This document shows, in pieces, positions 1 to 64,000 of a stretch of DNA of 64,000 bases; the stretch's first letter is position 1; every line of letters starts with the position of its first letter. Below the pieces are notes generated by a model. It saw nothing but the letters and a program-made list of their open reading frames with translations, was not told the origin of the DNA and made no database searches. A program made the translations under genes and the position numbers. The DNA lies in the NCBI RefSeq assembly GCF_016025255.1, contig NZ_CP065592.1, positions 2,250,122-2,314,121 of the forward strand, in the 5' to 3' direction. The stretch comes from Sphingosinicella flava. Its GTDB lineage: Bacteria; Pseudomonadota; Alphaproteobacteria; Sphingomonadales; Sphingomonadaceae.

Positions 1-199
1 GGGTGCTCGAAAGCGAGCCAATAGGCGCTAAGGCGGTAATAGCTTACGTGCGTGATCCAGTATGCTGCGCGAGCCTCATCTACGATGATCATTCCATGTG
101 AACGCAGATGAGCGATCTGTTGATCTATCGAGAGTACGGGTTTGTTAAAGGTGCGCCCCATTAGGCCATAGCCTAGGCGGAGACTTCCAAAAACAAAAG

Positions 200-243
200 A
201 CCCGCCAAGTGTGCATGTCCTTGCGAACAGAGGCCTGGCGGGT
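200..243 (-). terminator. Possible intrinsic terminator
   Basis: ACCCGCCA at 200-207 pairs perfectly with TGGCGGGT at 236-243. Read on the minus strand the stem is followed by a T-rich run (CTTTTGTTTTT), as expected of a Rho-independent terminator. The 28-nt loop is long, so this is only a plausible call. Confidence 0.4.
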
Positions 244-335
244 GCGATTGACCGTCACATAGGGCTAGAACGCCCCGTTTTCAACTGAAAGTTGAATTGC
301 GTTGTCGCGGGAGGTTGCGCTTTACGATCCACAAA

Positions 336-361
336 GGGGGCAAAAAATTTCGTTTGCCCCC
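336..361 (-). terminator. Hairpin downstream of tRNA-Glu
   Basis: GGGGGCAAA (336-344) and TTTGCCCCC (353-361) form a 9-bp perfect stem with an 8-nt loop. It lies about 45 nt past the 3' end of the minus-strand tRNA-Glu. The trailing T tract is short (TTTG), so it may be a terminator or a processing hairpin. Confidence 0.45.
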
Positions 362-406
362 GCTCGAAAGAGCAGGATAGGCGCAGAAAATCCAGCAAAA
401 TCAATA

Positions 407-481
407 TGGTGACCCCTACGGGAATCGAACCCGTGTTTCAGCCGTGAAAGGGCCGCGTCCTAACCGCTAGACGAAGGGGCC
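407..481 (-). tRNA. tRNA-Glu (anticodon UUC)
   Basis: Reading the minus strand from 481, a cloverleaf starts with GGCCCCT, which pairs with AGGGGTC before discriminator A and an encoded CCA end at 407-409. The anticodon loop reads CTTTCAC with anticodon TTC, and the T arm carries the standard GGTTCGAATCC. Length is 75 nt including CCA. Confidence 0.96.
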
Positions 482-592
482 ATCTGGAGCGCCGCATGGC
501 GCGTCATTGGGCGGGGCTGCGATTAGGCGAGGCGGGCGTCAGGGTCAAGCGGGGGACGTGCATTTTCTTTGCGCCGCCAAACCATCACGCGA

Positions 593-2386
593 TCAATCCG
601 CCCAGGCCGCATCGTCCAGGTGGATTTCGGCGGCGGGGCGGTCGTTCCAATCGTCGCGCTTGATCCGTCCGGCGATCCACAGCTTGCGGTCTCCCGGAGC
701 GGCGAGCAGGGTCTGGCCGAGCATGCTGTCCGCCAGCCGGAAGCCGATCGCCTTGATGCGTCGCCCGTCGTCGCCCGACACGATCAGGCGCAGATGCCCT
801 TGCCCGACAATGTCGGCCTTGACGACCCGCACCGGTCCGGCGGCGACGCGCGGGCCCGGCCACCCCGCGCCATAGGGGCCGCCCGCTTCAAGGGCGTCGC
901 AAAGCGCGGGATGGACGCCGCCCGGCGCCAAGACCGCGTCGAGAAGGAGGGCGCGGTCGTCGCGCGCGCGCGCGACATCGGCCGCCAGCCGGTCGTCGAG
1001 AAAGTCGGCGAGCGCGTCGAGGCAGTCGCGCGCGACGGTGAGGCCGGCCGCCATGGCATGCCCGCCGCCCGCCACCAGAAGGCCGCTGTCCTTGGCCGCG
1101 AGAATCGCCGCGCCGAGATCGACCCCGGCGATCGACCGGCCGGAGCCCTTGCCGATTCCCGCTTCGTCGAATGCCACGACGATGGCGGGCCGGCCCAATT
1201 TCTCCTTGAGGCGTCCGGCGACGATGCCGATGACTCCGGGATGCCAGCCCGCGCCGTGGACCAGGGCGACGGCGCGATTATCCTGCCCCGCGGCTGCGGC
1301 CTCCGCCGCTTCGCAGACCAGCATCTCGATCGCGCGCCGTTCCTGATTGTAGCGTTCCAGTTCCTCGGCCAGCGCCGCCGCTTCGGCTGGATCCTCGGTG
1401 GTGAGGAGGCGGACGCCGAGATCGGACTTGCCGACCCGCCCGCCCGCATTGATGCGCGGGCCGAGCGCGAAGCCGAGATCGGTGCAGGTCGGCGCGCGGT
1501 CGAGCCGCGACACCTCGATCAGGGCGGCGAGGCCGATGTTGCGGCGCTGCGCCATCACCTTCAGGCCCTGCGTCACGAAGGCGCGGTTGAGTCCCTTCAA
1601 CTGCGCGACGTCGGCGACGGTGCCGAGCGCGACGATGTCGAGCAAGTCGACGAGGCGCGGTTCCGGCCGTTCCGTGAAGAATCCGCGCCGCCGCAACGTC
1701 CGGATCAGGGCCGCGCCGAGCAGGAAGGCGACCCCGACGGCGGCGAGGTGACCGTGCGCGGCGGCGTCGGCTTCCTCATCCAAACGGTTGGGATTGACGA
1801 GCGCGAAGGCATTGGGAAGCGCGCTCGCGCATTTATGGTGGTCGACGACGATCACCTCGATCCCCGCATCCCGCGCCATGTCCAGCGCCTCGAACGCCTG
1901 CGCGCCGCAATCGACGGTGACGATCAGTTTCGCGCCGCCTTCGCCGATTCGCACCAGCGCTTCGCCCGACGGGCCATAGCCTTCCATCAGCCGGTCGGGG
2001 ATATAAGGCGTAGCTTCAAGGCCGAGGTCGCGGAGCAGGCGGATCAGCAATGCGGCGGAGGTCGCGCCGTCCACGTCGTAATCGCCGAAAATGGTAACGG
2101 GCTCGCGCGCCTGAACCGCATCGGCGATCCGATCCGCCGCCTTATCCATGTCCCGGAAAATCGACGGATCGGGCATGAAGCCGCGGATGGTCGGCGTCCG
2201 GTGCCGCTCCAGATCCTCGCGCGAAACCCCCCGCGCTAGCAGGAGCTGGGCCACCAGATCGTCCGGCACGAAACCTTGATCGAGCGGGTCGCACCCCGCG
2301 CCGCGCCACCGCCAAGGCTGCCCGGATATCGAGCGCGCGACGCCGCATACATGCATGAAATCGGATGGAGCGGGGCGGAGGTTCAC
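593..2386 (-). CDS. recJ: Single-stranded-DNA-specific exonuclease RecJ
   Basis: This 597-residue protein is a DHH-superfamily 5'-3' single-strand DNA exonuclease acting in recombinational repair. The metal-binding motif GDYDVDG is at residues 101-107 and the DHH motif (VVDHHK) at about 181-185. A DHHA1-type region with GGGHAMAAG follows near residue 425, and a C-terminal OB-like segment completes the usual RecJ length. The chosen start is a GTG at 2386 preceded by AGGAAGAG. An ATG ten codons later is an alternative. The gene is divergent from the Y-family polymerase, so two repair genes share a 125-bp intergenic region. Confidence 0.95.
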   Translation of the reverse strand: MNLRPAPSDFMHVCGVARSISGQPWRWRGAGCDPLDQGFVPDDLVAQLLLARGVSREDLERHRTPTIRGFMPDPSIFRDMDKAADRIADAVQAREPVTIFGDYDVDGATSAALLIRLLRDLGLEATPYIPDRLMEGYGPSGEALVRIGEGGAKLIVTVDCGAQAFEALDMARDAGIEVIVVDHHKCASALPNAFALVNPNRLDEEADAAAHGHLAAVGVAFLLGAALIRTLRRRGFFTERPEPRLVDLLDIVALGTVADVAQLKGLNRAFVTQGLKVMAQRRNIGLAALIEVSRLDRAPTCTDLGFALGPRINAGGRVGKSDLGVRLLTTEDPAEAAALAEELERYNQERRAIEMLVCEAAEAAAAGQDNRAVALVHGAGWHPGVIGIVAGRLKEKLGRPAIVVAFDEAGIGKGSGRSIAGVDLGAAILAAKDSGLLVAGGGHAMAAGLTVARDCLDALADFLDDRLAADVARARDDRALLLDAVLAPGGVHPALCDALEAGGPYGAGWPGPRVAAGPVRVVKADIVGQGHLRLIVSGDDGRRIKAIGFRLADSMLGQTLLAAPGDRKLWIAGRIKRDDWNDRPAAEIHLDDAAWAD

Positions 2387-2483
2387 GCTCTCTTCCTAAG
2401 CCATTGCAGGCCGGAACGGAATCCTTCCCAGCGAAAAGCTGTGGAAAAATCGCGGCCCCGAATTGCGGGAATGCCTAAAATCT

Positions 2484-2498
2484 GTTCTCTTTATGTTC
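2484..2498 (+). promoter_or_regulatory. LexA (SOS) box of alphaproteobacterial type
   Basis: GTTC at 2484-2487 and GTTC at 2495-2498 are separated by exactly seven bases (TCTTTAT). This is a perfect match to the GTTC-N7-GTTC operator bound by LexA in alphaproteobacteria. It ends one base before the first in-frame ATG of the Y-family polymerase, so binding would block that promoter directly. recJ starts about 100 bp away on the other side and could also be affected. Confidence 0.8.
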
Positions 2499-2511
2499 TA
2501 TGCGACTCGAT

Positions 2512-3780
2512 ATGGATCATCCGCTGCGATTCCTGTTTATCGACTTCAACGGCTATTTCGCCGCGGTCGAGCAGCATGACGATCCCGCGCTCTTCGGCAA
2601 GCCGGTGATGGTGATCCCGCTTCCCTCCGAACATACCGGCGCGATCGCGGCGAGCTATGAAGCCAAGGCGCTCGGCATCAAGCGCGGCACGACCGTCCGG
2701 GAAGCGCGCGCAATGTGCCCCGGCATCGCGATCCGGCCTGCCCGGCACGAGCGCTATGTCGAAGTGCATGGTGAATTGATGGAGGAGATCGGGCGGCATC
2801 TGCCGGTGACGCGCGTCTATTCGATCGACGAATGCGCCTGCCGCCTCAGCCGGGACGAGCAGAATGCGGAGGCCGCCGTCGCCAAGGCGCTGGAGGTGAA
2901 GGCGGGGATCAGCCGCAATGTCGGCCCGGCGCTCCGCTCCTCCATCGGCATCGCCGCCAGCCCCCTGCTCGCCAAGCTGGCATCCGAACTGGAGAAGCCG
3001 GACGGGTTGCAGGTCGTCCATACGCAGAGCTTGCCGGATGCCCTCGCCAAGCTGCCGCTCCGCGCCATTCCCGGCATCGGCGAAGGGGTCGAGCGCCGCC
3101 TGGCCAAGGCGAAGGTCACGGATTTCGAAAAGCTATGGCATCTCCCGCCCAAGCAGGCGCGGGCGATCTGGGGATCGGTGGTGGGGGAGCGTTTTCTTTA
3201 CGCCCTGCGCGGCCACGACATTCCGGACGAGGCGCCCAAGGCCAAGAGCATGATCGGCCACAGCCGCGTCCTCTCGCCCGAGCATCAGCGCCCGCCCGAG
3301 GCGCGCATCGTCGCCCGTGCCCTGACCCTGAAGGCCGCGAGCCGCCTTCGCCTTTACAAGCTGCATGCCTGCCGCATGAGCCTCGGCATCGCGCTCCGAC
3401 CGCGCGGCTGGCTGGAGTTTGAGAGCCACTTTCCGGCGTCTCAGAACAGCTGGACCTTCCTGCGCGAACTCGACGTCATGTGGGTGCAGGCAGTCCAGGC
3501 GCTGCAACGCTCAGGCCTGTGGAAGGGGCGGATGGGCACCGTCTATGTGAATTTCAGCGATTTTCGCACCCAGGGCCGCGATCCCGACCTTTTCGCCCCG
3601 CCCGGCGCGGAAGCGCGGGAGGAGAAGGAGGCCTTCCTTTGGGCCGCCATCGACAAATTGAACCGCGCTTACAAGAAGCAGACGGTGACGCTCGCCTCGC
3701 AGCGCGGGCTGGACCTCAATTATCTCGGCGTGAAGATCGCGTTCAGCCGCGTGCCGGAGGCGGCGGAGTTTCTGTGCTGA
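2512..3780 (+). CDS. Y-family DNA polymerase (DinB/ImuB-like)
   Basis: The protein is a translesion DNA polymerase of the UmuC/DinB superfamily, about 422 residues. The first catalytic segment reads FIDFNGYFAAVEQ and the second reads YSIDEC, so the palm acidic residues (Asp, then Asp-Glu) are present, although the DxD of classical DinB is DxN here. A helix-hairpin-helix-like LRAIPGIGEGVERRL and a little-finger domain follow. It is not accompanied by imuA or dnaE2 in this window. An ATG at 2500 is also in frame, but the LexA box ends at 2498 and there is no ribosome-binding site, so I prefer the ATG at 2512, possibly on a leaderless mRNA. SOS induction is expected. The exact subfamily is uncertain. 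Confidence 0.85.
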   Translation: MDHPLRFLFIDFNGYFAAVEQHDDPALFGKPVMVIPLPSEHTGAIAASYEAKALGIKRGTTVREARAMCPGIAIRPARHERYVEVHGELMEEIGRHLPVTRVYSIDECACRLSRDEQNAEAAVAKALEVKAGISRNVGPALRSSIGIAASPLLAKLASELEKPDGLQVVHTQSLPDALAKLPLRAIPGIGEGVERRLAKAKVTDFEKLWHLPPKQARAIWGSVVGERFLYALRGHDIPDEAPKAKSMIGHSRVLSPEHQRPPEARIVARALTLKAASRLRLYKLHACRMSLGIALRPRGWLEFESHFPASQNSWTFLRELDVMWVQAVQALQRSGLWKGRMGTVYVNFSDFRTQGRDPDLFAPPGAEAREEKEAFLWAAIDKLNRAYKKQTVTLASQRGLDLNYLGVKIAFSRVPEAAEFLC

Positions 3781-3793
3781 GCCGTCCTTTACG

Positions 3794-3860
3794 TGCTCCT
3801 GCGAAAGCAGGAGTCCCGTTTCACGATCGGCGCCGCTGGGCTCCTGCTTTCGCAGGAGCA
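3794..3860. repeat. Palindromic intergenic repeat (3-kb copy)
   Basis: A 20-bp arm at 3794-3813 (beginning TGCTCCTGCGAAAG) recurs as its exact reverse complement at 3841-3860. Each arm is itself a small palindrome. The element fills the gap between the converging polymerase and glpX genes and may serve as a bidirectional terminator. Related CTCC/GGAG palindromes occur elsewhere in the window. Confidence 0.75.
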
Positions 3861-3878
3861 CATGTGATCAGGCTGGTC

Positions 3879-4859
3879 CTACTCGCAATGATGGCCTGGT
3901 TCGTGGCGGTGCTCGCCTTTTACCCAGCGCACGGTGCCGGTGCTGGCGCGCATCACGACGCTTTGGGTGGTGATGCAGCCCTTGCGGCGCTTGACGCCCT
4001 CCAGCAGCGAGCCGTCCGTCACGCCGGTCGCGGCGAAGATCACGTCGCCCTTGGCGAGGTCTTCCAGATGATAGATGCGGTCGAGATCCTGAACGCCCCA
4101 GCGCGCGGCGCGGGCGCGTTCATCCTCGTTGCGGAAGACGAGGCGGCCCTGGAACTGGCCACCGACGCAGCGCAGCGCCGCGGCCGCCAGCACGCCCTCG
4201 GGCGCGCCGCCCTGGCCCATGTAGATGTCGATCGTCGTATCGGGATCGGTGACCGCGATCACGCCCGCGACGTCGCCATCCGGGATGAGCATGATGCCGC
4301 AGCCCAGCGCCCGGAGCTCGGCGATCAGCTTTTCATGACGCGGGCGATCGAGGACGCAGGCGATGATGTCGGAGGGCTGGACGCCTTTGGCGGCGGCGAG
4401 CGCGCGGATATTGTCGGCCGGCGATTTGGCGAGATCGATGGTACCGTCGGGATAGTCCGGGCCGATGGCGATCTTGTCCATGTAGACATCCGGTGCGTTC
4501 AAAAGCCCGCCTTCCTCGGCAATGGCGAGGACGGCGAGGGCATTGGGACCGGCCTTGGCGGTGATGGTCGTGCCTTCGAGCGGATCCAGCGCGATGTCGA
4601 TGCGCGGACCGCTGCCCTGCGCCGCGCCGACCTTTTCGCCGATATAGAGCATCGGCGCTTCGTCGCGTTCGCCTTCGCCGATGACGACGGTGCCGTCGAA
4701 TTCCAGCTGGTTGAGCGCCTCGCGCATCGCTTCCACGGCGGCATGGTCGGCGGCCTTTTCATTGCCGCGCCCGATGAGCTTCGAGGCGGCAACCGCCGCC
4801 GCCTCCGTCACGCGCACCATTTCCAGAACCAGCACGCGATCGAGCGCATTTCCAGCCAT
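3879..4859 (-). CDS. glpX: Class II fructose-1,6-bisphosphatase
   Basis: GlpX hydrolyses fructose 1,6-bisphosphate to fructose 6-phosphate and phosphate, the committed step of gluconeogenesis, in the cytoplasm. The 326-residue length is normal. Diagnostic segments are GEGERDEAPMLYIGE near residue 63 and DPLEGTT near residue 93, which form the Li+-sensitive phosphatase fold's metal site. The start ATG at 4859 is followed by the conserved N-terminal helix. In this window it joins PEP synthase as a second gluconeogenic enzyme, although the two genes are far apart. Confidence 0.95.
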   Translation of the reverse strand: MAGNALDRVLVLEMVRVTEAAAVAASKLIGRGNEKAADHAAVEAMREALNQLEFDGTVVIGEGERDEAPMLYIGEKVGAAQGSGPRIDIALDPLEGTTITAKAGPNALAVLAIAEEGGLLNAPDVYMDKIAIGPDYPDGTIDLAKSPADNIRALAAAKGVQPSDIIACVLDRPRHEKLIAELRALGCGIMLIPDGDVAGVIAVTDPDTTIDIYMGQGGAPEGVLAAAALRCVGGQFQGRLVFRNEDERARAARWGVQDLDRIYHLEDLAKGDVIFAATGVTDGSLLEGVKRRKGCITTQSVVMRASTGTVRWVKGEHRHEPGHHCE

Positions 4860-5070
4860 ATGTCCTCATCCTGTCTTGTTTGCCGATGCCGATAAGGGAG
4901 GGGCGGGGCAATGTCGAGGCGCGGCGCGAATGGATAAGGCCGCATTAATCTGGCTGAAAGCCGTCCTATGATTGATAACGGCTTGAGTCGTCGACCCGAT
5001 CCATGGGGTTCGTCGACTAGAAGAGGAATTCCGCTGTAATTTCAGTCGATAACAGAGGGGGAGATTGCTT

Positions 5071-5424
5071 ATGACGATATCGACGTTTCGCGCGGCTCGC
5101 GCGGTGAAAATTGGGTTGCTCGGCCTGGCCGTCATGTCCGCCGGCGTTGCGCAGGCGCAGATCAAGCTGACGCCGATCGAACGGACCGGCAAGGCGAGCG
5201 GGCCTTATGAAGAAAATGCCAAGCCGGTGAAGACGGCGAAGGCCAAGCCCTGCAAGAAGAAGGGCGGCGGCTTGTTCGGCGCGATCAAGAAGACTGGCCT
5301 TGCGGGCGTGCTGGCCAATCATGCTGCCGGAGGCGGTCTGGGCGGCGTGGTCGCAGGTGAAACGACTCGTGTCGCCGTCGATGAAGCGGCTACGGCCGAA
5401 GAAAATATGAAGACCGGTTGCTGA
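5071..5424 (+). CDS. Small exported protein of unknown function
   Basis: This 117-residue protein begins with a signal peptide ending at GVAQAQ near residue 30. The mature part is lysine-rich (KAKPCKKKGGG), has a glycine- and alanine-rich centre and ends with a single Cys. I do not recognise the family. The start ATG at 5071 follows a GAGGGGGAG ribosome-binding site at good spacing, while a TTG six bases upstream would be too close to it. It is followed 58 bp downstream by another small exported protein on the same strand, so the two may be co-transcribed. The rich Gly segment could be a glycine-zipper-like membrane-associating stretch, but that is speculation. Confidence 0.7.
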   Translation: MTISTFRAARAVKIGLLGLAVMSAGVAQAQIKLTPIERTGKASGPYEENAKPVKTAKAKPCKKKGGGLFGAIKKTGLAGVLANHAAGGGLGGVVAGETTRVAVDEAATAEENMKTGC

Positions 5425-5482
5425 CCGGTTTCATTCCTTCTGATTGGGCTGGCGCGTCCAGCCAACGCAAGAAAGACAAGCC

Positions 5483-5980
5483 ATGACGTTCACTTCTTCT
5501 CTTTTCAGCGCCGCCGCAGCCGCTGCTCTCCTTGCCGCCGCCACGCCGGCCGCGGCCGGCATTTCGCCCAGTGGAACCATTGAAGGCGTTCAGAAAGTCA
5601 CCAATGCCGCTTATGAAGGCTTTCCGACTTTCGCTTTCAGCATTTCCAGCTTCGGCGCGGCGTCGGACGGGCATTATCAGATGGTGGTCGACGTCATCAA
5701 CAAGGGTAAGTCCACCGCCGGGCTCACTGCTTCCGAACTCAAGGTGACGTTGCTGAACGAGCGCGATGAATCTCGCGTGAATTGGGGCGAGCTTTACGAC
5801 GGCAAGGCCATCGGGCCGTCGGGATCGTTCCCCCCCATCCAGGATACGATCAAGCTGGGGCCGGGCGAGAAGGCAAAAATCAAGCTCGGTTTCCCGAACA
5901 CCAAGGGCTTCAAGCCCAAGAAGCTGATCTTGCAAGACGTCGATTCCAAGAACACGGTGACTTACGCCATCAGCAATTGA
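5483..5980 (+). CDS. Exported protein of unknown function
   Basis: The protein has 165 residues, with a clear signal peptide whose alanine-rich core ends at ATPAAA near residue 25. The mature domain looks like a small beta-sandwich: alternating hydrophobic strands, a conserved-looking VDVINKGKSTAGLTASEL segment and a closing pattern of lysines. No enzymatic motif is visible. The start ATG at 5483 has AAGAAAGA upstream. A strong terminator-like hairpin at 6005-6038 closes this unit. Function unknown. Periplasmic location is inferred from the signal peptide. Confidence 0.7.
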   Translation: MTFTSSLFSAAAAAALLAAATPAAAGISPSGTIEGVQKVTNAAYEGFPTFAFSISSFGAASDGHYQMVVDVINKGKSTAGLTASELKVTLLNERDESRVNWGELYDGKAIGPSGSFPPIQDTIKLGPGEKAKIKLGFPNTKGFKPKKLILQDVDSKNTVTYAISN

Positions 5981-6004
5981 GCCTTTGAAAAACGAAGATT
6001 GATG

Positions 6005-6038
6005 ATGCCCTGCCCGCGCTTTGCTGGCAGGGCATTTT
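6005..6038 (+). terminator. Strong intrinsic terminator overlapping the next gene's leader
   Basis: ATGCCCTGCC at 6005-6014 pairs perfectly with GGCAGGGCAT at 6026-6035, with an 11-nt loop and a TTTT run ending at 6038. The ATG of the glycosylase gene is at 6040, so the only ribosome-binding-like sequence (GGCAGGG) lies inside the terminator stem. Confidence 0.8.
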
Positions 6039-6039
6039 C

Positions 6040-6522
6040 ATGCGCAAAATCAGTTTCCAGCCGGTCGCCGACAGCCAGAGCCGGATCCTCATCGTCGGCA
6101 GTCTTCCGGGCGAACAATCGCTTGCGAAAGCGGAATATTATGGAAATCCGCTGAATCAATTCTGGCGGCTGATGAGCGGGGTCATCGAACGGCCGCTCGT
6201 GCCTCTCCCTTACCTTCAGCGATTGGAGGCCTTGCGGGCCGCGAAAGTCGGGCTTTGGGATGTCGTCGCATCGGCGCGCCGGGCGGGAAGCCTCGACGCC
6301 GCCATTCGCGATCCGGAGACCAACGATCTGGCGGGATTGGCGGCAGCGCTCCCGGCGCTCCGTGCGGTCGGCTTCAACGGCGGTACCGCCTTCGCTGCCG
6401 GACGGCGCCTGCTGGCCGGAAGCGCCCTGGTTCTTCTTCCCCTGCCGTCGAGCAGCCCGGCTTACACGCTTTCCTTCGAAAGCAAGCTCGAGAAATGGAT
6501 GGAATTGCGCGCCTTCCTCTAA
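6040..6522 (+). CDS. Hypoxanthine-DNA glycosylase (UDG superfamily family 6)
   Basis: This 160-residue protein matches DNA-deoxyinosine glycosylases, which remove hypoxanthine from DNA after adenine deamination. Evidence is the motif-1-like GSLPGEQSL near residue 21, followed by YYGNPLNQFW, the typical family-6 active-site and base-flipping segment, and the C-terminal LPLPSSSPAY. Length is normal for the family. The start ATG at 6040 immediately follows the T tract of the upstream terminator, so expression may need either read-through or a promoter inside the preceding gene. A later start would delete motif 1 context, so the assigned start is preferred. Confidence 0.85.
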   Translation: MRKISFQPVADSQSRILIVGSLPGEQSLAKAEYYGNPLNQFWRLMSGVIERPLVPLPYLQRLEALRAAKVGLWDVVASARRAGSLDAAIRDPETNDLAGLAAALPALRAVGFNGGTAFAAGRRLLAGSALVLLPLPSSSPAYTLSFESKLEKWMELRAFL

Positions 6523-6526
6523 CCGG

Positions 6527-8518
6527 TCACTGCGCGCCGAAACGAAGCCCGACCCACAAAGTGCGCGGCGCCGCCCGTTCGACCAGCCCGTCGCTCGACA
6601 AGGTGGCGACGACGCGCGTGTCGGTCAGGTTTTCGGCGCGAAGGGCGAGCGCCAGGGAAGGCGTCAGCCGCACCCCGGCGGCGGCGTCGAATGTGAGCGC
6701 ATCCGGCAATGTGCGCTCACCCAGATCGTCTTCATATTGATCGCCGGTATATCGGGCCGTGACCGAGGCATGGGCACCCGCCAGGCCGCGCCAGCCGAGC
6801 GTGGTGCTGGCAAAGTGGCGCGGCGTTTGCGCGGGGCGCAGGCCATTCAGGCCCGCCGCCGGGCCGCCCGCGATCACTTTGGCATCGACATAGGAATAGC
6901 CGCCCGACAGCGTCCACGCGCCGATCCCGAGCGAGGCGTCGAACTCCGCGCCCTTCGCTTCGATGCCGCCCAGATTTTGGCGCTCGCGCAGGTTCGGGCC
7001 GATCGTCACGTTGGCGATCGGATCGTCGAGGCGGTTGGCGAACAAGGTGAGGCCGAGACGCGCGGTGGAGAGCGGGCGATAGTCGATCCCCGCCTCGATC
7101 CCCCTCAGCCGCTCCGGCGCGAGCCCGGCATTGGCGCGCGTCGTTTCCGCGCCCACCCGGAATGGCCGGTACAGCTCGTTCAGCGTCGGGAGGCGCCAGC
7201 CGAGATAAGCGGCGCCGCGAAGGGTGAGAGCCGGGCCGGGACGATAGGCGGCGCCGATCCGCCCGGTCGGGCGCCAGCCGCTGCGATCGTCGAACGCGAT
7301 GCCGGTCAGCGTCCTGCCGGTGGCGAACACCTTCTCCGTCAGGCGGCCGTCATGAATGGCCCAATGGTCGATCCGGCCGCCGAGGCTGATCGTCATGGCT
7401 TCGGTTTCCCAGGCGCCATCGGCGAACAGGCCCAAAACATCCGTGGTCCCGCCCGCAACCCGCCCGCGCGTCGCCACATCGTTGACGAAGAAAAAACCTT
7501 CCCGCGTTTCGCCGGACGTCTGGCGCCAGTCGCCGCCAACCCGCAGCGTGAAATCGGGCGCGACGCGCGGTATCCATTCGACACGAGCGCCAAGGCCCGT
7601 GGAAGGAACGCTCACCTGCTCGGCCACCCGCACGGCTTGCGTCCGCGCGGCGTTCACGCTGGCGAAGCTGTTGTAGAAATCACGGGTTTGAACGTAGAAA
7701 AGCGCCGACCAGCGGTCCGGGCCCACAAGGCGCAACGATGCGTCCGCTCCGGTCGTGCTGTTCGCGCTGAGCGGCGTGCCGCGCTCGCGGCGATCGGTGA
7801 AGACCGTGCCGCTCACCTGCACTTCCACGTCGGCGGACAGCGGCGCGGCGCCGCGCACTCCGACGCTTGCCTGTTCGTAGGGGGAGGGCCGGTCCACCGG
7901 CCCCCTCTGATCCGCGACGATGGGCGTGAAGCCGTCGCCCCGCCCGTAATTGGCCGATATCGCGGCAAAACCGGCGCCAAGCCCTCCGCTCCAGCCGGCG
8001 CGCGCGTCGAGGCTGTCGCGGCTGCCATAATATAGGCTCCCATGTGCGCCGCCAATGTCGCCCGGACCCGCGCTGGTCAGCTCGATCGTCCCCGCAAGCG
8101 CGCCGGGACCGTAGAGGCCGCTCCCGCCGCCGCGGATCACGCGGACGGCGCCCAGGCGTTCGGGGTCGTAAGCCGGCCAATTGATCCAGCCGCCGAACGG
8201 ATCGGTCTGCGGCACGCCGTCCAGAATGAGCAGCGCCCGGCTCGACGCATTGCCGCCGAGGCCGCGCAGCGTCACGCCCTGGCTGGTCGGATTGGCCGAC
8301 CGCGCGTCGGAACGGCGAAAGTTTTGAACGCCCGGCACATCGCGCAGAATATCGTCGAGGCGGCCGGACGCGGAGGTCGTCAGACGGTCGCGATCGATTA
8401 CCGTCACGTCATAGGCGCGGTCACCGGCGCTGGCTGGAAGGCCGCGGCCGGTCACCACGATCTCTTCGGCAAAAGCGGGAGCGGAGATCAAGGTCAAAAG
8501 CAAAGGGAAGCGATTCAT
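6527..8518 (-). CDS. TonB-dependent outer-membrane receptor
   Basis: The protein is a 663-residue ligand-gated outer-membrane transporter. A signal peptide (residues 1-17) is followed by a TonB-box-like EEIVVTG. A plug domain (about 35-150) contains DILRDVPGVQNFRRSDARS and GLGGNASSRALLILDGVP, and a 22-strand barrel ends in a terminal aromatic-type strand (LWVGLRF). The plug resembles vitamin B12 or siderophore receptors, but the substrate cannot be fixed from sequence, and no cobalamin riboswitch is visible in the 100 bp upstream. It lies downstream of, and on the same strand as, the DEAD-box helicase. It converges with the glycosylase gene, leaving only 4 bp between stops. Confidence 0.9.
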   Translation of the reverse strand: MNRFPLLLTLISAPAFAEEIVVTGRGLPASAGDRAYDVTVIDRDRLTTSASGRLDDILRDVPGVQNFRRSDARSANPTSQGVTLRGLGGNASSRALLILDGVPQTDPFGGWINWPAYDPERLGAVRVIRGGGSGLYGPGALAGTIELTSAGPGDIGGAHGSLYYGSRDSLDARAGWSGGLGAGFAAISANYGRGDGFTPIVADQRGPVDRPSPYEQASVGVRGAAPLSADVEVQVSGTVFTDRRERGTPLSANSTTGADASLRLVGPDRWSALFYVQTRDFYNSFASVNAARTQAVRVAEQVSVPSTGLGARVEWIPRVAPDFTLRVGGDWRQTSGETREGFFFVNDVATRGRVAGGTTDVLGLFADGAWETEAMTISLGGRIDHWAIHDGRLTEKVFATGRTLTGIAFDDRSGWRPTGRIGAAYRPGPALTLRGAAYLGWRLPTLNELYRPFRVGAETTRANAGLAPERLRGIEAGIDYRPLSTARLGLTLFANRLDDPIANVTIGPNLRERQNLGGIEAKGAEFDASLGIGAWTLSGGYSYVDAKVIAGGPAAGLNGLRPAQTPRHFASTTLGWRGLAGAHASVTARYTGDQYEDDLGERTLPDALTFDAAAGVRLTPSLALALRAENLTDTRVVATLSSDGLVERAAPRTLWVGLRFGAQ

Positions 8519-8617
8519 GCCGGCGGCATAACGATCCTTCCCCGTTTCGTCACCCGGTCAAATGGTTTCGAAACGAGACAGGGCCTCCCTTTGCCATGAC
8601 GGAAAGAGGAGCGGCGA

Positions 8618-9955
8618 TTACCGTCCCGAAGCGCGTCTTTTCGCCCGATTGCTCTTGGGAACGCCTTTGTGCCCGAAATTCGGGCGGCGGCTTTTCGGGC
8701 GCTTCACGCGATTGCGTTCGCGCTCTTCGCCGCCGCCGGACCCACGCGCCGCATGACCCGAAGCCTGGGCAGGCATGACGCGGCTGTTCTTGATCCGCTC
8801 CGCCTCGGCCAGGAAGCCTTCGGGCAGCGGCACCACTTCCACCTTCTGCTTGGTGAGCTTCTCAATGCCCTTGAGGTAAGCCCGCTCGTCGTCCGCGCAA
8901 AAGGCGATGGCCATGCCGCCGGCGCCCGCGCGGGCGGTGCGGCCGATGCGGTGGACATATTGTTCGGGCACGTTCGGAAGCTCGAAATTGATGACGTGGC
9001 TGACGCCCGGAATGTCGATGCCGCGCGCCGCGACGTCGGTGGCGATCAAAATCTTCACTTCGCCCGACCGGAACTGGCCGAGCGCGCGCTCGCGCTGCGG
9101 CTGGCTCTTGTTGCCGTGAATGGCGTTAGAGGCGATGCCGTTGCCCGCGAGCAGGCGAACGACGCGGTCGGCGCCGTGCTTGGTGCGGGTGAAGACGAGA
9201 ACGCGGTCCATCTTGTGCGTTTCGAAACCCTCGCGCAGCGCGATGGTGAGAAGGGCCTGCTTCTCCTGCGTATTGACGAAGGTCACGAATTGCTCGACCC
9301 GCTCGGCGGTCGACGCCGCTGGCGTGACCGCGACTTCCGCCGGATCGGTGAGGAAGCGGTCGGCCAGTTCCTTGATCGTCTTCGGCATGGTGGCTGAGAA
9401 GAACAGGGTCTGGCGCTTCGACGGCAACAGCTTCACGATGGCCTTCAGGGCATGGATGAAGCCGAGATCGAGCATCTGGTCTGCCTCGTCCAGCACCAGC
9501 ACTTCGACGTTGCGCAGCGTCAGGAAGCCCTGCTCGATCAGGTCGAGGAGGCGGCCCGGCGTTGCGACCAGGACGTCGACGCCCCGCGCGACGTCGTTCT
9601 TGTTCTTGTTGATCGACGTGCCCCCGAACACGGTCGCGACGGAGAGATGCGCGAAGCGGCTATAAGCCTTGGCATTCTCCGCAATCTGTCCGGCCAGCTC
9701 GCGCGTCGGCGCGAGCACCAGCATGCGGCAGGTGCGCGGTTGCGGACGCTTGTTGGACAGGATCAAGCGGTCGATGGAGGGCAGCATGAAGGCGGCCGTC
9801 TTGCCGGTGCCGGTCTGCGCGATGCCGAGAAGGTCGCGGCCTTTCAGCACCAGCGGAATGGCCTGCGCCTGGATCGGCGTCGGCTGGCCGTAATCCTTCA
9901 AAGCCAGCGCTTGCATAATCGGCTCTGAAAGGCCGAGGGTAGAAAATTCAATCAT
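8618..9955 (-). CDS. DEAD-box ATP-dependent RNA helicase (RhlE-like)
   Basis: The 445-residue protein unwinds RNA duplexes using ATP. It shows the Q-motif region (PTPIQAQAIP), motif I AQTGTGKT at 46-53, motif Ia PTRELAGQI, motif II DEAD at 157-160, motif III SAT, and motif VI HRIGRTARAG. The C-terminal tail is basic and low complexity (KRPKSRRPNFGHKG), as in RhlE/DeaD helicases that bind ribosomal RNA. The start ATG at 9955 is well placed, about two residues before the conserved FSTLGLSEPI. It is probably its own transcription unit, with a 185-bp gap to the efflux pump upstream. Confidence 0.93.
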   Translation of the reverse strand: MIEFSTLGLSEPIMQALALKDYGQPTPIQAQAIPLVLKGRDLLGIAQTGTGKTAAFMLPSIDRLILSNKRPQPRTCRMLVLAPTRELAGQIAENAKAYSRFAHLSVATVFGGTSINKNKNDVARGVDVLVATPGRLLDLIEQGFLTLRNVEVLVLDEADQMLDLGFIHALKAIVKLLPSKRQTLFFSATMPKTIKELADRFLTDPAEVAVTPAASTAERVEQFVTFVNTQEKQALLTIALREGFETHKMDRVLVFTRTKHGADRVVRLLAGNGIASNAIHGNKSQPQRERALGQFRSGEVKILIATDVAARGIDIPGVSHVINFELPNVPEQYVHRIGRTARAGAGGMAIAFCADDERAYLKGIEKLTKQKVEVVPLPEGFLAEAERIKNSRVMPAQASGHAARGSGGGEERERNRVKRPKSRRPNFGHKGVPKSNRAKRRASGR

Positions 9956-10140
9956 GGTGGAACTCGCAAAAAGCGGCGTCCGCGCAGCCTGAATGGCGCG
10001 CGAAAACGCGGCGGGTTTTGACCAACCCGCGTGAAAAGGGAGAGCCTAGGAAAGGCGAAGGAGGCCGGCCCGAATGCGGGCGATCACGCTGCCTCTAGCA
10101 ACTTCGCGTGGGAGGCATTTGGCGAAGATGAACGGGAAAG

Positions 10141-11388
10141 TCAAGTAAAGGGGGTTTTAGTCTCTCGCCTGACCTCGCGCCGGACGACGGCCCAGCCCAG
10201 CATGGCCGCCGCCATAAGGGTTGCTCCCGCCAGGAAAAAGGACAGGCCGGGATGATCGATGACGGGTTTGGCGCCGACCGAATTGGCATAGACGAAACCG
10301 AAGAACAAAGGGGAAGCCACGCCCGCGATGCTGCCGACGCTCATATTGGCGCCTTGAAGCTGGCCTTGTTCCTGCTCCGATACGCGCTGGGTCATCAGGG
10401 ATTGCAGCGTCGGCATGGCGAACCCCCATAGCGCACTGACAAAGATGCCCGCGACGAACCACGCGCCGGTGGGGGCGAAGCCAAGGAGGCCAAGTCCGAC
10501 CGCACCGACAATGAGTCCGCAGACCATCACCGTCCTGTCGCCGAAGCGTTTGACCGCTGGACCTACCAGAACCGCCTGCACCAGGATGTCGAGCACGCCC
10601 CACAGGGCAAGGCCAAGGCCCACTTCCCACGTGCCCCAGCCATAGCGCAAGGCGGCGTAGAGGACGAACACCACCGAAAAGACGTGATGCGCGAAATAAA
10701 GGAGGAAGTTGACGATCGCGAGGCCCGAGAGTTCCGGGTGCGAGCGCAGGAGGCGCAGCGCCCCAAAGGGGTTCGCCCGGGTCCAGGAAAAGGCCATGCG
10801 CTTGTCCTCCGGCAGCGATTCCGGAAGAACGAACAGGCCGTAGAGAAAGGCGAGACCCGCAAGACCCGCCGCGGCCCAGAAGGGCACGCGCGGACCCCAT
10901 TCGCCCAATATGCCGCCGACCATCGGCCCCGCGACGAAACCGCCGCTGAACGCCGCCCCGATGAGGCCATAGGCGCGGGACCGTTTTTCCGGCTCCGTAA
11001 TGTCCGCCATATAGGCAAAAGCGGTGGTGAAGCTGGACGAGGTGAGCCCGCCCAATATGCGGCCCACCGCCAGCCACCAAAGGTTCGGGGCCAGCGCCAT
11101 CAGCGCGAAGTCGGCCGCAAGCCCGGCCGCTGAGATGAGGATGACCGGCCGGCGCCCATAGCGGTCGGACAAGGATCCGATGACCGGCGAGAAAATGAAT
11201 TGCATGCCCGCCCAGAGCGCGACGAACAGGCCGTTATAGATGCCCGCTTCCGCATTCGATCCGGTAAATTCGAAGATCAATGCGGGGAGCACCGGAATGA
11301 CGATCCCCATCGCCATCACGTCCAGAAACGCCGTCACGAAGATGAAGCCGAGAGCTGGATTGTAGCGTGCGCGAACGGCAGCCGTCAT
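10141..11388 (-). CDS. TCR/Tet-type MFS efflux transporter
   Basis: This 415-residue integral membrane protein has the 12-helix pattern of drug:H+ antiporters. Motif A reads GSLSDRYGRRPV near residue 72 and a motif-C-like segment GLIGAAFSGGFVAGPMVGG lies near residue 144, both typical of TetA-like exporters. The substrate is unknown, and a resistance role should not be assumed. It lies 23 bp downstream of pccA on the same strand, so it may be the last gene of the propionate operon, although no functional link is obvious. Confidence 0.88.
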   Translation of the reverse strand: MTAAVRARYNPALGFIFVTAFLDVMAMGIVIPVLPALIFEFTGSNAEAGIYNGLFVALWAGMQFIFSPVIGSLSDRYGRRPVILISAAGLAADFALMALAPNLWWLAVGRILGGLTSSSFTTAFAYMADITEPEKRSRAYGLIGAAFSGGFVAGPMVGGILGEWGPRVPFWAAAGLAGLAFLYGLFVLPESLPEDKRMAFSWTRANPFGALRLLRSHPELSGLAIVNFLLYFAHHVFSVVFVLYAALRYGWGTWEVGLGLALWGVLDILVQAVLVGPAVKRFGDRTVMVCGLIVGAVGLGLLGFAPTGAWFVAGIFVSALWGFAMPTLQSLMTQRVSEQEQGQLQGANMSVGSIAGVASPLFFGFVYANSVGAKPVIDHPGLSFFLAGATLMAAAMLGWAVVRREVRRETKTPFT

Positions 11389-11411
11389 GATGTTCGCGCC
11401 CTGCTCTTCGC

Positions 11412-13375
<1,964 letters not shown>

Positions 13376-13394
<19 letters not shown>

Positions 13395-14230
13395 GCGACT
13401 GTGAATCCGATTTCGGGATCGTGGTTGACCGGTGTGGGAAAGAGATATTGCAACGCTTCGGGCGACACGTGGTGGTAGATGGTGCCGTGGGTCGCCTCGT
13501 GATGCGGCACATAGCACCATTGCCCTGCCTTGGCAGGATTGGCGGCAAGCGCTGCGACTAGGCGGTCGACGCCGCTCTGCATTTCCCGCCCTTCATTGGC
13601 AATGGTTAGGAACAGGCGTGTATCGGCTGCCTCTCGCCTCCCGAGCCGGAAGGCGGTCTCATAGGACAAACGTTCATTGTCCCACCATAGGCTGGGGCTG
13701 ACCGCGCCATAGCGGTCGAACAATGCCGGTTCGGTGAGGAAAGTTTCGACGATGAAGAGACCAGCCAGCGATTCCCCCAGCACCGCATCTTCGCCATTGG
13801 TGCGGTAGGCTTTTTCGACGAGCGGCTTCACCTCGTCTCGAATGAAGGCCCGGAAAGCGGCCGAAGATCCTGCCGTAGGATATTGGGCGAGCAGCTTCGC
13901 GTCGGCCGTCGGGCCGATCAATTCGCGCCGCCGGTCCTTGGTTTCGATGCCGACGACGATGATCGGCAATGAACGGGCCCAAATGCCGCCCAGCTGCGTC
14001 GTTCCGGCGATATGCAGGAAGTCCTGCTCTAATCCACCGTCCACCAGGTAGAGGACTGGAAAACGCTTCGTCCCATCGCCATAGCCGTCCGGCAGATAGA
14101 CGTTCACCGCGCGCTCTTCGCCCAGATGGCGGGAAGCGACACGATGAGTCTCGCCGATCGTGATCGGAACCGGATCCGCGACGGCAGGTGCCGTGAGCAG
14201 CAGAATCGCGGAGAGTAGGGCTTTGATCAC
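13376..14230 (-). CDS. Exported alpha/beta-hydrolase, putative esterase (esterase D/Fes-like)
   Basis: This 284-residue protein has a signal peptide (about residues 1-18, ending PAVADP) and an alpha/beta-hydrolase fold of the putative-esterase family that includes Fes/IroE-type enzymes. [22 protein letters not shown] is the oxyanion-side strand, and the nucleophile elbow reads LGESLAG (Gly-x-Ser-x-Ala instead of the usual final Gly). A late EATHGTIYH segment supplies the likely catalytic His. It sits inside the propionate operon, overlapping bioB by 4 bp (ATGA) and pccA by 19 bp, which implies translational coupling. Its role in that pathway is unclear. Confidence 0.8.
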
Positions 14231-15300
14231 GCGGCCTCTTCCCTGGCCGGATCGTCAATCATCGGCCTCAGCCCCAGCTTGGCGAACAAGGCGCTATCGG
14301 CATCGCCCCCCGCATTGCCGGTCGTGAGAAGCCTGTCGCCCGTGAAGATTGAATTCGCCCCCGCCATGAAGCAAAGCGCCTGGGTGCTTTCGCTCATGCT
14401 TTCGCGGCCCGCGGACAGGCGGACCATGGAATGCGGCATGGTGATACGCGCTACCGCGACGGTGCGGACGAATTCGATATCGTCGATCTTGGCGAGCGGC
14501 GTATCGGCCAGCATGTCGCCGAGCACCGTGCCCTTCACCGGCACCAGGGCGTTGATGGGGACGCTTTCGGGGTGAGCCGGAAGCGTGGCGAGCGCATGGA
14601 TGAAGCCCACGCGATCCTCGCGCGTTTCGCCCATGCCGACGATACCGCCGGAGCAGACGTTGATCCCCGCTACGCGGACATTGTTCAGCGTCTCGATCCG
14701 GTCCTCGAAGGTGCGGGTCGAGATGATATTGGCGTAATTTTCCGGACTCGTGTCGATATTGTGGTTGTAATAATCGAGCCCTGCATCGGCGAGCATTCGC
14801 GCCTGATCCGGCGTCAGCATGCCCAATGTCATGCAGGTTTCGAGCCCCATGGCGCGCACGCCCTTCACCATTTCGACGATGGCGGGCATGTCGCGGTCCT
14901 TCGGGTTACGCCAGGCCGCACCCATGCAGAAACGGCCCGACCCATTGTCTTTGGCTTCGGCCGCCGCTTGCAACACTGCGCGCACGTCCATCAGCTTTTC
15001 GGCCTTGAGGCCCGATTTGGCGGAAGCGGATTGCGAACAATAGCCGCAATCTTCCGGACAGCCGCCGGTCTTGATGGAGAGGAGCGTCGACAGCTGCACC
15101 TCGTTCGCCGGATGGTGAGCGCGATGAACGCTCTGCGCTTCGTAGAGCAGATCAAGGAACGGCCTGTCGAACAGGGCCGCGATTTCCTCGCGGGTCCAAT
15201 CCTGCCTCACGTCCCGTTCGGTTCGAGCGCAGTCGAGAACCGTGTCTGGCCGCTTCTCGACTGCGCTCGAAGCGAACGGGGAAGGGGAGCAACTGTTCAT
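14227..15300 (-). CDS. bioB: Biotin synthase
   Basis: BioB inserts sulfur into dethiobiotin by radical SAM chemistry. The CxxxCxxC cluster is CPEDCGYC at residues 81-88 of the long form, followed by the usual [10 protein letters not shown] and the late GDRLLTTGN. Two starts compete. An ATG at 15300 overlaps the mutase stop (ATGA) and has a GAGGATGAAGA ribosome-binding site, but the first 30 residues would be encoded by a palindromic repeat. A GTG at 15210 begins exactly where homology to known BioB begins ([25 protein letters not shown] region). I give the long form because of coupling. Placement next to pccA/pccB makes sense, since PccA needs biotin. Confidence 0.93.
15213..15280. repeat. 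Family A palindromic repeat in the 5' end of bioB
   Basis: A 27-bp arm at 15213-15239 matches the reverse complement of 15254-15280 at 26 of 27 positions, with a 14-bp spacer. The arm core (TTCGAGCGCAGTCGAGAA) is shared with the element at 17599-17702. Depending on the start codon, the element is either the leader of bioB or its first 30 codons. Confidence 0.85.
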
Positions 15301-17579
15301 TCTTCATCCTCATCGGGCCCGGCCGGTGGCACATTGTGGCCGAGCAATTTCAACACTTCGCCCGCCGCGTCCACCAGGTTCGTGCCGGGGCCGAAAATCC
15401 CCTGCACGCCCGCGTCGCGGAGGAATTGATAATCCTGCGCCGGGATAACGCCGCCGGCGATCACCTTAATGTCGCTGCGGCCCGCGTCGCGGAGGTGCCC
15501 GATCAATTCGGGGATCAGGGTCTTGTGCCCGGCGGCAAGGCTGGAGGCGCCGACCACGTCGACCTGCCTTTCAATGGCGAGATCGGCGGCTTCCTTCGGC
15601 GTTTGGAATAGCGGACCCGCGACGACCTCGAAACCCAGGTCGCCGAAGGCGGAAGACACCAGGTTGGCGCCGCGATCGTGGCCATCCTGCCCCATTTTCG
15701 CGACGAGCATGCGCGGCTTGCGGCCCTTGCGCCGTTCGATGGAGCCGACGCCCTCCCGCAGCATCTTCCAACGACCGTCATCCCGATAGGCGCCGCCGTA
15801 GATGCCGCTCACCGGCTGCGGATTGGTGCCGTAGCGGCCGAACACGTCTTCCATCGCGGAGGAGATTTCGCCGAGCGTGGCGCGGGCGCGTGCGCACTCC
15901 ACGGCGAGGGCGAGGAGGTTGTTCTCAAATCCTCCCCGGAACGGGGAGGTGGCAGGCGCCCCGGCGCCTGACGGAGGGGCTGGCGCGATGGAGGGGTTCG
16001 TGCCTGCCCCTCCACCATGCTGCGCATGGTTCCCCTCCCCGTACCGGGGAGGATTGCAGCGCGCCCCTTCCCGCAGCGCATCGAGCGCCGCCTGGCACTC
16101 GGCTTCGTCACGCTCCGCCTTCACCTTCTCGATGCGGCGGATCTGGGCCTCGCGCACTGCATGATTGTCGACGTCGAGGATGTCGATCTCGGCCTCATCG
16201 GCGAGGCGATAGCGGTTGACGCCGACGATCACGTCCTCGCCCTTGTCGACGCGCGCGGCGCGGGCGGCGGAGGCTTCCTCGATCATCGCCTTGGGCCAGC
16301 CCGCGGCCACGGCCTTCGCCATGCCGCCTTCGGCCTCGACGCGCTCGATAATCTTCCAGGCTTTGTCGTAAAGCTCCTGCGTCAGCGCCTCGACATAATA
16401 AGAGCCGCCCAAGGGATCGACGACATTGGTAATGCCGGTTTCCTCCTGCAGCACGATCTGGGTGTTGCGCGCGATGCGGGCGGAGAAATCGGTCGGAAGC
16501 GCGATGGCTTCGTCGAGCGCATTGGTGTGGAGCGACTGGGTGCCGCCCAGCGCCGCCGCCATCGCCTCCACGGTTGTGCGGATGACGTTGTTGTACGGAT
16601 CCTGCTCGGTGAGCGACACGCCGCTCGTCTGGCAGTGGGTGCGGAGCATCTTGGACCGTTCGTCCTTGGCGCCAAGGTCGGTCATCACCCGATGCCACAA
16701 TTTCCGCGCCGCGCGCAGCTTCGCCACTTCCATGAAGAAGTTCATGCCGATGGCGAAGAAGAAGGAGAGGCGCCCGGCGAACTTGTCGAGATCGAGCCCG
16801 GTCGCCATCGCCGCCCGCGCATATTCCTTGCCGTCCGCGATGGTGAAGGCGAGCTCCTGCACCTGCGTCGCCCCGGCTTCCTGCATGTGATAGCCGGAAA
16901 TGGAGATGGAGTTGAACTTGGGCATATTCTCGGACGTGTAGGCGATGATGTCCGAGATGATCCGCATCGAGGGTTCAGGCGGATAGATATAGGTGTTGCG
17001 GACCATGAACTCCTTCAGGATGTCGTTCTGGATCGTGCCGTCCAGCGCACCTTGAGGGACTCCCTGCTCCTCCGCCGCGACGATGTAGAAAGCGAGGATC
17101 GGGATGACCGCGCCATTCATCGTCATGGAAACCGACATCTGATCGAGCGGAATGCCGTCGAACAGGATCTTCATGTCCTCGACCGTGTCGATCGCCACAC
17201 CCGCCTTGCCGACATCGCCGACGACGCGCGGATGATCGCTGTCATAGCCCCGATGCGTGGCGAGATCGAAGGCGACACTGAGCCCCTTCTGCCCGGCGGC
17301 GAGGTTGCGGCGATAGAAAGCGTTCGATTCCTCGGCGGTTGAGAAGCCCGCATATTGGCGAATGGTCCACGGGCGGCCCGCATACATGGACGCGCGCACC
17401 CCGCGCGTGAATGGCGCGAAGCCGGGGAGGCCGGGATCGATGCCCGCGACATCCTCGGCGGTGTAAAGCGGCTTCACCGCGATCCCTTCCGGCGTCTGCC
17501 AGGTGAGATCGCGCCCCTTCACTTCCTTCTGGGCCAGCGCCTCCCAATCGGCGCGCGTGGGTTTGTTCGTGTCACTCAT
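15297..17579 (-). CDS. scpA: Methylmalonyl-CoA mutase (B12-dependent), with repeat-encoded linker insert
   Basis: The 760-residue single-chain mutase converts (R)-methylmalonyl-CoA to succinyl-CoA. An N-terminal TIM-barrel substrate domain ([34 protein letters not shown]) is followed by a C-terminal B12 domain with DGHDRG at 632-637, where the His is the lower cobalt ligand, and GASSLAAGH. The start is the ATG at 17579 ([11 protein letters not shown]). The open frame continues upstream only through a palindromic repeat. Residues about 509-551, between the domains, are encoded by a different palindromic element (15928-16055). The flanking sequences resume normal mutase homology, so the insert is in frame. 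The stop overlaps the bioB ATG. Confidence 0.95.
15928..16055. repeat. Family B palindromic repeat inserted inside the mutase gene
   Basis: 22-bp ends at 15928-15949 and 16034-16055 are inverted copies with one mismatch (each contains CCTCCCCGG...CGGGGAGG). Between them are further inverted segments such as GGCGCCCCGGCGCC and CCATGCTGCGCATGG. The 128-bp element lies within an open reading frame and translates into a Pro/Gly/Ala-rich stretch without stops. Confidence 0.9.
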
Positions 17580-17598
17580 AATCAAATACCCAAAAAAC

Positions 17599-17702
17599 CG
17601 TTCGCTTCGAGCGAAGTCGAGAAGCCCTTCCGAGCGGAGCCGAGGCAAGAGAAGTCTCGGCTCCGCTCGACGCCGTGTCTCGACTTCGCTCGACACGAAC
17701 GG
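17599..17702. repeat. Family A palindromic repeat between the epimerase and mutase genes
   Basis: Outer arms 17599-17626 and 17675-17702 are inverted copies matching at 24 of 28 positions. An inner perfect 14-bp stem pairs 17631-17644 with 17656-17669. The outer arm shares its core with the bioB element. It may attenuate transcription within the operon, since it separates the epimerase stop from the mutase start. Confidence 0.85.
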
Positions 17703-17714
17703 TGGGGGGAGAAT

Positions 17715-18134
17715 TCAATGCTCCCTTTTGGGAGCCTCCATCAATTCCACCAGCACCCCGCCCATGTCCTTGGGATGCACGAAGATCACCGGCGTTCCAT
17801 GCGCTCCGATGCGCGGCTCGCCCAGCACCTTGGCGCCCTTGGCTTCCATCTCGGCCTTGGCGGCATGAATGTCGGGCACCTCGAAACAGACATGATGCTG
17901 CCCGCCAAGCGGATTCTTCTCCAGAAACTTCAGGATCGGCGAGGTCTCGCCCAGCGGCTCGATCAACTCGATCTGGCTGTTGGGCGTATCGACAAAGCAC
18001 ACCCGCACCCCCTGCGCGGGCAAGTCGAACGCCTCATGTATCTTCGTCGCGCCAAGCAGGTCGCGATAGATCGGAATGCTCTTCTCGATGGAAGGGGTCG
18101 CGACACCGACATGATTCAGACGGCCTAGCGTCAT
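17715..18134 (-). CDS. mce: Methylmalonyl-CoA epimerase
   Basis: The enzyme interconverts (S)- and (R)-methylmalonyl-CoA, linking propionyl-CoA carboxylase to the mutase. It is a 139-residue vicinal-oxygen-chelate protein with two beta-alpha-beta-beta-beta units. Metal-ligand segments are RLNHVGVA (His) near residue 7, GGQHHVCFEV near residue 77 and VLVELME (Glu) near the end. Its start ATG overlaps the Nudix stop by 4 bp. The length and motif order match the family precisely. Confidence 0.94.
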   Translation of the reverse strand: MTLGRLNHVGVATPSIEKSIPIYRDLLGATKIHEAFDLPAQGVRVCFVDTPNSQIELIEPLGETSPILKFLEKNPLGGQHHVCFEVPDIHAAKAEMEAKGAKVLGEPRIGAHGTPVIFVHPKDMGGVLVELMEAPKREH

Positions 18135-18550
18135 GCGTTCAAACCTTTCATTTCGCGCGCCAAGGGCATGACATGGTTTGCCGTCAGCGGCGCCAGGGTC
18201 AGTCCGTCGAGCTTGGCGGGATCGATCCAGATCGCTTCCTCGATCTCCGCTTGAGCTTTTGCCTCGCCATCCAAAGTCACGGCAAAAAGCTGGGCATCGA
18301 CCGTGCAATCCGGCTCGTTCGCAGCAGGTGCGATGAAATGGCCCAGCTCCTGGCTCGAACCGGCTTTCACGCCGCAACCAAGCTCTTCCCGGATTTCACG
18401 CTCAAGAGCTGCGAACGGCTCTTCGCCATCGGCCATCTTGCCGCCCGGCTGCATAAAGGCCGCCGTGCCGCGCTTGCGGACGAGTAAGGTCCGGCCATCC
18501 TCATCCATAACCAGCCCGGCGACGATCCGGATGACGTTGTCCGCGCCCAT
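18131..18550 (-). CDS. Nudix hydrolase
   Basis: A 139-residue Nudix pyrophosphohydrolase. The Nudix box (G-x5-E-x7-REUxEExGU) is complete at residues 37-59, beginning GGKMADGEE and ending REIREELGCG. The substrate is unknown. Some relatives act on nucleoside diphosphate derivatives or CoA. Its ATG at 18550 is one base after the pccB stop and its stop overlaps the epimerase start, so it is embedded in the propionate operon. An upstream in-frame ATG at 18571 inside pccB is possible but less likely. Confidence 0.85.
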   Translation of the reverse strand: MGADNVIRIVAGLVMDEDGRTLLVRKRGTAAFMQPGGKMADGEEPFAALEREIREELGCGVKAGSSQELGHFIAPAANEPDCTVDAQLFAVTLDGEAKAQAEIEEAIWIDPAKLDGLTLAPLTANHVMPLAREMKGLNA

Positions 18551-18551
18551 G

Positions 18552-20084
18552 TCAGAGCGGGATGTTGTCATGCTTCTTCCACGGGTTTTCGAGCTGCTTG
18601 TCGCGCAGCTTGCGCAGGCCAAGGGCGATCCGCCGCCGCGTGGAATGGGGCATGATCACCTCGTCGATGAAGCCCTTGCTTGCCGCCACGAAGGGGTTGG
18701 CGAAGCGTTCCTCATATTCGCGCGTGCGCTCCGCGATTTTTTCGGGATCGCCAATGTCCTTGCGGAAGATGATCTCCACCGCGCCCTTGGCGCCCATCAC
18801 CGCGATTTCGGCGGACGGCCAGGCGTAGTTGAGGTCACCGCGCAGGTGTTTTGAGGCCATGACGTCATAGGCGCCGCCATAGGCCTTGCGGGTAATGACG
18901 GTGATCTTCGGCACGGTCGCTTCGGCATAAGCGAAGAGCAGTTTCGCGCCATGCTTGATGATGCCGCTATGCTCCTGCGCGACGCCGGGGAGGAAGCCCG
19001 GCACGTCGACGAAGGTGACGATCGGAATGTCGAAGGCGTCGCAGAAGCGGACGAAGCGCCCGGCCTTCTTCGAGCTGTTGATGTCGAGCACCCCGGCCAG
19101 CACCATCGGCTGGTTGGCGACGATGCCGATCGTTCGGCCTTCGACCCGCCCGAAACCGCAGAGGATGTTCCCGGCATGGGTCGGCTGCACCTCGAAGAAA
19201 TCGCCTTCGTCGACGACCTTCCGGATGAGCTCGTGCATGTCGTACGGCTTGTTCGCGCTGTCGGGGATCAGGGTGTCGAGGCTGTCCTCGATCCGGTCCC
19301 ACGGATCGGTCGTCTGCCGCGTCGGCAGATCGTGGCGGTTCGACAGCGGCAGGAAATCGAAGAAGTCGCGGGTCGCGAGCAGGGCCTCGATGTCATTCTC
19401 GAACGCCACGTCGGCGACGCCCGATTTGGTCGTGTGGGTGACGGCGCCGCCCAATTCCTCCTGCGTCACGACTTCGTTGGTGACGGTCTTCACCACGTCC
19501 GGCCCGGTGACGAACATGTAGCTTGAATCCTTCACCATGAAGATGAAGTCGGTCATTGCGGGTGAGTACACCGCGCCGCCCGCGCACGGGCCCATGATCA
19601 GGCTGATCTGCGGCACCACGCCGGACGCGAGCACGTTGCGCTGGAACACTTCCGCATAGCCGCCGAGAGAGGCAACGCCTTCCTGGATGCGGGCGCCGCC
19701 GGAATCGTTCAAACCGATCACCGGCGCGCCGACCTTCAGCGCCATGTCCATGATCTTGCAAATCTTCTGCGCGTGGCGTTCGGACAGCGATCCGCCGAAG
19801 ACGGTGAAATCCTGCGCGAAAACGTAGACGAGGCGGCCGTTGATCGTGCCGGACCCTGTGACGACGCCGTCGCCCGGCACCTTCTGGCTCTCCATGCCGA
19901 AGTCGGCGCAATTATGCTCGACGAACATGTCATATTCTTCGAAGCTGCCCGGATCGAGCAGCACGTCGAGCCGCTCCCGCGCGGTCAGCCGACCTTTGGC
20001 ATGCTGCGCATCGATGCGCGCCTGCCCGCCGCCCAGCCGCGCCCGTTCGCGCCGGTCTTCCAGTTCCTCGATCGTGGTCGCCAA
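18552..20084 (-). CDS. pccB: Propionyl-CoA carboxylase beta subunit (carboxyltransferase)
   Basis: PccB transfers carboxyl from biotin on PccA to propionyl-CoA, giving (S)-methylmalonyl-CoA. The 510-residue protein has both crotonase-like halves. The N half carries [14 protein letters not shown] and [14 protein letters not shown]; the C half carries [13 protein letters not shown] and [11 protein letters not shown], which form the two oxyanion holes. The C-terminal [11 protein letters not shown] is typical of PccB. It is the first gene of the minus-strand operon pccB-Nudix-mce-scpA-bioB-esterase-pccA and is preceded by two palindromic repeats rather than a recognisable operator. Confidence 0.95.
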
Positions 20085-20166
20085 AGGAGGTTCCTCTCAC
20101 CTGTTCTTGCCGATCCCTTTTTCAGGAGCGGAGGCAAAAGGCAATGCAGAGGTGCAGGATATCCCC

Positions 20167-20266
20167 CACTCGCGTCACCCCGGACTCGATCCGGGGTCCA
20201 TGAACACCGCTTTATTCGGAAAAGTCCGTGTTCATGGATGCTGTATCAAGTCCGGCATGACGAGTG
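20167..20266. repeat. Palindromic repeat between ftsH and pccB (first)
   Basis: Arms of about 40 bp at 20167-20208 and 20227-20266 are imperfect inverted copies, with shared pieces such as CACTCG, CCGGACT-GAT and TCCATGAACAC. It would fold into a long imperfect hairpin. It is intergenic, about 80 bp upstream of the pccB start. Confidence 0.75.
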
Positions 20267-20270
20267 TGGC

Positions 20271-20347
20271 GTCGTTGCAAGGAAGATGCGACGAAGCAAC
20301 CCAGTGACACGGAGCCCCTAGATTGCTTCGCTCTGCTCGCAATGGCG
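20271..20347. repeat. Palindromic repeat between ftsH and pccB (second)
   Basis: A second, unrelated imperfect palindrome directly abuts the first: GTCGTTGCAAG...CGAAGCAAC against ATTGCTTCGC...CGCAATGGCG. Its right end lies 5 bp from the ftsH stop, so for ftsH (minus strand) it starts immediately after the coding sequence and may act as a terminator or mRNA-stabilising hairpin. Confidence 0.65.
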
Positions 20348-20352
20348 AGTGC

Positions 20353-22308
20353 TTATGCCCCCTGGGGCGCAGGGCCTCCGATGCCGCCGCGCGGACGGCG
20401 GGTGGTGGGGATGGACGTGCCGGTGACAGGCAAGGCGGGATGTCGCTTGGAAGGATCCTCGCGGCCGATATCCTCGCCTTTGATCGCCTTTTTGGCCTCC
20501 TCGCCAGAGAGCGTCTCATATTCGAGAAGCGCGGCGGCGAGGCTGTGCAGTTCGTCGAGATGCTCGGTCAGCACCTTGCGTGCCGTGGCTTCGCCTTCCT
20601 CGACGAGGCGGCGAACCTCCTGGTCGATCAATTTCGCGGTCTCGCCGGAAATGGATTGCGTGCGGGCGACGCTGTGGCCGAGGAACACTTCGTCCTGATT
20701 ATCGCGGTAGCGCAGCCAGCCGAGCTTTTCCGACATGCCATATTCCATGACCATCGCGCGGGCGAGATCCGTCGCCTGCTGGATGTCGTTGGACGCGCCG
20801 GTGTTGAGTTCGTCCTCGCCATAGATGAGCTGTTCGGCGATGCGACCGCCGAAGGACAGGGCGAGACGCGCCTTCATCTGCTTCATGTTCATCGAATAAC
20901 GGTCGCGCTCCGGCAGGTTCCAGGTGACGCCGAGCGCCCGGCCGCGCGGAATGATGGTCACCTTGTGGAGCGGGTCGCAGCCCGGCACATGGAGCGAGAC
21001 GAGGGCGTGGCCGGCCTCGTGATAGGCGGTCGCCTTCTTCTCGTCCTCGGTCATGACCATGGACTTCCTCTCGGCGCCCATCATGACCTTGTCCTTGGCT
21101 TCCTCGAACTCCTTCATCGCGACGAGGCGCTTGCCCTTGCGTGCGGCGAGGAGGGCGGCTTCGTTGGCGAGGTTGGCGAGATCGGCGCCCGAAAAGCCCG
21201 GCGTGCCGCGCGCGATGGTGCGCGCGTCGACGTCCGGCGCCAAGGGCAATTTCTTCATGTGGACGGCGAGGATCTTCTCGCGGCCTTCAATGTCCGGACG
21301 CGGCACGACGACCTGGCGGTCGAAACGGCCCGGGCGGAGAAGGGCGGGGTCGAGCACGTCGGGACGGTTGGTCGCGGCGATGATGATGATGCCTTCATTG
21401 GCTTCGAACCCGTCCATTTCGACGAGCAGCTGATTGAGCGTCTGTTCGCGCTCGTCATTGCCGTTGCCGAGGCCCGCGCCGCGATGGCGGCCGACCGCGT
21501 CGATTTCGTCGATGAAGACGATGCAGGGCGCATTCTTCTTCGCTTGTTCGAACATGTCGCGCACGCGGCTGGCGCCCACGCCGACGAACATCTCGACGAA
21601 GTCGGAGCCCGAAATGGTGAAGAAGGGCACGTTCGCCTCACCCGCGATGGCGCGGGCAAGCAAAGTTTTTCCGGTGCCGGGCGAGCCGACAAGCAGCGCG
21701 CCCTTCGGGATTTTGCCGCCGAGGCGGGCGAATTTGGAAGGATCCTTGAGGAAATCAACGATCTCCTGCAATTCCTCGCGCGCTTCGTCGATGCCCGCCA
21801 CATCGTCGAACGTCACGCGGCCATGCTTTTCGGTCAGCATCTTGGCCTTGGACTTGCCGAAACCCATCGCGCCCGATCCTGCATTCTTCTGCATCTGGCG
21901 CATGACGAAGATCGCGATGCCGATCATCAGCAGGAAGGGGAGAGACTGGTAGAGTAGGATCAGCCAAACGCTGGTCTGCGGCTCCGGCTCGGCGGAAAAG
22001 GCGACGCCCTGCTGCTTCAGCCGGTCGATGATCTGCGGATCCTGCGGCGCATAGGTACGATAACGCTGGCCGTTGGACAGCTCGCCCTGGATATATTCCT
22101 TGGTGATGACCGCATTCTTGACGCTGCCGTCCTCCACCTTCTGCAGGAAATCCGAATAGCCGATGCTGTTCCCCGCCGGCGCGCTGCCGCCGCCGCCCGC
22201 GACTTGAACGAAGAACAGGACCGCGAGCAGGATGCCTGCCCAGATCATCAGATTCTTCATCCACGGATTGCCCTGTGGCTGTTGCGGCGGCTGCTTGTCG
22301 TCGTTCAT
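20353..22308 (-). CDS. ftsH: ATP-dependent zinc metalloprotease FtsH
   Basis: The 651-residue inner-membrane AAA+ protease degrades misassembled membrane proteins and regulators. Two membrane segments (about 20-37 and 113-135) flank a periplasmic domain. Walker A is GSPGTGKT at 208-215, Walker B is IVFIDEIDA near 264, and the zinc site is HEAGH at 430-434, with a distal acidic ligand expected near 500. The C-terminal tail (after 610) is Pro/Gly-rich. It follows tilS with a 93-bp gap, an order conserved in many proteobacteria. Confidence 0.97.
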
Positions 22309-22401
22309 GTGAGTCCGGTCTAACCTTTCGAAAACCTAGATAGGCATTTCCAGCCGCAGCACAATGCGGGCTGCGCGGTGAATGGAAGGTTGACGAATGG
22401 G

Positions 22402-23385
22402 CTAGCCCCGAATGCGGCGGCGCGGCGCCGGGGCGATGCGCCATAAATGCCCGCTTGCCGACCCTTTGACGCCGGCAAAGGTCGCCGTTTTTCCGGATTC
22501 GAGACTGGCTAGAAGGCCATCGACGCTCGCGATTGGCCGTGCGCCGGGGGGAACGGCGTGCCGCGCGTGAAGATCGGCGATGGCGTGAAGGAGCAGGCGG
22601 CGGCGGATTTCACGCGGAAGGTCGGTCACGTCGACCCGCCACGCGCCGTCGTCCAAGCGCGCCCGGTCCGCCCAGAAATGCTCTGCCGTCCACACGAGCG
22701 CGTCTTCGGCCTGGCCCAGAATGGCTGCGCTTTTCGTCAGCCGGACGGGATCGAGAACCGGATTGTCCGCCAGCAACCGCCGCATCGCGACACGGTCGTA
22801 ACGCGCATCCCGGTTCGACGGGTCGTCCACCGGCAGGATAGAGGTTGACGCGACGATCTTCCCAAGCTCCTCCCGGCGCCATTCAAGAAGCGGGCGGGCG
22901 ATCTTCAGGGAGGGGCCTTCGAAACGGACCGGGCGGATTCCGGACAGGCCGGCAAGGCCCGCGCCGCGCTGGAGCCGCATCAGGAGGGTTTCGGCCTGAT
23001 CGTCCGCATGGTGCGCGGTGAAAAGAACGGAAATGCCCGTATTTTCCGCCCAGGCGCGGAGGGCGGCATAGCGGGCGCGGCGCGCCTCTCCCTGAACGCC
23101 CATGCCGCGTTCGGCGACTGCGACCTTCAAAACGACGTGCGGACAGCCGATCGATGCGCAAATGCGTCCGGCGAAGAGGGCTTCTTCCCGGCTTTCCGGG
23201 CGAAGGCCGTGATCGACGGTCGCTGCCGAAACCCGCCCATCGAACGTAGCCCATGCAAGAAGTAAAAGCGCGAGGCTGTCGGGGCCGCCCGATACCGCCA
23301 CTCCGATCCGGCCGGGGTCGGTCCTGCCCAGGAGCCGCTGGACATCCTCGCGGAAGCGCTCGACGTGGGCGGGTGCGATCGTCAT
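22402..23385 (-). CDS. tilS: tRNA(Ile)-lysidine synthetase
   Basis: TilS attaches lysine to C34 of tRNA-Ile(CAU), so that it reads AUA. The 327-residue protein carries the PP-loop SGGPDS at 32-37 and the downstream FTAHHADDQAETLLMRLQRG segment near 120, both hallmarks of the N-type ATP pyrophosphatase family. The C-terminal tRNA-binding portion is short compared with the E. coli enzyme, as in many alphaproteobacteria. It is in a run with cpoB, the entericidin and ftsH on the same strand. Confidence 0.95.
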   Translation of the reverse strand: MTIAPAHVERFREDVQRLLGRTDPGRIGVAVSGGPDSLALLLLAWATFDGRVSAATVDHGLRPESREEALFAGRICASIGCPHVVLKVAVAERGMGVQGEARRARYAALRAWAENTGISVLFTAHHADDQAETLLMRLQRGAGLAGLSGIRPVRFEGPSLKIARPLLEWRREELGKIVASTSILPVDDPSNRDARYDRVAMRRLLADNPVLDPVRLTKSAAILGQAEDALVWTAEHFWADRARLDDGAWRVDVTDLPREIRRRLLLHAIADLHARHAVPPGARPIASVDGLLASLESGKTATFAGVKGSASGHLWRIAPAPRRRIRG

Positions 23386-23433
23386 GCGCCGATCCCTACG
23401 TCAGGCGCGGACCCGCGAAAAGCGGGAAGCGGC

Positions 23434-23556
23434 TCAGTCGGCGGCGTCGGAAACGGTTTCGCCCACCGACTGCACATCCTCGCCGATCCCGGCGATGGTG
23501 TTGCAAGCGGCGAGCGCCAAGGTGAGGCCGAGGGCCAGTGTCAGCTTACGAATCAT
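23434..23556 (-). CDS. Entericidin A/B-family small lipoprotein
   Basis: This 40-residue open frame is too short for common ORF cut-offs but is convincing. The ATG at 23556 follows a GGAGGCAAATCC ribosome-binding site. The protein begins MIRKLTLALGLTLALAAC, a lipoprotein signal peptide with a LAAC lipobox (Cys18). The mature part NTIAGIGEDVQSVGET is the classic entericidin pattern of a tiny membrane-anchored amphipathic peptide. It lies between cpoB and tilS on the same strand, with 17 bp to cpoB. In E. coli, entericidins form a stationary-phase toxin-antidote pair. Here only one member is seen, so a simple envelope lipoprotein role is equally possible. Confidence 0.85.
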   Translation of the reverse strand: MIRKLTLALGLTLALAACNTIAGIGEDVQSVGETVSDAAD

Positions 23557-23573
23557 GGATTTGCCTCCCTTTT

Positions 23574-24398
23574 TCACGAACATTTCGCGTCCTGACGCGC
23601 CTTGGGCAGACGCTGTTTCACCCAGTCGCGCATGGTGGGATAGACGTCGGCCAGTTCGTCATAGACCTTGCACGCCTCCGCCGGCTTCTTGAGCGCGGTA
23701 AGCGCCTGGCCGAGGAAATAAAGGCTATCGGCGGCGCGCTCGCCCTTCGGATTGGTCTGATAATTGGACAGGAAAATCTTCGCGGCCGTCGCGGGCTTGC
23801 CGTCGTCCAAATAAGCGCGGCCAAGCAAATTCTGCCCATAGCTCGCCCGGGCATGTTTGGGATATTTCTTCACCATCGCCTCGAGCGCCGCCTGCGCCTC
23901 GCCATATTTGCCTTCGTCCCACAGGCGATAGCCGGTGAGATAAGCCTGCTCTCCCGGATCGGCGGCGGCCGCGGGAGTTTCGGCTTGCGCAGGTTCCGGG
24001 GTTGGGGGAGCGGTCGACGGCGCCTCCTCGGCCGGTTGCGGGACAGGCTTGGCAAGGCGGGTTTCCATGTCCGCCCTATAGCGGTTGAACGCCTCCTCAA
24101 GCTGGCGGACGCGATAGGCATTTTCCTCGGTCTGGCCGGTCAGCGTGCGGAGCTGGCTTTCCAGCGCATCGACGCGGGCGGTGAGGTCGGCGACGGCGGA
24201 GGTGGCAGGCACGCCGGACGTCGCGACATCCTGCTGAGGGACGATTTCAGGCTGAACCGCGCCGCCCGGAAAGACCTTGCGCTGAACGGCCTGCACATCG
24301 CGTTCCAGCTTTTCGACCCGGCGGCCGAGGTCGGACTGGGCGGCGGCGGGCATCGCGGCCCCCGCCATCAACATGGCGACGATCAAGGAAATACGCAT
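23574..24398 (-). CDS. cpoB: Cell division coordinator CpoB (YbgF), Tol-Pal associated
   Basis: CpoB is a periplasmic protein that couples peptidoglycan synthesis to outer-membrane constriction via Tol-Pal. The 274-residue product has a signal peptide (about 1-21), a coiled-coil N-terminal trimerisation region (DLGRRVEKLERDVQAVQ; later VDALESQLRTL), a Pro/Ala/Glu-rich linker (about 120-150), and C-terminal TPR repeats starting at EQAYLTGYRLWDEGKYGEA and including RASYGQNLLGRAY. An ATG seven codons upstream is possible, but the chosen one gives a normal signal peptide. tol-pal itself is not in the window. Confidence 0.9.
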   Translation of the reverse strand: MRISLIVAMLMAGAAMPAAAQSDLGRRVEKLERDVQAVQRKVFPGGAVQPEIVPQQDVATSGVPATSAVADLTARVDALESQLRTLTGQTEENAYRVRQLEEAFNRYRADMETRLAKPVPQPAEEAPSTAPPTPEPAQAETPAAAADPGEQAYLTGYRLWDEGKYGEAQAALEAMVKKYPKHARASYGQNLLGRAYLDDGKPATAAKIFLSNYQTNPKGERAADSLYFLGQALTALKKPAEACKVYDELADVYPTMRDWVKQRLPKARQDAKCS

Positions 24399-24481
24399 CG
24401 AACTACCCCGCGAAAACATGCCCGGCCGGGCGACTGATCCGCTTTATATCAAAGCCGGAACCTGTCGCCAGCCTGAAGCGA

Positions 24482-25336
24482 TCAAAGCCCGTTGGCGCCG
24501 GCGGCCCCCGGGGCGTTATCAGGAAGCGGGATAGGGCCGGGCTGCCCGGAAGTGCCAGGCGTCGTCCCGCCATTGCGGGCGAGGAGATCGGCGGCGAGCA
24601 GGCTCACGTCCGAAATCGTCCGCTCGGGTTCGCCGAGCGGCGCCACTGGCGTGTTGCCGATCGTCACGCGCAGCGCTTGCGGCTTGCCGGTCAGGATTTG
24701 CGGACGGGTCGCGGTGGCGGGCACTTCGTAGCGATCGCCTGGCTTCATCGTCGCTTCGTAAAGACGCTGGCCGCCTGCTTCATAAATGCGGAGCCAGACC
24801 TCCTCGGTCGCGGTGAGGACGACCGGGCCCGTGGGAGCGGCGGCGGGCGCTTCGGCCGCAGGCGCGGCTTGCTGCGGAGCGGCAGGGCTGCTCGTGACCG
24901 GCGCCTGCGCCTGCTCGACATCCGTGCCGCCCAAAGCAGCGCTCCGCCAGATAAAGTAGCCGGCGATAAGGGCGATACCGATAATGCCGATCATGATCGC
25001 GAGCGAACGCGGCGGCACCCGCGCCGGATCGGCCGGTTCGTAATAAGCGGTCGACGCGGCCTCGCTGCGCGTCGCGCCCAATTGCTCGCGCAGCTCCGCG
25101 CCGATGGCGTTGCCGTTGAGGCCGACCGCATTGGCGTAAGTGCGCGCGAACCCAACGCTGTAGGTGACGGCGGGCAGCGCGTCCCAATCGCCCTGTTCGA
25201 TGTGTTGGAGATGGCGGATGGGTATGCGGGTGTGCGCTGCGATATCGTCGAGTTTCATGCCCTTGGCTTCGCGGGCGGCCTTCAGGCGCTCCCCGATCGG
25301 TCCCCCGGCATATGCCCCTTCATCCATATCCACCAT
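24482..25336 (-). CDS. rodZ: RodZ-like cytoskeletal/cell-shape membrane protein
   Basis: The 284-residue protein has the RodZ layout. An N-terminal cytoplasmic helix-turn-helix of Xre type (GERLKAAREAKGMKLDDIAAHTRI, then HLQHIEQGDWDALP) covers about residues 13-85. One membrane helix (SLAIMIGIIGIALIAGYFIW) follows near 125-145, then an Ala/Pro-rich linker, and a periplasmic DUF4115 domain (WLRIYEAGGQRLYEATMKPGD) to residue 250. RodZ binds MreB and helps set rod shape. The start ATG at 25336 has GGGGCGAG upstream. Upstream in-frame ATGs are unsupported by homology. Confidence 0.88.
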   Translation of the reverse strand: MVDMDEGAYAGGPIGERLKAAREAKGMKLDDIAAHTRIPIRHLQHIEQGDWDALPAVTYSVGFARTYANAVGLNGNAIGAELREQLGATRSEAASTAYYEPADPARVPPRSLAIMIGIIGIALIAGYFIWRSAALGGTDVEQAQAPVTSSPAAPQQAAPAAEAPAAAPTGPVVLTATEEVWLRIYEAGGQRLYEATMKPGDRYEVPATATRPQILTGKPQALRVTIGNTPVAPLGEPERTISDVSLLAADLLARNGGTTPGTSGQPGPIPLPDNAPGAAGANGL

Positions 25337-25435
25337 TAACTCGCCCCTGCCGTTACGCTGCGTCATGACATAGCAGCATGCGGCCCTTGTCAACCGGGCT
25401 GCTGAATGTCGCGATACTTTCTCGTGCTGGCTTGT

Positions 25436-27712
25436 TTAACCCAGCGCAACCTGATGCCGGTCCGCCCAAGCCGCGAGAGCCGCGCGCAGGTCTTCCGGCG
25501 GGCGCGCCAACATGCCCTCGAGCGCGGGCGTCAATGCGGACAGATCGAGGGAGCGGATCATCGCCTTGATCTGGCCCACCGCCACAGGCGTGATGGACAG
25601 GCGGCGAATGCCGATGCCGATCAACGCCATCGCCTCGAGCGGCCGTCCGCCCATCTCGCCGCACACGCCGACCGGAACGCCATGATCGTCCGCCGCCCTG
25701 ACCACGCGGCGGAGGAAACGCAGGATGGCCGGGCTCAGCCAGTCGTAACGCTCGGCGAGCTTGGGATGGGCGCGGTCGGCGGCGAAGAGAAATTGGGTGA
25801 GATCGTTGGTGCCGATCGACAGGAAATCGATCTTCGGCAGCAGGATGTCGAGCGTCTCGGCTAGCGCGGGGACTTCGAGCATCGCCCCATAGCGCACGTC
25901 GCGGGGCAGGGCCTTCCGGCGCGCGGCGAGCCAGGCGCGCTGTTCCTCGACCAGCGCCTTCGCGGCGTCGAATTCCCATGGCTCGGAGATCATCGGGAAC
26001 ATGACGTTGAGCACGCCGCCCGCCGCCGCTTCGAGGAGCGCGCGGGCCTGTGCCTTCATCAGGCCGTCGCGGTCGAGGGCGAGGCGCAGCGCGCGCCAAC
26101 CCATTGCGGGGTTTTCCTCATTCTCGCTATCCTCGACCTTCAAATAGGGGAGCGCCTTGTCGCCGCCGACATCGATGGTGCGGAAGATGACCGGCTTGTC
26201 GCCCGCCGCGTCGAGCACGGATTTGTAAAGGCGCTGCTGGCTCTCCCGGCGGGGCAAGGTGGCGGACACGAGAAATTGGAATTCGGTCCGGAAAAGGCCG
26301 ATGCCGTCCGCGCCCACCAGGTCGAGGGCGCCTGCGTCGTCGCGCAGGCCGGCATTCACCATCAATGTCATGCGCGTACCGTCCCTGGTCACCGGGGGCT
26401 GGTCGCGAAGCGCGGCATATTGGGCGCGCCGTTTCTGGCTGGCGAGGAGCTTCGCCTCGAATGCTTCCTCCAGCACATTGTTCGGACGGACGAAGGCGGT
26501 GCCTTCGCCGGTGTCGAGCAGGATTTCGTCGCCTTCCGACACGAGCTGGCGAATATTGCGAACCCGGCCCAGCATTGGAATGCCCATGGCGCGCGCGACG
26601 ATGGTGACGTGCGCGGTCAGCGACCCTTCCTCCAAGATCACGCCCTTCAGGCGGCGCTTGTCATATTCCAGCAGCTCGGCCGGGCCGAGATTGCGGGCGA
26701 TGAGGATCGCGTCTCCGCGCAGCCCCATCTGCGCCGCCGTGCCGAGCTGTCCCGACACGATGCGGAGGAGGCGATTGGCGAGATCGTCGAGGTCGTGCAT
26801 CCGCTCGGCGAGCAAGGGATCGTCGATCTGGCGCATCCGCATGCGGGTGCGCTGCTGGACGCGCTCGATCGCCGCCTCGGCGGTAAGGCCACTGTCGATC
26901 GCCTCGTTGATCCGCCGCGACCAGCCTTCGTCATAGGCGAACATCTTGTAGGTTTCGAGTATCTCCTGATGCTCGCCCGCGGTGCCGAATTCGGCCTGGC
27001 TCGTCATCGTGTCAATCTGCTCGCGCATCTTCCGGAAAGCGGAATAGACGCGCTGACGCTCCGCCTCGGTATCCTCCGCGACGGTGTGTTCGATCAGAAT
27101 GCGCGGCTGATGGAAGACGGCCGTGCCCCGGCCCATGCCGGTCACGAGCTTGAGCCCGTCAAGCCGTGCCGTGCCCGCATCCCGCGCCTTGTCGGTCGCG
27201 GCGGTCGCGCGGTCGGCAAGACCGGCATTGGCGATCAGTTCGGACAGCACCATGGCGACGGTCTGCAAAGCCTCGATCTCGACATCGTCATAGGCCCGGC
27301 TTTCGGCATGCTGGACGGCGAGAACGCCGATCGCGCGCTCGCGCCGGACAATGGGCACGCCCGCGAAGCTGTGAAACATTTCCTCGCCCGTCTCGGGCCG
27401 GTAGGCGAATTCGGGGTGGCGGGTCGCTTCGTCGAGATTGAGGATCGCGACATCCTCCGCGATCGTGCCGACCAGGCCCTCGCCAAGAGCGAGCTTGGTG
27501 ACGTGGACGGCGCTCTGGTTGAGGCCGACGGTCGCGAACAGTTCAAGCACCCCGTCGCGCAGCAAGTAGATGGAACAGACTTCGCTGCCCATCGCCTCGG
27601 CGATGATCTTCACCACCTTGTTGAGCTTCGCCTGCGCCTGTGTCTTGGAAGCCATCACCTCATGAAGGCCGGTCAGGATTTCGCGTGCGGAGGTGGCGGA
27701 AGCGGTGGGCAT
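25436..27712 (-). CDS. ptsP: Phosphoenolpyruvate-protein phosphotransferase PtsP (enzyme I-Ntr)
   Basis: PtsP passes phosphate from PEP to NPr in the regulatory nitrogen PTS. The 758-residue protein has an N-terminal GAF domain (about 20-160), a PEP-utiliser N domain, a phosphohistidine segment EEGSLTAHVTIVARAMGIP with His368, and a C-terminal PEP-binding barrel with FRTEFQFL, MFPMISEPWE and the terminal VPVGVCGEMGGRPL. Length and domain order are standard. No other PTS gene is in the window. The preceding 130 bp separate it from a divergent lipoprotein gene. Confidence 0.95.
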   Translation of the reverse strand: MPTASATSAREILTGLHEVMASKTQAQAKLNKVVKIIAEAMGSEVCSIYLLRDGVLELFATVGLNQSAVHVTKLALGEGLVGTIAEDVAILNLDEATRHPEFAYRPETGEEMFHSFAGVPIVRRERAIGVLAVQHAESRAYDDVEIEALQTVAMVLSELIANAGLADRATAATDKARDAGTARLDGLKLVTGMGRGTAVFHQPRILIEHTVAEDTEAERQRVYSAFRKMREQIDTMTSQAEFGTAGEHQEILETYKMFAYDEGWSRRINEAIDSGLTAEAAIERVQQRTRMRMRQIDDPLLAERMHDLDDLANRLLRIVSGQLGTAAQMGLRGDAILIARNLGPAELLEYDKRRLKGVILEEGSLTAHVTIVARAMGIPMLGRVRNIRQLVSEGDEILLDTGEGTAFVRPNNVLEEAFEAKLLASQKRRAQYAALRDQPPVTRDGTRMTLMVNAGLRDDAGALDLVGADGIGLFRTEFQFLVSATLPRRESQQRLYKSVLDAAGDKPVIFRTIDVGGDKALPYLKVEDSENEENPAMGWRALRLALDRDGLMKAQARALLEAAAGGVLNVMFPMISEPWEFDAAKALVEEQRAWLAARRKALPRDVRYGAMLEVPALAETLDILLPKIDFLSIGTNDLTQFLFAADRAHPKLAERYDWLSPAILRFLRRVVRAADDHGVPVGVCGEMGGRPLEAMALIGIGIRRLSITPVAVGQIKAMIRSLDLSALTPALEGMLARPPEDLRAALAAWADRHQVALG

Positions 27713-27844
27713 AGCCCCCGCTATCAGATTGCCGCCCTAGTTTCCAACGCTTGCCTGATCGAAAACCGAGACCTCCATATTAAATCGCGCTTAACGCATC
27801 CGTTCTACCTCCGGAATGAGACCCAAGCTTTGACCGGAAGTTCG

Positions 27845-29410
27845 ATGAAGATTGCTTTGCCATTTCTTGCCGCCATCCTGCTTACCGGCTGCGGCGGAGA
27901 GGGATCCTCATCGTCGCCCCCGCCCTCGCCGCCGCCCCCGTCCCCTTCTCCTCCGCCTCCCGCCCAGATCACGGTTTCTCCGGCACAGGCGCAGATCGGC
28001 TATGCGGATACCCAGCAGCTTTCCTGCAGTGTGGCCGGGCACCCGACCGATACCTGCACGTGGACCCTCCTGGATGGGCCATCCAGCGGCAGAATTACCG
28101 AAACCGGCCTCTACGTGGCTCCCTTGGCGCAGGGGAACTACCGCGTGGTCGCGACTAGCATCGCCGACCCAACCCGATCGGCGACCGCCACTGTCTCAGT
28201 CGTTCCTATGGGGGAACCGGCGTACAAACCTTGGGTAACAGGTTATTACGGATGGACGGAATATCCCGTTGAAGAAGTCGATATGGGGCCACTGTCGCAT
28301 CTCGTCATTTACGGGGTCGTCGCTGCAAGCTCCTTCGGCCCCGACGTCCAGCCAGGCGATCTGGAAGAAATGACAGGCTACCCCATCCACGGGGAGGGAG
28401 GGCCAGAGGAGCGGCTCGTTCGCCGCGCACATGACAAGGGGGTGAAAGCCCTGCTGATGCTCGATGGAAGCGGAAACAATGACAGTTCCCTTCTGGTGGC
28501 TACCACCGATGCTGCACGCCCTCGCTTCATAACCAATATTCTGAACCGCCTGCGTGCCGACGACTATGACGGTATCGCGATAAATTGGCTTAAAGTAAGG
28601 ACGGATTTCACCAATTTGAGCGAGGAGGAAGTTCGGAGAAGATATAAGGCTCTCCTCGTCGATCTTCGCGCCGCCGCTCGTAATCATCCATCCTACGGCA
28701 GCCAACGTCCCCTGATCATTACGGTCGCGGCCACGGCGCCGAACATATTCGGCCTCGCCGATGGGCGAGTTCCAGCCTGGCAGGCCGAGATACCAAGCCT
28801 GGTGGATCAATATAATGTAACGCCTTACGGCCAGTTCGATCACGCCTCATATTTTCCTGAAAAAGGGGGTAGCAGCCTATCGTGGTTCAACGGCGCCATT
28901 GGAGGCGCGGCGCCGGAGCATCCTTACGATCTCGCCAGCGCTATCGCGGCTTATACGAGAGCGGGTGTGGATCCGCGAAAGCTGGGAGTCGGCATTGTCT
29001 TCAACGGAACCTACTATGGGCCGGATGTGACAGGGCCACGGCAGCCGATAGCCGCCAGCACTATTTTCGAGGGCTTTTTCCTCCGTACCTCTTATCGCGA
29101 ACTCGCAAGGCTCGGCTATCTTATCAATGGCACTTACCGATGGGATCCGGTGGCTCAGGTCGGATATCGCAGCTACCCGGGTGGCGGATTTGCTCCCACG
29201 CTTCCAAGCGTTCCCCATCAGCCTCCCAATCTGCCAGCCGGCTTCCTGTCCTACGAGGATGAGATGTCCATCGCCGTCAAAGGACATTGGGTACGGCGCA
29301 ACAGCATTGGCGGGGTGGCACTCTGGAGGATAGACTATGGCTATCTGCCGGACAGCAAAACTAATCCTCTGTTGTCGGCGGTAGGCACCGCCTTTCCGTT
29401 CAAACGCTAG
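27845..29410 (+). CDS. GH18 chitinase-like lipoprotein with degenerate catalytic motif
   Basis: This 521-residue exported lipoprotein starts with MKIALPFLAAILLTGC, with lipobox LTGC (Cys16). A Ser/Pro-rich spacer (21-40) is followed by a bacterial Ig-like domain (about 41-120; AQITVSPAQAQI, ETGLYVAPLAQGNYRVVATS) and then a TIM-barrel resembling glycoside hydrolase 18 (WVTGYYGWTEY; strand 4 at residues 241-249; late GGVALWRIDYGY). In GH18 the DxxDxDxE motif supplies the catalytic Glu. Here it reads DGIAINWL, so the Asp pair and the Glu are absent. It is therefore likely a carbohydrate-binding or otherwise non-catalytic relative. The sequence has more AT-rich codons than its neighbours, which may signal acquisition. 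Confidence 0.75.
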   Translation: MKIALPFLAAILLTGCGGEGSSSSPPPSPPPPSPSPPPPAQITVSPAQAQIGYADTQQLSCSVAGHPTDTCTWTLLDGPSSGRITETGLYVAPLAQGNYRVVATSIADPTRSATATVSVVPMGEPAYKPWVTGYYGWTEYPVEEVDMGPLSHLVIYGVVAASSFGPDVQPGDLEEMTGYPIHGEGGPEERLVRRAHDKGVKALLMLDGSGNNDSSLLVATTDAARPRFITNILNRLRADDYDGIAINWLKVRTDFTNLSEEEVRRRYKALLVDLRAAARNHPSYGSQRPLIITVAATAPNIFGLADGRVPAWQAEIPSLVDQYNVTPYGQFDHASYFPEKGGSSLSWFNGAIGGAAPEHPYDLASAIAAYTRAGVDPRKLGVGIVFNGTYYGPDVTGPRQPIAASTIFEGFFLRTSYRELARLGYLINGTYRWDPVAQVGYRSYPGGGFAPTLPSVPHQPPNLPAGFLSYEDEMSIAVKGHWVRRNSIGGVALWRIDYGYLPDSKTNPLLSAVGTAFPFKR

Positions 29411-29423
29411 GCAGGGCGGGGCC

Positions 29424-30482
29424 TCATGCCGCCGCGCGCCGTTCCAGCGCGGCCGCGGCCTCTTCCATCAAGGTGGCGATGATGTTGGCCGTGGGCCGCT
29501 CGTCCTTCACCATGCCGACCGACTGACCGGCCATGATCGAGCCGGTTTCGACATCGCCATCGATCACCGCGCGGCGAAGCGCTCCGGCCCAATAATGCTC
29601 GATCTGGAGCTGCGCCTCGGCCATCTCGATCTCGCCAGTGTCGAGGCGGTTGGCGACTTCGCGCTGCTTGGCGGCGAACGCCTCGGTTTCCTTGTTCTTG
29701 AGGGCGCGAACCGGGATGACGGGCAGGCGCGGGTCGATCTGCACGCTGGTCACCGCATCGCGGGCCGAGGCGCGGATGAACGCCTTCTTGAAATTGGGAT
29801 GGGCGATGCATTCGGTCGCGCAGACGAAGCGGGTGCCGAGCTGGACGCCCGCCGCGCCCATTTCCAGGTAACCCGCAATCGCCTCGCCGCGCGCGATGCC
29901 GCCCGCGACGAAGACGGGGAGATCGGCCGCGACTTCGGGCAGGATTTCCTGGGCGAGGACGGAGGTGGAGACCGGACCGATGTGACCGCCCGCTTCCATG
30001 CCTTCGATCACCAAGGCATCGACGCCGGAACGGATCAGCTTCTTGGCGAGCGCGAGCGCGGGGGCGAAGCAGATGACCTTGGCGCCGGTCGCCTTGATCC
30101 GCTCCAGCGCGCCGGGCGGCGGCAGGCCGCCCGCGAGGACGACATGGCCGACCTTATGCTTGCCGCACACGTCGATCAGCTCGGAGAGCTGCGGGTGCAT
30201 GGTGATGAGGTTGACGCCGAACGGCTTGTCCGTGCGCTTCTTCGTCTCGGCGATTTCGGTGTCGAGCAGTTCGGGGCTCATCGCGCCGCACGCGATCACG
30301 CCGAAACCGCCGGCATTGGATATGGCGGAGACGAGGTTGCGCTCCGACACCCAGCTCATCGCGCCGCCCATGATGGCGACTTCGGCACCCAGGAAATCGG
30401 TGCCGCGCTTCATGAGGGCGGTGAGTTTGGAATGGCCCTCCCCCTTGATGGGGGAGGGTTGGGTGGGGGTGATGTTCGTCAT
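29424..30482 (-). CDS. Nitronate monooxygenase-family flavoprotein
   Basis: This 352-residue FMN-dependent TIM-barrel enzyme belongs to the NMO/2-nitropropane dioxygenase family, which oxidises nitronates such as propionate-3-nitronate; some members are enoyl-ACP reductases (FabK-like). Segments include IMGGAMSWVSERNLVSAISNAGGFG, VIEGMEAGGHIG (phosphate site) and VFVAGGIARGEAIAGYLEMGAAGVQLGTRF. The ATG at 30482 has GGAAGG 10 nt upstream, but the first ~16 residues (TNITPTQPSPIKGEG) are encoded by a palindromic repeat. An ATG at 30413 starts where family homology begins and is the alternative. It is downstream of lysC on the same strand. Confidence 0.85.
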   Translation of the reverse strand: MTNITPTQPSPIKGEGHSKLTALMKRGTDFLGAEVAIMGGAMSWVSERNLVSAISNAGGFGVIACGAMSPELLDTEIAETKKRTDKPFGVNLITMHPQLSELIDVCGKHKVGHVVLAGGLPPPGALERIKATGAKVICFAPALALAKKLIRSGVDALVIEGMEAGGHIGPVSTSVLAQEILPEVAADLPVFVAGGIARGEAIAGYLEMGAAGVQLGTRFVCATECIAHPNFKKAFIRASARDAVTSVQIDPRLPVIPVRALKNKETEAFAAKQREVANRLDTGEIEMAEAQLQIEHYWAGALRRAVIDGDVETGSIMAGQSVGMVKDERPTANIIATLMEEAAAALERRAAA

Positions 30483-30540
30483 AAGGCGGTGTCCTTCCCG
30501 GCGATCACCCCCACCCGGCCTCCCCCATCAAGGGGGAGGG
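30436..30540. repeat. Family C palindromic repeat containing a start codon
   Basis: A 36-bp arm at 30436-30471 (beginning CCCTCCCCCTTGATGGGGGA) is repeated in inverted orientation at 30506-30540 with about three differences. The 34-bp spacer contains the ATG (30482) and the GGAAGG ribosome-binding site of the nitronate monooxygenase-like gene. The element also ends 12 bp from the lysC stop. Confidence 0.88.
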
Positions 30541-30552
30541 GAATATTGAAGG

Positions 30553-31797
30553 TCACGCGGTTTCTCCATTGTCGTCGAGGCCGTAGGTCGTGTGGAGCAC
30601 GCGCACGGCGAGTTCGGTATATTCCTCGGCGATCAGGACCGAGACTTTGATTTCCGAAGTGGTGATGGCGAGAATGTTGATGCCGCGGTCGGCGAGCGCC
30701 TTGAACATTTGCGCGGCGATACCGGCGTTAGAGCGCATGCCGACGCCGACCGCGCTCACTTTCACGACATTGGTATCGGTCAGGATTTCGTTGAAGCCGA
30801 CCTTCTCCTTCAGCTTTTCCAGCACGTCCGCCGATTGGGCGAGGGCGGCGGTGGGCACGGTGAAGGTGAGGTCGCTCGGCTCGCCCGCACGCGGCACCGA
30901 TTGCACGATCATGTCGACATTGACATTGGCGTTCGCGAGCGCCTCGAAAATAGAGGCGACGGAGCCGGGCTTGTCGGGAAGGCCGGTCAGCGTAACCCGT
31001 GCCTCGTTCTTGTCATAAGCGATGCCGGTGATGAGTTGGCGTTCCATTTGATAATCCTCGATCTGATCGTCGCCGACGACCATGGTTCCCGGCTTGTCTT
31101 CGAAAGAGGAGAGAACGCGCACCGCCACCCCCTCCCGCATGGCGAGGCCGACGGAGCGGGTCTGCAGCACCTTGGCGCCCACGCTGGCGAGCTCCAGCAT
31201 CTCCTCATAGGTGATCGCCGCGAGCTTCTTGGCGCCGGGCACGATGCGCGGATCGGTCGTGTAGACGCCGTCCACGTCGGTATAGATGTCGCAGCGATCC
31301 GCCTTGATGGCGGCCGCCAAGGCCACCGCGGACGTGTCGGACCCGCCCCGGCCCAAGGTCGATACGCTGCCGTCCGCGGCAACGCCTTGAAAACCCGGAA
31401 TGACCGCGATGCCATTTTCGGAGAAAACGCCTTCCAATATGTCCGCATCGATGGCGTCGATCAGCGCCGCGCTGTGCGCGGGCGTCGTCCGGATCGGCAG
31501 CTGCCAGCCCATATAGGAGCGCGCGTTGACGCCCATGCCCTGGAGGGTGATGGCAAGAAGGCCGCTCGTCACCTGCTCGCCGCTCGCCACCACCACGTCA
31601 TATTCGCGCGGGTCGTAGAGGGAGGAGGCTTCGCGGCAGAATTGGATGAGCCGGTCGGTCTCGCCCGCCATGGCGGATACGACGACCGCCACCTGGTTGC
31701 CCGCCTCCGCTTCGCGCTTCACGAGACCCGCGACATGGCGGATGCGCTCGATGCCCGCCATCGAGGTGCCGCCGAATTTCATGACGATACGGGCCAT
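30553..31797 (-). CDS. lysC: Aspartate kinase
   Basis: LysC phosphorylates aspartate, the first step to lysine, threonine, methionine and diaminopimelate. The 414-residue protein starts [15 protein letters not shown] (nucleotide-binding KFGGTS), continues with [17 protein letters not shown] and [16 protein letters not shown], and ends in two ACT domains (about 265-400; [45 protein letters not shown]) that mediate feedback inhibition. I placed the start at 31797, because the open frame upstream lacks homology and covers the divergent ubiG promoter. It is divergent from ubiG with a 67-bp gap. Confidence 0.96.
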
Positions 31798-31864
31798 GTG
31801 CCTCGCGTAAGTGAGCGGCCGAAAAGCCTTGGGAAAAGACGCGCCGCCCTGATAGAGTCGGGTC

Positions 31865-32596
31865 ATGGCGAACGCAAGCGACCCCTCCACGATCGACCCG
31901 GACGAAGCCGCGCATTTCGGCAGGATGGCCGCCGACTGGTGGAATCCCAAGGGCTCGTCGGCGATGCTCCACAAGCTCAATCCGGTGCGGCTCAAATATA
32001 TACGCGAGCAGATCGACCATCATTGGCAGACCGACGAAACGAGCCGCCGCCCGCTCGAAGGGAAACGCGCGGCGGATGTCGGCTGCGGCGCCGGATTGCT
32101 CGCCGAACCTCTGCGGCGCCTGGGCGCCGAAGTGACGGCAGTGGACGCCGCGCCGGAAAATATCGCCGCCGCCCGGATTCACGCCGAAGGGCAGGGGCTT
32201 GAAATCGATTATCGGGTCGGATCGGCGGACACGCTTGACGGCCAATATGATCTGATCACCTCCCTGGAAGTGATCGAGCATGTCTCGGACGTGCGCATTT
32301 TCGTCACCGGCCTTGCCGATCACCTCGCGCCGGGAGGCCTCCTCATCCTCTCGACACCCAACCGCACCGCCCGGTCGCAGCTGATGATGATCACCCTTGC
32401 CGAGGGATTGGGCCGCATCCCCAGGGGCACGCATGAGTGGTCCAAATTTCTGACGCCTGAGGAGCTTTGCGCGCTGGTAAAGGATGCCGGGCTGGAGGTG
32501 ACGGATGTGGAAGGCCTCAGCTTCTCCGTCACGCGCGGCTTTGTCCTGTCCGAAGACACGTCGCTCGACTATTTCATTACCGCCAGAAAGATTTGA
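31865..32596 (+). CDS. ubiG: Ubiquinone biosynthesis O-methyltransferase UbiG
   Basis: UbiG carries out both O-methylations in ubiquinone synthesis using S-adenosylmethionine. The 243-residue class I methyltransferase shows the family N terminus (DPDEAAHFGRMAADWWNPKG), motif I DVGCGAGLLAEPL near residue 73, TAVDAAPENIAAA and LITSLEVIEHV. The ATG at 31865 lies in a short divergent promoter region with lysC. Length is standard. Confidence 0.96.
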   Translation: MANASDPSTIDPDEAAHFGRMAADWWNPKGSSAMLHKLNPVRLKYIREQIDHHWQTDETSRRPLEGKRAADVGCGAGLLAEPLRRLGAEVTAVDAAPENIAAARIHAEGQGLEIDYRVGSADTLDGQYDLITSLEVIEHVSDVRIFVTGLADHLAPGGLLILSTPNRTARSQLMMITLAEGLGRIPRGTHEWSKFLTPEELCALVKDAGLEVTDVEGLSFSVTRGFVLSEDTSLDYFITARKI

Positions 32597-32602
32597 CGCG
32601 GT

Positions 32603-32872
32603 TCAGTTGATCGAGATCACGCCGTCCACCGCCCGCCATTCGGCGGGGCGGATCAGATGCTGGTGGGCGATGCGGATGGAATGGAGCGCCGCCTCGATTT
32701 CGCGGCGCCAGTGATCGAGAAATTTGTGGAGGACCGGAAAACCGGGAGCCACGTCATATTCCTGCCAGACGAACAGCTGCAGCAGATCCGGATGATCGGG
32801 CATGTAATAACTGATTTCGGCCGTCATGAGGCCATAACCTTGAAGCTGAACCAAGAAATCCCGGCTCGTCAT
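32603..32872 (-). CDS. usg: Usg family protein
   Basis: This small 89-residue protein belongs to the Usg family, found widely in alphaproteobacteria and originally noted next to the trpF gene; its function is unknown. It is recognised by FLVQLQGYGLMTAEISYYMPDHP, LQLFVWQEYDVAPGFPVL and the terminal HSIRIAHQHLIRPAEW / VDGVI. I chose the ATG at 32872 with GGAGCGGAG just upstream. A TTG at 32893 would add seven residues. It converges with ubiG, leaving 6 bp between stops. Confidence 0.88.
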   Translation of the reverse strand: MTSRDFLVQLQGYGLMTAEISYYMPDHPDLLQLFVWQEYDVAPGFPVLHKFLDHWRREIEAALHSIRIAHQHLIRPAEWRAVDGVISIN

Positions 32873-32952
32873 TGCTCCGCTCCATTCCTCCAATTTGACC
32901 TAGGGTCGGAAGAAACACGGATGATGCCGCTACCGTTCCGAAATCGTCAATC

Positions 32953-33627
32953 CTAAAAGAAATCGACCTTGTCGTAATGGGCGGGGGGAGCGATCACTTC
33001 CATCCGCTCGGCCAATAAGGGCCGGAAGCTGGGACGGGATTTCATCACCGAATACCAGTCGGTGGTCTGCTTGTGACCGCGCCAGTCGATGCCGCCGAGA
33101 TAATCGGCGACCGAGAGGTGCGCGGCGGCGGCGAGGTCGGCGAGGCTCAGCACCGGGCCCGCCAGCCAGCGGCGGTGATCGAGCAGATAGTCGAGATAAT
33201 CGAGATGGGCGTTGGCGACGCGCATCGCATCGCGCAGCACCCGCGTGTCGGGCGCGTCGCGCGTGACGAGACGCTTCTTCATCCGCTCGTTGAGGAGGGG
33301 CTCCACCACTTCGGCATAGAGGCGGTCATCGAACCAGGCGGCGAGGCGGCGAACCTCGGCCCGCTGGGCCGCGCTGCCGGGGATCATCGGCGACTTTTCG
33401 ACCGTTTCCTCGAAATATTCGCAAATGGCGCCGCTATCGATCAGCGTGATGCCGCGCGCCGGTTCGACCAGCACCGGCGTCTGCCCGGCCGGGTTCATGT
33501 CGACGAATTCGTCGCGTTTCATCCACGGGGATTCGCGAACCAATTCATGCCCCACTCCCTTCTCGCCGAGCAGCAGGCGCAGCTTGCGGGAGAAGGGACA
33601 GAGGGGGAATTGGTAGAGCTGCCACAT
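32953..33627 (-). CDS. Glutathione S-transferase-like protein, possibly FzlA
   Basis: The 224-residue protein has a thioredoxin-fold N domain (LYQFPLCPFSRKLRLLLGEKG) and an all-helical GST C domain. In alphaproteobacteria one GST-like family, FzlA, binds FtsZ and is needed for constriction. It keeps a Trp in the N domain and an acidic C-terminal tail; here Trp35 in SPWMKR and the tail YDKVDFF are compatible. NPAGQTPVLV is the usual cis-Pro motif. A detoxifying GST remains possible. It is followed by small exported-protein genes and uppP on the same strand, an envelope-related setting that mildly supports FzlA. Confidence 0.7.
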   Translation of the reverse strand: MWQLYQFPLCPFSRKLRLLLGEKGVGHELVRESPWMKRDEFVDMNPAGQTPVLVEPARGITLIDSGAICEYFEETVEKSPMIPGSAAQRAEVRRLAAWFDDRLYAEVVEPLLNERMKKRLVTRDAPDTRVLRDAMRVANAHLDYLDYLLDHRRWLAGPVLSLADLAAAAHLSVADYLGGIDWRGHKQTTDWYSVMKSRPSFRPLLAERMEVIAPPAHYDKVDFF

Positions 33628-33687
33628 GCTTCCGCTCTTTAGCGCGGACGCGGCGTCAGTCCACAGGCGCGATGGCGATTGCGTATT

Positions 33688-34128
33688 TTAACGGCGGTCG
33701 CGGCGCGGCAGGTCGCGCGTCGCATCCTCGATATCACGGCCGACATGTTCGAAGGTGCGGCGCAGGCGCGGGGCGAGGATCGCGATATCGGTCATGACGT
33801 CGCCCATGTTCGCGGTCGCGACCTCGACGCCCCGCTGCATCCGCTCGCGGGCATAAGGATCGTCGCGTTCCGCGAGATCGCCGATGGTGCGGCGGTCACG
33901 CCCCCGGCTGCGGGAATCGCCGCCGTCCGGATCGATCGCGTCCATCAAGCCGCCAATCTCGACATCCATCATCGCGCCCATGACACGCCCGAGGACAACG
34001 CCCAGCGCATCCAGCTCGGCAGGAGAAGGGATGGCGCGGGCAATCTCGGCATCGACCGGGTCCACCGGCTGCGCGGCCAGGGGCGTCGCGAATGACAGCA
34101 AGGGAAGAACGGGAATCATGACGCGCAT
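33688..34128 (-). CDS. Small exported protein of unknown function
   Basis: The product has 146 residues, starting at the ATG at 34128 with a GGAGAG ribosome-binding site. A signal peptide (about 1-19, FATPLAAQ) is followed by a hydrophobic helical part (LDALGVVLGRVMGAMMDVEIG) and a charged, arginine-rich C-terminal half (GGDSRSRGRDRRTIGDLAER...). I do not recognise a family. Its place is between the GST-like gene and a DUF2059 protein. Confidence 0.6.
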   Translation of the reverse strand: MRVMIPVLPLLSFATPLAAQPVDPVDAEIARAIPSPAELDALGVVLGRVMGAMMDVEIGGLMDAIDPDGGDSRSRGRDRRTIGDLAERDDPYARERMQRGVEVATANMGDVMTDIAILAPRLRRTFEHVGRDIEDATRDLPRRDRR

Positions 34129-34288
34129 AGAAACTCTCCACGACAGGCCGCCGCACAACGCGGCCGGAGCGAGTCGGTTTCCTACGCGGAACCCGATGAG
34201 CCTTTCCTGAACGATCAAGGACTTAGCCGCTCGTTCCCGATCGGGCGATTCCTTGCGACCTGTATGAAACGCCCGGATGCGCGGGGGT

Positions 34289-34945
34289 TCATTTCCCCGT
34301 CAGCGGTTCCTCGTCGCTCTTTGGCGGTGGCGGAAGATGCGCCGTCGCGGCCTCGACTTTCTTCATGATGCCAGGAAGCGCTTCCATAAACCGGGGTTGA
34401 AACGACTGGGCCATGGCCAGCACTTCGGGATCCTGCATGATCAGAACCGATTCGGTCGCATATCTCCGGCCTGTCGGCGTTTCAAAAAACGCCTTCATGT
34501 CCAGCAGCTCCTGCACCTGGAAACGCCGCGCATAGGCCCGCATCAGCGCGCTCCTCATCTCCGGCTCCATTCCATTGATCAGCGCCCCCATCTCTTCGGT
34601 GGCAACACGCGCGAAAATCGCGAACCGTTCCTTGAAATGCGGATCGGTTTTGACGGCGACTTCCTGCAAAGTCTGTCCGGCTTCCGCCTCTTCCACTTCA
34701 TCTCCCGCGATAGGGCCGAGGTCGCCCACCTTCATGTCCATGACATTCAACACGAGATTGTCCGTCATCAATTTCGCTGTGGTGTCCATCATCCGCTTGT
34801 ACGTGCCAAGCGGCCAGACGAGATCGATGACGGCCTGTGCCGCTTCCATGTTCGCCGCAGGCAAATCGGGAACGACGCTGATGGCTTGGGCAGCCGAAGC
34901 CGGCGACGCGGCGGACAAGCAGAGCATCGCAAGAAGATAACGCAT
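34289..34945 (-). CDS. Exported DUF2059-like protein
   Basis: The protein has 218 residues, with a signal peptide (about 1-19, ASPASAAQ). The C-terminal half resembles DUF2059, with a run of helices ending in RRFQVQELLDMKAFFETPTGRRYATES, a segment typical of that family. No catalytic motif is visible. The start is the ATG at 34945; the longer open frame upstream is antisense-like overlap with uppP. A periplasmic role is inferred. It is located immediately downstream of uppP. Confidence 0.7.
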   Translation of the reverse strand: MRYLLAMLCLSAASPASAAQAISVVPDLPAANMEAAQAVIDLVWPLGTYKRMMDTTAKLMTDNLVLNVMDMKVGDLGPIAGDEVEEAEAGQTLQEVAVKTDPHFKERFAIFARVATEEMGALINGMEPEMRSALMRAYARRFQVQELLDMKAFFETPTGRRYATESVLIMQDPEVLAMAQSFQPRFMEALPGIMKKVEAATAHLPPPPKSDEEPLTGK

Positions 34946-34977
34946 GAAACCCCTCCCGATGAATCGATTACCAGCTT

Positions 34978-35781
34978 CTAGCGCGCGGCGAGCCAGGCGA
35001 GCGCAATACTGCCGATCACGATACGGTACCATGCGAAGGGCGCGAAGCCATAGCGCGAGACGAGGGCGACGAACGCCTTCACCACGGCCAGGGCGACGAC
35101 GAATGCCGTGACGAAGCCGATCGCAATGGCGTTCATGTCGTTCATGCTCAGCAGATCGCGGTTCTGGTAGAGATCGAAGACCGTCGCCGCGATCATCGTG
35201 GGCACGGCGAGGAAGAAGCTGAATTCCGCCGCCGTCTTGCGCTCCACGCCCATCAGCAAGGCGCCCATGATCGTCGCGCCCGACCGGCTGACGCCCGGTA
35301 CCATGGCGAGGCATTGGACGATGCCGATGGACAGGGCTGAACGCGGGGGCATGTCCTCAACGCTGCGGATGCGGACCTGCTTCACCATCCGTTCGATCAG
35401 CAGGATGGCGATGCCGCCGACGATCAGCGCGACGGCGACGATCTCCGGCGTCTCCATCAACGCGCGGATGCTCTTATAGGCGACGACGCCGATGACCATG
35501 GCGGGAAGGAAGCCCAGCAGGATGTTGCGGGTGAAAGCGATGGCCCCCCCCTCGCGCGCCGCAAGGCCCACCGTCACCTTCCAAAAGCGGTCGCGATAGG
35601 CGAGCAGCACGGCCAGGATCGCGCCCAGCTGGATGGCGATCTTGAACGTTTTCGACGCCTCACCCTCAAAGCCGAGCAAGGCGCCAGCGAGGATCAGGTG
35701 GCCAGTCGATGAAACCGGCAAGAATTCCGTCAGCCCCTCGATGAAGCCGAGCAGGATGAGGGTGAGGATCGAGGTGTCCAT
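34978..35781 (-). CDS. uppP: Undecaprenyl-diphosphatase
   Basis: UppP (BacA) recycles undecaprenyl diphosphate to the monophosphate at the inner membrane, feeding peptidoglycan synthesis. The 267-residue protein is strongly hydrophobic with about eight membrane segments. Family motifs are EGLTEFLPVSSTGHL near 15-29 and PGVSRSGAT at 162-170. It is followed by two exported-protein genes and preceded by the NDUFA9-like gene, all on the minus strand. Confidence 0.96.
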   Translation of the reverse strand: MDTSILTLILLGFIEGLTEFLPVSSTGHLILAGALLGFEGEASKTFKIAIQLGAILAVLLAYRDRFWKVTVGLAAREGGAIAFTRNILLGFLPAMVIGVVAYKSIRALMETPEIVAVALIVGGIAILLIERMVKQVRIRSVEDMPPRSALSIGIVQCLAMVPGVSRSGATIMGALLMGVERKTAAEFSFFLAVPTMIAATVFDLYQNRDLLSMNDMNAIAIGFVTAFVVALAVVKAFVALVSRYGFAPFAWYRIVIGSIALAWLAAR

Positions 35782-35806
35782 GAATTGGCTGCCGATCGGA
35801 AGACGG

Positions 35807-36739
35807 TCAGTAAGGCGACTTGGCGGCGAAGCGCCCGTGGCGGCGGTAGCTGGTCAACCAACCGTCCGCGACCGCGGCGATCGGCGTCGGCGTGATGCCG
35901 AAGGCTTTCAGGCCCTCCGCGCCACTCACGACATTGTCCCGTTGCAACATCAGCCACTGATCCCAGGTGATCGGCGCGCCGGGCAGGAAGCTGCCGACGC
36001 GTGCCATCGCGCTGGCCACGATATCGGGCACGTCGATCAGCAGGTTGGATCGGCCGGTCTGCTTGCAAATGAGCGCGTTGAGATCATGCATGGACAGGAT
36101 TTGCGGGCCGCCAAGCTCATAGGTTTGTCCCGCATGGGCGTCGGGATTGGCGATGCTTTCGCACACGACGCGCGCGACATCCGCGACGTAGACCGGCTGG
36201 AATTTCGTTTTTCCGCCGACGATGGGCAGAACCGGCAGCAGCCGCGCCATGCGCGCGAAGCGGTTGATGAAATTGTCCTCGCGCCCGAAGACGATGGAGG
36301 GCCGCAGGATGATCGCGTCCGGAAAGGCCTTGCGGACCGCATGCTCGCCCTCGCCCTTGCTGCGGCCGTAGGCGGAGGGGCTGGCAGGATCGGCGCCGAT
36401 CGCCGAGATGTGGACGAGCGTCCGTGCCCCGGCTGCCGCGGCGGCCTCCGCGATGTTGCGGGCGCCGTCGACATGGAAGGCCTTGAAATTGCCCTTGAGC
36501 ACGCCGACCAGGTTGACGACCGCATCGGATCCGGCGACGGCGCGGGAGACCTGATCCCTGTCGCGAATATCGCACGCGACGAACTGGGTCTGGCCGAGGC
36601 CGCCGAGGGGCTTCACGAACCAGGCTTGTTTCGGATCCCGCTGCGCGATTCGCACGCGTGCGCCCGCTTTCAGCAGCGCCTGGCAGACATAGCGGCCGAT
36701 GAAGCCGCCCCCTCCGAACACAGTGACCAGCCGGTCCAT
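35807..36739 (-). CDS. Complex I NDUFA9-like NAD(P)-binding protein
   Basis: A 310-residue atypical short-chain dehydrogenase/reductase with the nucleotide loop TVFGGGGFIGRYV at the N terminus and a YxxxK-like SAYGRSKGEGE segment. This family (COG0702; NDUFA9 in mitochondria) is associated with respiratory complex I and binds NADPH structurally. The ATG at 36739 begins close to the nucleotide loop as expected. It lies 26 bp upstream of uppP on the same strand, so co-expression is likely. Confidence 0.88.
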   Translation of the reverse strand: MDRLVTVFGGGGFIGRYVCQALLKAGARVRIAQRDPKQAWFVKPLGGLGQTQFVACDIRDRDQVSRAVAGSDAVVNLVGVLKGNFKAFHVDGARNIAEAAAAAGARTLVHISAIGADPASPSAYGRSKGEGEHAVRKAFPDAIILRPSIVFGREDNFINRFARMARLLPVLPIVGGKTKFQPVYVADVARVVCESIANPDAHAGQTYELGGPQILSMHDLNALICKQTGRSNLLIDVPDIVASAMARVGSFLPGAPITWDQWLMLQRDNVVSGAEGLKAFGITPTPIAAVADGWLTSYRRHGRFAAKSPY

Positions 36740-36842
36740 TTCACGTCTTCCTTAAAGCCTTGCCGAATTTTTGTCCCCTTGCCCGCTCGCCTCTCGATTG
36801 ACAAGCGCCCCAAGCGCCCGCTAAGCGCGCCACCTACCCCGT

Positions 36843-36929
36843 GCCCAGGTGGCGGAATTGGTAGACGCACCAGCTTCAGGTGCTGGCGCTCGCAAGGGCG
36901 TGGAGGTTCGAGTCCTCTCCTGGGCACCA
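36843..36929 (+). tRNA. tRNA-Leu (anticodon CAG)
   Basis: The acceptor stem GCCCAGG (36843-36849) pairs with CCTGGGC (36919-36925), followed by discriminator A and encoded CCA. The anticodon stem CCAGC/GCTGG flanks TTCAGGT with anticodon CAG. The long variable arm and total length of 87 nt fit a class II leucine tRNA. The T arm is GGTTCGAGTCC. Confidence 0.96.
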
Positions 36930-36946
36930 CACAGTCTTTCTGTGTG
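36928..36946 (+). terminator. Hairpin following tRNA-Leu
   Basis: CACACAG (36928-36934) and CTGTGTG (36940-36946) form a 7-bp stem with a 5-nt loop, overlapping the CCA end and followed by ATTACAATA. It is a weak terminator or a processing signal. Confidence 0.5.
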
Positions 36947-37039
36947 ATTACAATACCTCATTCTCCGATATGCCCGCGATTTGTGCCGTGATTTCCGGCG
37001 CTTGCCGGCACGCGCGCTGCTTCATGGAGCGTAATCGAG

Positions 37040-37288
37040 ATGCCGTCTCGGGCAAGCGTGGTCGCCTTGGCTGCCGCCGTGACCTTGAGCGGATGCACCG
37101 ACCAAGCAGCCAAGGTGGAACGGAAGTTCGAGATCGCCAAGCGTCGCGGCGCCAGCCCCGAAGAGCTGTGTAAAATCGCGCGCGAGGTCGCCGAGGCGTA
37201 TCTGGAAGCGGAGAACGAGCGCCAATATCAATTTTGGGACGTCAGTGCCGATGTCCAGTGCACCAGCGCGCGACTTGATCCTTTATGA
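37040..37288 (+). CDS. Small lipoprotein of unknown function
   Basis: The product has 82 residues. The N terminus MPSRASVVALAAAVTLSGC has a lipoprotein signal with lipobox LSGC (Cys19). The mature part is a charged helix (AKVERKFEIAKRRGASPEELCKIAREVAEAYLEAENERQYQ segment) with two further Cys residues. It is probably an outer-membrane or periplasmic small lipoprotein. The ribosome-binding site is weak. It is isolated between tRNA-Leu and the copper ATPase gene on the opposite strand. Confidence 0.65.
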   Translation: MPSRASVVALAAAVTLSGCTDQAAKVERKFEIAKRRGASPEELCKIAREVAEAYLEAENERQYQFWDVSADVQCTSARLDPL

Positions 37289-37475
37289 GCGAAACCTTCG
37301 GCGTTTAAGGCTGAGTTGCGCTGACGGCAGCTGAGGGTCCATTCTCGGAAGTGCGATACCCGGATATATGTAAGGACGTCCCCTTCGACGCCTTCTTGGC
37401 CCCCTTACCGAGCGGGCAGCTTTGCCGAATAGCGGAATGTCTGCTGTGCGAAAACGGTCGCATCCGCTCGACGCT

Positions 37476-39848
37476 TCATAGCGTCACGGTCCGCAAGCGC
37501 AGCGAGTTTCCAATCACAGCAACGGAGCTGACAGCCATCGCGGCCCCCGCAATGATTGGCGACAGCAATAACTCGAATGCCGGATAGAGTATTCCGGCCG
37601 CAATCGGCACGCCGGCCGCGTTGAAGACGAAGCTGAAGAAGAGGTTTTCGCGAATGTTGCGCATGGTCGCGCGGCTGAGCCGGCGGGCGCGGACGATGCC
37701 GGTCAACTCGCCTTTTACCAGCGTTACGGCGGCGCTTTCCATTGCAACGTCGGTCCCCGTGCCCATGGCGATGCCGACGTCAGCAGCAGCAAGCGCCGGT
37801 GCGTCATTGATGCCGTCGCCGGCCATGGCCACTCGGCGCCCCTTTTCCCGCAAGGCCTGAACTTTCGACTGCTTCTGCTCCGGCAGTACCTCGGCCAGCA
37901 GCTCGTCGATGCCAACCTTGCGCGCGACGGCCTCCGCCGTCCGCAGGTTGTCGCCGGTCATCATCACGACGTGAACGCCACTGCGCTGAAGATTGGTGAT
38001 CGCTTCTGCCGCGGTTTCCTTGACGGGATCGGCGACCACGAGAAGGCCGGCGAGCTTGCCATCGATGGCAGCGAACATCACCCCTCCGCCTTCTGACCGA
38101 TGCTCGTCGGCAACCATTTCGAGCGGCTGCGTGTCCACGCCGAGCTCGGACAGGAGCGTCTTGTTGCCCAGGGCGACCTCGCGTCCGGCAACACGGCCCG
38201 TCACCCCCTTACCGGTGTGCGACTGGAAATGCTCCGTCGACGGAATATCGAGGCCGCGCTCCTGAGTGCCCTCCACGATCGCTGCGGCGAGCGGATGCTC
38301 GCTCCCGCGCTCGAGCGCTGCTGCGAGACGCAGCACCTCCTGTTCCTCATGCCCGTTGGCGGGCTCTATGGCGGTAAGCTTGGGCTTACCGAGCGTCAGC
38401 GTGCCGGTCTTGTCCACCACGAGGGTGTCTATCTTCTCCATCAACTCGAGCGCTTCGGCATTCTTGACGAGCACGCCTGCGGTCGCGCCCCGTCCCGTTC
38501 CGACCATGATGGACATTGGTGTGGCGAGGCCCAGCGCACATGGGCACGCGATGATCAGCACTGCGATGGCGTTGACGAGCGCATGTGCAAGGCGGGGTTC
38601 GGGACCGGCAAGGCTCCACACCACGAAGGCGATCACCGCGACCAGAACGACGCCGGGAACGAACCAGGCCGAGACCTTGTCGGCCAGCGTTTGTATGGGT
38701 GCGCGCGAGCGTTGAGCTTCAGCCACCATGCGCACGATTTGCGACAGCATTGTGTCCCGGCCGACGCGCTGCGCCCGGATTAGGAGGCTGCCGGTGCCGT
38801 TCAACGTGGCGCCGACAAGCTTCTCGTTGACGACCTTCTCCACCGGGACCGGCTCGCCGCTGATCATGGATTCATCGACGAAACTGTGGCCTTCGACTAC
38901 CACCCCGTCGACCGGCACCTTTTCACCGGGCCGCACGCGCAACAGATCGCCGACGTGCACGTGCTCCAGCGGGATGTCCTCCTCCCTGCCATCCTCATGC
39001 ACCTTGCGCGCCGCCGTTGGAGCGAGCCCTAGCAGGGCCCGAATGGCTCGGCCGGTCGCCGATCGCGCCCTGAGCTCGAGGATCTGACCAAGCAGCACCA
39101 GTGTCGTGATGACCGCCGCGGCTTCGAAATAGACCGGCACCAACCCGCTCATCGTCCTGAGCGACGAAGGAAAGATCTCGGGCGCGAGCGTCGCAACGAC
39201 GCTGTAGCCGTAGGCGGCGCCGATGCCGAGGCCGATCAGCGTGAACATGTTGAGGTTGCGCGTCTTCAGGGAAGCCCAGAACCGGCCGAAGAACGGCCAG
39301 CCGCCCCAAAGGACGACGGGGGTCGCCAACGCAAGCTGTACCCAGATTGCAGTGCGCATAGCGATAGGCTCCCAACCGAGCAGCTCCATGCCGATTACCA
39401 GCAAGGCCAGCGGCACGGTGAAGGCCGTGCTGACCCAGAACCGGCGGCTCATGTCGATCAGTTCGGGGTTCAGACCTTCTTCGAGGGTCGGCTCCAGAGG
39501 CTCCAGCGCCATTCCGCAGATCGGGCATTGCCCAGGTCCATCGCGCCGGATTTGCGAGTGCATCGGGCACGTCCAGATCGTCCCTGCGGCAGCCGCGGGC
39601 AGCGCTGGCTGCTTCACCGCCGCGTCGTGGCTGGCCGGATTCAGGTAGGCGCCTATGTCAGCCCTGAACTTCTCAAGGCAGCGCGCACTGCAGAAGTAAT
39701 AGATCGCGTCACTTAGTTCCTGGCGGTGTTTCGCGGTCCCGGTATCGACCTTCATGCCACAGACCGGGTCGATGACGAACGCGGCGCGATCGGCGGTCGC
39801 CGCAGGCCCATGATGGTGCTCGTGTCCGCGGTGCTGGCACTCGGCCAT
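37476..39848 (-). CDS. Copper-type P1B ATPase with N-terminal YHS and HMBD domains
   Basis: This 790-residue heavy-metal-exporting ATPase has a His-rich start (HRGHEHHHG), a YHS domain with DPVCGM (25-70, two further Cys in FCSARC), then a heavy-metal-binding domain [22 protein letters not shown] (91-113). The P1B core has CPC at 435-437 in the sixth helix, phosphorylated Asp479 in DKTGT, and [13 protein letters not shown] plus the His/Met-rich N terminus indicates Cu(+) or Cu(2+)/Ag export rather than Zn/Cd. No CxxC HMA domain is present. The ATG at 39848 has AGAGGAAAG upstream. It lies 26 bp downstream of the DUF2933 gene, likely one operon. Confidence 0.92.
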
Positions 39849-39874
39849 GACGCTTTCCTCTATGCGTTGACTCG

Positions 39875-40126
39875 TCATGCGGCGCCTTGTGAACCTTGAC
39901 ACGAAGTCAGGGTCAAACGGGCCGGTTTACTGGGTCGGGCGGAAGCATTGTCCCGGGAGCTGCGGCTATGTCGATGAGGCATGAACAGGTGCATCAACGG
40001 GCAAGACAGGAGGATGAGGAAGGGCAGGAAGTCCAGGACGTGCTGCCGATGCGATGAGAACAGAAGCAGCACCAGTCCAACGGCAGCCGGGATAACCAAC
40101 CACAGCACGTTTATGGTTATTTTCAT
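39875..40126 (-). CDS. DUF2933 small membrane protein
   Basis: An 83-residue protein with two hydrophobic segments (about 4-20 and 31-47), ending in a His/Arg-rich tail. The signature [30 protein letters not shown] matches DUF2933 proteins, which are often found next to copper-resistance genes. The ATG at 40126 has a strong AGGAGGGCC ribosome-binding site. An FNR/FixK-like box lies 50 bp upstream. It is transcribed with the P1B ATPase. Confidence 0.85.
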
Positions 40127-40175
40127 ATCGGCCCTCCTGATTGGAGGACAATAACAATACACCACCCAAGGTGAT

Positions 40176-40189
40176 TTGACGAACATCAA
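40176..40189 (-). promoter_or_regulatory. FNR/FixK-like box
   Basis: TTGACGAACATCAA is an inverted repeat (TTGA-N6-TCAA) that differs at one base from the TTGAT-N4-ATCAA core used by FNR/FixK-type CRP-family regulators. It is 50 bp upstream of the DUF2933 start on the minus strand, which fits an upstream activator position for the DUF2933-copper ATPase pair. Confidence 0.55.
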
Positions 40190-40614
40190 TTTGGTAGCCG
40201 CTCCAATCGCGAGTATGACTACCTTCCAGGCTCCAAGGCCTAGAATCGCTCGCCTGCTGAGGCAGCTAAACCTGGAAAGCGGACCTCAGCCGAGGATGCC
40301 CGTGGCCAATACCGAGCCTATCACGAACATCAGTGCTGCGAAAGCCGCCGCCCGTTGAGAAACGGCAGAGATCACACGGGGGCTTGCAAGTCAAAAACGG
40401 CAACGCTTGTCCCCCTCGAAGAACCAGTCACGGTCTGTGTTCTAACCCGCTGATCGGCAGCGACACCGAGGAAATAGCTTGGAATTTGCGCGATTACGGC
40501 GGCCATTCTGCAAGGCCTCGCGAACTGGCAATGCCTCAGATCCTAGGTAGTGGAGATTGGCGACCTTCTGAGCTGCAGAGGGCGACAGAAAGGAGCGCTT
40601 CTCTCGATCTCCTA
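40190..40614. other. Gap without a convincing gene
   Basis: An open frame from 40333 to 40803 runs into the 3' part of the P2 ATPase gene in another frame and has no recognisable family. On the minus strand, the sequence around 40300-40370 translates to a short hydrophobic helix (LMFVIGSVLATGILG) with a stop after it, but it is too short to call. It may be decayed sequence. Nothing else is seen. Confidence 0.4.
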
Positions 40615-43074
40615 TCAGCTCCTGCTAAGGTCCAATTTCCGCCCTCCATATCTACCGTTCGAAGCCATCTTAATCATGAGGCAAGCAGCTGCGGCGATGG
40701 TGCCCATTCCGAAGGTGAGCAGCCAGAGATGAGCAGGGAGTGGGTTGAGATGGAGCCATGCCGCGACGGGGGTGAGAGGAAGGCCTGTCGAAAGCCAGGC
40801 TAGACCTGCGATCGCCGCTGGTACCTTGCCGCCTTGGGAAAGCAGCAAGGTCAATGCTCCCAGCGCGGAGACGAGGCATATGAGGGCGGCTGCGCGCGCT
40901 TGCCCAATGCCGAGATCGAGAGCGCCTAGAAAGGCGAGGATGACGGCCCCGGTGATCAGCGCGCCGGTGGCGGCGATGACGATCCATTCGGGCGCCGAAA
41001 AGAAGTTCGGCTCCGGGGCCGGCACGGGCTTTCCGGTGGGCCTGCTGGCAAATGCCAGGATCGAGGAGGGGTGGATGAGGAGTTCGAGCCAGACGATGTG
41101 TACCGGCAAATAGAGGAGCGGATAGCCCAAGAAGGGCACCGCCGCCGCCGAGAGGACGAGCGGGATGTGGATCATGAGCAGGAAGGCGAAACTGCGCTTC
41201 AAATTGGCGAAAAGCTGACGCCCTTCCGCGATCGCGTCGACGATGGTGCCGAGATTGTCGTCGAGGAGGACGATGTCGGCGATTTCGCGGGCGCTGCGTG
41301 TGCCTTTAAGGCCCATGGCGATGCCGACATCCGCCTCGCGCAAAGCGGGGACGTCGTTCACGCCGTCGCCGGTAACGGCTATGACAGCGCCGGGCTGTCT
41401 TAGAGCCGCGACGACCTCCTTTTTCTGAGATGGGGAGACGCGGGCGAAGACGTCGGCGGGCATCGGCGCGCCATCGGCCAAGCCGGCCTCCAGCTGTTCG
41501 CCGGTAATAATGGCCGGATCGCTGGCAATGCCGGCTTGCCGTGCGATAGCCGCCGCGGTTTCGGGATGGTCGCCGGTGACCATCACGACCTTCACGCCAT
41601 ATTGCCCGGCGCGCGCGAGGGCATCCCGCGCGGTCGGTTTCAGCGGATCGGCAAAGCCGAGGAGGCCGATCAATTTATAGCCGCCGCGCGGCTCTTCCGC
41701 AGGGGGGCTTGGGGATGTCTCCTGCATCGCGCAGCCGATAACTTTCTCGGCGCGTCGGCTCGCCTTGCCGATCTCCCCGAGCCAGTGTTGCCGTTCGTCC
41801 GGAGCGAGATCGCACGCGGCGATCACCTCTTCGGCGGCCCCCTTGATGACCAGCAGCCCGCACCCCTCGCCGCCGGTCCAGAACGCAGCTTCGTGACGCC
41901 GCCCCTCCGTGAAAGGATAAAGGCGCTTTAACGACCAGGATGGATCGAGCGGCGGCGCCCGCGCCGCGATCGCCGCATCGAGCGGGTCGTGAGCACCGCT
42001 TTGGGCGGCCATCGAGGCGGCACGGAGCAGATCGTTCTCGTCCGTCCCGCGCGCCGGCAGGAGCGAGGAGAGGCTGAGGCGGCCTTCGGTAATGGTGCCG
42101 GTCTTGTCCGTGCAGATGATCGACACCCGGCCGATATTCTCCACCGCCATTGCGTGCCGGACGAGGGCGCGGCGGCGGGCGAGGTGGACGACGCCGGCCG
42201 CGAGGAAGAAGGTGAGAACAACCGGAAACTCTTCCGGAATGGCCGCGACCGCAAGGGTGGCCGCGCTGATCAGGGCATCGAGAAGGCCGAAGCCTTGCCA
42301 CAGGCGGACGGCCGCTAGCAGGAAGCAAAGCGCGAGCGCCCCGGCGAGCAGGATGCGGACGAGACCGAGCACCGCCTTTTGCAGCCGCGTCTGTCCCGTG
42401 GGACCGGCCATCGCCGTCTGGACGATCTGGCCGTAAAGGGTGTCCTGGCCCGTAAAGACGACGATCATGAAGGCCTTGCCGGTGAGAAGGCGGGTTCCGG
42501 CAGAAACCCAATTTTCCTCGGCGATGCCCAGGCTGTCCTCGATTGCTGCCAAACCCGTCTTCCCGACCGGATTGGCCTCACCGGTCAGGACGGATTCGTC
42601 GACTTCCACCCCTTTGCCCGAAAGGACCAGGCCGTCGGCGGGGAAAGAGGCGCCAGCCTCGACGATCGCGATGTCACCGGGCACCAATTCTTCGGCCGCG
42701 ATCGTTATCCTTTGCCCGCGCCGCACGACCAGCGCGGAGGCGGCGAGCACGCTGCCCAGCGCTTCGATCGACACTTCCGCGCGGCGATGGAGAAAGAAGT
42801 CCATCCCGACGAGCGGAATGATGGCAAGCGCGAGGATCGCCGCATCGCGATAATCACCGACCAGCATGAAGAGGAGACCGGTGAGCAGCAGGAACCAGAT
42901 CATCGGATCCCGCGCCGTGTCGCGCGCCAGTGCCGCGCCGGAATGGGGCGGGCGTTCCGCGATGCGATTGGGCCCGAATATCGTTCGCCGCGCCGATGCC
43001 TCGTCGTCGCTCAAGCCCAGCCCGGCATCGGTTCGCAAGAGGGGCAGCCGATCGGCGGGAATGGGCCGCCGCAC
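40615..43074 (-). CDS. P2-type cation-transporting ATPase
   Basis: The 819-residue ATPase has the P-type layout: a cation-ATPase N domain (TDAGLGLSDDEASARR), an actuator TGE motif (LTGEANPV near 164), a membrane segment AIPEEFPV (279-285) in the position of the PEGLP motif, phosphorylated Asp323 in DKTGTITEG, and GDGVNDVPAL. The helix-4 PEEFP signature differs from Ca2+/Mg2+ pumps (PEGLP), so the transported ion (H+, Mg2+, Ca2+ or K+) cannot be assigned. Its GTG start is one base after the universal stress protein stop, implying coupling. Similar ATPases occur in stress and dormancy clusters. Confidence 0.9.
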   Translation of the reverse strand: MRRPIPADRLPLLRTDAGLGLSDDEASARRTIFGPNRIAERPPHSGAALARDTARDPMIWFLLLTGLLFMLVGDYRDAAILALAIIPLVGMDFFLHRRAEVSIEALGSVLAASALVVRRGQRITIAAEELVPGDIAIVEAGASFPADGLVLSGKGVEVDESVLTGEANPVGKTGLAAIEDSLGIAEENWVSAGTRLLTGKAFMIVVFTGQDTLYGQIVQTAMAGPTGQTRLQKAVLGLVRILLAGALALCFLLAAVRLWQGFGLLDALISAATLAVAAIPEEFPVVLTFFLAAGVVHLARRRALVRHAMAVENIGRVSIICTDKTGTITEGRLSLSSLLPARGTDENDLLRAASMAAQSGAHDPLDAAIAARAPPLDPSWSLKRLYPFTEGRRHEAAFWTGGEGCGLLVIKGAAEEVIAACDLAPDERQHWLGEIGKASRRAEKVIGCAMQETSPSPPAEEPRGGYKLIGLLGFADPLKPTARDALARAGQYGVKVVMVTGDHPETAAAIARQAGIASDPAIITGEQLEAGLADGAPMPADVFARVSPSQKKEVVAALRQPGAVIAVTGDGVNDVPALREADVGIAMGLKGTRSAREIADIVLLDDNLGTIVDAIAEGRQLFANLKRSFAFLLMIHIPLVLSAAAVPFLGYPLLYLPVHIVWLELLIHPSSILAFASRPTGKPVPAPEPNFFSAPEWIVIAATGALITGAVILAFLGALDLGIGQARAAALICLVSALGALTLLLSQGGKVPAAIAGLAWLSTGLPLTPVAAWLHLNPLPAHLWLLTFGMGTIAAAACLMIKMASNGRYGGRKLDLSRS

Positions 43075-43075
43075 G

Positions 43076-43498
43076 TCATTCCCTCACGATGAAGACGGAA
43101 CAATCGGCATGCCGGACGACGCCCGCCGCGTGGGCGCCAATCAGATAATCCTTCATCTCCGGCCGATGGGCGGACATGACGATGAGGTCCGCGCCCAGCT
43201 CCCGCGCGTCGCCGATGATGCTTCTCCAGATATTCCCGCTGCCGACGCGCGTGGAAATTTCCGGCGGCTCCCTGATCTCGGAGGCAAGGTTGGCGAGGCG
43301 GGCTTCGGCGACGGAAAGGAGTTCGCGATAGCCGATTGCCGACCATTCCGCTTTCGCCGCCGCATGGGCGTTGCTGATCACCGTATAAAGTGTGAGGCGG
43401 GCGCGGAAGTGCCGGGCGAGCGAGAGCGCGACGGGCAAAGCCGCTCGCCAACTGCTCGGCTCGTCGAGGTCGAGCGGGAGAAGGATGTGCGAGAACAT
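43076..43498 (-). CDS. Universal stress protein (single UspA domain)
   Basis: A 140-residue UspA-fold protein: FSHILLPLDLD start, an ATP-type loop VRHADCSVFIV near the end, and the middle VMSAHRPEMKDYLIGAHA segment, which resembles the G-2x-G-9x-G(S/T) pattern only partly. The ATG at 43498 has GGGAGAAGG upstream. It lies between the CBS gene and the P2 ATPase in a probable three-gene operon (CBS-Usp-ATPase), downstream of the 18-bp motif at 44031. Confidence 0.88.
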   Translation of the reverse strand: MFSHILLPLDLDEPSSWRAALPVALSLARHFRARLTLYTVISNAHAAAKAEWSAIGYRELLSVAEARLANLASEIREPPEISTRVGSGNIWRSIIGDARELGADLIVMSAHRPEMKDYLIGAHAAGVVRHADCSVFIVRE

Positions 43499-43515
43499 GC
43501 CTTCTCCCCGCCCCG

Positions 43516-43959
43516 TCACGCGAGAATCGTCTGGCAATGGCGGCCGGAGGGACGAGCGATGCTGCTCAGTGCCTCGCCGACTTCCTCCTCATCGTCGCCC
43601 TCGCGCGCCGCGTCGCTGATCGACACGATGCCGATCAGCCCGCCGTCCTTGGCGGTGACCGGCATCCGGCGAACCTGTTCCTGGCCCATGCGATCGAGAA
43701 CATCGTCGAGATCGTCGTCTTCGCGGCAGGTTTCGACATCCTCGGACATGACGCGGAGCACCGGGGCACCGTGATGCAGGCCGCCGCCGACGCCGCGTAT
43801 GGCGATGTCGCGGTCGGTGATCATGCCGACCAGCATTCCATCGTCAACGACGGGCAAGGCCCCCACATCCATTTCGCCCATCATCTTGGCGGCATCGGCG
43901 ATGGTGTGGGTGGGGCTGATCGTTTCGACCGAAGGGGTCATGATATTCCTGACCTTCAT
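43516..43959 (-). CDS. CBS-domain pair protein
   Basis: A 147-residue protein made almost entirely of two CBS domains. The first starts MKVRNIMTPSVETISPTHTIADAAKMM and contains GMITDRDIAIRGV; the second covers LRVMSEDVETCREDDDL and RRMPVTAKDGGLIGIVSISD. Such stand-alone CBS pairs bind adenosine nucleotides and act as energy sensors. They are frequent in hypoxic or stationary-phase clusters (for example Hrp1 in mycobacteria). The ATG at 43959 has AAGGAGAAA upstream. The shared 18-bp motif sits 72 bp upstream. Confidence 0.9.
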   Translation of the reverse strand: MKVRNIMTPSVETISPTHTIADAAKMMGEMDVGALPVVDDGMLVGMITDRDIAIRGVGGGLHHGAPVLRVMSEDVETCREDDDLDDVLDRMGQEQVRRMPVTAKDGGLIGIVSISDAAREGDDEEEVGEALSSIARPSGRHCQTILA

Positions 43960-44030
43960 GGCATTTCTCCTTGGAATGGGGCGACTCTGCTTCCGGACGG
44001 AGATGATCGGCAAAGCGCGGGGCCGGACAA

Positions 44031-44048
44031 ATCCGGGATGTTACGGAT
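44031..44048 (-). promoter_or_regulatory. 18-bp motif, copy 1 (upstream of CBS gene)
   Basis: ATCCGGGATGTTACGGAT (plus strand) is identical to the reverse complement of 58453-58470. It is itself partly palindromic (ATCCG-N8-CGGAT). It is 72 bp upstream of the CBS start and 58 bp upstream of the divergent ABC transporter start, so it could serve either side. With respect to the CBS gene it has the same orientation as copies upstream of a Usp gene and of PEP synthase. Confidence 0.7.
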
Positions 44049-44105
44049 TGGGGACCGCTCCCGCCTCTCTTAGCCTCGATCGGTCCTGAACCGATCGGAA
44101 GGCGG

Positions 44106-44810
44106 ATGGCGGCGGTCTATAGGGTTGAAGGTCTCACCAAGACCTATGGCAGCGGCGCCGGAACGGTTCATGCCCTGCGCGGCGTGGACCTCGACGTCGA
44201 GGAAGGCTCGATGGCGGTTCTCCTCGGCCCCTCCGGCTCGGGCAAGTCGACCCTGCTCAATATCCTTGGCGGTCTGGACACCGCGACGGCCGGGCAGGTG
44301 CTGTTCTACGGCCTCGATCTCACCGCCTGCGACGAGGATCAGCTGACCGAATACCGGCGCAAAAGTGTCGGCTTCGTCTTCCAATTTTACAATCTCATCG
44401 CTTCCTTGACCGCGCGGGAGAATGTGGCGCTGATCACGGAGATTGCGGAAAACCCGCTCGATCCCGCCGAGGCGTTGCGCATCGTCGGCCTTGAAGCGCG
44501 GGTCGACCATTTCCCGTCCCAGCTTTCAGGCGGGGAGCAGCAGCGTGTCGCCATCGCCCGCGCCATCGCCAAGCAACCCAAGGTGCTTTTGTGCGACGAG
44601 CCGACCGGCGCGCTCGACAGCGCCACGGGCACGCGCGTCCTGTCCGCGATCGAGGCGGTGAACGAGAAGCTCGGCACCACCAGCCTCGTCATCACCCACA
44701 ATGCCGTCATCGCCGACATGGCGGACGAGGTGATCCTGTTCGGCGACGGGCGGATCGCCGGGCGGCGCGAAAATGCGGCGCGCAAGGCCGCGTCGGAGCT
44801 GCGCTGGTGA
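44106..44810 (+). CDS. ABC transporter ATP-binding protein (MacB/LolD-like)
   Basis: This 234-residue ATPase subunit has Walker [10 protein letters not shown] at 41-49, Q-loop FVFQFYNL, signature [14 protein letters not shown], Walker [12 protein letters not shown] and H-loop VITHN. The FQFYNLIA and GALDS segments place it in the MacB/LolD/FtsE-like subfamily that works with FtsX-type permeases and energises mechanotransmission rather than simple transport. The following permease overlaps its stop by 4 bp (GTGA). An HlyD protein follows, completing a probable tripartite exporter. Confidence 0.92.
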
Positions 44811-47197
44811 TCGGCTTCCGCTCCGTCCTCACGACGAAATTGCTGCGCGACCTCTGGCGCTTGCGTGCCCAATCCTTCGCCATCGCGCTCGTCATCGCGG
44901 CGGGCGTGGGCATGGTGGTGATGTCGTTCGGGATGATCCGCTCGCTGGAGGCGAGCCGCGATGCTTATTACGAGCGCTACCGCTTCGCCGATCTATTCGC
45001 GCCCGTGAAGCGCGCGCCCGAGACGGTGATGAACGACATCCGGCGGATCGAAGGCGTCGCGGTCGCGGAAAGCCGGGTGAGCGCAGGCGCCGTGCTCGAC
45101 ATCCCGGGCATCATGGAGCCGGTTGCCGCACGTGTCCTGTCCCTGCCGCCGGGGCAACAGCCCGCTCTCAATCGGCTGGTACTGCGAAGCGGGCGGTTGC
45201 CCGAGCCCGGCCAGCCCGACGAGGCCGTGACGAACGAAGCCTTTGCCAATGCCGCGCGCCTCGCGCCCGGCGACACGGTGAAGGCGCTTCTCTATGGCAA
45301 GCAGGTGGAGCTGCGCCTTGTCGGGATCGTGCTGTCGCCCGAATATGTCTATGCCGTGCCGCCCGGCCAGATTTTTCCGGACAATCGCCGCTTCGGCGCG
45401 CTCTGGATGAACCGGGAGCCGCTCGCCGCCACGCTCGACCTGACCGATGCCTTCAACGAAGCGGTGATCAGGCTGGAGCCGCGAGCGAGCGAGGCCGAGG
45501 TGACCCGCCGTCTCGACCTGCTCCTCGAACCCTATGGCGCGCCGGGCGCTTATGGCCGCGACCTTCAAATATCGAACCGCTTCGTCACCAACGAGATCGG
45601 CCAGCTCCGCACCACCGTCGAGATCCTGCCGCCCATCTTCCTCGGCGTCGCGGCCTTCCTTCTCAACATCGTGCTCGCCCGCCTCGTCGATACGGAGCGT
45701 GAGGTGATCGGGCTGATGAAGGCGTTCGGCTATCGCAGCCGCGACGTGATGGCGCATTATATGACGCTCGCCTTGCTGCTTTCGGCGGGCGGGCTGGTGC
45801 TCGGCGTCATCCTCGGCACCTGGCTCGGGCGCGAGCTCGCCACGCTCTACCAGCGCTTCTTCACCTTCCCCTTGCTGGAATTTCGCGCGGGCACCGACGT
45901 TTACCTGATCGCGGCGGGCGTGACGCTCGCCGCCGTCCTCGCGGGGGCCATTGCCGCCGTCCGCCGCGCCGCCAGGCTCGCGCCCGCCGAAGCGATGCGC
46001 CCGCCGGTCCCGCCCGATTTTTCCGGCCGCCTCGTCGCACTCGCAAGCCGCATCGGGCCGGACGAGCCGACCCGCATGATCCTGCGCGGCCTGCTCCGGC
46101 GCCCCCTGCGCTCAATGCTCACCATCGCCGGGCTGTCCCTGGCGCTCGGCCTCTACATCGCGTCGGCGAGCGCGACGGACAATGTCGAGCGGATGATCGC
46201 CCTCATCTTCGGCAAGTCCCAGCGCGCCAATATCATCGTCTCCTTCGTCGAGGCGCGGGACGCGCGCGCGCTTCATGACCTCGCCCACTTTCCCGGCGTC
46301 CTGCGCGTCGAACCGTTCCGCGCAGTGGGTGCGCGGCTTGTCGCGGGGCATGTCGTCGAGCGGGAAGGCCTCAGCAGTGCCGACGCGGAGTCCGACCTTC
46401 GCCGCGTGATCGACATCGAGGGCCGCCTGGTGGCGCTGCCGCCCGCCGGAGTGGTCCTCTCGAAACGGATCGCCGAGCAATTGGGCGTGAAGCCCGGCGA
46501 TACTTTCCGTGCGGAAGTGACGGAGGGCGACCGGCCGGTGCTGCCTCTTCAGGTCGCGCGAGTGATCGACAGCCCGATCGGCTCATCGGCCACCGTCGAT
46601 CGCACCTTGCTCAACCGTCTGCTGCGCGAAGGGGACACGATATCGGGCGCCTATCTACTGGTCGACAGCAGCCGTCTCCCGGCGCTTTACGCCGCGCTCA
46701 AGGGCACGCCGCTCGTCGCCAACGTCACCAGCTTCTCGGCCACGGTGCAAAGCCTGCGCGACACGATCGCGCAGAATATGGGCATCGTCACCCTGTTCAA
46801 CACGGGCTTTGCCTGTCTGATCGTGGTCGGCGTCGTCTATAACAGCGCGCGCATCAGCCTTGCCGAGCGGGCACGCGATCTCGCCTCGCTTCGCGTGCTC
46901 GGTTTCCGCCGCGCCGAAACTGCTTTCGTGCTCTTGGGGGAGCTTGCGATCCTGGTGCTGACCGCCATCCCCTTCGGCATCCTGTTCGGCATCGGCCTCT
47001 CGCTCTACGTCACCCATCGCTACAGCACGTCGGGGGACGGCCATGCCGATCTCTACACCATCCCCTTCGGCATGAACGTCAGCACCGTCGCGGACGGGGT
47101 GCTGATCGTCGGAGCGGCAGCCGTCGTCACTGCGCTGCTTATCAGAATGCGGGTCGACCGGCTCGATCTCATCCGCGCGCTCAAGACGCGGGAGTGA
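44807..47197 (+). CDS. FtsX-like ABC permease
   Basis: This 796-residue membrane protein has two copies of an FtsX-like permease unit: an N-terminal helix ([20 protein letters not shown]), a large periplasmic domain (about 50-280), three helices around 280-420, then a second helix near 450 ([16 protein letters not shown]), another periplasmic domain and three final helices. The GTG start at 44807 overlaps the ATPase stop. The open frame upstream of it is antisense-free shadow of the ATPase gene. Together with the ATPase and HlyD genes it probably exports or extracts a lipid or peptide; the substrate is unknown. Confidence 0.87.
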
Positions 47198-47201
47198 AGG
47201 G

Positions 47202-48390
47202 ATGGCGGGCAAGATCCTCACCGGCCCCCGCATCGTCACCGCTCTGGTGGCGCTCGCCGTCGCGATCGCGCTCTTCTTTGCCCTGCGTACGCCTGCAATC
47301 GAGGTCGAGGCGGGAGAGGTTTCGCGCGGACCGCTCGTCGTCACGGTCGGCGACCTTGGCGAGACGCGGGTGCGCGATCTCTATGTCGTCTCGGCGCCCG
47401 TGTCGGGCGAGATGGAGCGCGTGCCGCTGAAGCCGGGCGCACCGCTCGTGCCGGGCCGGACGGTGCTTGCCCGCATCGTCCCCGCCGATCCCGCGCCGCT
47501 AGATGCCCGCAGCCTCGCCGAAGCGCGGGCGAACGTGCGCGCCGCGGAAGCCCAGCTCGCTGCCGCCCGCGCCCGCGTCTCCACCGCGCGCGCCAATGCG
47601 GTGGCGACGGACCGGACATTCGCGCGGATCGCCGATCTTGCCGGGCGCGGCTTCGCCTCCCGCGCCCAGCTCGACGAAGCCCGCGCCGCCCGCGATTCCG
47701 GCCGCGCGGCCGTTTCGGAAAGCGTGAATATGGCCGAGGCCGCCGTCGAAGCCCTGGCCGCAGCCAATGCCGCGTTGATCGTGCCGGGAAGCGGCGGCGC
47801 GGGCCGGGGCGCGGTCGCAGTCACCTCGCCCGTTCCTGGCTATGTGCTCACCGTTCCCCAGGAAAGCGCGCGCGTTGTCCTCGCCGGGACTCCAATCGTG
47901 GAAGTCGGCGATCCCGAGCGCTTGGAGATCGTCAGCGACCTCCTCTCCTCCGATGCCGTTCAGGTGCGGCCCGGCGCGCCGGTGGAGATCGACGCCTGGG
48001 GCGGAGATCGTCCGCTGAGAGGCAGGGTGCGGCTTGTCGAGCCGTTCGGCTTCACCAAATTTTCCGCCCTCGGCGTCGAGGAGCAGAGGGTGAATGTGAT
48101 CATCGACTTCGCCGAGCCGCGCGCCACCTTCGAACGCCTCGGCCATGGCTATCGCGCCGACGTCCGGATCGCGACCTGGGCGGCGCGCGACGTGCTGCGC
48201 GTCCCCATCAGCGCCCTGTTCCGCTCCGGGCCGGACTGGGCCCTGTTCGTGATTCAGGATGGAAGCGCCCGTCTTCGCAAGGTGAAGATCGGCCATATCA
48301 ACGACACGTTCGGAGAAGTGGAAGCCGGCCTGAAAGCGGGCGACCGGGTGATCCTCCATCCCGGCGACAAGGTCGCCGACGGCGTGGAGG

Positions 48391-48407
<17 letters not shown>
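47202..48407 (+). CDS. HlyD-family periplasmic adaptor (membrane fusion protein)
   Basis: A 401-residue protein with an N-terminal membrane anchor (about 10-28), a lipoyl/barrel-sandwich domain (VSAPVSGEMERVPLKPGAPLVPG), a long alanine-rich coiled coil (about 100-185), and beta-barrel and membrane-proximal domains (RVPISALFRSGPDWALFV). It bridges the FtsX-type permease to an outer-membrane channel, not encoded here. Start ATG at 47202, four bases after the permease stop. Its 3' end overlaps the ppsA 3' end by 17 bp, because ppsA has been extended by a repeat. Confidence 0.88.
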
Positions 48408-50856
<2,449 letters not shown>

Positions 50857-50915
50857 GAGGCGCGTCCTTTTCGAAGGAGGCGCAGTGTCCGCGCTTGGGC
50901 GGGAGCTGTCAGTGC

Positions 50916-50925
50916 GGAATGTTAC
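50916..50925 (-). promoter_or_regulatory. Short copy of the shared motif upstream of ppsA
   Basis: GGAATGTTAC on the plus strand matches the GG(G/A)ATGTTAC core of the 18-bp motif. It is 60 bp upstream of ppsA and in the same orientation relative to that gene as the copies upstream of the CBS and Usp genes. The flanking bases differ, so it is weaker evidence. Confidence 0.45.
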
Positions 50926-52446
<1,521 letters not shown>

Positions 52447-52573
52447 TCATCTCCCTCGATCTGCAAAGCTCAGAATAAGCGCAACCTGTTCGCTCCCGGA
52501 TCCGGTTCATTACTTATTCCGGCAAAGGGGAGAGGGCGCGACGATGGGGGCGTCCGGCACAAGGGAATCGTCC

Positions 52574-53116
52574 ATGGCCTCCGATCTTCAGCAATGTCAC
52601 GGGCAGGAAGAGCTCACACGGCTGACCGCGCGTAGCGGCTTCTCGTTCGATGTGCGCCCCGTTCGCTCCGGCGACGAGGCCGCGCTCGGCCAATTCTTCA
52701 CCCATGTCGCGCACGAAGATCTCCGTTTTCGCTTCCTCACTGCGCTCAACAAGGTCGGGCCGGAATTCCTCGAGATGATGGTTGAGGTGGACCATGATCG
52801 CACCGAGAATTTTCTCGCCCTCGATCCCGCCAGCGGCACGATCATCGCCACGGCCATGGTCGCGGCCGATGAGAAGAGAGAATGCGCCGAAGTCGCTCTG
52901 TCGATCCGCGCCGACTATAAAAAGAAGGGCATTAGCTGGACCTTGCTCGAACATGCCGCCCGCTGGGCGAAGGCGCGCGGCTTTAAGTGCCTGAAATCGA
53001 TCGAGAGCCGGGAAAACCATCAGGCGATCGAGCTGGAACGGGAGATGGGATTTTGCGCCGAGGAATATCCGGGCGATTCCACCCTCATCCTGCTCCGCGC
53101 CGAGCTTAATCCATAA
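52574..53116 (+). CDS. GNAT-family N-acetyltransferase
   Basis: A 180-residue protein with the GNAT fold: FDVRPVRSGDEAALGQFF start, motif A region ALSIRADYKKKGISWTLLEHAARWAKARGF (acetyl-CoA pyrophosphate loop) and C-terminal IELEREMGFCAEEYPGD. It resembles the catalytic domain of protein lysine acetyltransferases of the Pat type that modify acyl-CoA synthetases, but lacks their nucleotide-binding domain. Two in-frame starts exist; I chose 52574, and 52544 is possible. It is divergent from the acetyl-CoA hydrolase gene and 1 bp ahead of a zinc dehydrogenase. Confidence 0.8.
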   Translation: MASDLQQCHGQEELTRLTARSGFSFDVRPVRSGDEAALGQFFTHVAHEDLRFRFLTALNKVGPEFLEMMVEVDHDRTENFLALDPASGTIIATAMVAADEKRECAEVALSIRADYKKKGISWTLLEHAARWAKARGFKCLKSIESRENHQAIELEREMGFCAEEYPGDSTLILLRAELNP

Positions 53117-53117
53117 G

Positions 53118-54113
53118 ATGAGCACCATGCGGGCGATGGAGTTACAGGCGATCGGCGGACCCCTTCGCCATGTCGAGCGGGAAGTGCCGCGACCTGGGCC
53201 AGGCGAACTTCTCATCGAGATATCGGCCTGCGGCGTTTGCCGCACCGACCTCCACATCATTGATGGGGACATAAGGGACCATCTGCCGGTCGTTCCAGGA
53301 CATGAGATTGTCGGCCGGATCGTTGAAAAGGGGCCGGACACGCCGGGCGTGTCGATCGGAGACCGCGTCGGCGTGCCCTGGCTCGGCCGCACATGCGGGC
53401 AGTGTCGTTATTGCCGTGCGGGCCAGGAAAATCTCTGCGACGATCCCCTCTTCACCGGCTTCAACCGGAACGGAGGGTTTGCCAGCCATTGCATCGCAAA
53501 TACCGCTTTCTGCTTTTCGATACCCGGCCAGTTTTCCGATGCCGAAGCGACGCCCCTGCTTTGCGCCGGCCTGATCGGCTACCGCTCCCTACGCCTGGCA
53601 GGGAACCCCCGTCGCCTTGGCCTCTACGGCTTCGGTGCCGCCGCGCACATCCTGACGCAGGTGGCGCTCTGGCAAGGGCGGGAAGTCTATGCATTCACCC
53701 GGCCCGGCGACACGGATGGCCAGACCTTCGCGCGTGCGCTCGGCTGCGTCTGGGCGGGCGGATCGGACCAGGCGGCGCCGCAGGAACTGGATGCCGCCAT
53801 CATCTTCGCGCCGGTGGGGGCGCTCGTGCCCCTCGCACTTCGCGCCGTCCACAAGGGCGGCAGGCTCGTCTGCGGCGGCATCCACATGAGCGATATTCCG
53901 GCTTTTCCTTATGCCGACCTTTGGGGCGAGCGCGCGCTTCTGTCCGTCGCCAACCTCACTCGAGCCGATGGCGAAGAGTTTTTGCGGATCGCGGCAGAAA
54001 TTCCGGTGGAGACGCGCACTCATGATTTCCCGCTCGAACAGGCGAATGAGGCCGTTGCGGCGGTGAGGGCAGGCGCGCTCCAGGGTGCCGCCGTCCTCAT
54101 TCCCCCCTCTTAA
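53118..54113 (+). CDS. Zinc-dependent alcohol dehydrogenase
   Basis: A 331-residue medium-chain dehydrogenase. Catalytic zinc ligands are in CGVCRTDLHIIDGD (Cys) and PGHEIVGRI (His-Glu). Structural zinc ligands form CGQCRYCRAGQENLC, all four Cys present. The nucleotide-binding loop is GLYGFGAAAHI. It oxidises or reduces an alcohol/aldehyde pair with NAD(P)H; the substrate is unknown. It is coupled to the GNAT gene (1-bp gap). A possible role is redox balancing under low oxygen. Confidence 0.9.
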   Translation: MSTMRAMELQAIGGPLRHVEREVPRPGPGELLIEISACGVCRTDLHIIDGDIRDHLPVVPGHEIVGRIVEKGPDTPGVSIGDRVGVPWLGRTCGQCRYCRAGQENLCDDPLFTGFNRNGGFASHCIANTAFCFSIPGQFSDAEATPLLCAGLIGYRSLRLAGNPRRLGLYGFGAAAHILTQVALWQGREVYAFTRPGDTDGQTFARALGCVWAGGSDQAAPQELDAAIIFAPVGALVPLALRAVHKGGRLVCGGIHMSDIPAFPYADLWGERALLSVANLTRADGEEFLRIAAEIPVETRTHDFPLEQANEAVAAVRAGALQGAAVLIPPS

Positions 54114-54199
54114 GGGACATTCCGTATCCAGGAATGGAGGCCTGCGCGATAGCTTGATGGCTGCCCGTTTCGAGGAGGTGGCGAGAATGGCAGGAGACG

Positions 54200-55141
54200 A
54201 TGGCCAGTGATACCGGCAGCCTAAGTCCGAAGCGCCGGGCGGACACCGAGCAGGAGGGTAGCCGTGCCCTGCACCGCATCGTCGTCGCCATCGATCTTGG
54301 CGAACATTCCGGCAAAGCGTTGGCGAGGGGGTGCCGGATTGCGGCACAAAGAGGCGCGAGTCTTCGGATCATCCACGCCGCGCCGGGGCCGCTCGATCTT
54401 TCCGAGCAGGCCGCGCTTCGCGTCGATATCCGCAAGCAGGTGCATCAGATCGCGGAGCGCCTTTCCGATCCCGAAATCGATTTTTCCCTCCATATCCCCG
54501 AAGGCCGTCCGGAGGAGGCGATCGCCCAGGAAGCCGAGCGGATTGGGGCAGACCTCGTCATCGTCGGCGGGCATGGCGAACCGCGCTTTCGCGACGCGAT
54601 TTTCGGCATTACCGCCAGCCATGTTCTCCAGCGCTTGGCCGTCCCGCTTCTAGTCGCGCAGGGAGAAAATGCGGGCGATTATAAGAGGGTGATGGCCGCG
54701 TCGGACGACGCTGCCTTCGCGGCCGACCTCGTTCGCGTCGCAAGCCAGATCGCGCCTGGCGCAGACATGCACGTCGTTCAGGCGGTGAACCCTCGCGGCC
54801 TGGCTCTGTTTGAGAGCGATGCGGCGATCGCAAAGCGGCGCCACGGCAGGGAGCACGCGTTGCAGCAAACCCTTGCCGCGGCGCTCGCGTCCGAGCCTGT
54901 AGCAGAGCATCTCTTTACCAGCGTCGAGGAAGGCGACCCGATGGCCGTCATCGAGCATTGCTCCGATCGCCTGCGGCCGGACCTCATCGCCATGGGAACC
55001 CATGGCTGCATGGGCATGGAGCGGCTGATCCAGGACAGCTTCGCCGAATATATGCTCCTTTGGGCCAGCTTCGACGTGCTAATAGTGCCAGTGGGCTTAC
55101 CCTCCGATCATCCAACCGGGACGAGGAGTGAGGCGGCCTAA
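54200..55141 (+). CDS. Tandem-domain universal stress protein
   Basis: A 313-residue protein with two UspA domains: the first starting RIVVAIDLGEHSGKAL and containing VIVGGHGEPRFRDAIFG, the second starting KRVMAASDDAAFAA with LIAMGTHGCMGMERLI. Domain 1 keeps the V-GGHG loop, and domain 2 keeps GTHG-x2-G, consistent with nucleotide binding. The ATG at 54200 has AGGAGACG upstream. It converges with the neighbouring Usp gene, overlapping its stop by 4 bp. Confidence 0.88.
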   Translation: MASDTGSLSPKRRADTEQEGSRALHRIVVAIDLGEHSGKALARGCRIAAQRGASLRIIHAAPGPLDLSEQAALRVDIRKQVHQIAERLSDPEIDFSLHIPEGRPEEAIAQEAERIGADLVIVGGHGEPRFRDAIFGITASHVLQRLAVPLLVAQGENAGDYKRVMAASDDAAFAADLVRVASQIAPGADMHVVQAVNPRGLALFESDAAIAKRRHGREHALQQTLAAALASEPVAEHLFTSVEEGDPMAVIEHCSDRLRPDLIAMGTHGCMGMERLIQDSFAEYMLLWASFDVLIVPVGLPSDHPTGTRSEAA

Positions 55142-55947
55142 TGGGCGAGCAGCAGTGGCACCTCACACTCGCACAGCAGATCGGCCGTGACGCCGCCCAG
55201 AAGAAATTCGCGCAGGCGTGAATGGCCGAACGCGCCCATGACGATCAGGCCCGCGCCGATTTCCGCCGCGGCGCTCCGCAAGGCAGCGGCAATGTCTCCC
55301 CGATCCGCCTGGCGTTCGACGATGCAAACATGCACGTCGTGGCGCGACAAATAGCGGGCGGCGAGATCGCGCGGATAAAGACGCTCTTTCTCCTCCACTT
55401 CCACCAGATGCACGTCCGAGGCCCTCTGGAGCAAAGGAAGGGCGCCGCGAAGGGCGGCAGCGCCTTCGGGTGAACCGTTCCAGGCGATGATCACCGGCTT
55501 TCCGGCGTCGAAGCCCAGCTGCGCCCCCGGAATGGCGAGAACGGGCGCCCTCGCGCTCATCGCGACGGCGGCGGCGATGGGGCGCGGCTCATCCTGAAAC
55601 AGCGCACGGTCAGCCCGGGTGATCACGACCACGTCCGAAAGCATCGAATAGCGGATGAGCGCGGTCGACAGGAGTTCGTCGCGATGAACCCAGTCCCAGC
55701 TCACCCCTTCGCCGTGAAGGCGGTCTTCGATGCGATGCTGGAGCGCCAGCCGGATGTCTCGGATCTTCGTCGAGAATTCCTCCGGCATCGCCGCGGCGAC
55801 CAGCGGGTCGGTAATGAGATAGTCTTCGAAAGGCGTCGCATGGAGGCAGGTGATGTGCCCGCCAAAGGCCCGGGTGAGATCGAGCGCCGCCTGGAAGCGG
55901 CTTTCAAAGCCGGTGTCGTCATAGACGTGCAGCAGGATCGATCTCAT
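55138..55947 (-). CDS. Universal stress protein, two-domain
   Basis: A 269-residue protein with two UspA-like domains. The first (residues 1-135) begins RSILLHVYDDTGFESRF; the second begins KPVIIAWNGSPEGAAAL and contains LIVMGAFGHSRLREFLLGG with G-2x-G-9x-G-like spacing. It is closely similar in layout to the Usp at 58527 (both end EVPLLLAH/EIPLLLAH), so they are paralogues. Its start overlaps the FixJ-like gene 3' end by 29 bp, indicating co-transcription with the fixLJ pair. Confidence 0.88.
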   Translation of the reverse strand: MRSILLHVYDDTGFESRFQAALDLTRAFGGHITCLHATPFEDYLITDPLVAAAMPEEFSTKIRDIRLALQHRIEDRLHGEGVSWDWVHRDELLSTALIRYSMLSDVVVITRADRALFQDEPRPIAAAVAMSARAPVLAIPGAQLGFDAGKPVIIAWNGSPEGAAALRGALPLLQRASDVHLVEVEEKERLYPRDLAARYLSRHDVHVCIVERQADRGDIAAALRSAAAEIGAGLIVMGAFGHSRLREFLLGGVTADLLCECEVPLLLAH

Positions 55948-56599
55948 TTTCTCCTCCGGCAGGCATGATGGGATCAGGCCCCAGCGGCCGATCCTCCCCC
56001 AGCCCAGCCGCGAAGGCGATGCGTAACGCTTCCGATAGGCTGGCGACTTTCAGCTTGGTCATGACGTTCGCACGATGGATTTCGACGGTGCGCGGACTGA
56101 TACTGAGATCGTAGCCGATCGTCTTGTTGGGCAGTCCCCGTGCTAGACCTTCCAGCACGTCGCGCTCGCGCGGCGTCAAGGCGTGCAGCATGATTTCGGC
56201 TTCCGACGCGCGCGCCTTCGCCTTGTCAGACCTCTCGAGGCGGTCGAAGCCATGCTCCACCGCCTGTAGGAGTGTCGCGCGTTCGAACGGCTTTTCGATG
56301 AAGTCGCTGGCGCCGAGCTTCATGGCCTGAACGGCGACCGAGACATCGCCATGGCCGGTCATCACGATCACCGGGAAAAGCGTTCCGCGATCCCGAAGAG
56401 CGTGCTGAACCTCTATACCGTCCACGCCGGGCATGCGAACGTCGAGCAGGATACAGCCGGGAGGCAGATCGCGCACCCTCAGGAATTCGGGGCCCGAGGC
56501 ATAAGTCTTCACGACATAACCCGATGTCTTCAGCATGAAGCTCGCGGAGCGGCGGATTGCCTCGTCATCATCGACGAGATGCACGACGCGGTCAGCCAT
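55919..56599 (-). CDS. fixJ: FixJ-like LuxR-family response regulator
   Basis: A 226-residue response regulator. The receiver domain (1-125) has phospho-acceptor Asp53 in LLDVRMPG, Thr81 in VIVMTGHGD and Lys103 in FIEKPF. The C-terminal LuxR helix-turn-helix is LTPRERDVLEGLARGLPNKTIGYDLSISPRTVEIHRANVMTKL. This matches FixJ/TodT-type regulators. The tail after residue 205 is an extra low-complexity extension that reaches into the Usp gene. It overlaps the kinase gene by 8 bp. It is likely the regulator that binds the shared 18-bp motif, but that is inference. Confidence 0.9.
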   Translation of the reverse strand: MADRVVHLVDDDEAIRRSASFMLKTSGYVVKTYASGPEFLRVRDLPPGCILLDVRMPGVDGIEVQHALRDRGTLFPVIVMTGHGDVSVAVQAMKLGASDFIEKPFERATLLQAVEHGFDRLERSDKAKARASEAEIMLHALTPRERDVLEGLARGLPNKTIGYDLSISPRTVEIHRANVMTKLKVASLSEALRIAFAAGLGEDRPLGPDPIMPAGGENEIDPAARL

Positions 56600-57776
56600 C
56601 TTTCACTCCCGCATTGACCAGGGTGAAGTTGAAGGCGGTGCCGCCAAGCCGAGACGGCTCTGCCCAAATCCGCCCCTCATGGCCACGGACGATCGTCTGG
56701 CAGATGGAGAGGCCGAGTCCCATGCCCGTTGCCTTGGTGCTGATGAAGGGATGGAACAGCTTAGCCGCAATGTCGCCGTCGAGACCCGGACCGCTGTCGG
56801 AAACCGAAACGCGCACGAAGCCGTGAGCATCTTGCGCGGATCTAATCTTCAGGATTTTCGTCCGGCTCCCCTCCATCGCCTCCATGGCATTGCGCATCAG
56901 GTTGAACAGAACTTGCTGGATCTGGATGCGGTCGACGAGGACCGCGTCCGCATCCTGGTCAAGGCTGATCTCCACTTCCACGCCGCGCTCACGCGCGCTG
57001 ACGAGGGCCATGGCACTTGCCTCGTTGATGAGGCGGCTGAGGCTTTCGACGCGCCGTTCCGGCTGCCCTCCTGAAATGAAGTCGCGCAGCCGCCGCACGA
57101 TCTGTCCGGCGCGGATCGACTGCTGAGCGCAGTCCGCCAACGCCTCCTGCACGATGGCCAGAGTGGCCGGGTCAGGGGATTTCAGAAGCTCGCGGGCCGT
57201 CTCCGTATAATTTGCGATGGCGGTGAGGGGCTGGTTGAGTTCGTGCGCGATCGAGGTTGCGAGGGTTCCCATCGTCGTGACCCGCGACACATGGGCCAGT
57301 TCGGATTGCAGCCGGTGGAGCTGCCGTTCCGTTTCCTGGCGTTCCGACAGGTCGTGGATGAAGCCGGTAAAGACCCGGTCCTCGCCAAGCCGCGCCTCGC
57401 CGATATGGAGATCGATGGGAAACGTCGTTCCATCGCGGCGCCGCGCGGTGGTGACGCGGCCGATGCCGATGATCTTGGGCTGTCCCGTTTCATAATAGCG
57501 GCGGAGATAGCCGTCGTGCCGCTCCCGATCGGGCGACGGCATGAGCCTGCTGACATTTTCGCCGAGAAGCTCGGCTTCCCTGTAGCCGAACATCTTTTCC
57601 GCCGCCGCGCTGAAGGAAATGATGAGCCCGCGTTCGTCGATGACCACCATCGCGTCAGGCACCGCGTCGAGGATCGATCGCAGATGCTCCTCGCGCGCGA
57701 AGGGCTGGGGCGCCTCCACGCGCTTGCCCTTCGCCACGATCTCGCGCTTCGCATGCATTTCGCACCCATTTTGCAC
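56592..57776 (-). CDS. fixL: FixL-like heme-PAS oxygen-sensor histidine kinase
   Basis: The 394-residue sensor has a PAS domain (about 28-145) very like the heme PAS of rhizobial FixL: SFSAAAEKMFGYREAELLGENVSRLMP, RERHDGYLRRY with His87 at the position of the proximal heme ligand, and IIGIGRVTTARRRDG with Arg107 at the position of the oxygen-gating Arg. The kinase part has phospho-acceptor His178 in ATSIAHELNQPL, an N box LFNLMRNAMEAMEG, and GLGLSICQTIV. No membrane segment is present, as in soluble FixL. It should autophosphorylate when heme loses oxygen and phosphorylate the adjacent FixJ-like protein. Confidence 0.92.
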   Translation of the reverse strand: MQNGCEMHAKREIVAKGKRVEAPQPFAREEHLRSILDAVPDAMVVIDERGLIISFSAAAEKMFGYREAELLGENVSRLMPSPDRERHDGYLRRYYETGQPKIIGIGRVTTARRRDGTTFPIDLHIGEARLGEDRVFTGFIHDLSERQETERQLHRLQSELAHVSRVTTMGTLATSIAHELNQPLTAIANYTETARELLKSPDPATLAIVQEALADCAQQSIRAGQIVRRLRDFISGGQPERRVESLSRLINEASAMALVSARERGVEVEISLDQDADAVLVDRIQIQQVLFNLMRNAMEAMEGSRTKILKIRSAQDAHGFVRVSVSDSGPGLDGDIAAKLFHPFISTKATGMGLGLSICQTIVRGHEGRIWAEPSRLGGTAFNFTLVNAGVKDG

Positions 57777-57862
57777 GGGAGGGCCCGGGAGCCCTGCATA
57801 AGGGATACTCCTGATTCAACGATCTGTCGCCTTGGTACATTCACCCAAAATGAGAGGTGGCC

Positions 57863-58432
57863 ATGGCGCACATCCTGCTGATCGATGCACATCCCGACAA
57901 AAAGGAAGGACATCTCGTCCACGCGCTGGCGGATGCCTACGAGGAGGGTGCGTCAGAGGATAACGACGTGCGCCGCATCAACGTTTCCGACCTTCGTTTC
58001 CCAATCCTCCACTCGCCGGAGGACTGGCTGCACCGGAAGCCGCCCGTTGCGATCAGGGAGGCGCAGCAAGACATTCTCTGGGCCGATCACCTGGCCTTCT
58101 TCTATCCCCTGTGGCTCGGCGACATGCCTGCGCTCCTCAAGGGCTTTCTCGAGCAGGTGGCGCGGCCTGGCTTCGCAATCGACATGTCCAAAGGATTTCC
58201 CAGGAAGCTCCTCACGGGGCGCTCCGCCCGGATCGTCGTCACCATGGGCATGCCGGCCTTGTTCTACCGGCTCGTCTATCGTGCCCACAGCCTGAAGAGC
58301 CTGAAGCGGAACATCCTGAACTTTGCAGGGATTACGCCCGTCCGTGCGACCGTGGTCGGCGGCGTTGATAGCGAGACCGCGCGTCATCGCGCGCTTGCGG
58401 AGATGGCGGTGCTCGGACGGCGCGGCAGATAG
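57863..58432 (+). CDS. NAD(P)H:quinone reductase-like flavoprotein
   Basis: A 189-residue flavodoxin-fold protein of the NQO/KefF family: MAHILLIDAHPDKKEGHLVHALADAY (FMN/FAD phosphate site), LAFFYPLWLGDMPALLKGFLEQV (isoalloxazine contact) and a late MGMPALFYRLVYRAHSLKSLKRNIL region. It probably reduces quinones by two electrons, protecting from redox cycling or modulating a KefC-type channel. The ATG at 57863 follows GAGAGG. It diverges from fixL (86-bp shared region) and precedes a Usp gene with the 18-bp motif. Confidence 0.86.
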   Translation: MAHILLIDAHPDKKEGHLVHALADAYEEGASEDNDVRRINVSDLRFPILHSPEDWLHRKPPVAIREAQQDILWADHLAFFYPLWLGDMPALLKGFLEQVARPGFAIDMSKGFPRKLLTGRSARIVVTMGMPALFYRLVYRAHSLKSLKRNILNFAGITPVRATVVGGVDSETARHRALAEMAVLGRRGR

Positions 58433-58452
58433 AGGTAAGACCATCCCACGGC

Positions 58453-58470
58453 ATCCGTAACATCCCGGAT
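58453..58470 (+). promoter_or_regulatory. 18-bp motif, copy 2 (upstream of Usp gene)
   Basis: ATCCGTAACATCCCGGAT is the exact reverse complement of the copy at 44031-44048. It is 56 bp upstream of the Usp start at 58527, and its orientation to that gene is the same as for the CBS gene and PEP synthase copies. An 18-bp perfect match in two promoter regions 14 kb apart is unlikely by chance. Confidence 0.75.
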
Positions 58471-58526
58471 ATTCGCTCCACCCGCCTTCCATCATCCTCG
58501 GGTGATCGCAGTCAAGGAGCGCTTCG

Positions 58527-59330
58527 ATGAAAAACGTTCTCGTTCTCATCCATGACGATGCCGGACAGGAAGCCCGGCTCCAGGCGGCGCTCGACCTGAC
58601 GAGGGCACTCGGCGGCCACCTGACCTGCCTCGATGTCGTTCAATTGCCCATGCTGGTCGGCGACTTTTTCAGCGCCGAAGGCTATGCCGTCATGCTGGAG
58701 GACAATGAAGCGCGGGAGGCCGGCAACAGGGACCGGATCATGCAGCATCTCTCCGGCGAGGACGTCGCCTGGGACATGTGCAAGAGCACAGGCGAGATCG
58801 GCGATTGCATCGAGGCCTCCGCCGGTCTTTCCGACATCGTGGTCGCGAACACCCGCCTAGAGGACGTCACGTCCCCTCAAATGGCAAGCATCGTCTCCTC
58901 TCTCGTGCTCCGTCTTCATAAGCCGGTACTGGCCATCCCCCAGGATTGGCGGCGGCTCGATCTTGCCGGCAACGTCCTTATCGCCTGGGACGGATCCGTC
59001 CCGGCAATGGCCGCCTTGACCGGATCGATCCCGCTCCTGAAGCTTGCCGGTTCCGTTCACCTCGTCCAGGTCGGCGAACCCGCCTGCGCCGCCACGATCG
59101 AGGAAGCGGCGGTCTATCTCTCCCGCCACGACATCGAGCCGGAGGTGAAGGAGATAAAAGGGGAGGACGTGCGGCCGGACGACATCGTCGCCGAGCAGGC
59201 CCGCAGGCTCAATGCGGCCTATCTTGTCATGGGCGCTTATGGTCATTCCCATGTTCGGGAGGCTATTTTCGGCGGCGTCACGCACCGGATGCTGGACCGG
59301 GCGGAGATCCCGCTTCTCCTCGCGCATTGA
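58527..59330 (+). CDS. Universal stress protein, two-domain
   Basis: A 267-residue paralogue of the Usp at 55138. The first domain begins KNVLVLIHDDAGQEARLQAALDLTRALGGHLTCLD. The second domain begins GNVLIAWDGSVPAMAALTGS and carries LVMGAYGHSHVREAIFGGVTHRML with the nucleotide loop. The ATG follows GGAGCGCTTCG. It has the 18-bp motif upstream, so it is the clearest candidate target of the putative regulator. Confidence 0.9.
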   Translation: MKNVLVLIHDDAGQEARLQAALDLTRALGGHLTCLDVVQLPMLVGDFFSAEGYAVMLEDNEAREAGNRDRIMQHLSGEDVAWDMCKSTGEIGDCIEASAGLSDIVVANTRLEDVTSPQMASIVSSLVLRLHKPVLAIPQDWRRLDLAGNVLIAWDGSVPAMAALTGSIPLLKLAGSVHLVQVGEPACAATIEEAAVYLSRHDIEPEVKEIKGEDVRPDDIVAEQARRLNAAYLVMGAYGHSHVREAIFGGVTHRMLDRAEIPLLLAH

Positions 59331-59434
59331 CAGCGCCGACGGGATGAAAGTCCGACGAGCAGCTTAGTCAGATATCAGCGTGATAAGGACATTTACGGGC
59401 ATCGGGTCGCCTCCCCGGAGGCTAATTTCATCGC

Positions 59435-59905
59435 ATGGTGCACCGTTCGGCAGATGCGGAAATGTTGACGACCGGCAGCTGCTGTCCGGAGGCCAGATTC
59501 AGAACCTCATCGGGCAGCTGGATCCGCCTTAAGGACTTTCGAGGACAGAAGCTCATCCTCTTCTTCTGCCCGGCCGACGAAGCGGAATGCGTCTCCGAAA
59601 TTGAGGATTTCGCGCTCCTTGCTCGGTCGTTCAGCCGGTGCGGAGCCTGGATAATGGGCGTGCTGCCAAACCGAGTGGGGGCGAGGCGGCTCATGCAGGG
59701 GAGCGACATCAAGCTCGTCGAAGATGCCGAAAGGTCGGCGTCCACATGTTTCTCGGTCTGGCTGAATGGCGGCGCTCCGGCGCGCGGTACGGCGCCTGCC
59801 ACCTTCTTCTACGATCGCGACGGACGGCTCTGCCACATCTGGCGCAACGCGCCGCTCTCCGGTCATGCCTCAAAGGTGCTGGAAGCTGCGGAGAGCTTCA
59901 AATGA
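59435..59905 (+). CDS. Peroxiredoxin-like thioredoxin-fold protein
   Basis: A 156-residue protein with the AhpC-TSA/Bcp pattern: FRTSSGSWIRLKDFRGQKLILFFCPADEAECVSEIEDFA, which aligns with the PrxQ segment containing P-x3-T-x2-C. The catalytic-type Cys is in EAEC, but the usual Thr is replaced. A second Cys pair near the start (SCCPE) and an RLCHIW near the end are present. It may be a divergent thiol peroxidase or disulfide protein. Start ATG at 59435; 14 bp before the GH1-like gene. Confidence 0.75.
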   Translation: MVHRSADAEMLTTGSCCPEARFRTSSGSWIRLKDFRGQKLILFFCPADEAECVSEIEDFALLARSFSRCGAWIMGVLPNRVGARRLMQGSDIKLVEDAERSASTCFSVWLNGGAPARGTAPATFFYDRDGRLCHIWRNAPLSGHASKVLEAAESFK

Positions 59906-59919
59906 GGTGGTCCTGCTAA

Positions 59920-61254
59920 ATGGCGAACCGGTCCCGCAACGTGGAGGCCAATACCTCCTCGCGACCGAGCCCGTTCTTCATCTTCGCCACGGGCATAGAA
60001 AACAGCTGCCCGACCATCGATGGCGGGCGGACGCGCTTCGATCAGATGGAGGCGAGCCGCCACTATGACCTATGGTCCCTCGACTTCGATCTCGTGCAAA
60101 GCCTCGGCATCCACTTCCTGCGTTACGGCCCTGTGCTTCACCGGACGTGGCTCGGCCCAAATCGTTACGACTGGTCCTTTACGGATGCCACCTTCGCCAG
60201 CCTTTTCGCGCGCGACCTGATCCCGGTTGCCGATCTTTGCCATTTCGGCGTTCCCGATTGGATTGGCAATTTCCAAAACCCCGATTTTCCAACTCTATTC
60301 CCGTCCTACGCGCAGGCTTTCGCCGCCCGCTATCCCTGGGTGCAATTCTATACGCCCGTAAACGAGATGTTCGTCTGCGCTCTGTTCAGCGCAAGATACG
60401 GCTGGTGGAACGAGCAAATGCGTTCGGATAGGGCTTTCGTGACGGCGCTCAAGCACATCGTCTCGGCCAACGTTCTGGCGAGCAAGGCCATCTTGGAAGT
60501 CCGGCCCGACGCCATCTTCATCCAGTCGGAATCGACCGAGTATTTCCATGCCTTGTTTCCCGACGCGGCGCCTGCCGCGGAGAAGTTCAATGCTCGGCGT
60601 TTTCTTCCGCTTGACCTTAATTACGGCCACGAAGTGGATGCCGCGACCTACCAATTCCTTCTTGATAACGGCATGAGCCAAGAGGAGTATCGCGCCTTCC
60701 GCACCGCGGGCATTCGCCATCATTGCATCCTCGGCAACGATTATTATCCGAGCAACGAGCATTTCGTGACGCCCGATGAAGAGGTGCATGACGCGGGCGA
60801 GATATTCGGGTTCGATGAGATCGCCCGGCAATATTACGACCGGTACAAGATCCCGCTGATGCACACCGAGACCAATGTGGACGAGGGGTGCTCCGGGGAC
60901 GAAGCGGTGAAATGGCTGCACAAGCAATGGGCCAACGTCCTTCGGGTTCGCGACAATGGCATCCCGATCGTCGGCTTCACCTGGTATTCGCTGATCGATC
61001 AGGTCGATTGGGATAGTCTGCTCCGCACCAAGGCCGGGACGGTCAACCGGCGGGGCCTGTTCGATATGGACCGGAATATCCGGCCGGTCGGACGCGCCTA
61101 TAAGAAGCTGATCGCACGGTGGGAGGAAGTGCTGCCCGCGCAGAGCGCCTGCCTGACCGTGCCCTTCGTTCTTCCCAGCGAATATGACGAACCCATGGAA
61201 CGGCGCCGCCGCGACTGGATCCGGAAGCAGCACGACCGCTGGTTCAGGGCTTGA
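59920..61254 (+). CDS. Family 1 glycoside hydrolase-like protein
   Basis: This 444-residue TIM-barrel protein is related to GH1 beta-glycosidases. The acid/base Glu149 is in YTPVNEMF (equivalent to TFNEP) and the nucleophile Glu317 in MHTETNVDEG (equivalent to ITENG), so both catalytic residues are retained. Other features are ADLCHFGVPDWIGN and GFTWYSLIDQVDWD. No signal peptide is seen, so it acts in the cytoplasm. It resembles a group often annotated as family 1 glycosylhydrolase next to stress genes; the substrate is unknown. It converges with a zinc dehydrogenase gene, overlapping by 11 bp. Confidence 0.8.
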   Translation: MANRSRNVEANTSSRPSPFFIFATGIENSCPTIDGGRTRFDQMEASRHYDLWSLDFDLVQSLGIHFLRYGPVLHRTWLGPNRYDWSFTDATFASLFARDLIPVADLCHFGVPDWIGNFQNPDFPTLFPSYAQAFAARYPWVQFYTPVNEMFVCALFSARYGWWNEQMRSDRAFVTALKHIVSANVLASKAILEVRPDAIFIQSESTEYFHALFPDAAPAAEKFNARRFLPLDLNYGHEVDAATYQFLLDNGMSQEEYRAFRTAGIRHHCILGNDYYPSNEHFVTPDEEVHDAGEIFGFDEIARQYYDRYKIPLMHTETNVDEGCSGDEAVKWLHKQWANVLRVRDNGIPIVGFTWYSLIDQVDWDSLLRTKAGTVNRRGLFDMDRNIRPVGRAYKKLIARWEEVLPAQSACLTVPFVLPSEYDEPMERRRRDWIRKQHDRWFRA

Positions 61255-62317
61255 TCGCGACCTTGAGCACCCCATCGCGCTGGTGGCCGAAAAGATCGTA
61301 GGCCGCTTCGATTTCGTCGAGCGTGAAATGGTGGGTGACAAGGGCGGAGGTGTCCACACGGCGGCCCTTCACGATGGCGAGGAGGCGCCGCATCCGTTCC
61401 TTCCCGCCGGGACAAAGCGTCGTGATGATTTTATTGTCGCCAAGCCCTGCGGCAAAGGCATCGAGCGGAATTTTGAGGTCGCTCGAATAGACTCCAAGCG
61501 ATGACAAGGTGCCGCCCGGCCGTAGGACGCGGAGCGCGCCTTCGAACGTTTCCTGCCGTCCAAGTGCCTCGATCGACACGTCGACACCGCGGCCATCGGT
61601 CAGCTCCATGATCATCTCGACCGGATCGTCCTTGCTGAAGTCGATGACGTGATCCGCGCCCATCTTGTGAGAGATTGCCGCGCGCTCGGGCACCGCCTCC
61701 ACGGCAAAGATCCGCGACGCGCCCATCAGCCGCGCGCCGGCCGTCGCGCACAGCCCGATCGGACCCTGGGCGAAGATCGCCACCGTATCGCCGATGCGAA
61801 TCCCGCCGGATTCAGCGCCGCCAAAGCCGGTCGACAGAATGTCCGGACACATCAACACCTGCTCGTCAGTCAGCTCGTCCGGCACGACAGCGAGGTTGGC
61901 CATGGCGTCGGGCACGCGCAGATATTCCGCCTGCGCGCCGTCAATCGTGTTCCCGAACCGCCAGCCGCCCATATGCTTCCAGCCATGGGGCGTTCCCGCG
62001 CCGCATTGCGCGCCGCAGCCGTAGAGCGAGGCGTTTGAATAGCCCGAAGGCGTAATTGCGCCGGTGATGACCCGCTGACCTTCCTGAAAACCCTTCACCT
62101 CCGATCCGAGCTTTTCGATGATCCCGACCGGTTCGTGACCGATGGTGAGGCCGCTCTGGACAGGATATTCGCCCTTCAAAATATGGATATCCGTGCCGCA
62201 GATCGTCGTGGTCGTGATGCGGAGAAGCGCGTCGAGCGGTCCCACATCGGGCACGGGTTTCTCGCCGAGGATGATCTGTCCGGGCTCGATAAAGATTGCC
62301 GCCTTCATCTTGTCCAT
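61244..62317 (-). CDS. NAD(P)-dependent zinc alcohol dehydrogenase
   Basis: A 357-residue medium-chain dehydrogenase. Catalytic zinc is bound by CGTDIHILKGEYP (Cys) and GHEPVG (His-Glu). The nucleotide loop is AQGPIGLCATAGARLMG. The usual four-Cys structural zinc loop is replaced by a Gly/Cys-rich GCGAQCGAG segment, as in isopropanol-dehydrogenase-like enzymes. The substrate is likely a secondary alcohol or aldehyde. The ATG at 62317 has GGAGGCGTG upstream; an upstream TTG/ATG frame is possible. Confidence 0.88.
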   Translation of the reverse strand: MDKMKAAIFIEPGQIILGEKPVPDVGPLDALLRITTTTICGTDIHILKGEYPVQSGLTIGHEPVGIIEKLGSEVKGFQEGQRVITGAITPSGYSNASLYGCGAQCGAGTPHGWKHMGGWRFGNTIDGAQAEYLRVPDAMANLAVVPDELTDEQVLMCPDILSTGFGGAESGGIRIGDTVAIFAQGPIGLCATAGARLMGASRIFAVEAVPERAAISHKMGADHVIDFSKDDPVEMIMELTDGRGVDVSIEALGRQETFEGALRVLRPGGTLSSLGVYSSDLKIPLDAFAAGLGDNKIITTLCPGGKERMRRLLAIVKGRRVDTSALVTHHFTLDEIEAAYDLFGHQRDGVLKVAIKP

Positions 62318-62369
62318 CGCACGCCTCCATTCCTTGCCGCGCATGATCGGCCCTGAGCCGCGGAGGCGT

Positions 62370-62382
62370 AATACGCAGTATT
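62370..62382 (+). promoter_or_regulatory. Short palindrome upstream of the dehydrogenase gene
   Basis: AATAC-GCA-GTATT is a perfect inverted repeat in the 70-bp gap between the MprF-like and dehydrogenase genes (both minus strand). It may be an operator for the dehydrogenase gene, 50 bp from its start. No known regulator is recognised. Confidence 0.35.
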
Positions 62383-62387
62383 CCGGA

Positions 62388-63425
62388 TCAGGCTCTTTGG
62401 TTGCCGTGCACGTGCTTGCGGCGGAGCAGGCGGCGGGACAGCAGCAATCCTGGGATCAGTGGCAGCCAGAGCGTGAAGCCACGCAGCAGCAATGTGCCCG
62501 CCGCCGCCAGGGCCAGATTGACGTCCAGGAAATGCAGCATGGTGATCGAAACCGCCTCAAAGGATCCAAGGCCGAGCGGGATGGGGCCGAGGGTGACGGC
62601 GATCGAGGCCATGACAAGGGCGATCAAGGCAGTAGCGAAGGAGGCGCTTCCACCGAGCGCGAACAGGCATACCTGAAGCGTCGCGGCGTCGGCGAGGAAG
62701 ATGAGGAGGTTGAACCCCGCCGAGCGCAAGATCAGCCGCCGGTCGTTCAGCAAATCGGTATGCGCTTCTCCGACATAGCCGTAAAGCTGCCGCACCGGCC
62801 CGATCCTGGCGAGAAAAGGGGGCAAGGGCCGGCGGCCGCGCCGCCCGAGCCAAAAGGCGATGCCGCCGATCAGGAAGGCGACCGCGAGGAACACCGATAC
62901 CGAAATCGCCAGCAGGACGCTCGCCTCCGCATGAAGCCAGAGGAGGACGAGTATGGCGACGGCCATCACCGCATAAGCGATATAATAGCCGACGATCGAA
63001 ACCAGCAAAACGGATAAGGCGGCGGCGCGAGGGAGCCCGCGCCGGATGAGCTGGTTCACGAGCAGGACGTTGCCGCTCATCCCCGCCGTCGGCACGGCCT
63101 GATCGGCGAACAGCTTTGAAATGCTCAATGGGACGAGCGACCGCAGGGGCAGGGGGTGCCCCGCCTTTTTTAGGGCCGCCGACCATGTTCCGGCCACGGA
63201 TATGTAGGTGGAAAGCTGCAATCCCAGCGCGACGATCAGCCAGAGCGGCTCGGCGCGCCTGACTGCGGCCGTGAACTGCCGCAATTCACCGAAGTTCAGC
63301 ACGATCGCGACAAGCGCGGCGAACACCAAAAGGCCGACGAAAAGGGCCGCGAGCGGCAATCGCTGCCTAACTGTTTCGTCTCCGCTCACCCTGCCGGAAT
63401 GGGCTGATGCCGCGCCCATCTCCAT
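62388..63425 (-). CDS. MprF-like/UPF0104 integral membrane protein
   Basis: A 345-residue protein with about eight membrane helices from residue 23 to the end and an N-terminal hydrophilic tail. It belongs to the lysylphosphatidylglycerol synthase transmembrane (flippase) family without the catalytic domain: LFADQAVPTAGMSGNVLLVNQLIRRG and GPIPLGLGSFEAVSITML are typical. A flippase for a lipid is inferred. The start is chosen at the ATG at 63425; a TTG at 63431 and an ATG at 63419 are alternatives. It diverges from the following P-type ATPase with a 67-bp gap. Confidence 0.82.
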   Translation of the reverse strand: MEMGAASAHSGRVSGDETVRQRLPLAALFVGLLVFAALVAIVLNFGELRQFTAAVRRAEPLWLIVALGLQLSTYISVAGTWSAALKKAGHPLPLRSLVPLSISKLFADQAVPTAGMSGNVLLVNQLIRRGLPRAAALSVLLVSIVGYYIAYAVMAVAILVLLWLHAEASVLLAISVSVFLAVAFLIGGIAFWLGRRGRRPLPPFLARIGPVRQLYGYVGEAHTDLLNDRRLILRSAGFNLLIFLADAATLQVCLFALGGSASFATALIALVMASIAVTLGPIPLGLGSFEAVSITMLHFLDVNLALAAAGTLLLRGFTLWLPLIPGLLLSRRLLRRKHVHGNQRA

Positions 63426-63492
63426 CCGCAATATCCCCTATCAGCCGATAGAGGTCTTTCAGGTACAGCCAATTGGCGCTGGAGGCGCGGCG

Positions 63493-64000
63493 ATGAACCA
63501 TGAGGGCAGAGGCACGCCTCCCCGGGCGGAAGGAAAAACGGGCGATCACGATGGCTGGTGGGCGCAATCTCTCCCCGCACTGCTGACCGGTCTTTCAGCC
63601 ACAGCCGATGGGCTCGACGAGAAGGCCGCGGCGCAACGGCTGAAGACTGTCGGACCCAACAGCTTCCGCGACACCCCGGAACGCAGTGCTGCTCTGCTGC
63701 TGCTCCGGCAATTTGGAAATCCCCTGGTCCTCATCCTCCTGTTCGGCGCCGCCGTGTCGATGGCGCTCAAGGATTGGATGGATGCTTCCATCATCGTGGC
63801 GATTGTCGCGGGGAGCGCGTTGCTCGGCTTCTATCAGGAATTTCGGGCATCCCGAGCGGTCGCGGCGCTGCAGGACCGGCTGAAGCTGACAGTGCAGGTT
63901 CTCCGTAGCGGGCGGGAAATGACCGTGCCGGACGATGGGATCGTGCCCGGCGACGTCGTCCTCCTTTCGGCCGGAAACCTCGTCCCGGCGGACGGCCGCA
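63493..64000 (+). CDS. P-type cation-transporting ATPase (5' part, cut by window end)
   Basis: The first 169 codons are present. A short hydrophilic N terminus is followed by a cation-ATPase N domain (LSATADGLDEKAAAQRLKTVGPNSF), two membrane segments (LLLRQFGNPLVLILLFGAAVSMAL and IIVAIVAGSALLGFYQEF) and the start of the actuator domain (VPGDVVLLSAGNLVPADGR). This is characteristic of P2-type ATPases such as MgtA or calcium pumps, though the ion cannot be assigned. The ATG at 63493 has GGAGGCG upstream. The gene continues beyond the window. Confidence 0.88.
   Translation, partial: MNHEGRGTPPRAEGKTGDHDGWWAQSLPALLTGLSATADGLDEKAAAQRLKTVGPNSFRDTPERSAALLLLRQFGNPLVLILLFGAAVSMALKDWMDASIIVAIVAGSALLGFYQEFRASRAVAALQDRLKLTVQVLRSGREMTVPDDGIVPGDVVLLSAGNLVPADGR

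Follow-up and report, generated by a model that had tools for sequence, protein, structure and literature searches.

GTTC-N7-GTTC is the SOS box motif of alphaproteobacteria. The locus described here carries this motif in exact form, and within the same Sphingosinicella flava genome (G000) it is also present at lexA, uvrA, an imuA-like gene and further repair genes. In this locus and some of its relatives, however, the box is in contact with the start codon or overlaps it, and appears to include the -10 element. Leaderless mRNAs have been described in alphaproteobacteria, 375 in C. crescentus and, as cited in the same text, 171 in S. meliloti (PMC4117421). The likeness to our case is that many such mRNAs are translated in this class of bacteria; the difference is that the genes considered here form a class tied to LexA operators, and the words 'LexA' and 'SOS' are absent from the main text of that paper (PMC4117421). 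In Mycobacterium tuberculosis the lexA mRNA is leaderless, with the translation start at the transcript start (PMC2897130). This too is an SOS gene with coinciding starts, but it belongs to another phylum, and the available text of that paper describes no operator abutting the start codon (PMC2897130). Among Y-family DNA polymerases, the groups of Timinskas and Venclovas (2019) are active enzymes, as the polymerase reported here probably is, and share with it a UmuC-like motif of the C-terminal tail that belongs to DUF4113; a part of DUF4113 in Y-family tails is presented there as homologous to the RecA oligomerisation motif, and Alphaproteobacteria and Sphingomon- are absent from the main text (PMC6511836). 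Literature was searched for LexA boxes in the group, for LexA together with leaderless mRNAs or start codons, and for the polymerase, and no title or abstract opening among the matches listed described the layout reported below. As far as these matches show, the fused operator-promoter-start layout would be a new form of something already known.

The window, meaning the whole stretch of DNA analysed (64 kb), comes from a genome of 2.42 Mb in a single contig. The polymerase gene and its neighbours were located as follows.

2500..3780, plus strand: Y-family DNA polymerase gene, 426 aa (ORF; Pfam IMS E 2.9e-31)
2542..2550, plus strand: motif I codons D15-F16-N17, D15 catalytic (alignment)
2821..2832, plus strand: motif S108-I-D110-E111 codons, D110 and E111 catalytic (alignment with DinB and UmuC)
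3637..3705, plus strand: C-terminal stretch resembling DUF4113, the UmuC tail motif (E 0.014; 15.8 bits against a cut-off of 24)
593..2386, minus strand: recJ, divergent neighbour (ORF and family matches)
3879..4859, minus strand: glpX, convergent neighbour (ORF and family matches)

The best sequence relatives of the polymerase in the PDB were Dbh, Dpo4 and other Pol IV chains. Its AlphaFold model (mean pLDDT 90.2) matched the Dpo4, Dbh and DinB structures over about 350-365 columns, indicating a Y-family fold over the whole polymerase region. The sequence-only reading that preceded this analysis had correctly noticed DFN in the active site, at residues 15-17, and had hinted that such a site was unusual. 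This hint did not hold, as D15, D110 and E111 were invariant in 51 of 51 relatives, together with F20, and residue 17 was more commonly N (31 of 51) than D (20 of 51). E. coli UmuC, with DVN as its motif I, also has N at the place of N17. A damaged active site was thus rejected, N being common at this residue. Across 79 clade rows motif I read DLN in 45, DFD in 24, DFN in 8 and DMN in 2. F20 was aligned with F of DinB and Y of UmuC, in the column which we take to be the steric gate place. By sequence and predicted fold, the catalytic centre is intact and the protein has the features of an active Y-family polymerase. A DUF4113 match was detected in 33 of the 51 relatives (E up to 1), the best at 8e-6.

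DinB, UmuC and ImuB belong to the same IMS family, and the catalytic D and DE are common to the polymerase, DinB and UmuC. The polymerase nevertheless falls below the NCBIfam cut-offs for both Pol IV and UmuC. It was not assigned to DinB (Pol IV), as it scored 135.6 bits against the cut-off of 389 of the best model and the DinB rows stood apart with support 100. UmuC (Pol V) or a UmuDC-like system was rejected on a score of 54.6 bits against a cut-off of 431 and on the neighbours, which are recJ and glpX rather than umuD. ImuB was rejected because the catalytic residues are intact in the polymerase, whereas ImuB of G000 lacks D, D and E at the catalytic columns, and because an imuA-imuB-dnaE2 cassette lies elsewhere in the genome. 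A defence system was discarded, with no PADLOC match found. A quick tree was built from 85 rows, leaving out two partial loci shorter than 300 aa; the motif used did not detect a dinB in L114. Support 100 separated the 79 clade rows from the four DinB rows; UmuC and ImuB formed long unplaced branches. In a tree without ImuB the clade stood apart from DinB plus UmuC with support 93, below the 95 mark, UmuC being one long branch. The separation from DinB is firm, those from UmuC and ImuB less so.

The polymerase gene was found (E up to 1e-40) in 2 of 26 genus genomes, G000 and the congener G212, and in 18 of 289 genomes of a class sample that included G000. In both congeners it lies between recJ and glpX. 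The recJ gene was found in 25 of the 26 genus genomes; in 14 of the 23 others, including the one with the most similar recJ (G172), glpX stands beside recJ in the fetched flank without the polymerase, and in the remaining 9 the fetched stretch beside recJ showed no glpX. In the genus genomes it is a patchy gene at a fixed recJ-glpX site. An ImuA-like gene, an imuB-placed IMS gene and the next ORF, which was read as dnaE2 from its first residues alone, lie about 0.59 Mb from the polymerase in G000, so that the polymerase was correctly described beforehand as standing outside an imuAB-dnaE2 cassette. Relatives at E up to 1e-40 were present on 31 plasmid records. Among the 30 listed, 18 were labelled 'type VI secretion protein ImpB', 9 'UMUC-like DNA-repair protein' and 3 otherwise; by genus name, 29 are presumably alphaproteobacteria and one Aeromonas. 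Databases already contain annotations for this polymerase group. The window also contains two perfect copies of CTCCTGCGAAAGCAGGAG in opposite orientation, located between the polymerase and glpX (3796-3858) and perhaps a terminator or REP-like, and a tRNA-Glu (TTC) is located at 407-481 on the minus strand.

At the start of the polymerase gene the window reads ...TTGCGGGAATGCCTAAAATCT-GTTCTCTTTATGTTC-T-ATGCGACTCGATATGGATCAT..., with the following features.

2484..2498, plus strand: LexA box GTTC-N7-GTTC, GTTCTCTTTATGTTC, a putative operator; exact match, conserved in clade loci
2500..2502, plus strand: first start codon candidate, ATG, 1 nt (T, 2499) past the box
2512..2514, plus strand: second start codon candidate, ATG, in frame, with 13 nt between box and ATG

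The exact box lying one nucleotide before an in-frame ATG of an intact ORF, and the next in-frame ATG 14 bp after the box, were both confirmed from the earlier description. Either ATG may serve as the start.

GTTCTCTTTATGTTC is the only exact GTTC-N7-GTTC in the window on both strands. If the box were a chance match and the polymerase not SOS-regulated, a single occurrence would cause no surprise: 1.63 exact matches per window are expected by chance, at least one was present in 81 of 100 shuffles, and genome-wide the motif showed no enrichment over the reversed control in G000 (22+30 vs 25+27, i.e. 52 vs 52). The significance of the box therefore comes from its conservation in orthologues, since the pattern frequency alone does not show it. 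An order-level set of 61 clade loci, the window included, was taken from the matches listed in 196 genomes of the order; partial clade matches (G093, G107, G072, G033 and the second G187 match) and Pol IV-level matches were left out. An exact box was found at 57 of these 61 listed loci, within 300 nt upstream to 60 nt inside the matched stretch, while 100 rounds of dinucleotide shuffling gave a mean of 0.59 of 61 and a maximum of 3. With 18 class-level loci from 17 further genomes (289 searched) and the congener G212, a set of 80 loci was obtained, of which 74 carried an exact box and 6 did not (the order-level part again among matches listed). Against about 1% in the shuffles (0.59 of 61), this makes a chance box highly improbable.

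A scan of a species collection with the alignment as query, a single-protein query having given no match, kept the best 80 of 543 relatives. Twelve of these were duplicates of earlier loci, and an exact box was present in 56 of the 68 further loci; 54 were usable, as L229 has the box inside the coding sequence and L175 no start after it. An exact GTTC-N7-GTTC thus lies near the gene start and is conserved in orthologues, as in a LexA-regulated gene. The earlier suggestion of a separate SOS translesion enzyme is supported, at the level of sequence, by the conserved box, the polymerase's own branch and its distance from imuAB-dnaE2; LexA binding, damage induction, the transcript start and bypass activity of the polymerase are inferred.

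Distances between box and start were compared in the 74 clade loci with a box, taking as start whichever in-frame ATG came first when reading from 8 nt before the end of the box. By this rule the gap was at least 16 nt in 49 loci, at most 5 nt in 18 and 6-15 nt in 7, so a box abutting the start, as called here, is not obligatory in the clade. Many long-gap loci showed a TATAAT-like -10 about 13 nt past the box, their -35 being TTGTTT or TTGATT within it. The short-gap loci tended to have TATTAT-, TAAT- or TTAT-like letters in the box spacer. Among 25 short-gap loci, the best consensus promoter predicted a 0-nt leader in 10 (G074, G192, G146, G143, G184, G195, G136, G128, G281 and, as a tie, G007) compared to 0 of 49 long-gap loci; it did not in the other 15 short-gap loci, the window and G212 included. 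A hexamer resembling a -10 and placed for a leader of -1 to +2, the leaderless place, was present in 10 of 22 short-gap vs 2 of 49 long-gap loci, while other offsets gave 0-6 of 22 in the short-gap class; this count left out L105, L166 and L100, in which the family-typical start lies further on. Mean Shine-Dalgarno (SD) energies were +0.3 and +1.3 kcal/mol for gaps of at most 5 and 6-15 nt and -3.4 and -3.8 for longer gaps, where the short-gap values lend weak support because the scanned stretch is mostly the box itself. On the quick tree, the short-gap state needed 8 changes (gap at most 5) or 9 (gap below 16) among 70 scored loci; with the start choices uncertain, these need not be independent origins. 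What recurs is a layout, as read from these sequences, of a putative -35, a LexA box whose spacer contains a putative -10, and a start codon 1-2 nt past the box.

Boxes on other genes of G000 were measured to the first plausible start. The distances were 10 nt for uvrA, 15 for the imuA-like gene, 13 for an HhH-GPD glycosylase gene, 20 for rmuC, 24 for a PA0069-type radical-SAM gene and 2 for a TIGR03916 radical-SAM repair gene. The TIGR03916 gene was found in 21 of 26 genus genomes, and GAAC-N7-GAAC lay exactly 2 nt before its start in 21 of 21 (ATG in 20, GTG in one), with TTGACA-like letters at -35..-30. The mean majority fractions were 0.38 at -60..-37, 0.82 at -36..-31, 0.44 at -30..-18 and 0.86 in the box. 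This pattern of upstream conservation fits a promoter with its -10 inside the LexA box and a transcript starting at the start codon. In 149 family genomes, GAAC-N7-GAAC-NN-ATG gave 332 matches in 131 genomes vs 29 for the backward pattern, a ratio that is approximate because the control differs in letters and not all matches are gene starts. A separate, unsummed box-pattern scan matched 138 of the 149 family genomes, in which many listed spacers were G+C-rich and chance-like and the reversed control matched as well. The recurrent layout and the promoter placement of the TIGR03916 gene make leaderless or nearly leaderless SOS mRNAs likely.

Several further boxes were recorded in passing. In 10 of 25 genus dinB loci (L253-L277) an exact reversed box contains GTG, the likely start; of the other 15, 13 keep GTGAAC with a degenerate first half-site and two have neither. 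A 1076-aa ORF (L171:326-3569, from G000:C1:1639825 onward) starts 1 nt past the exact box GTTCTACCCTTGTTC, a polymerase-like geometry, and was matched by nothing in Pfam, NCBIfam or PADLOC within the limits applied. The exact box GTTCCTGATATGTTC lies 56 nt before the ATG of an S24-peptidase regulator, LexA- or phage-repressor-like (L022:809-1444, minus strand), and GTTCTTATTTTGTTC, an exact box with an all-A/T spacer, lies near a P63C-domain gene, possibly a mobile element (L011:327-1442, minus strand). No exact box was found in the 300 nt upstream of recA, where the degenerate GAACAAATAGGATAC is located (L122:1375-1389).

The window grouped with G212 and three loci of the sister genus g12 with support 100. 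In G212 an ATG lies exactly 1 nt past the box, the same gap as in the window, and an upstream in-frame ATG overlaps the box. In g12 the gap is 2 nt and is followed by an N-terminal extension. Pairwise differences in the 69 nt after the gap were 0-1, 2 and 7-9 at codon positions 1, 2 and 3, compared to 27-48 differences in the 60 nt upstream of the box; a start at gap 2 is supported since the differences in the extension are mostly at third codon positions. The g12 promoters TTGCCA-18-TATTAT and TTGTCA-16-TATTAT have a predicted leader of 0 nt. Gap 2 also occurs in L176 and L181-L185. In 20 subclade loci, scanned from -23 to -13 from the box, the best -35-like hexamer matched 4.45 of 6 letters on average vs 3.28 in letter shuffles (0 of 2000); its position relative to the box was -19 in 8 of the 20 loci, and in all 20 it fell within -20 to -13. 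L173, with 70% identity the closest among the best 80 of 543 relatives, keeps the box, has its only in-frame ATG inside it, and has its +1 ATG out of frame. The rule also placed the start of L180 at an in-frame ATG inside the box, with later ATGs present, and the subclade loci L174, L179, L186 and L188 have gaps of 25-38 nt. In g12 a dinB gene lies upstream of the polymerase, with its first ATG 1 nt past an exact box (L113:2348-2366; G074:C2:737409-737427).

In the window itself, the promoter scan found no consensus sigma-70 promoter at 2380-2560, the best -35 matching 3/6 and both its own -35 and -10 being poor. The candidate elements were:

2463..2468, plus strand: candidate -35 TTGCGG, weak (3/6 matches), near the place of the subclade -35-like hexamers
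2488..2494, plus strand: candidate -10 in the LexA spacer, TCTTTA or CTTTAT, by homology with relatives
2476..2481, plus strand: rival candidate -10 TAAAAT, by sequence reading
2499..2504, plus strand: rival candidate -10 TATGCG, which would make ATG 2512 near-leaderless

By homology, a -10 at 2488-2494 would set the transcript start at 2500-2501. TAAAAT at 2476-2481, which matches TATAAT at 5/6 positions and lies 2 nt before the box, could instead give the same regulation with an ordinary short leader, the transcript starting near 2488 inside the box and having a leader of about 12 nt if ATG 2500 is used and 24 nt if ATG 2512 is, in either case without an SD site. The lexA gene of G000 offers a parallel, as it carries its own box, where TTGACA-17-TACACG was read off the sequence, and its ATG lies 19 nt past the box. 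However, TAAAAT has no -35 at the right distance, the short-gap relatives tend to have their -10-like letters inside the box, and the SD energy scan found no SD-like pairing before ATG 2500, which was counted against such a leader. We consider it possible but rather doubtful.

Translation from ATG 2512 would go with TATGCG as -10 and an almost leaderless mRNA from near 2511. The HhH-GPD glycosylase gene of G000, with its 13-nt distance, has TATACG at the equivalent place, and three relatives with a 12-nt gap (G007, G136 and G128) have a -10 at box+15 and a predicted leader of 0. G212 has no ATG at that place but one at gap 1, however, and the subclade -35-like hexamers lie mostly too far upstream for TATGCG, and this start is in our opinion unlikely. 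The sequence-only reading had held that the mRNA is very short-leadered or leaderless. The comparative geometry favours this, and some of the relatives, like the radical-SAM gene, show the leaderless promoter placement; for the window gene the placement is weak, and the missing consensus promoter, the two possible starts and the out-of-frame +1 ATG of L173 speak against it.

The reading we prefer, and hold to be probable on the comparative sequence evidence, is a stand-alone LexA-repressed Y-family translesion polymerase whose operator is merged with the core promoter and start codon. The 15-bp box would span the -10 region and end 1 nt before the AUG, so that bound LexA would occupy the -10 and the first codon and block RNA polymerase at the promoter. 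Upon damage, LexA cleavage driven by RecA would open the promoter to transcription, with the 5' end of the mRNA falling on the AUG or no more than about 12 nt from it. Translation would proceed without an SD site, probably on a leaderless mRNA, and the polymerase would bypass lesions in parallel with DinB and ImuB-DnaE2. On a wider scale, we give an even chance to the proposal that operator, promoter and start are fused into one SOS module in sphingomonads and other alphaproteobacteria. Such a module would measure about 36 bp: a -35 would come first, the spacer of the LexA box would hold the -10, and the start codon would either follow the box by 0-2 nt or lie inside it. Bound LexA would cover promoter and first codon together, and SOS genes (the polymerase, the radical-SAM repair gene and, in some species, dinB) would be expressed from leaderless mRNAs.

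SOS genes are searched for by the LexA boxes upstream of them, and SD sites often guide the choice of start codon; genes whose operator, -10 and start codon fall together are easily mis-annotated. The polymerase would add a third enzyme, whose relatives are often labelled 'type VI secretion protein ImpB', to the picture of sphingomonad SOS mutagenesis beside DinB and ImuB-DnaE2. The layout offers a clear test of whether part of the stress response leans on leaderless translation in alphaproteobacteria. If the fused module is true, it would link damage induction with leaderless translation (70S, SD-independent) and prevent the separate evolution of operator, promoter and start codon.
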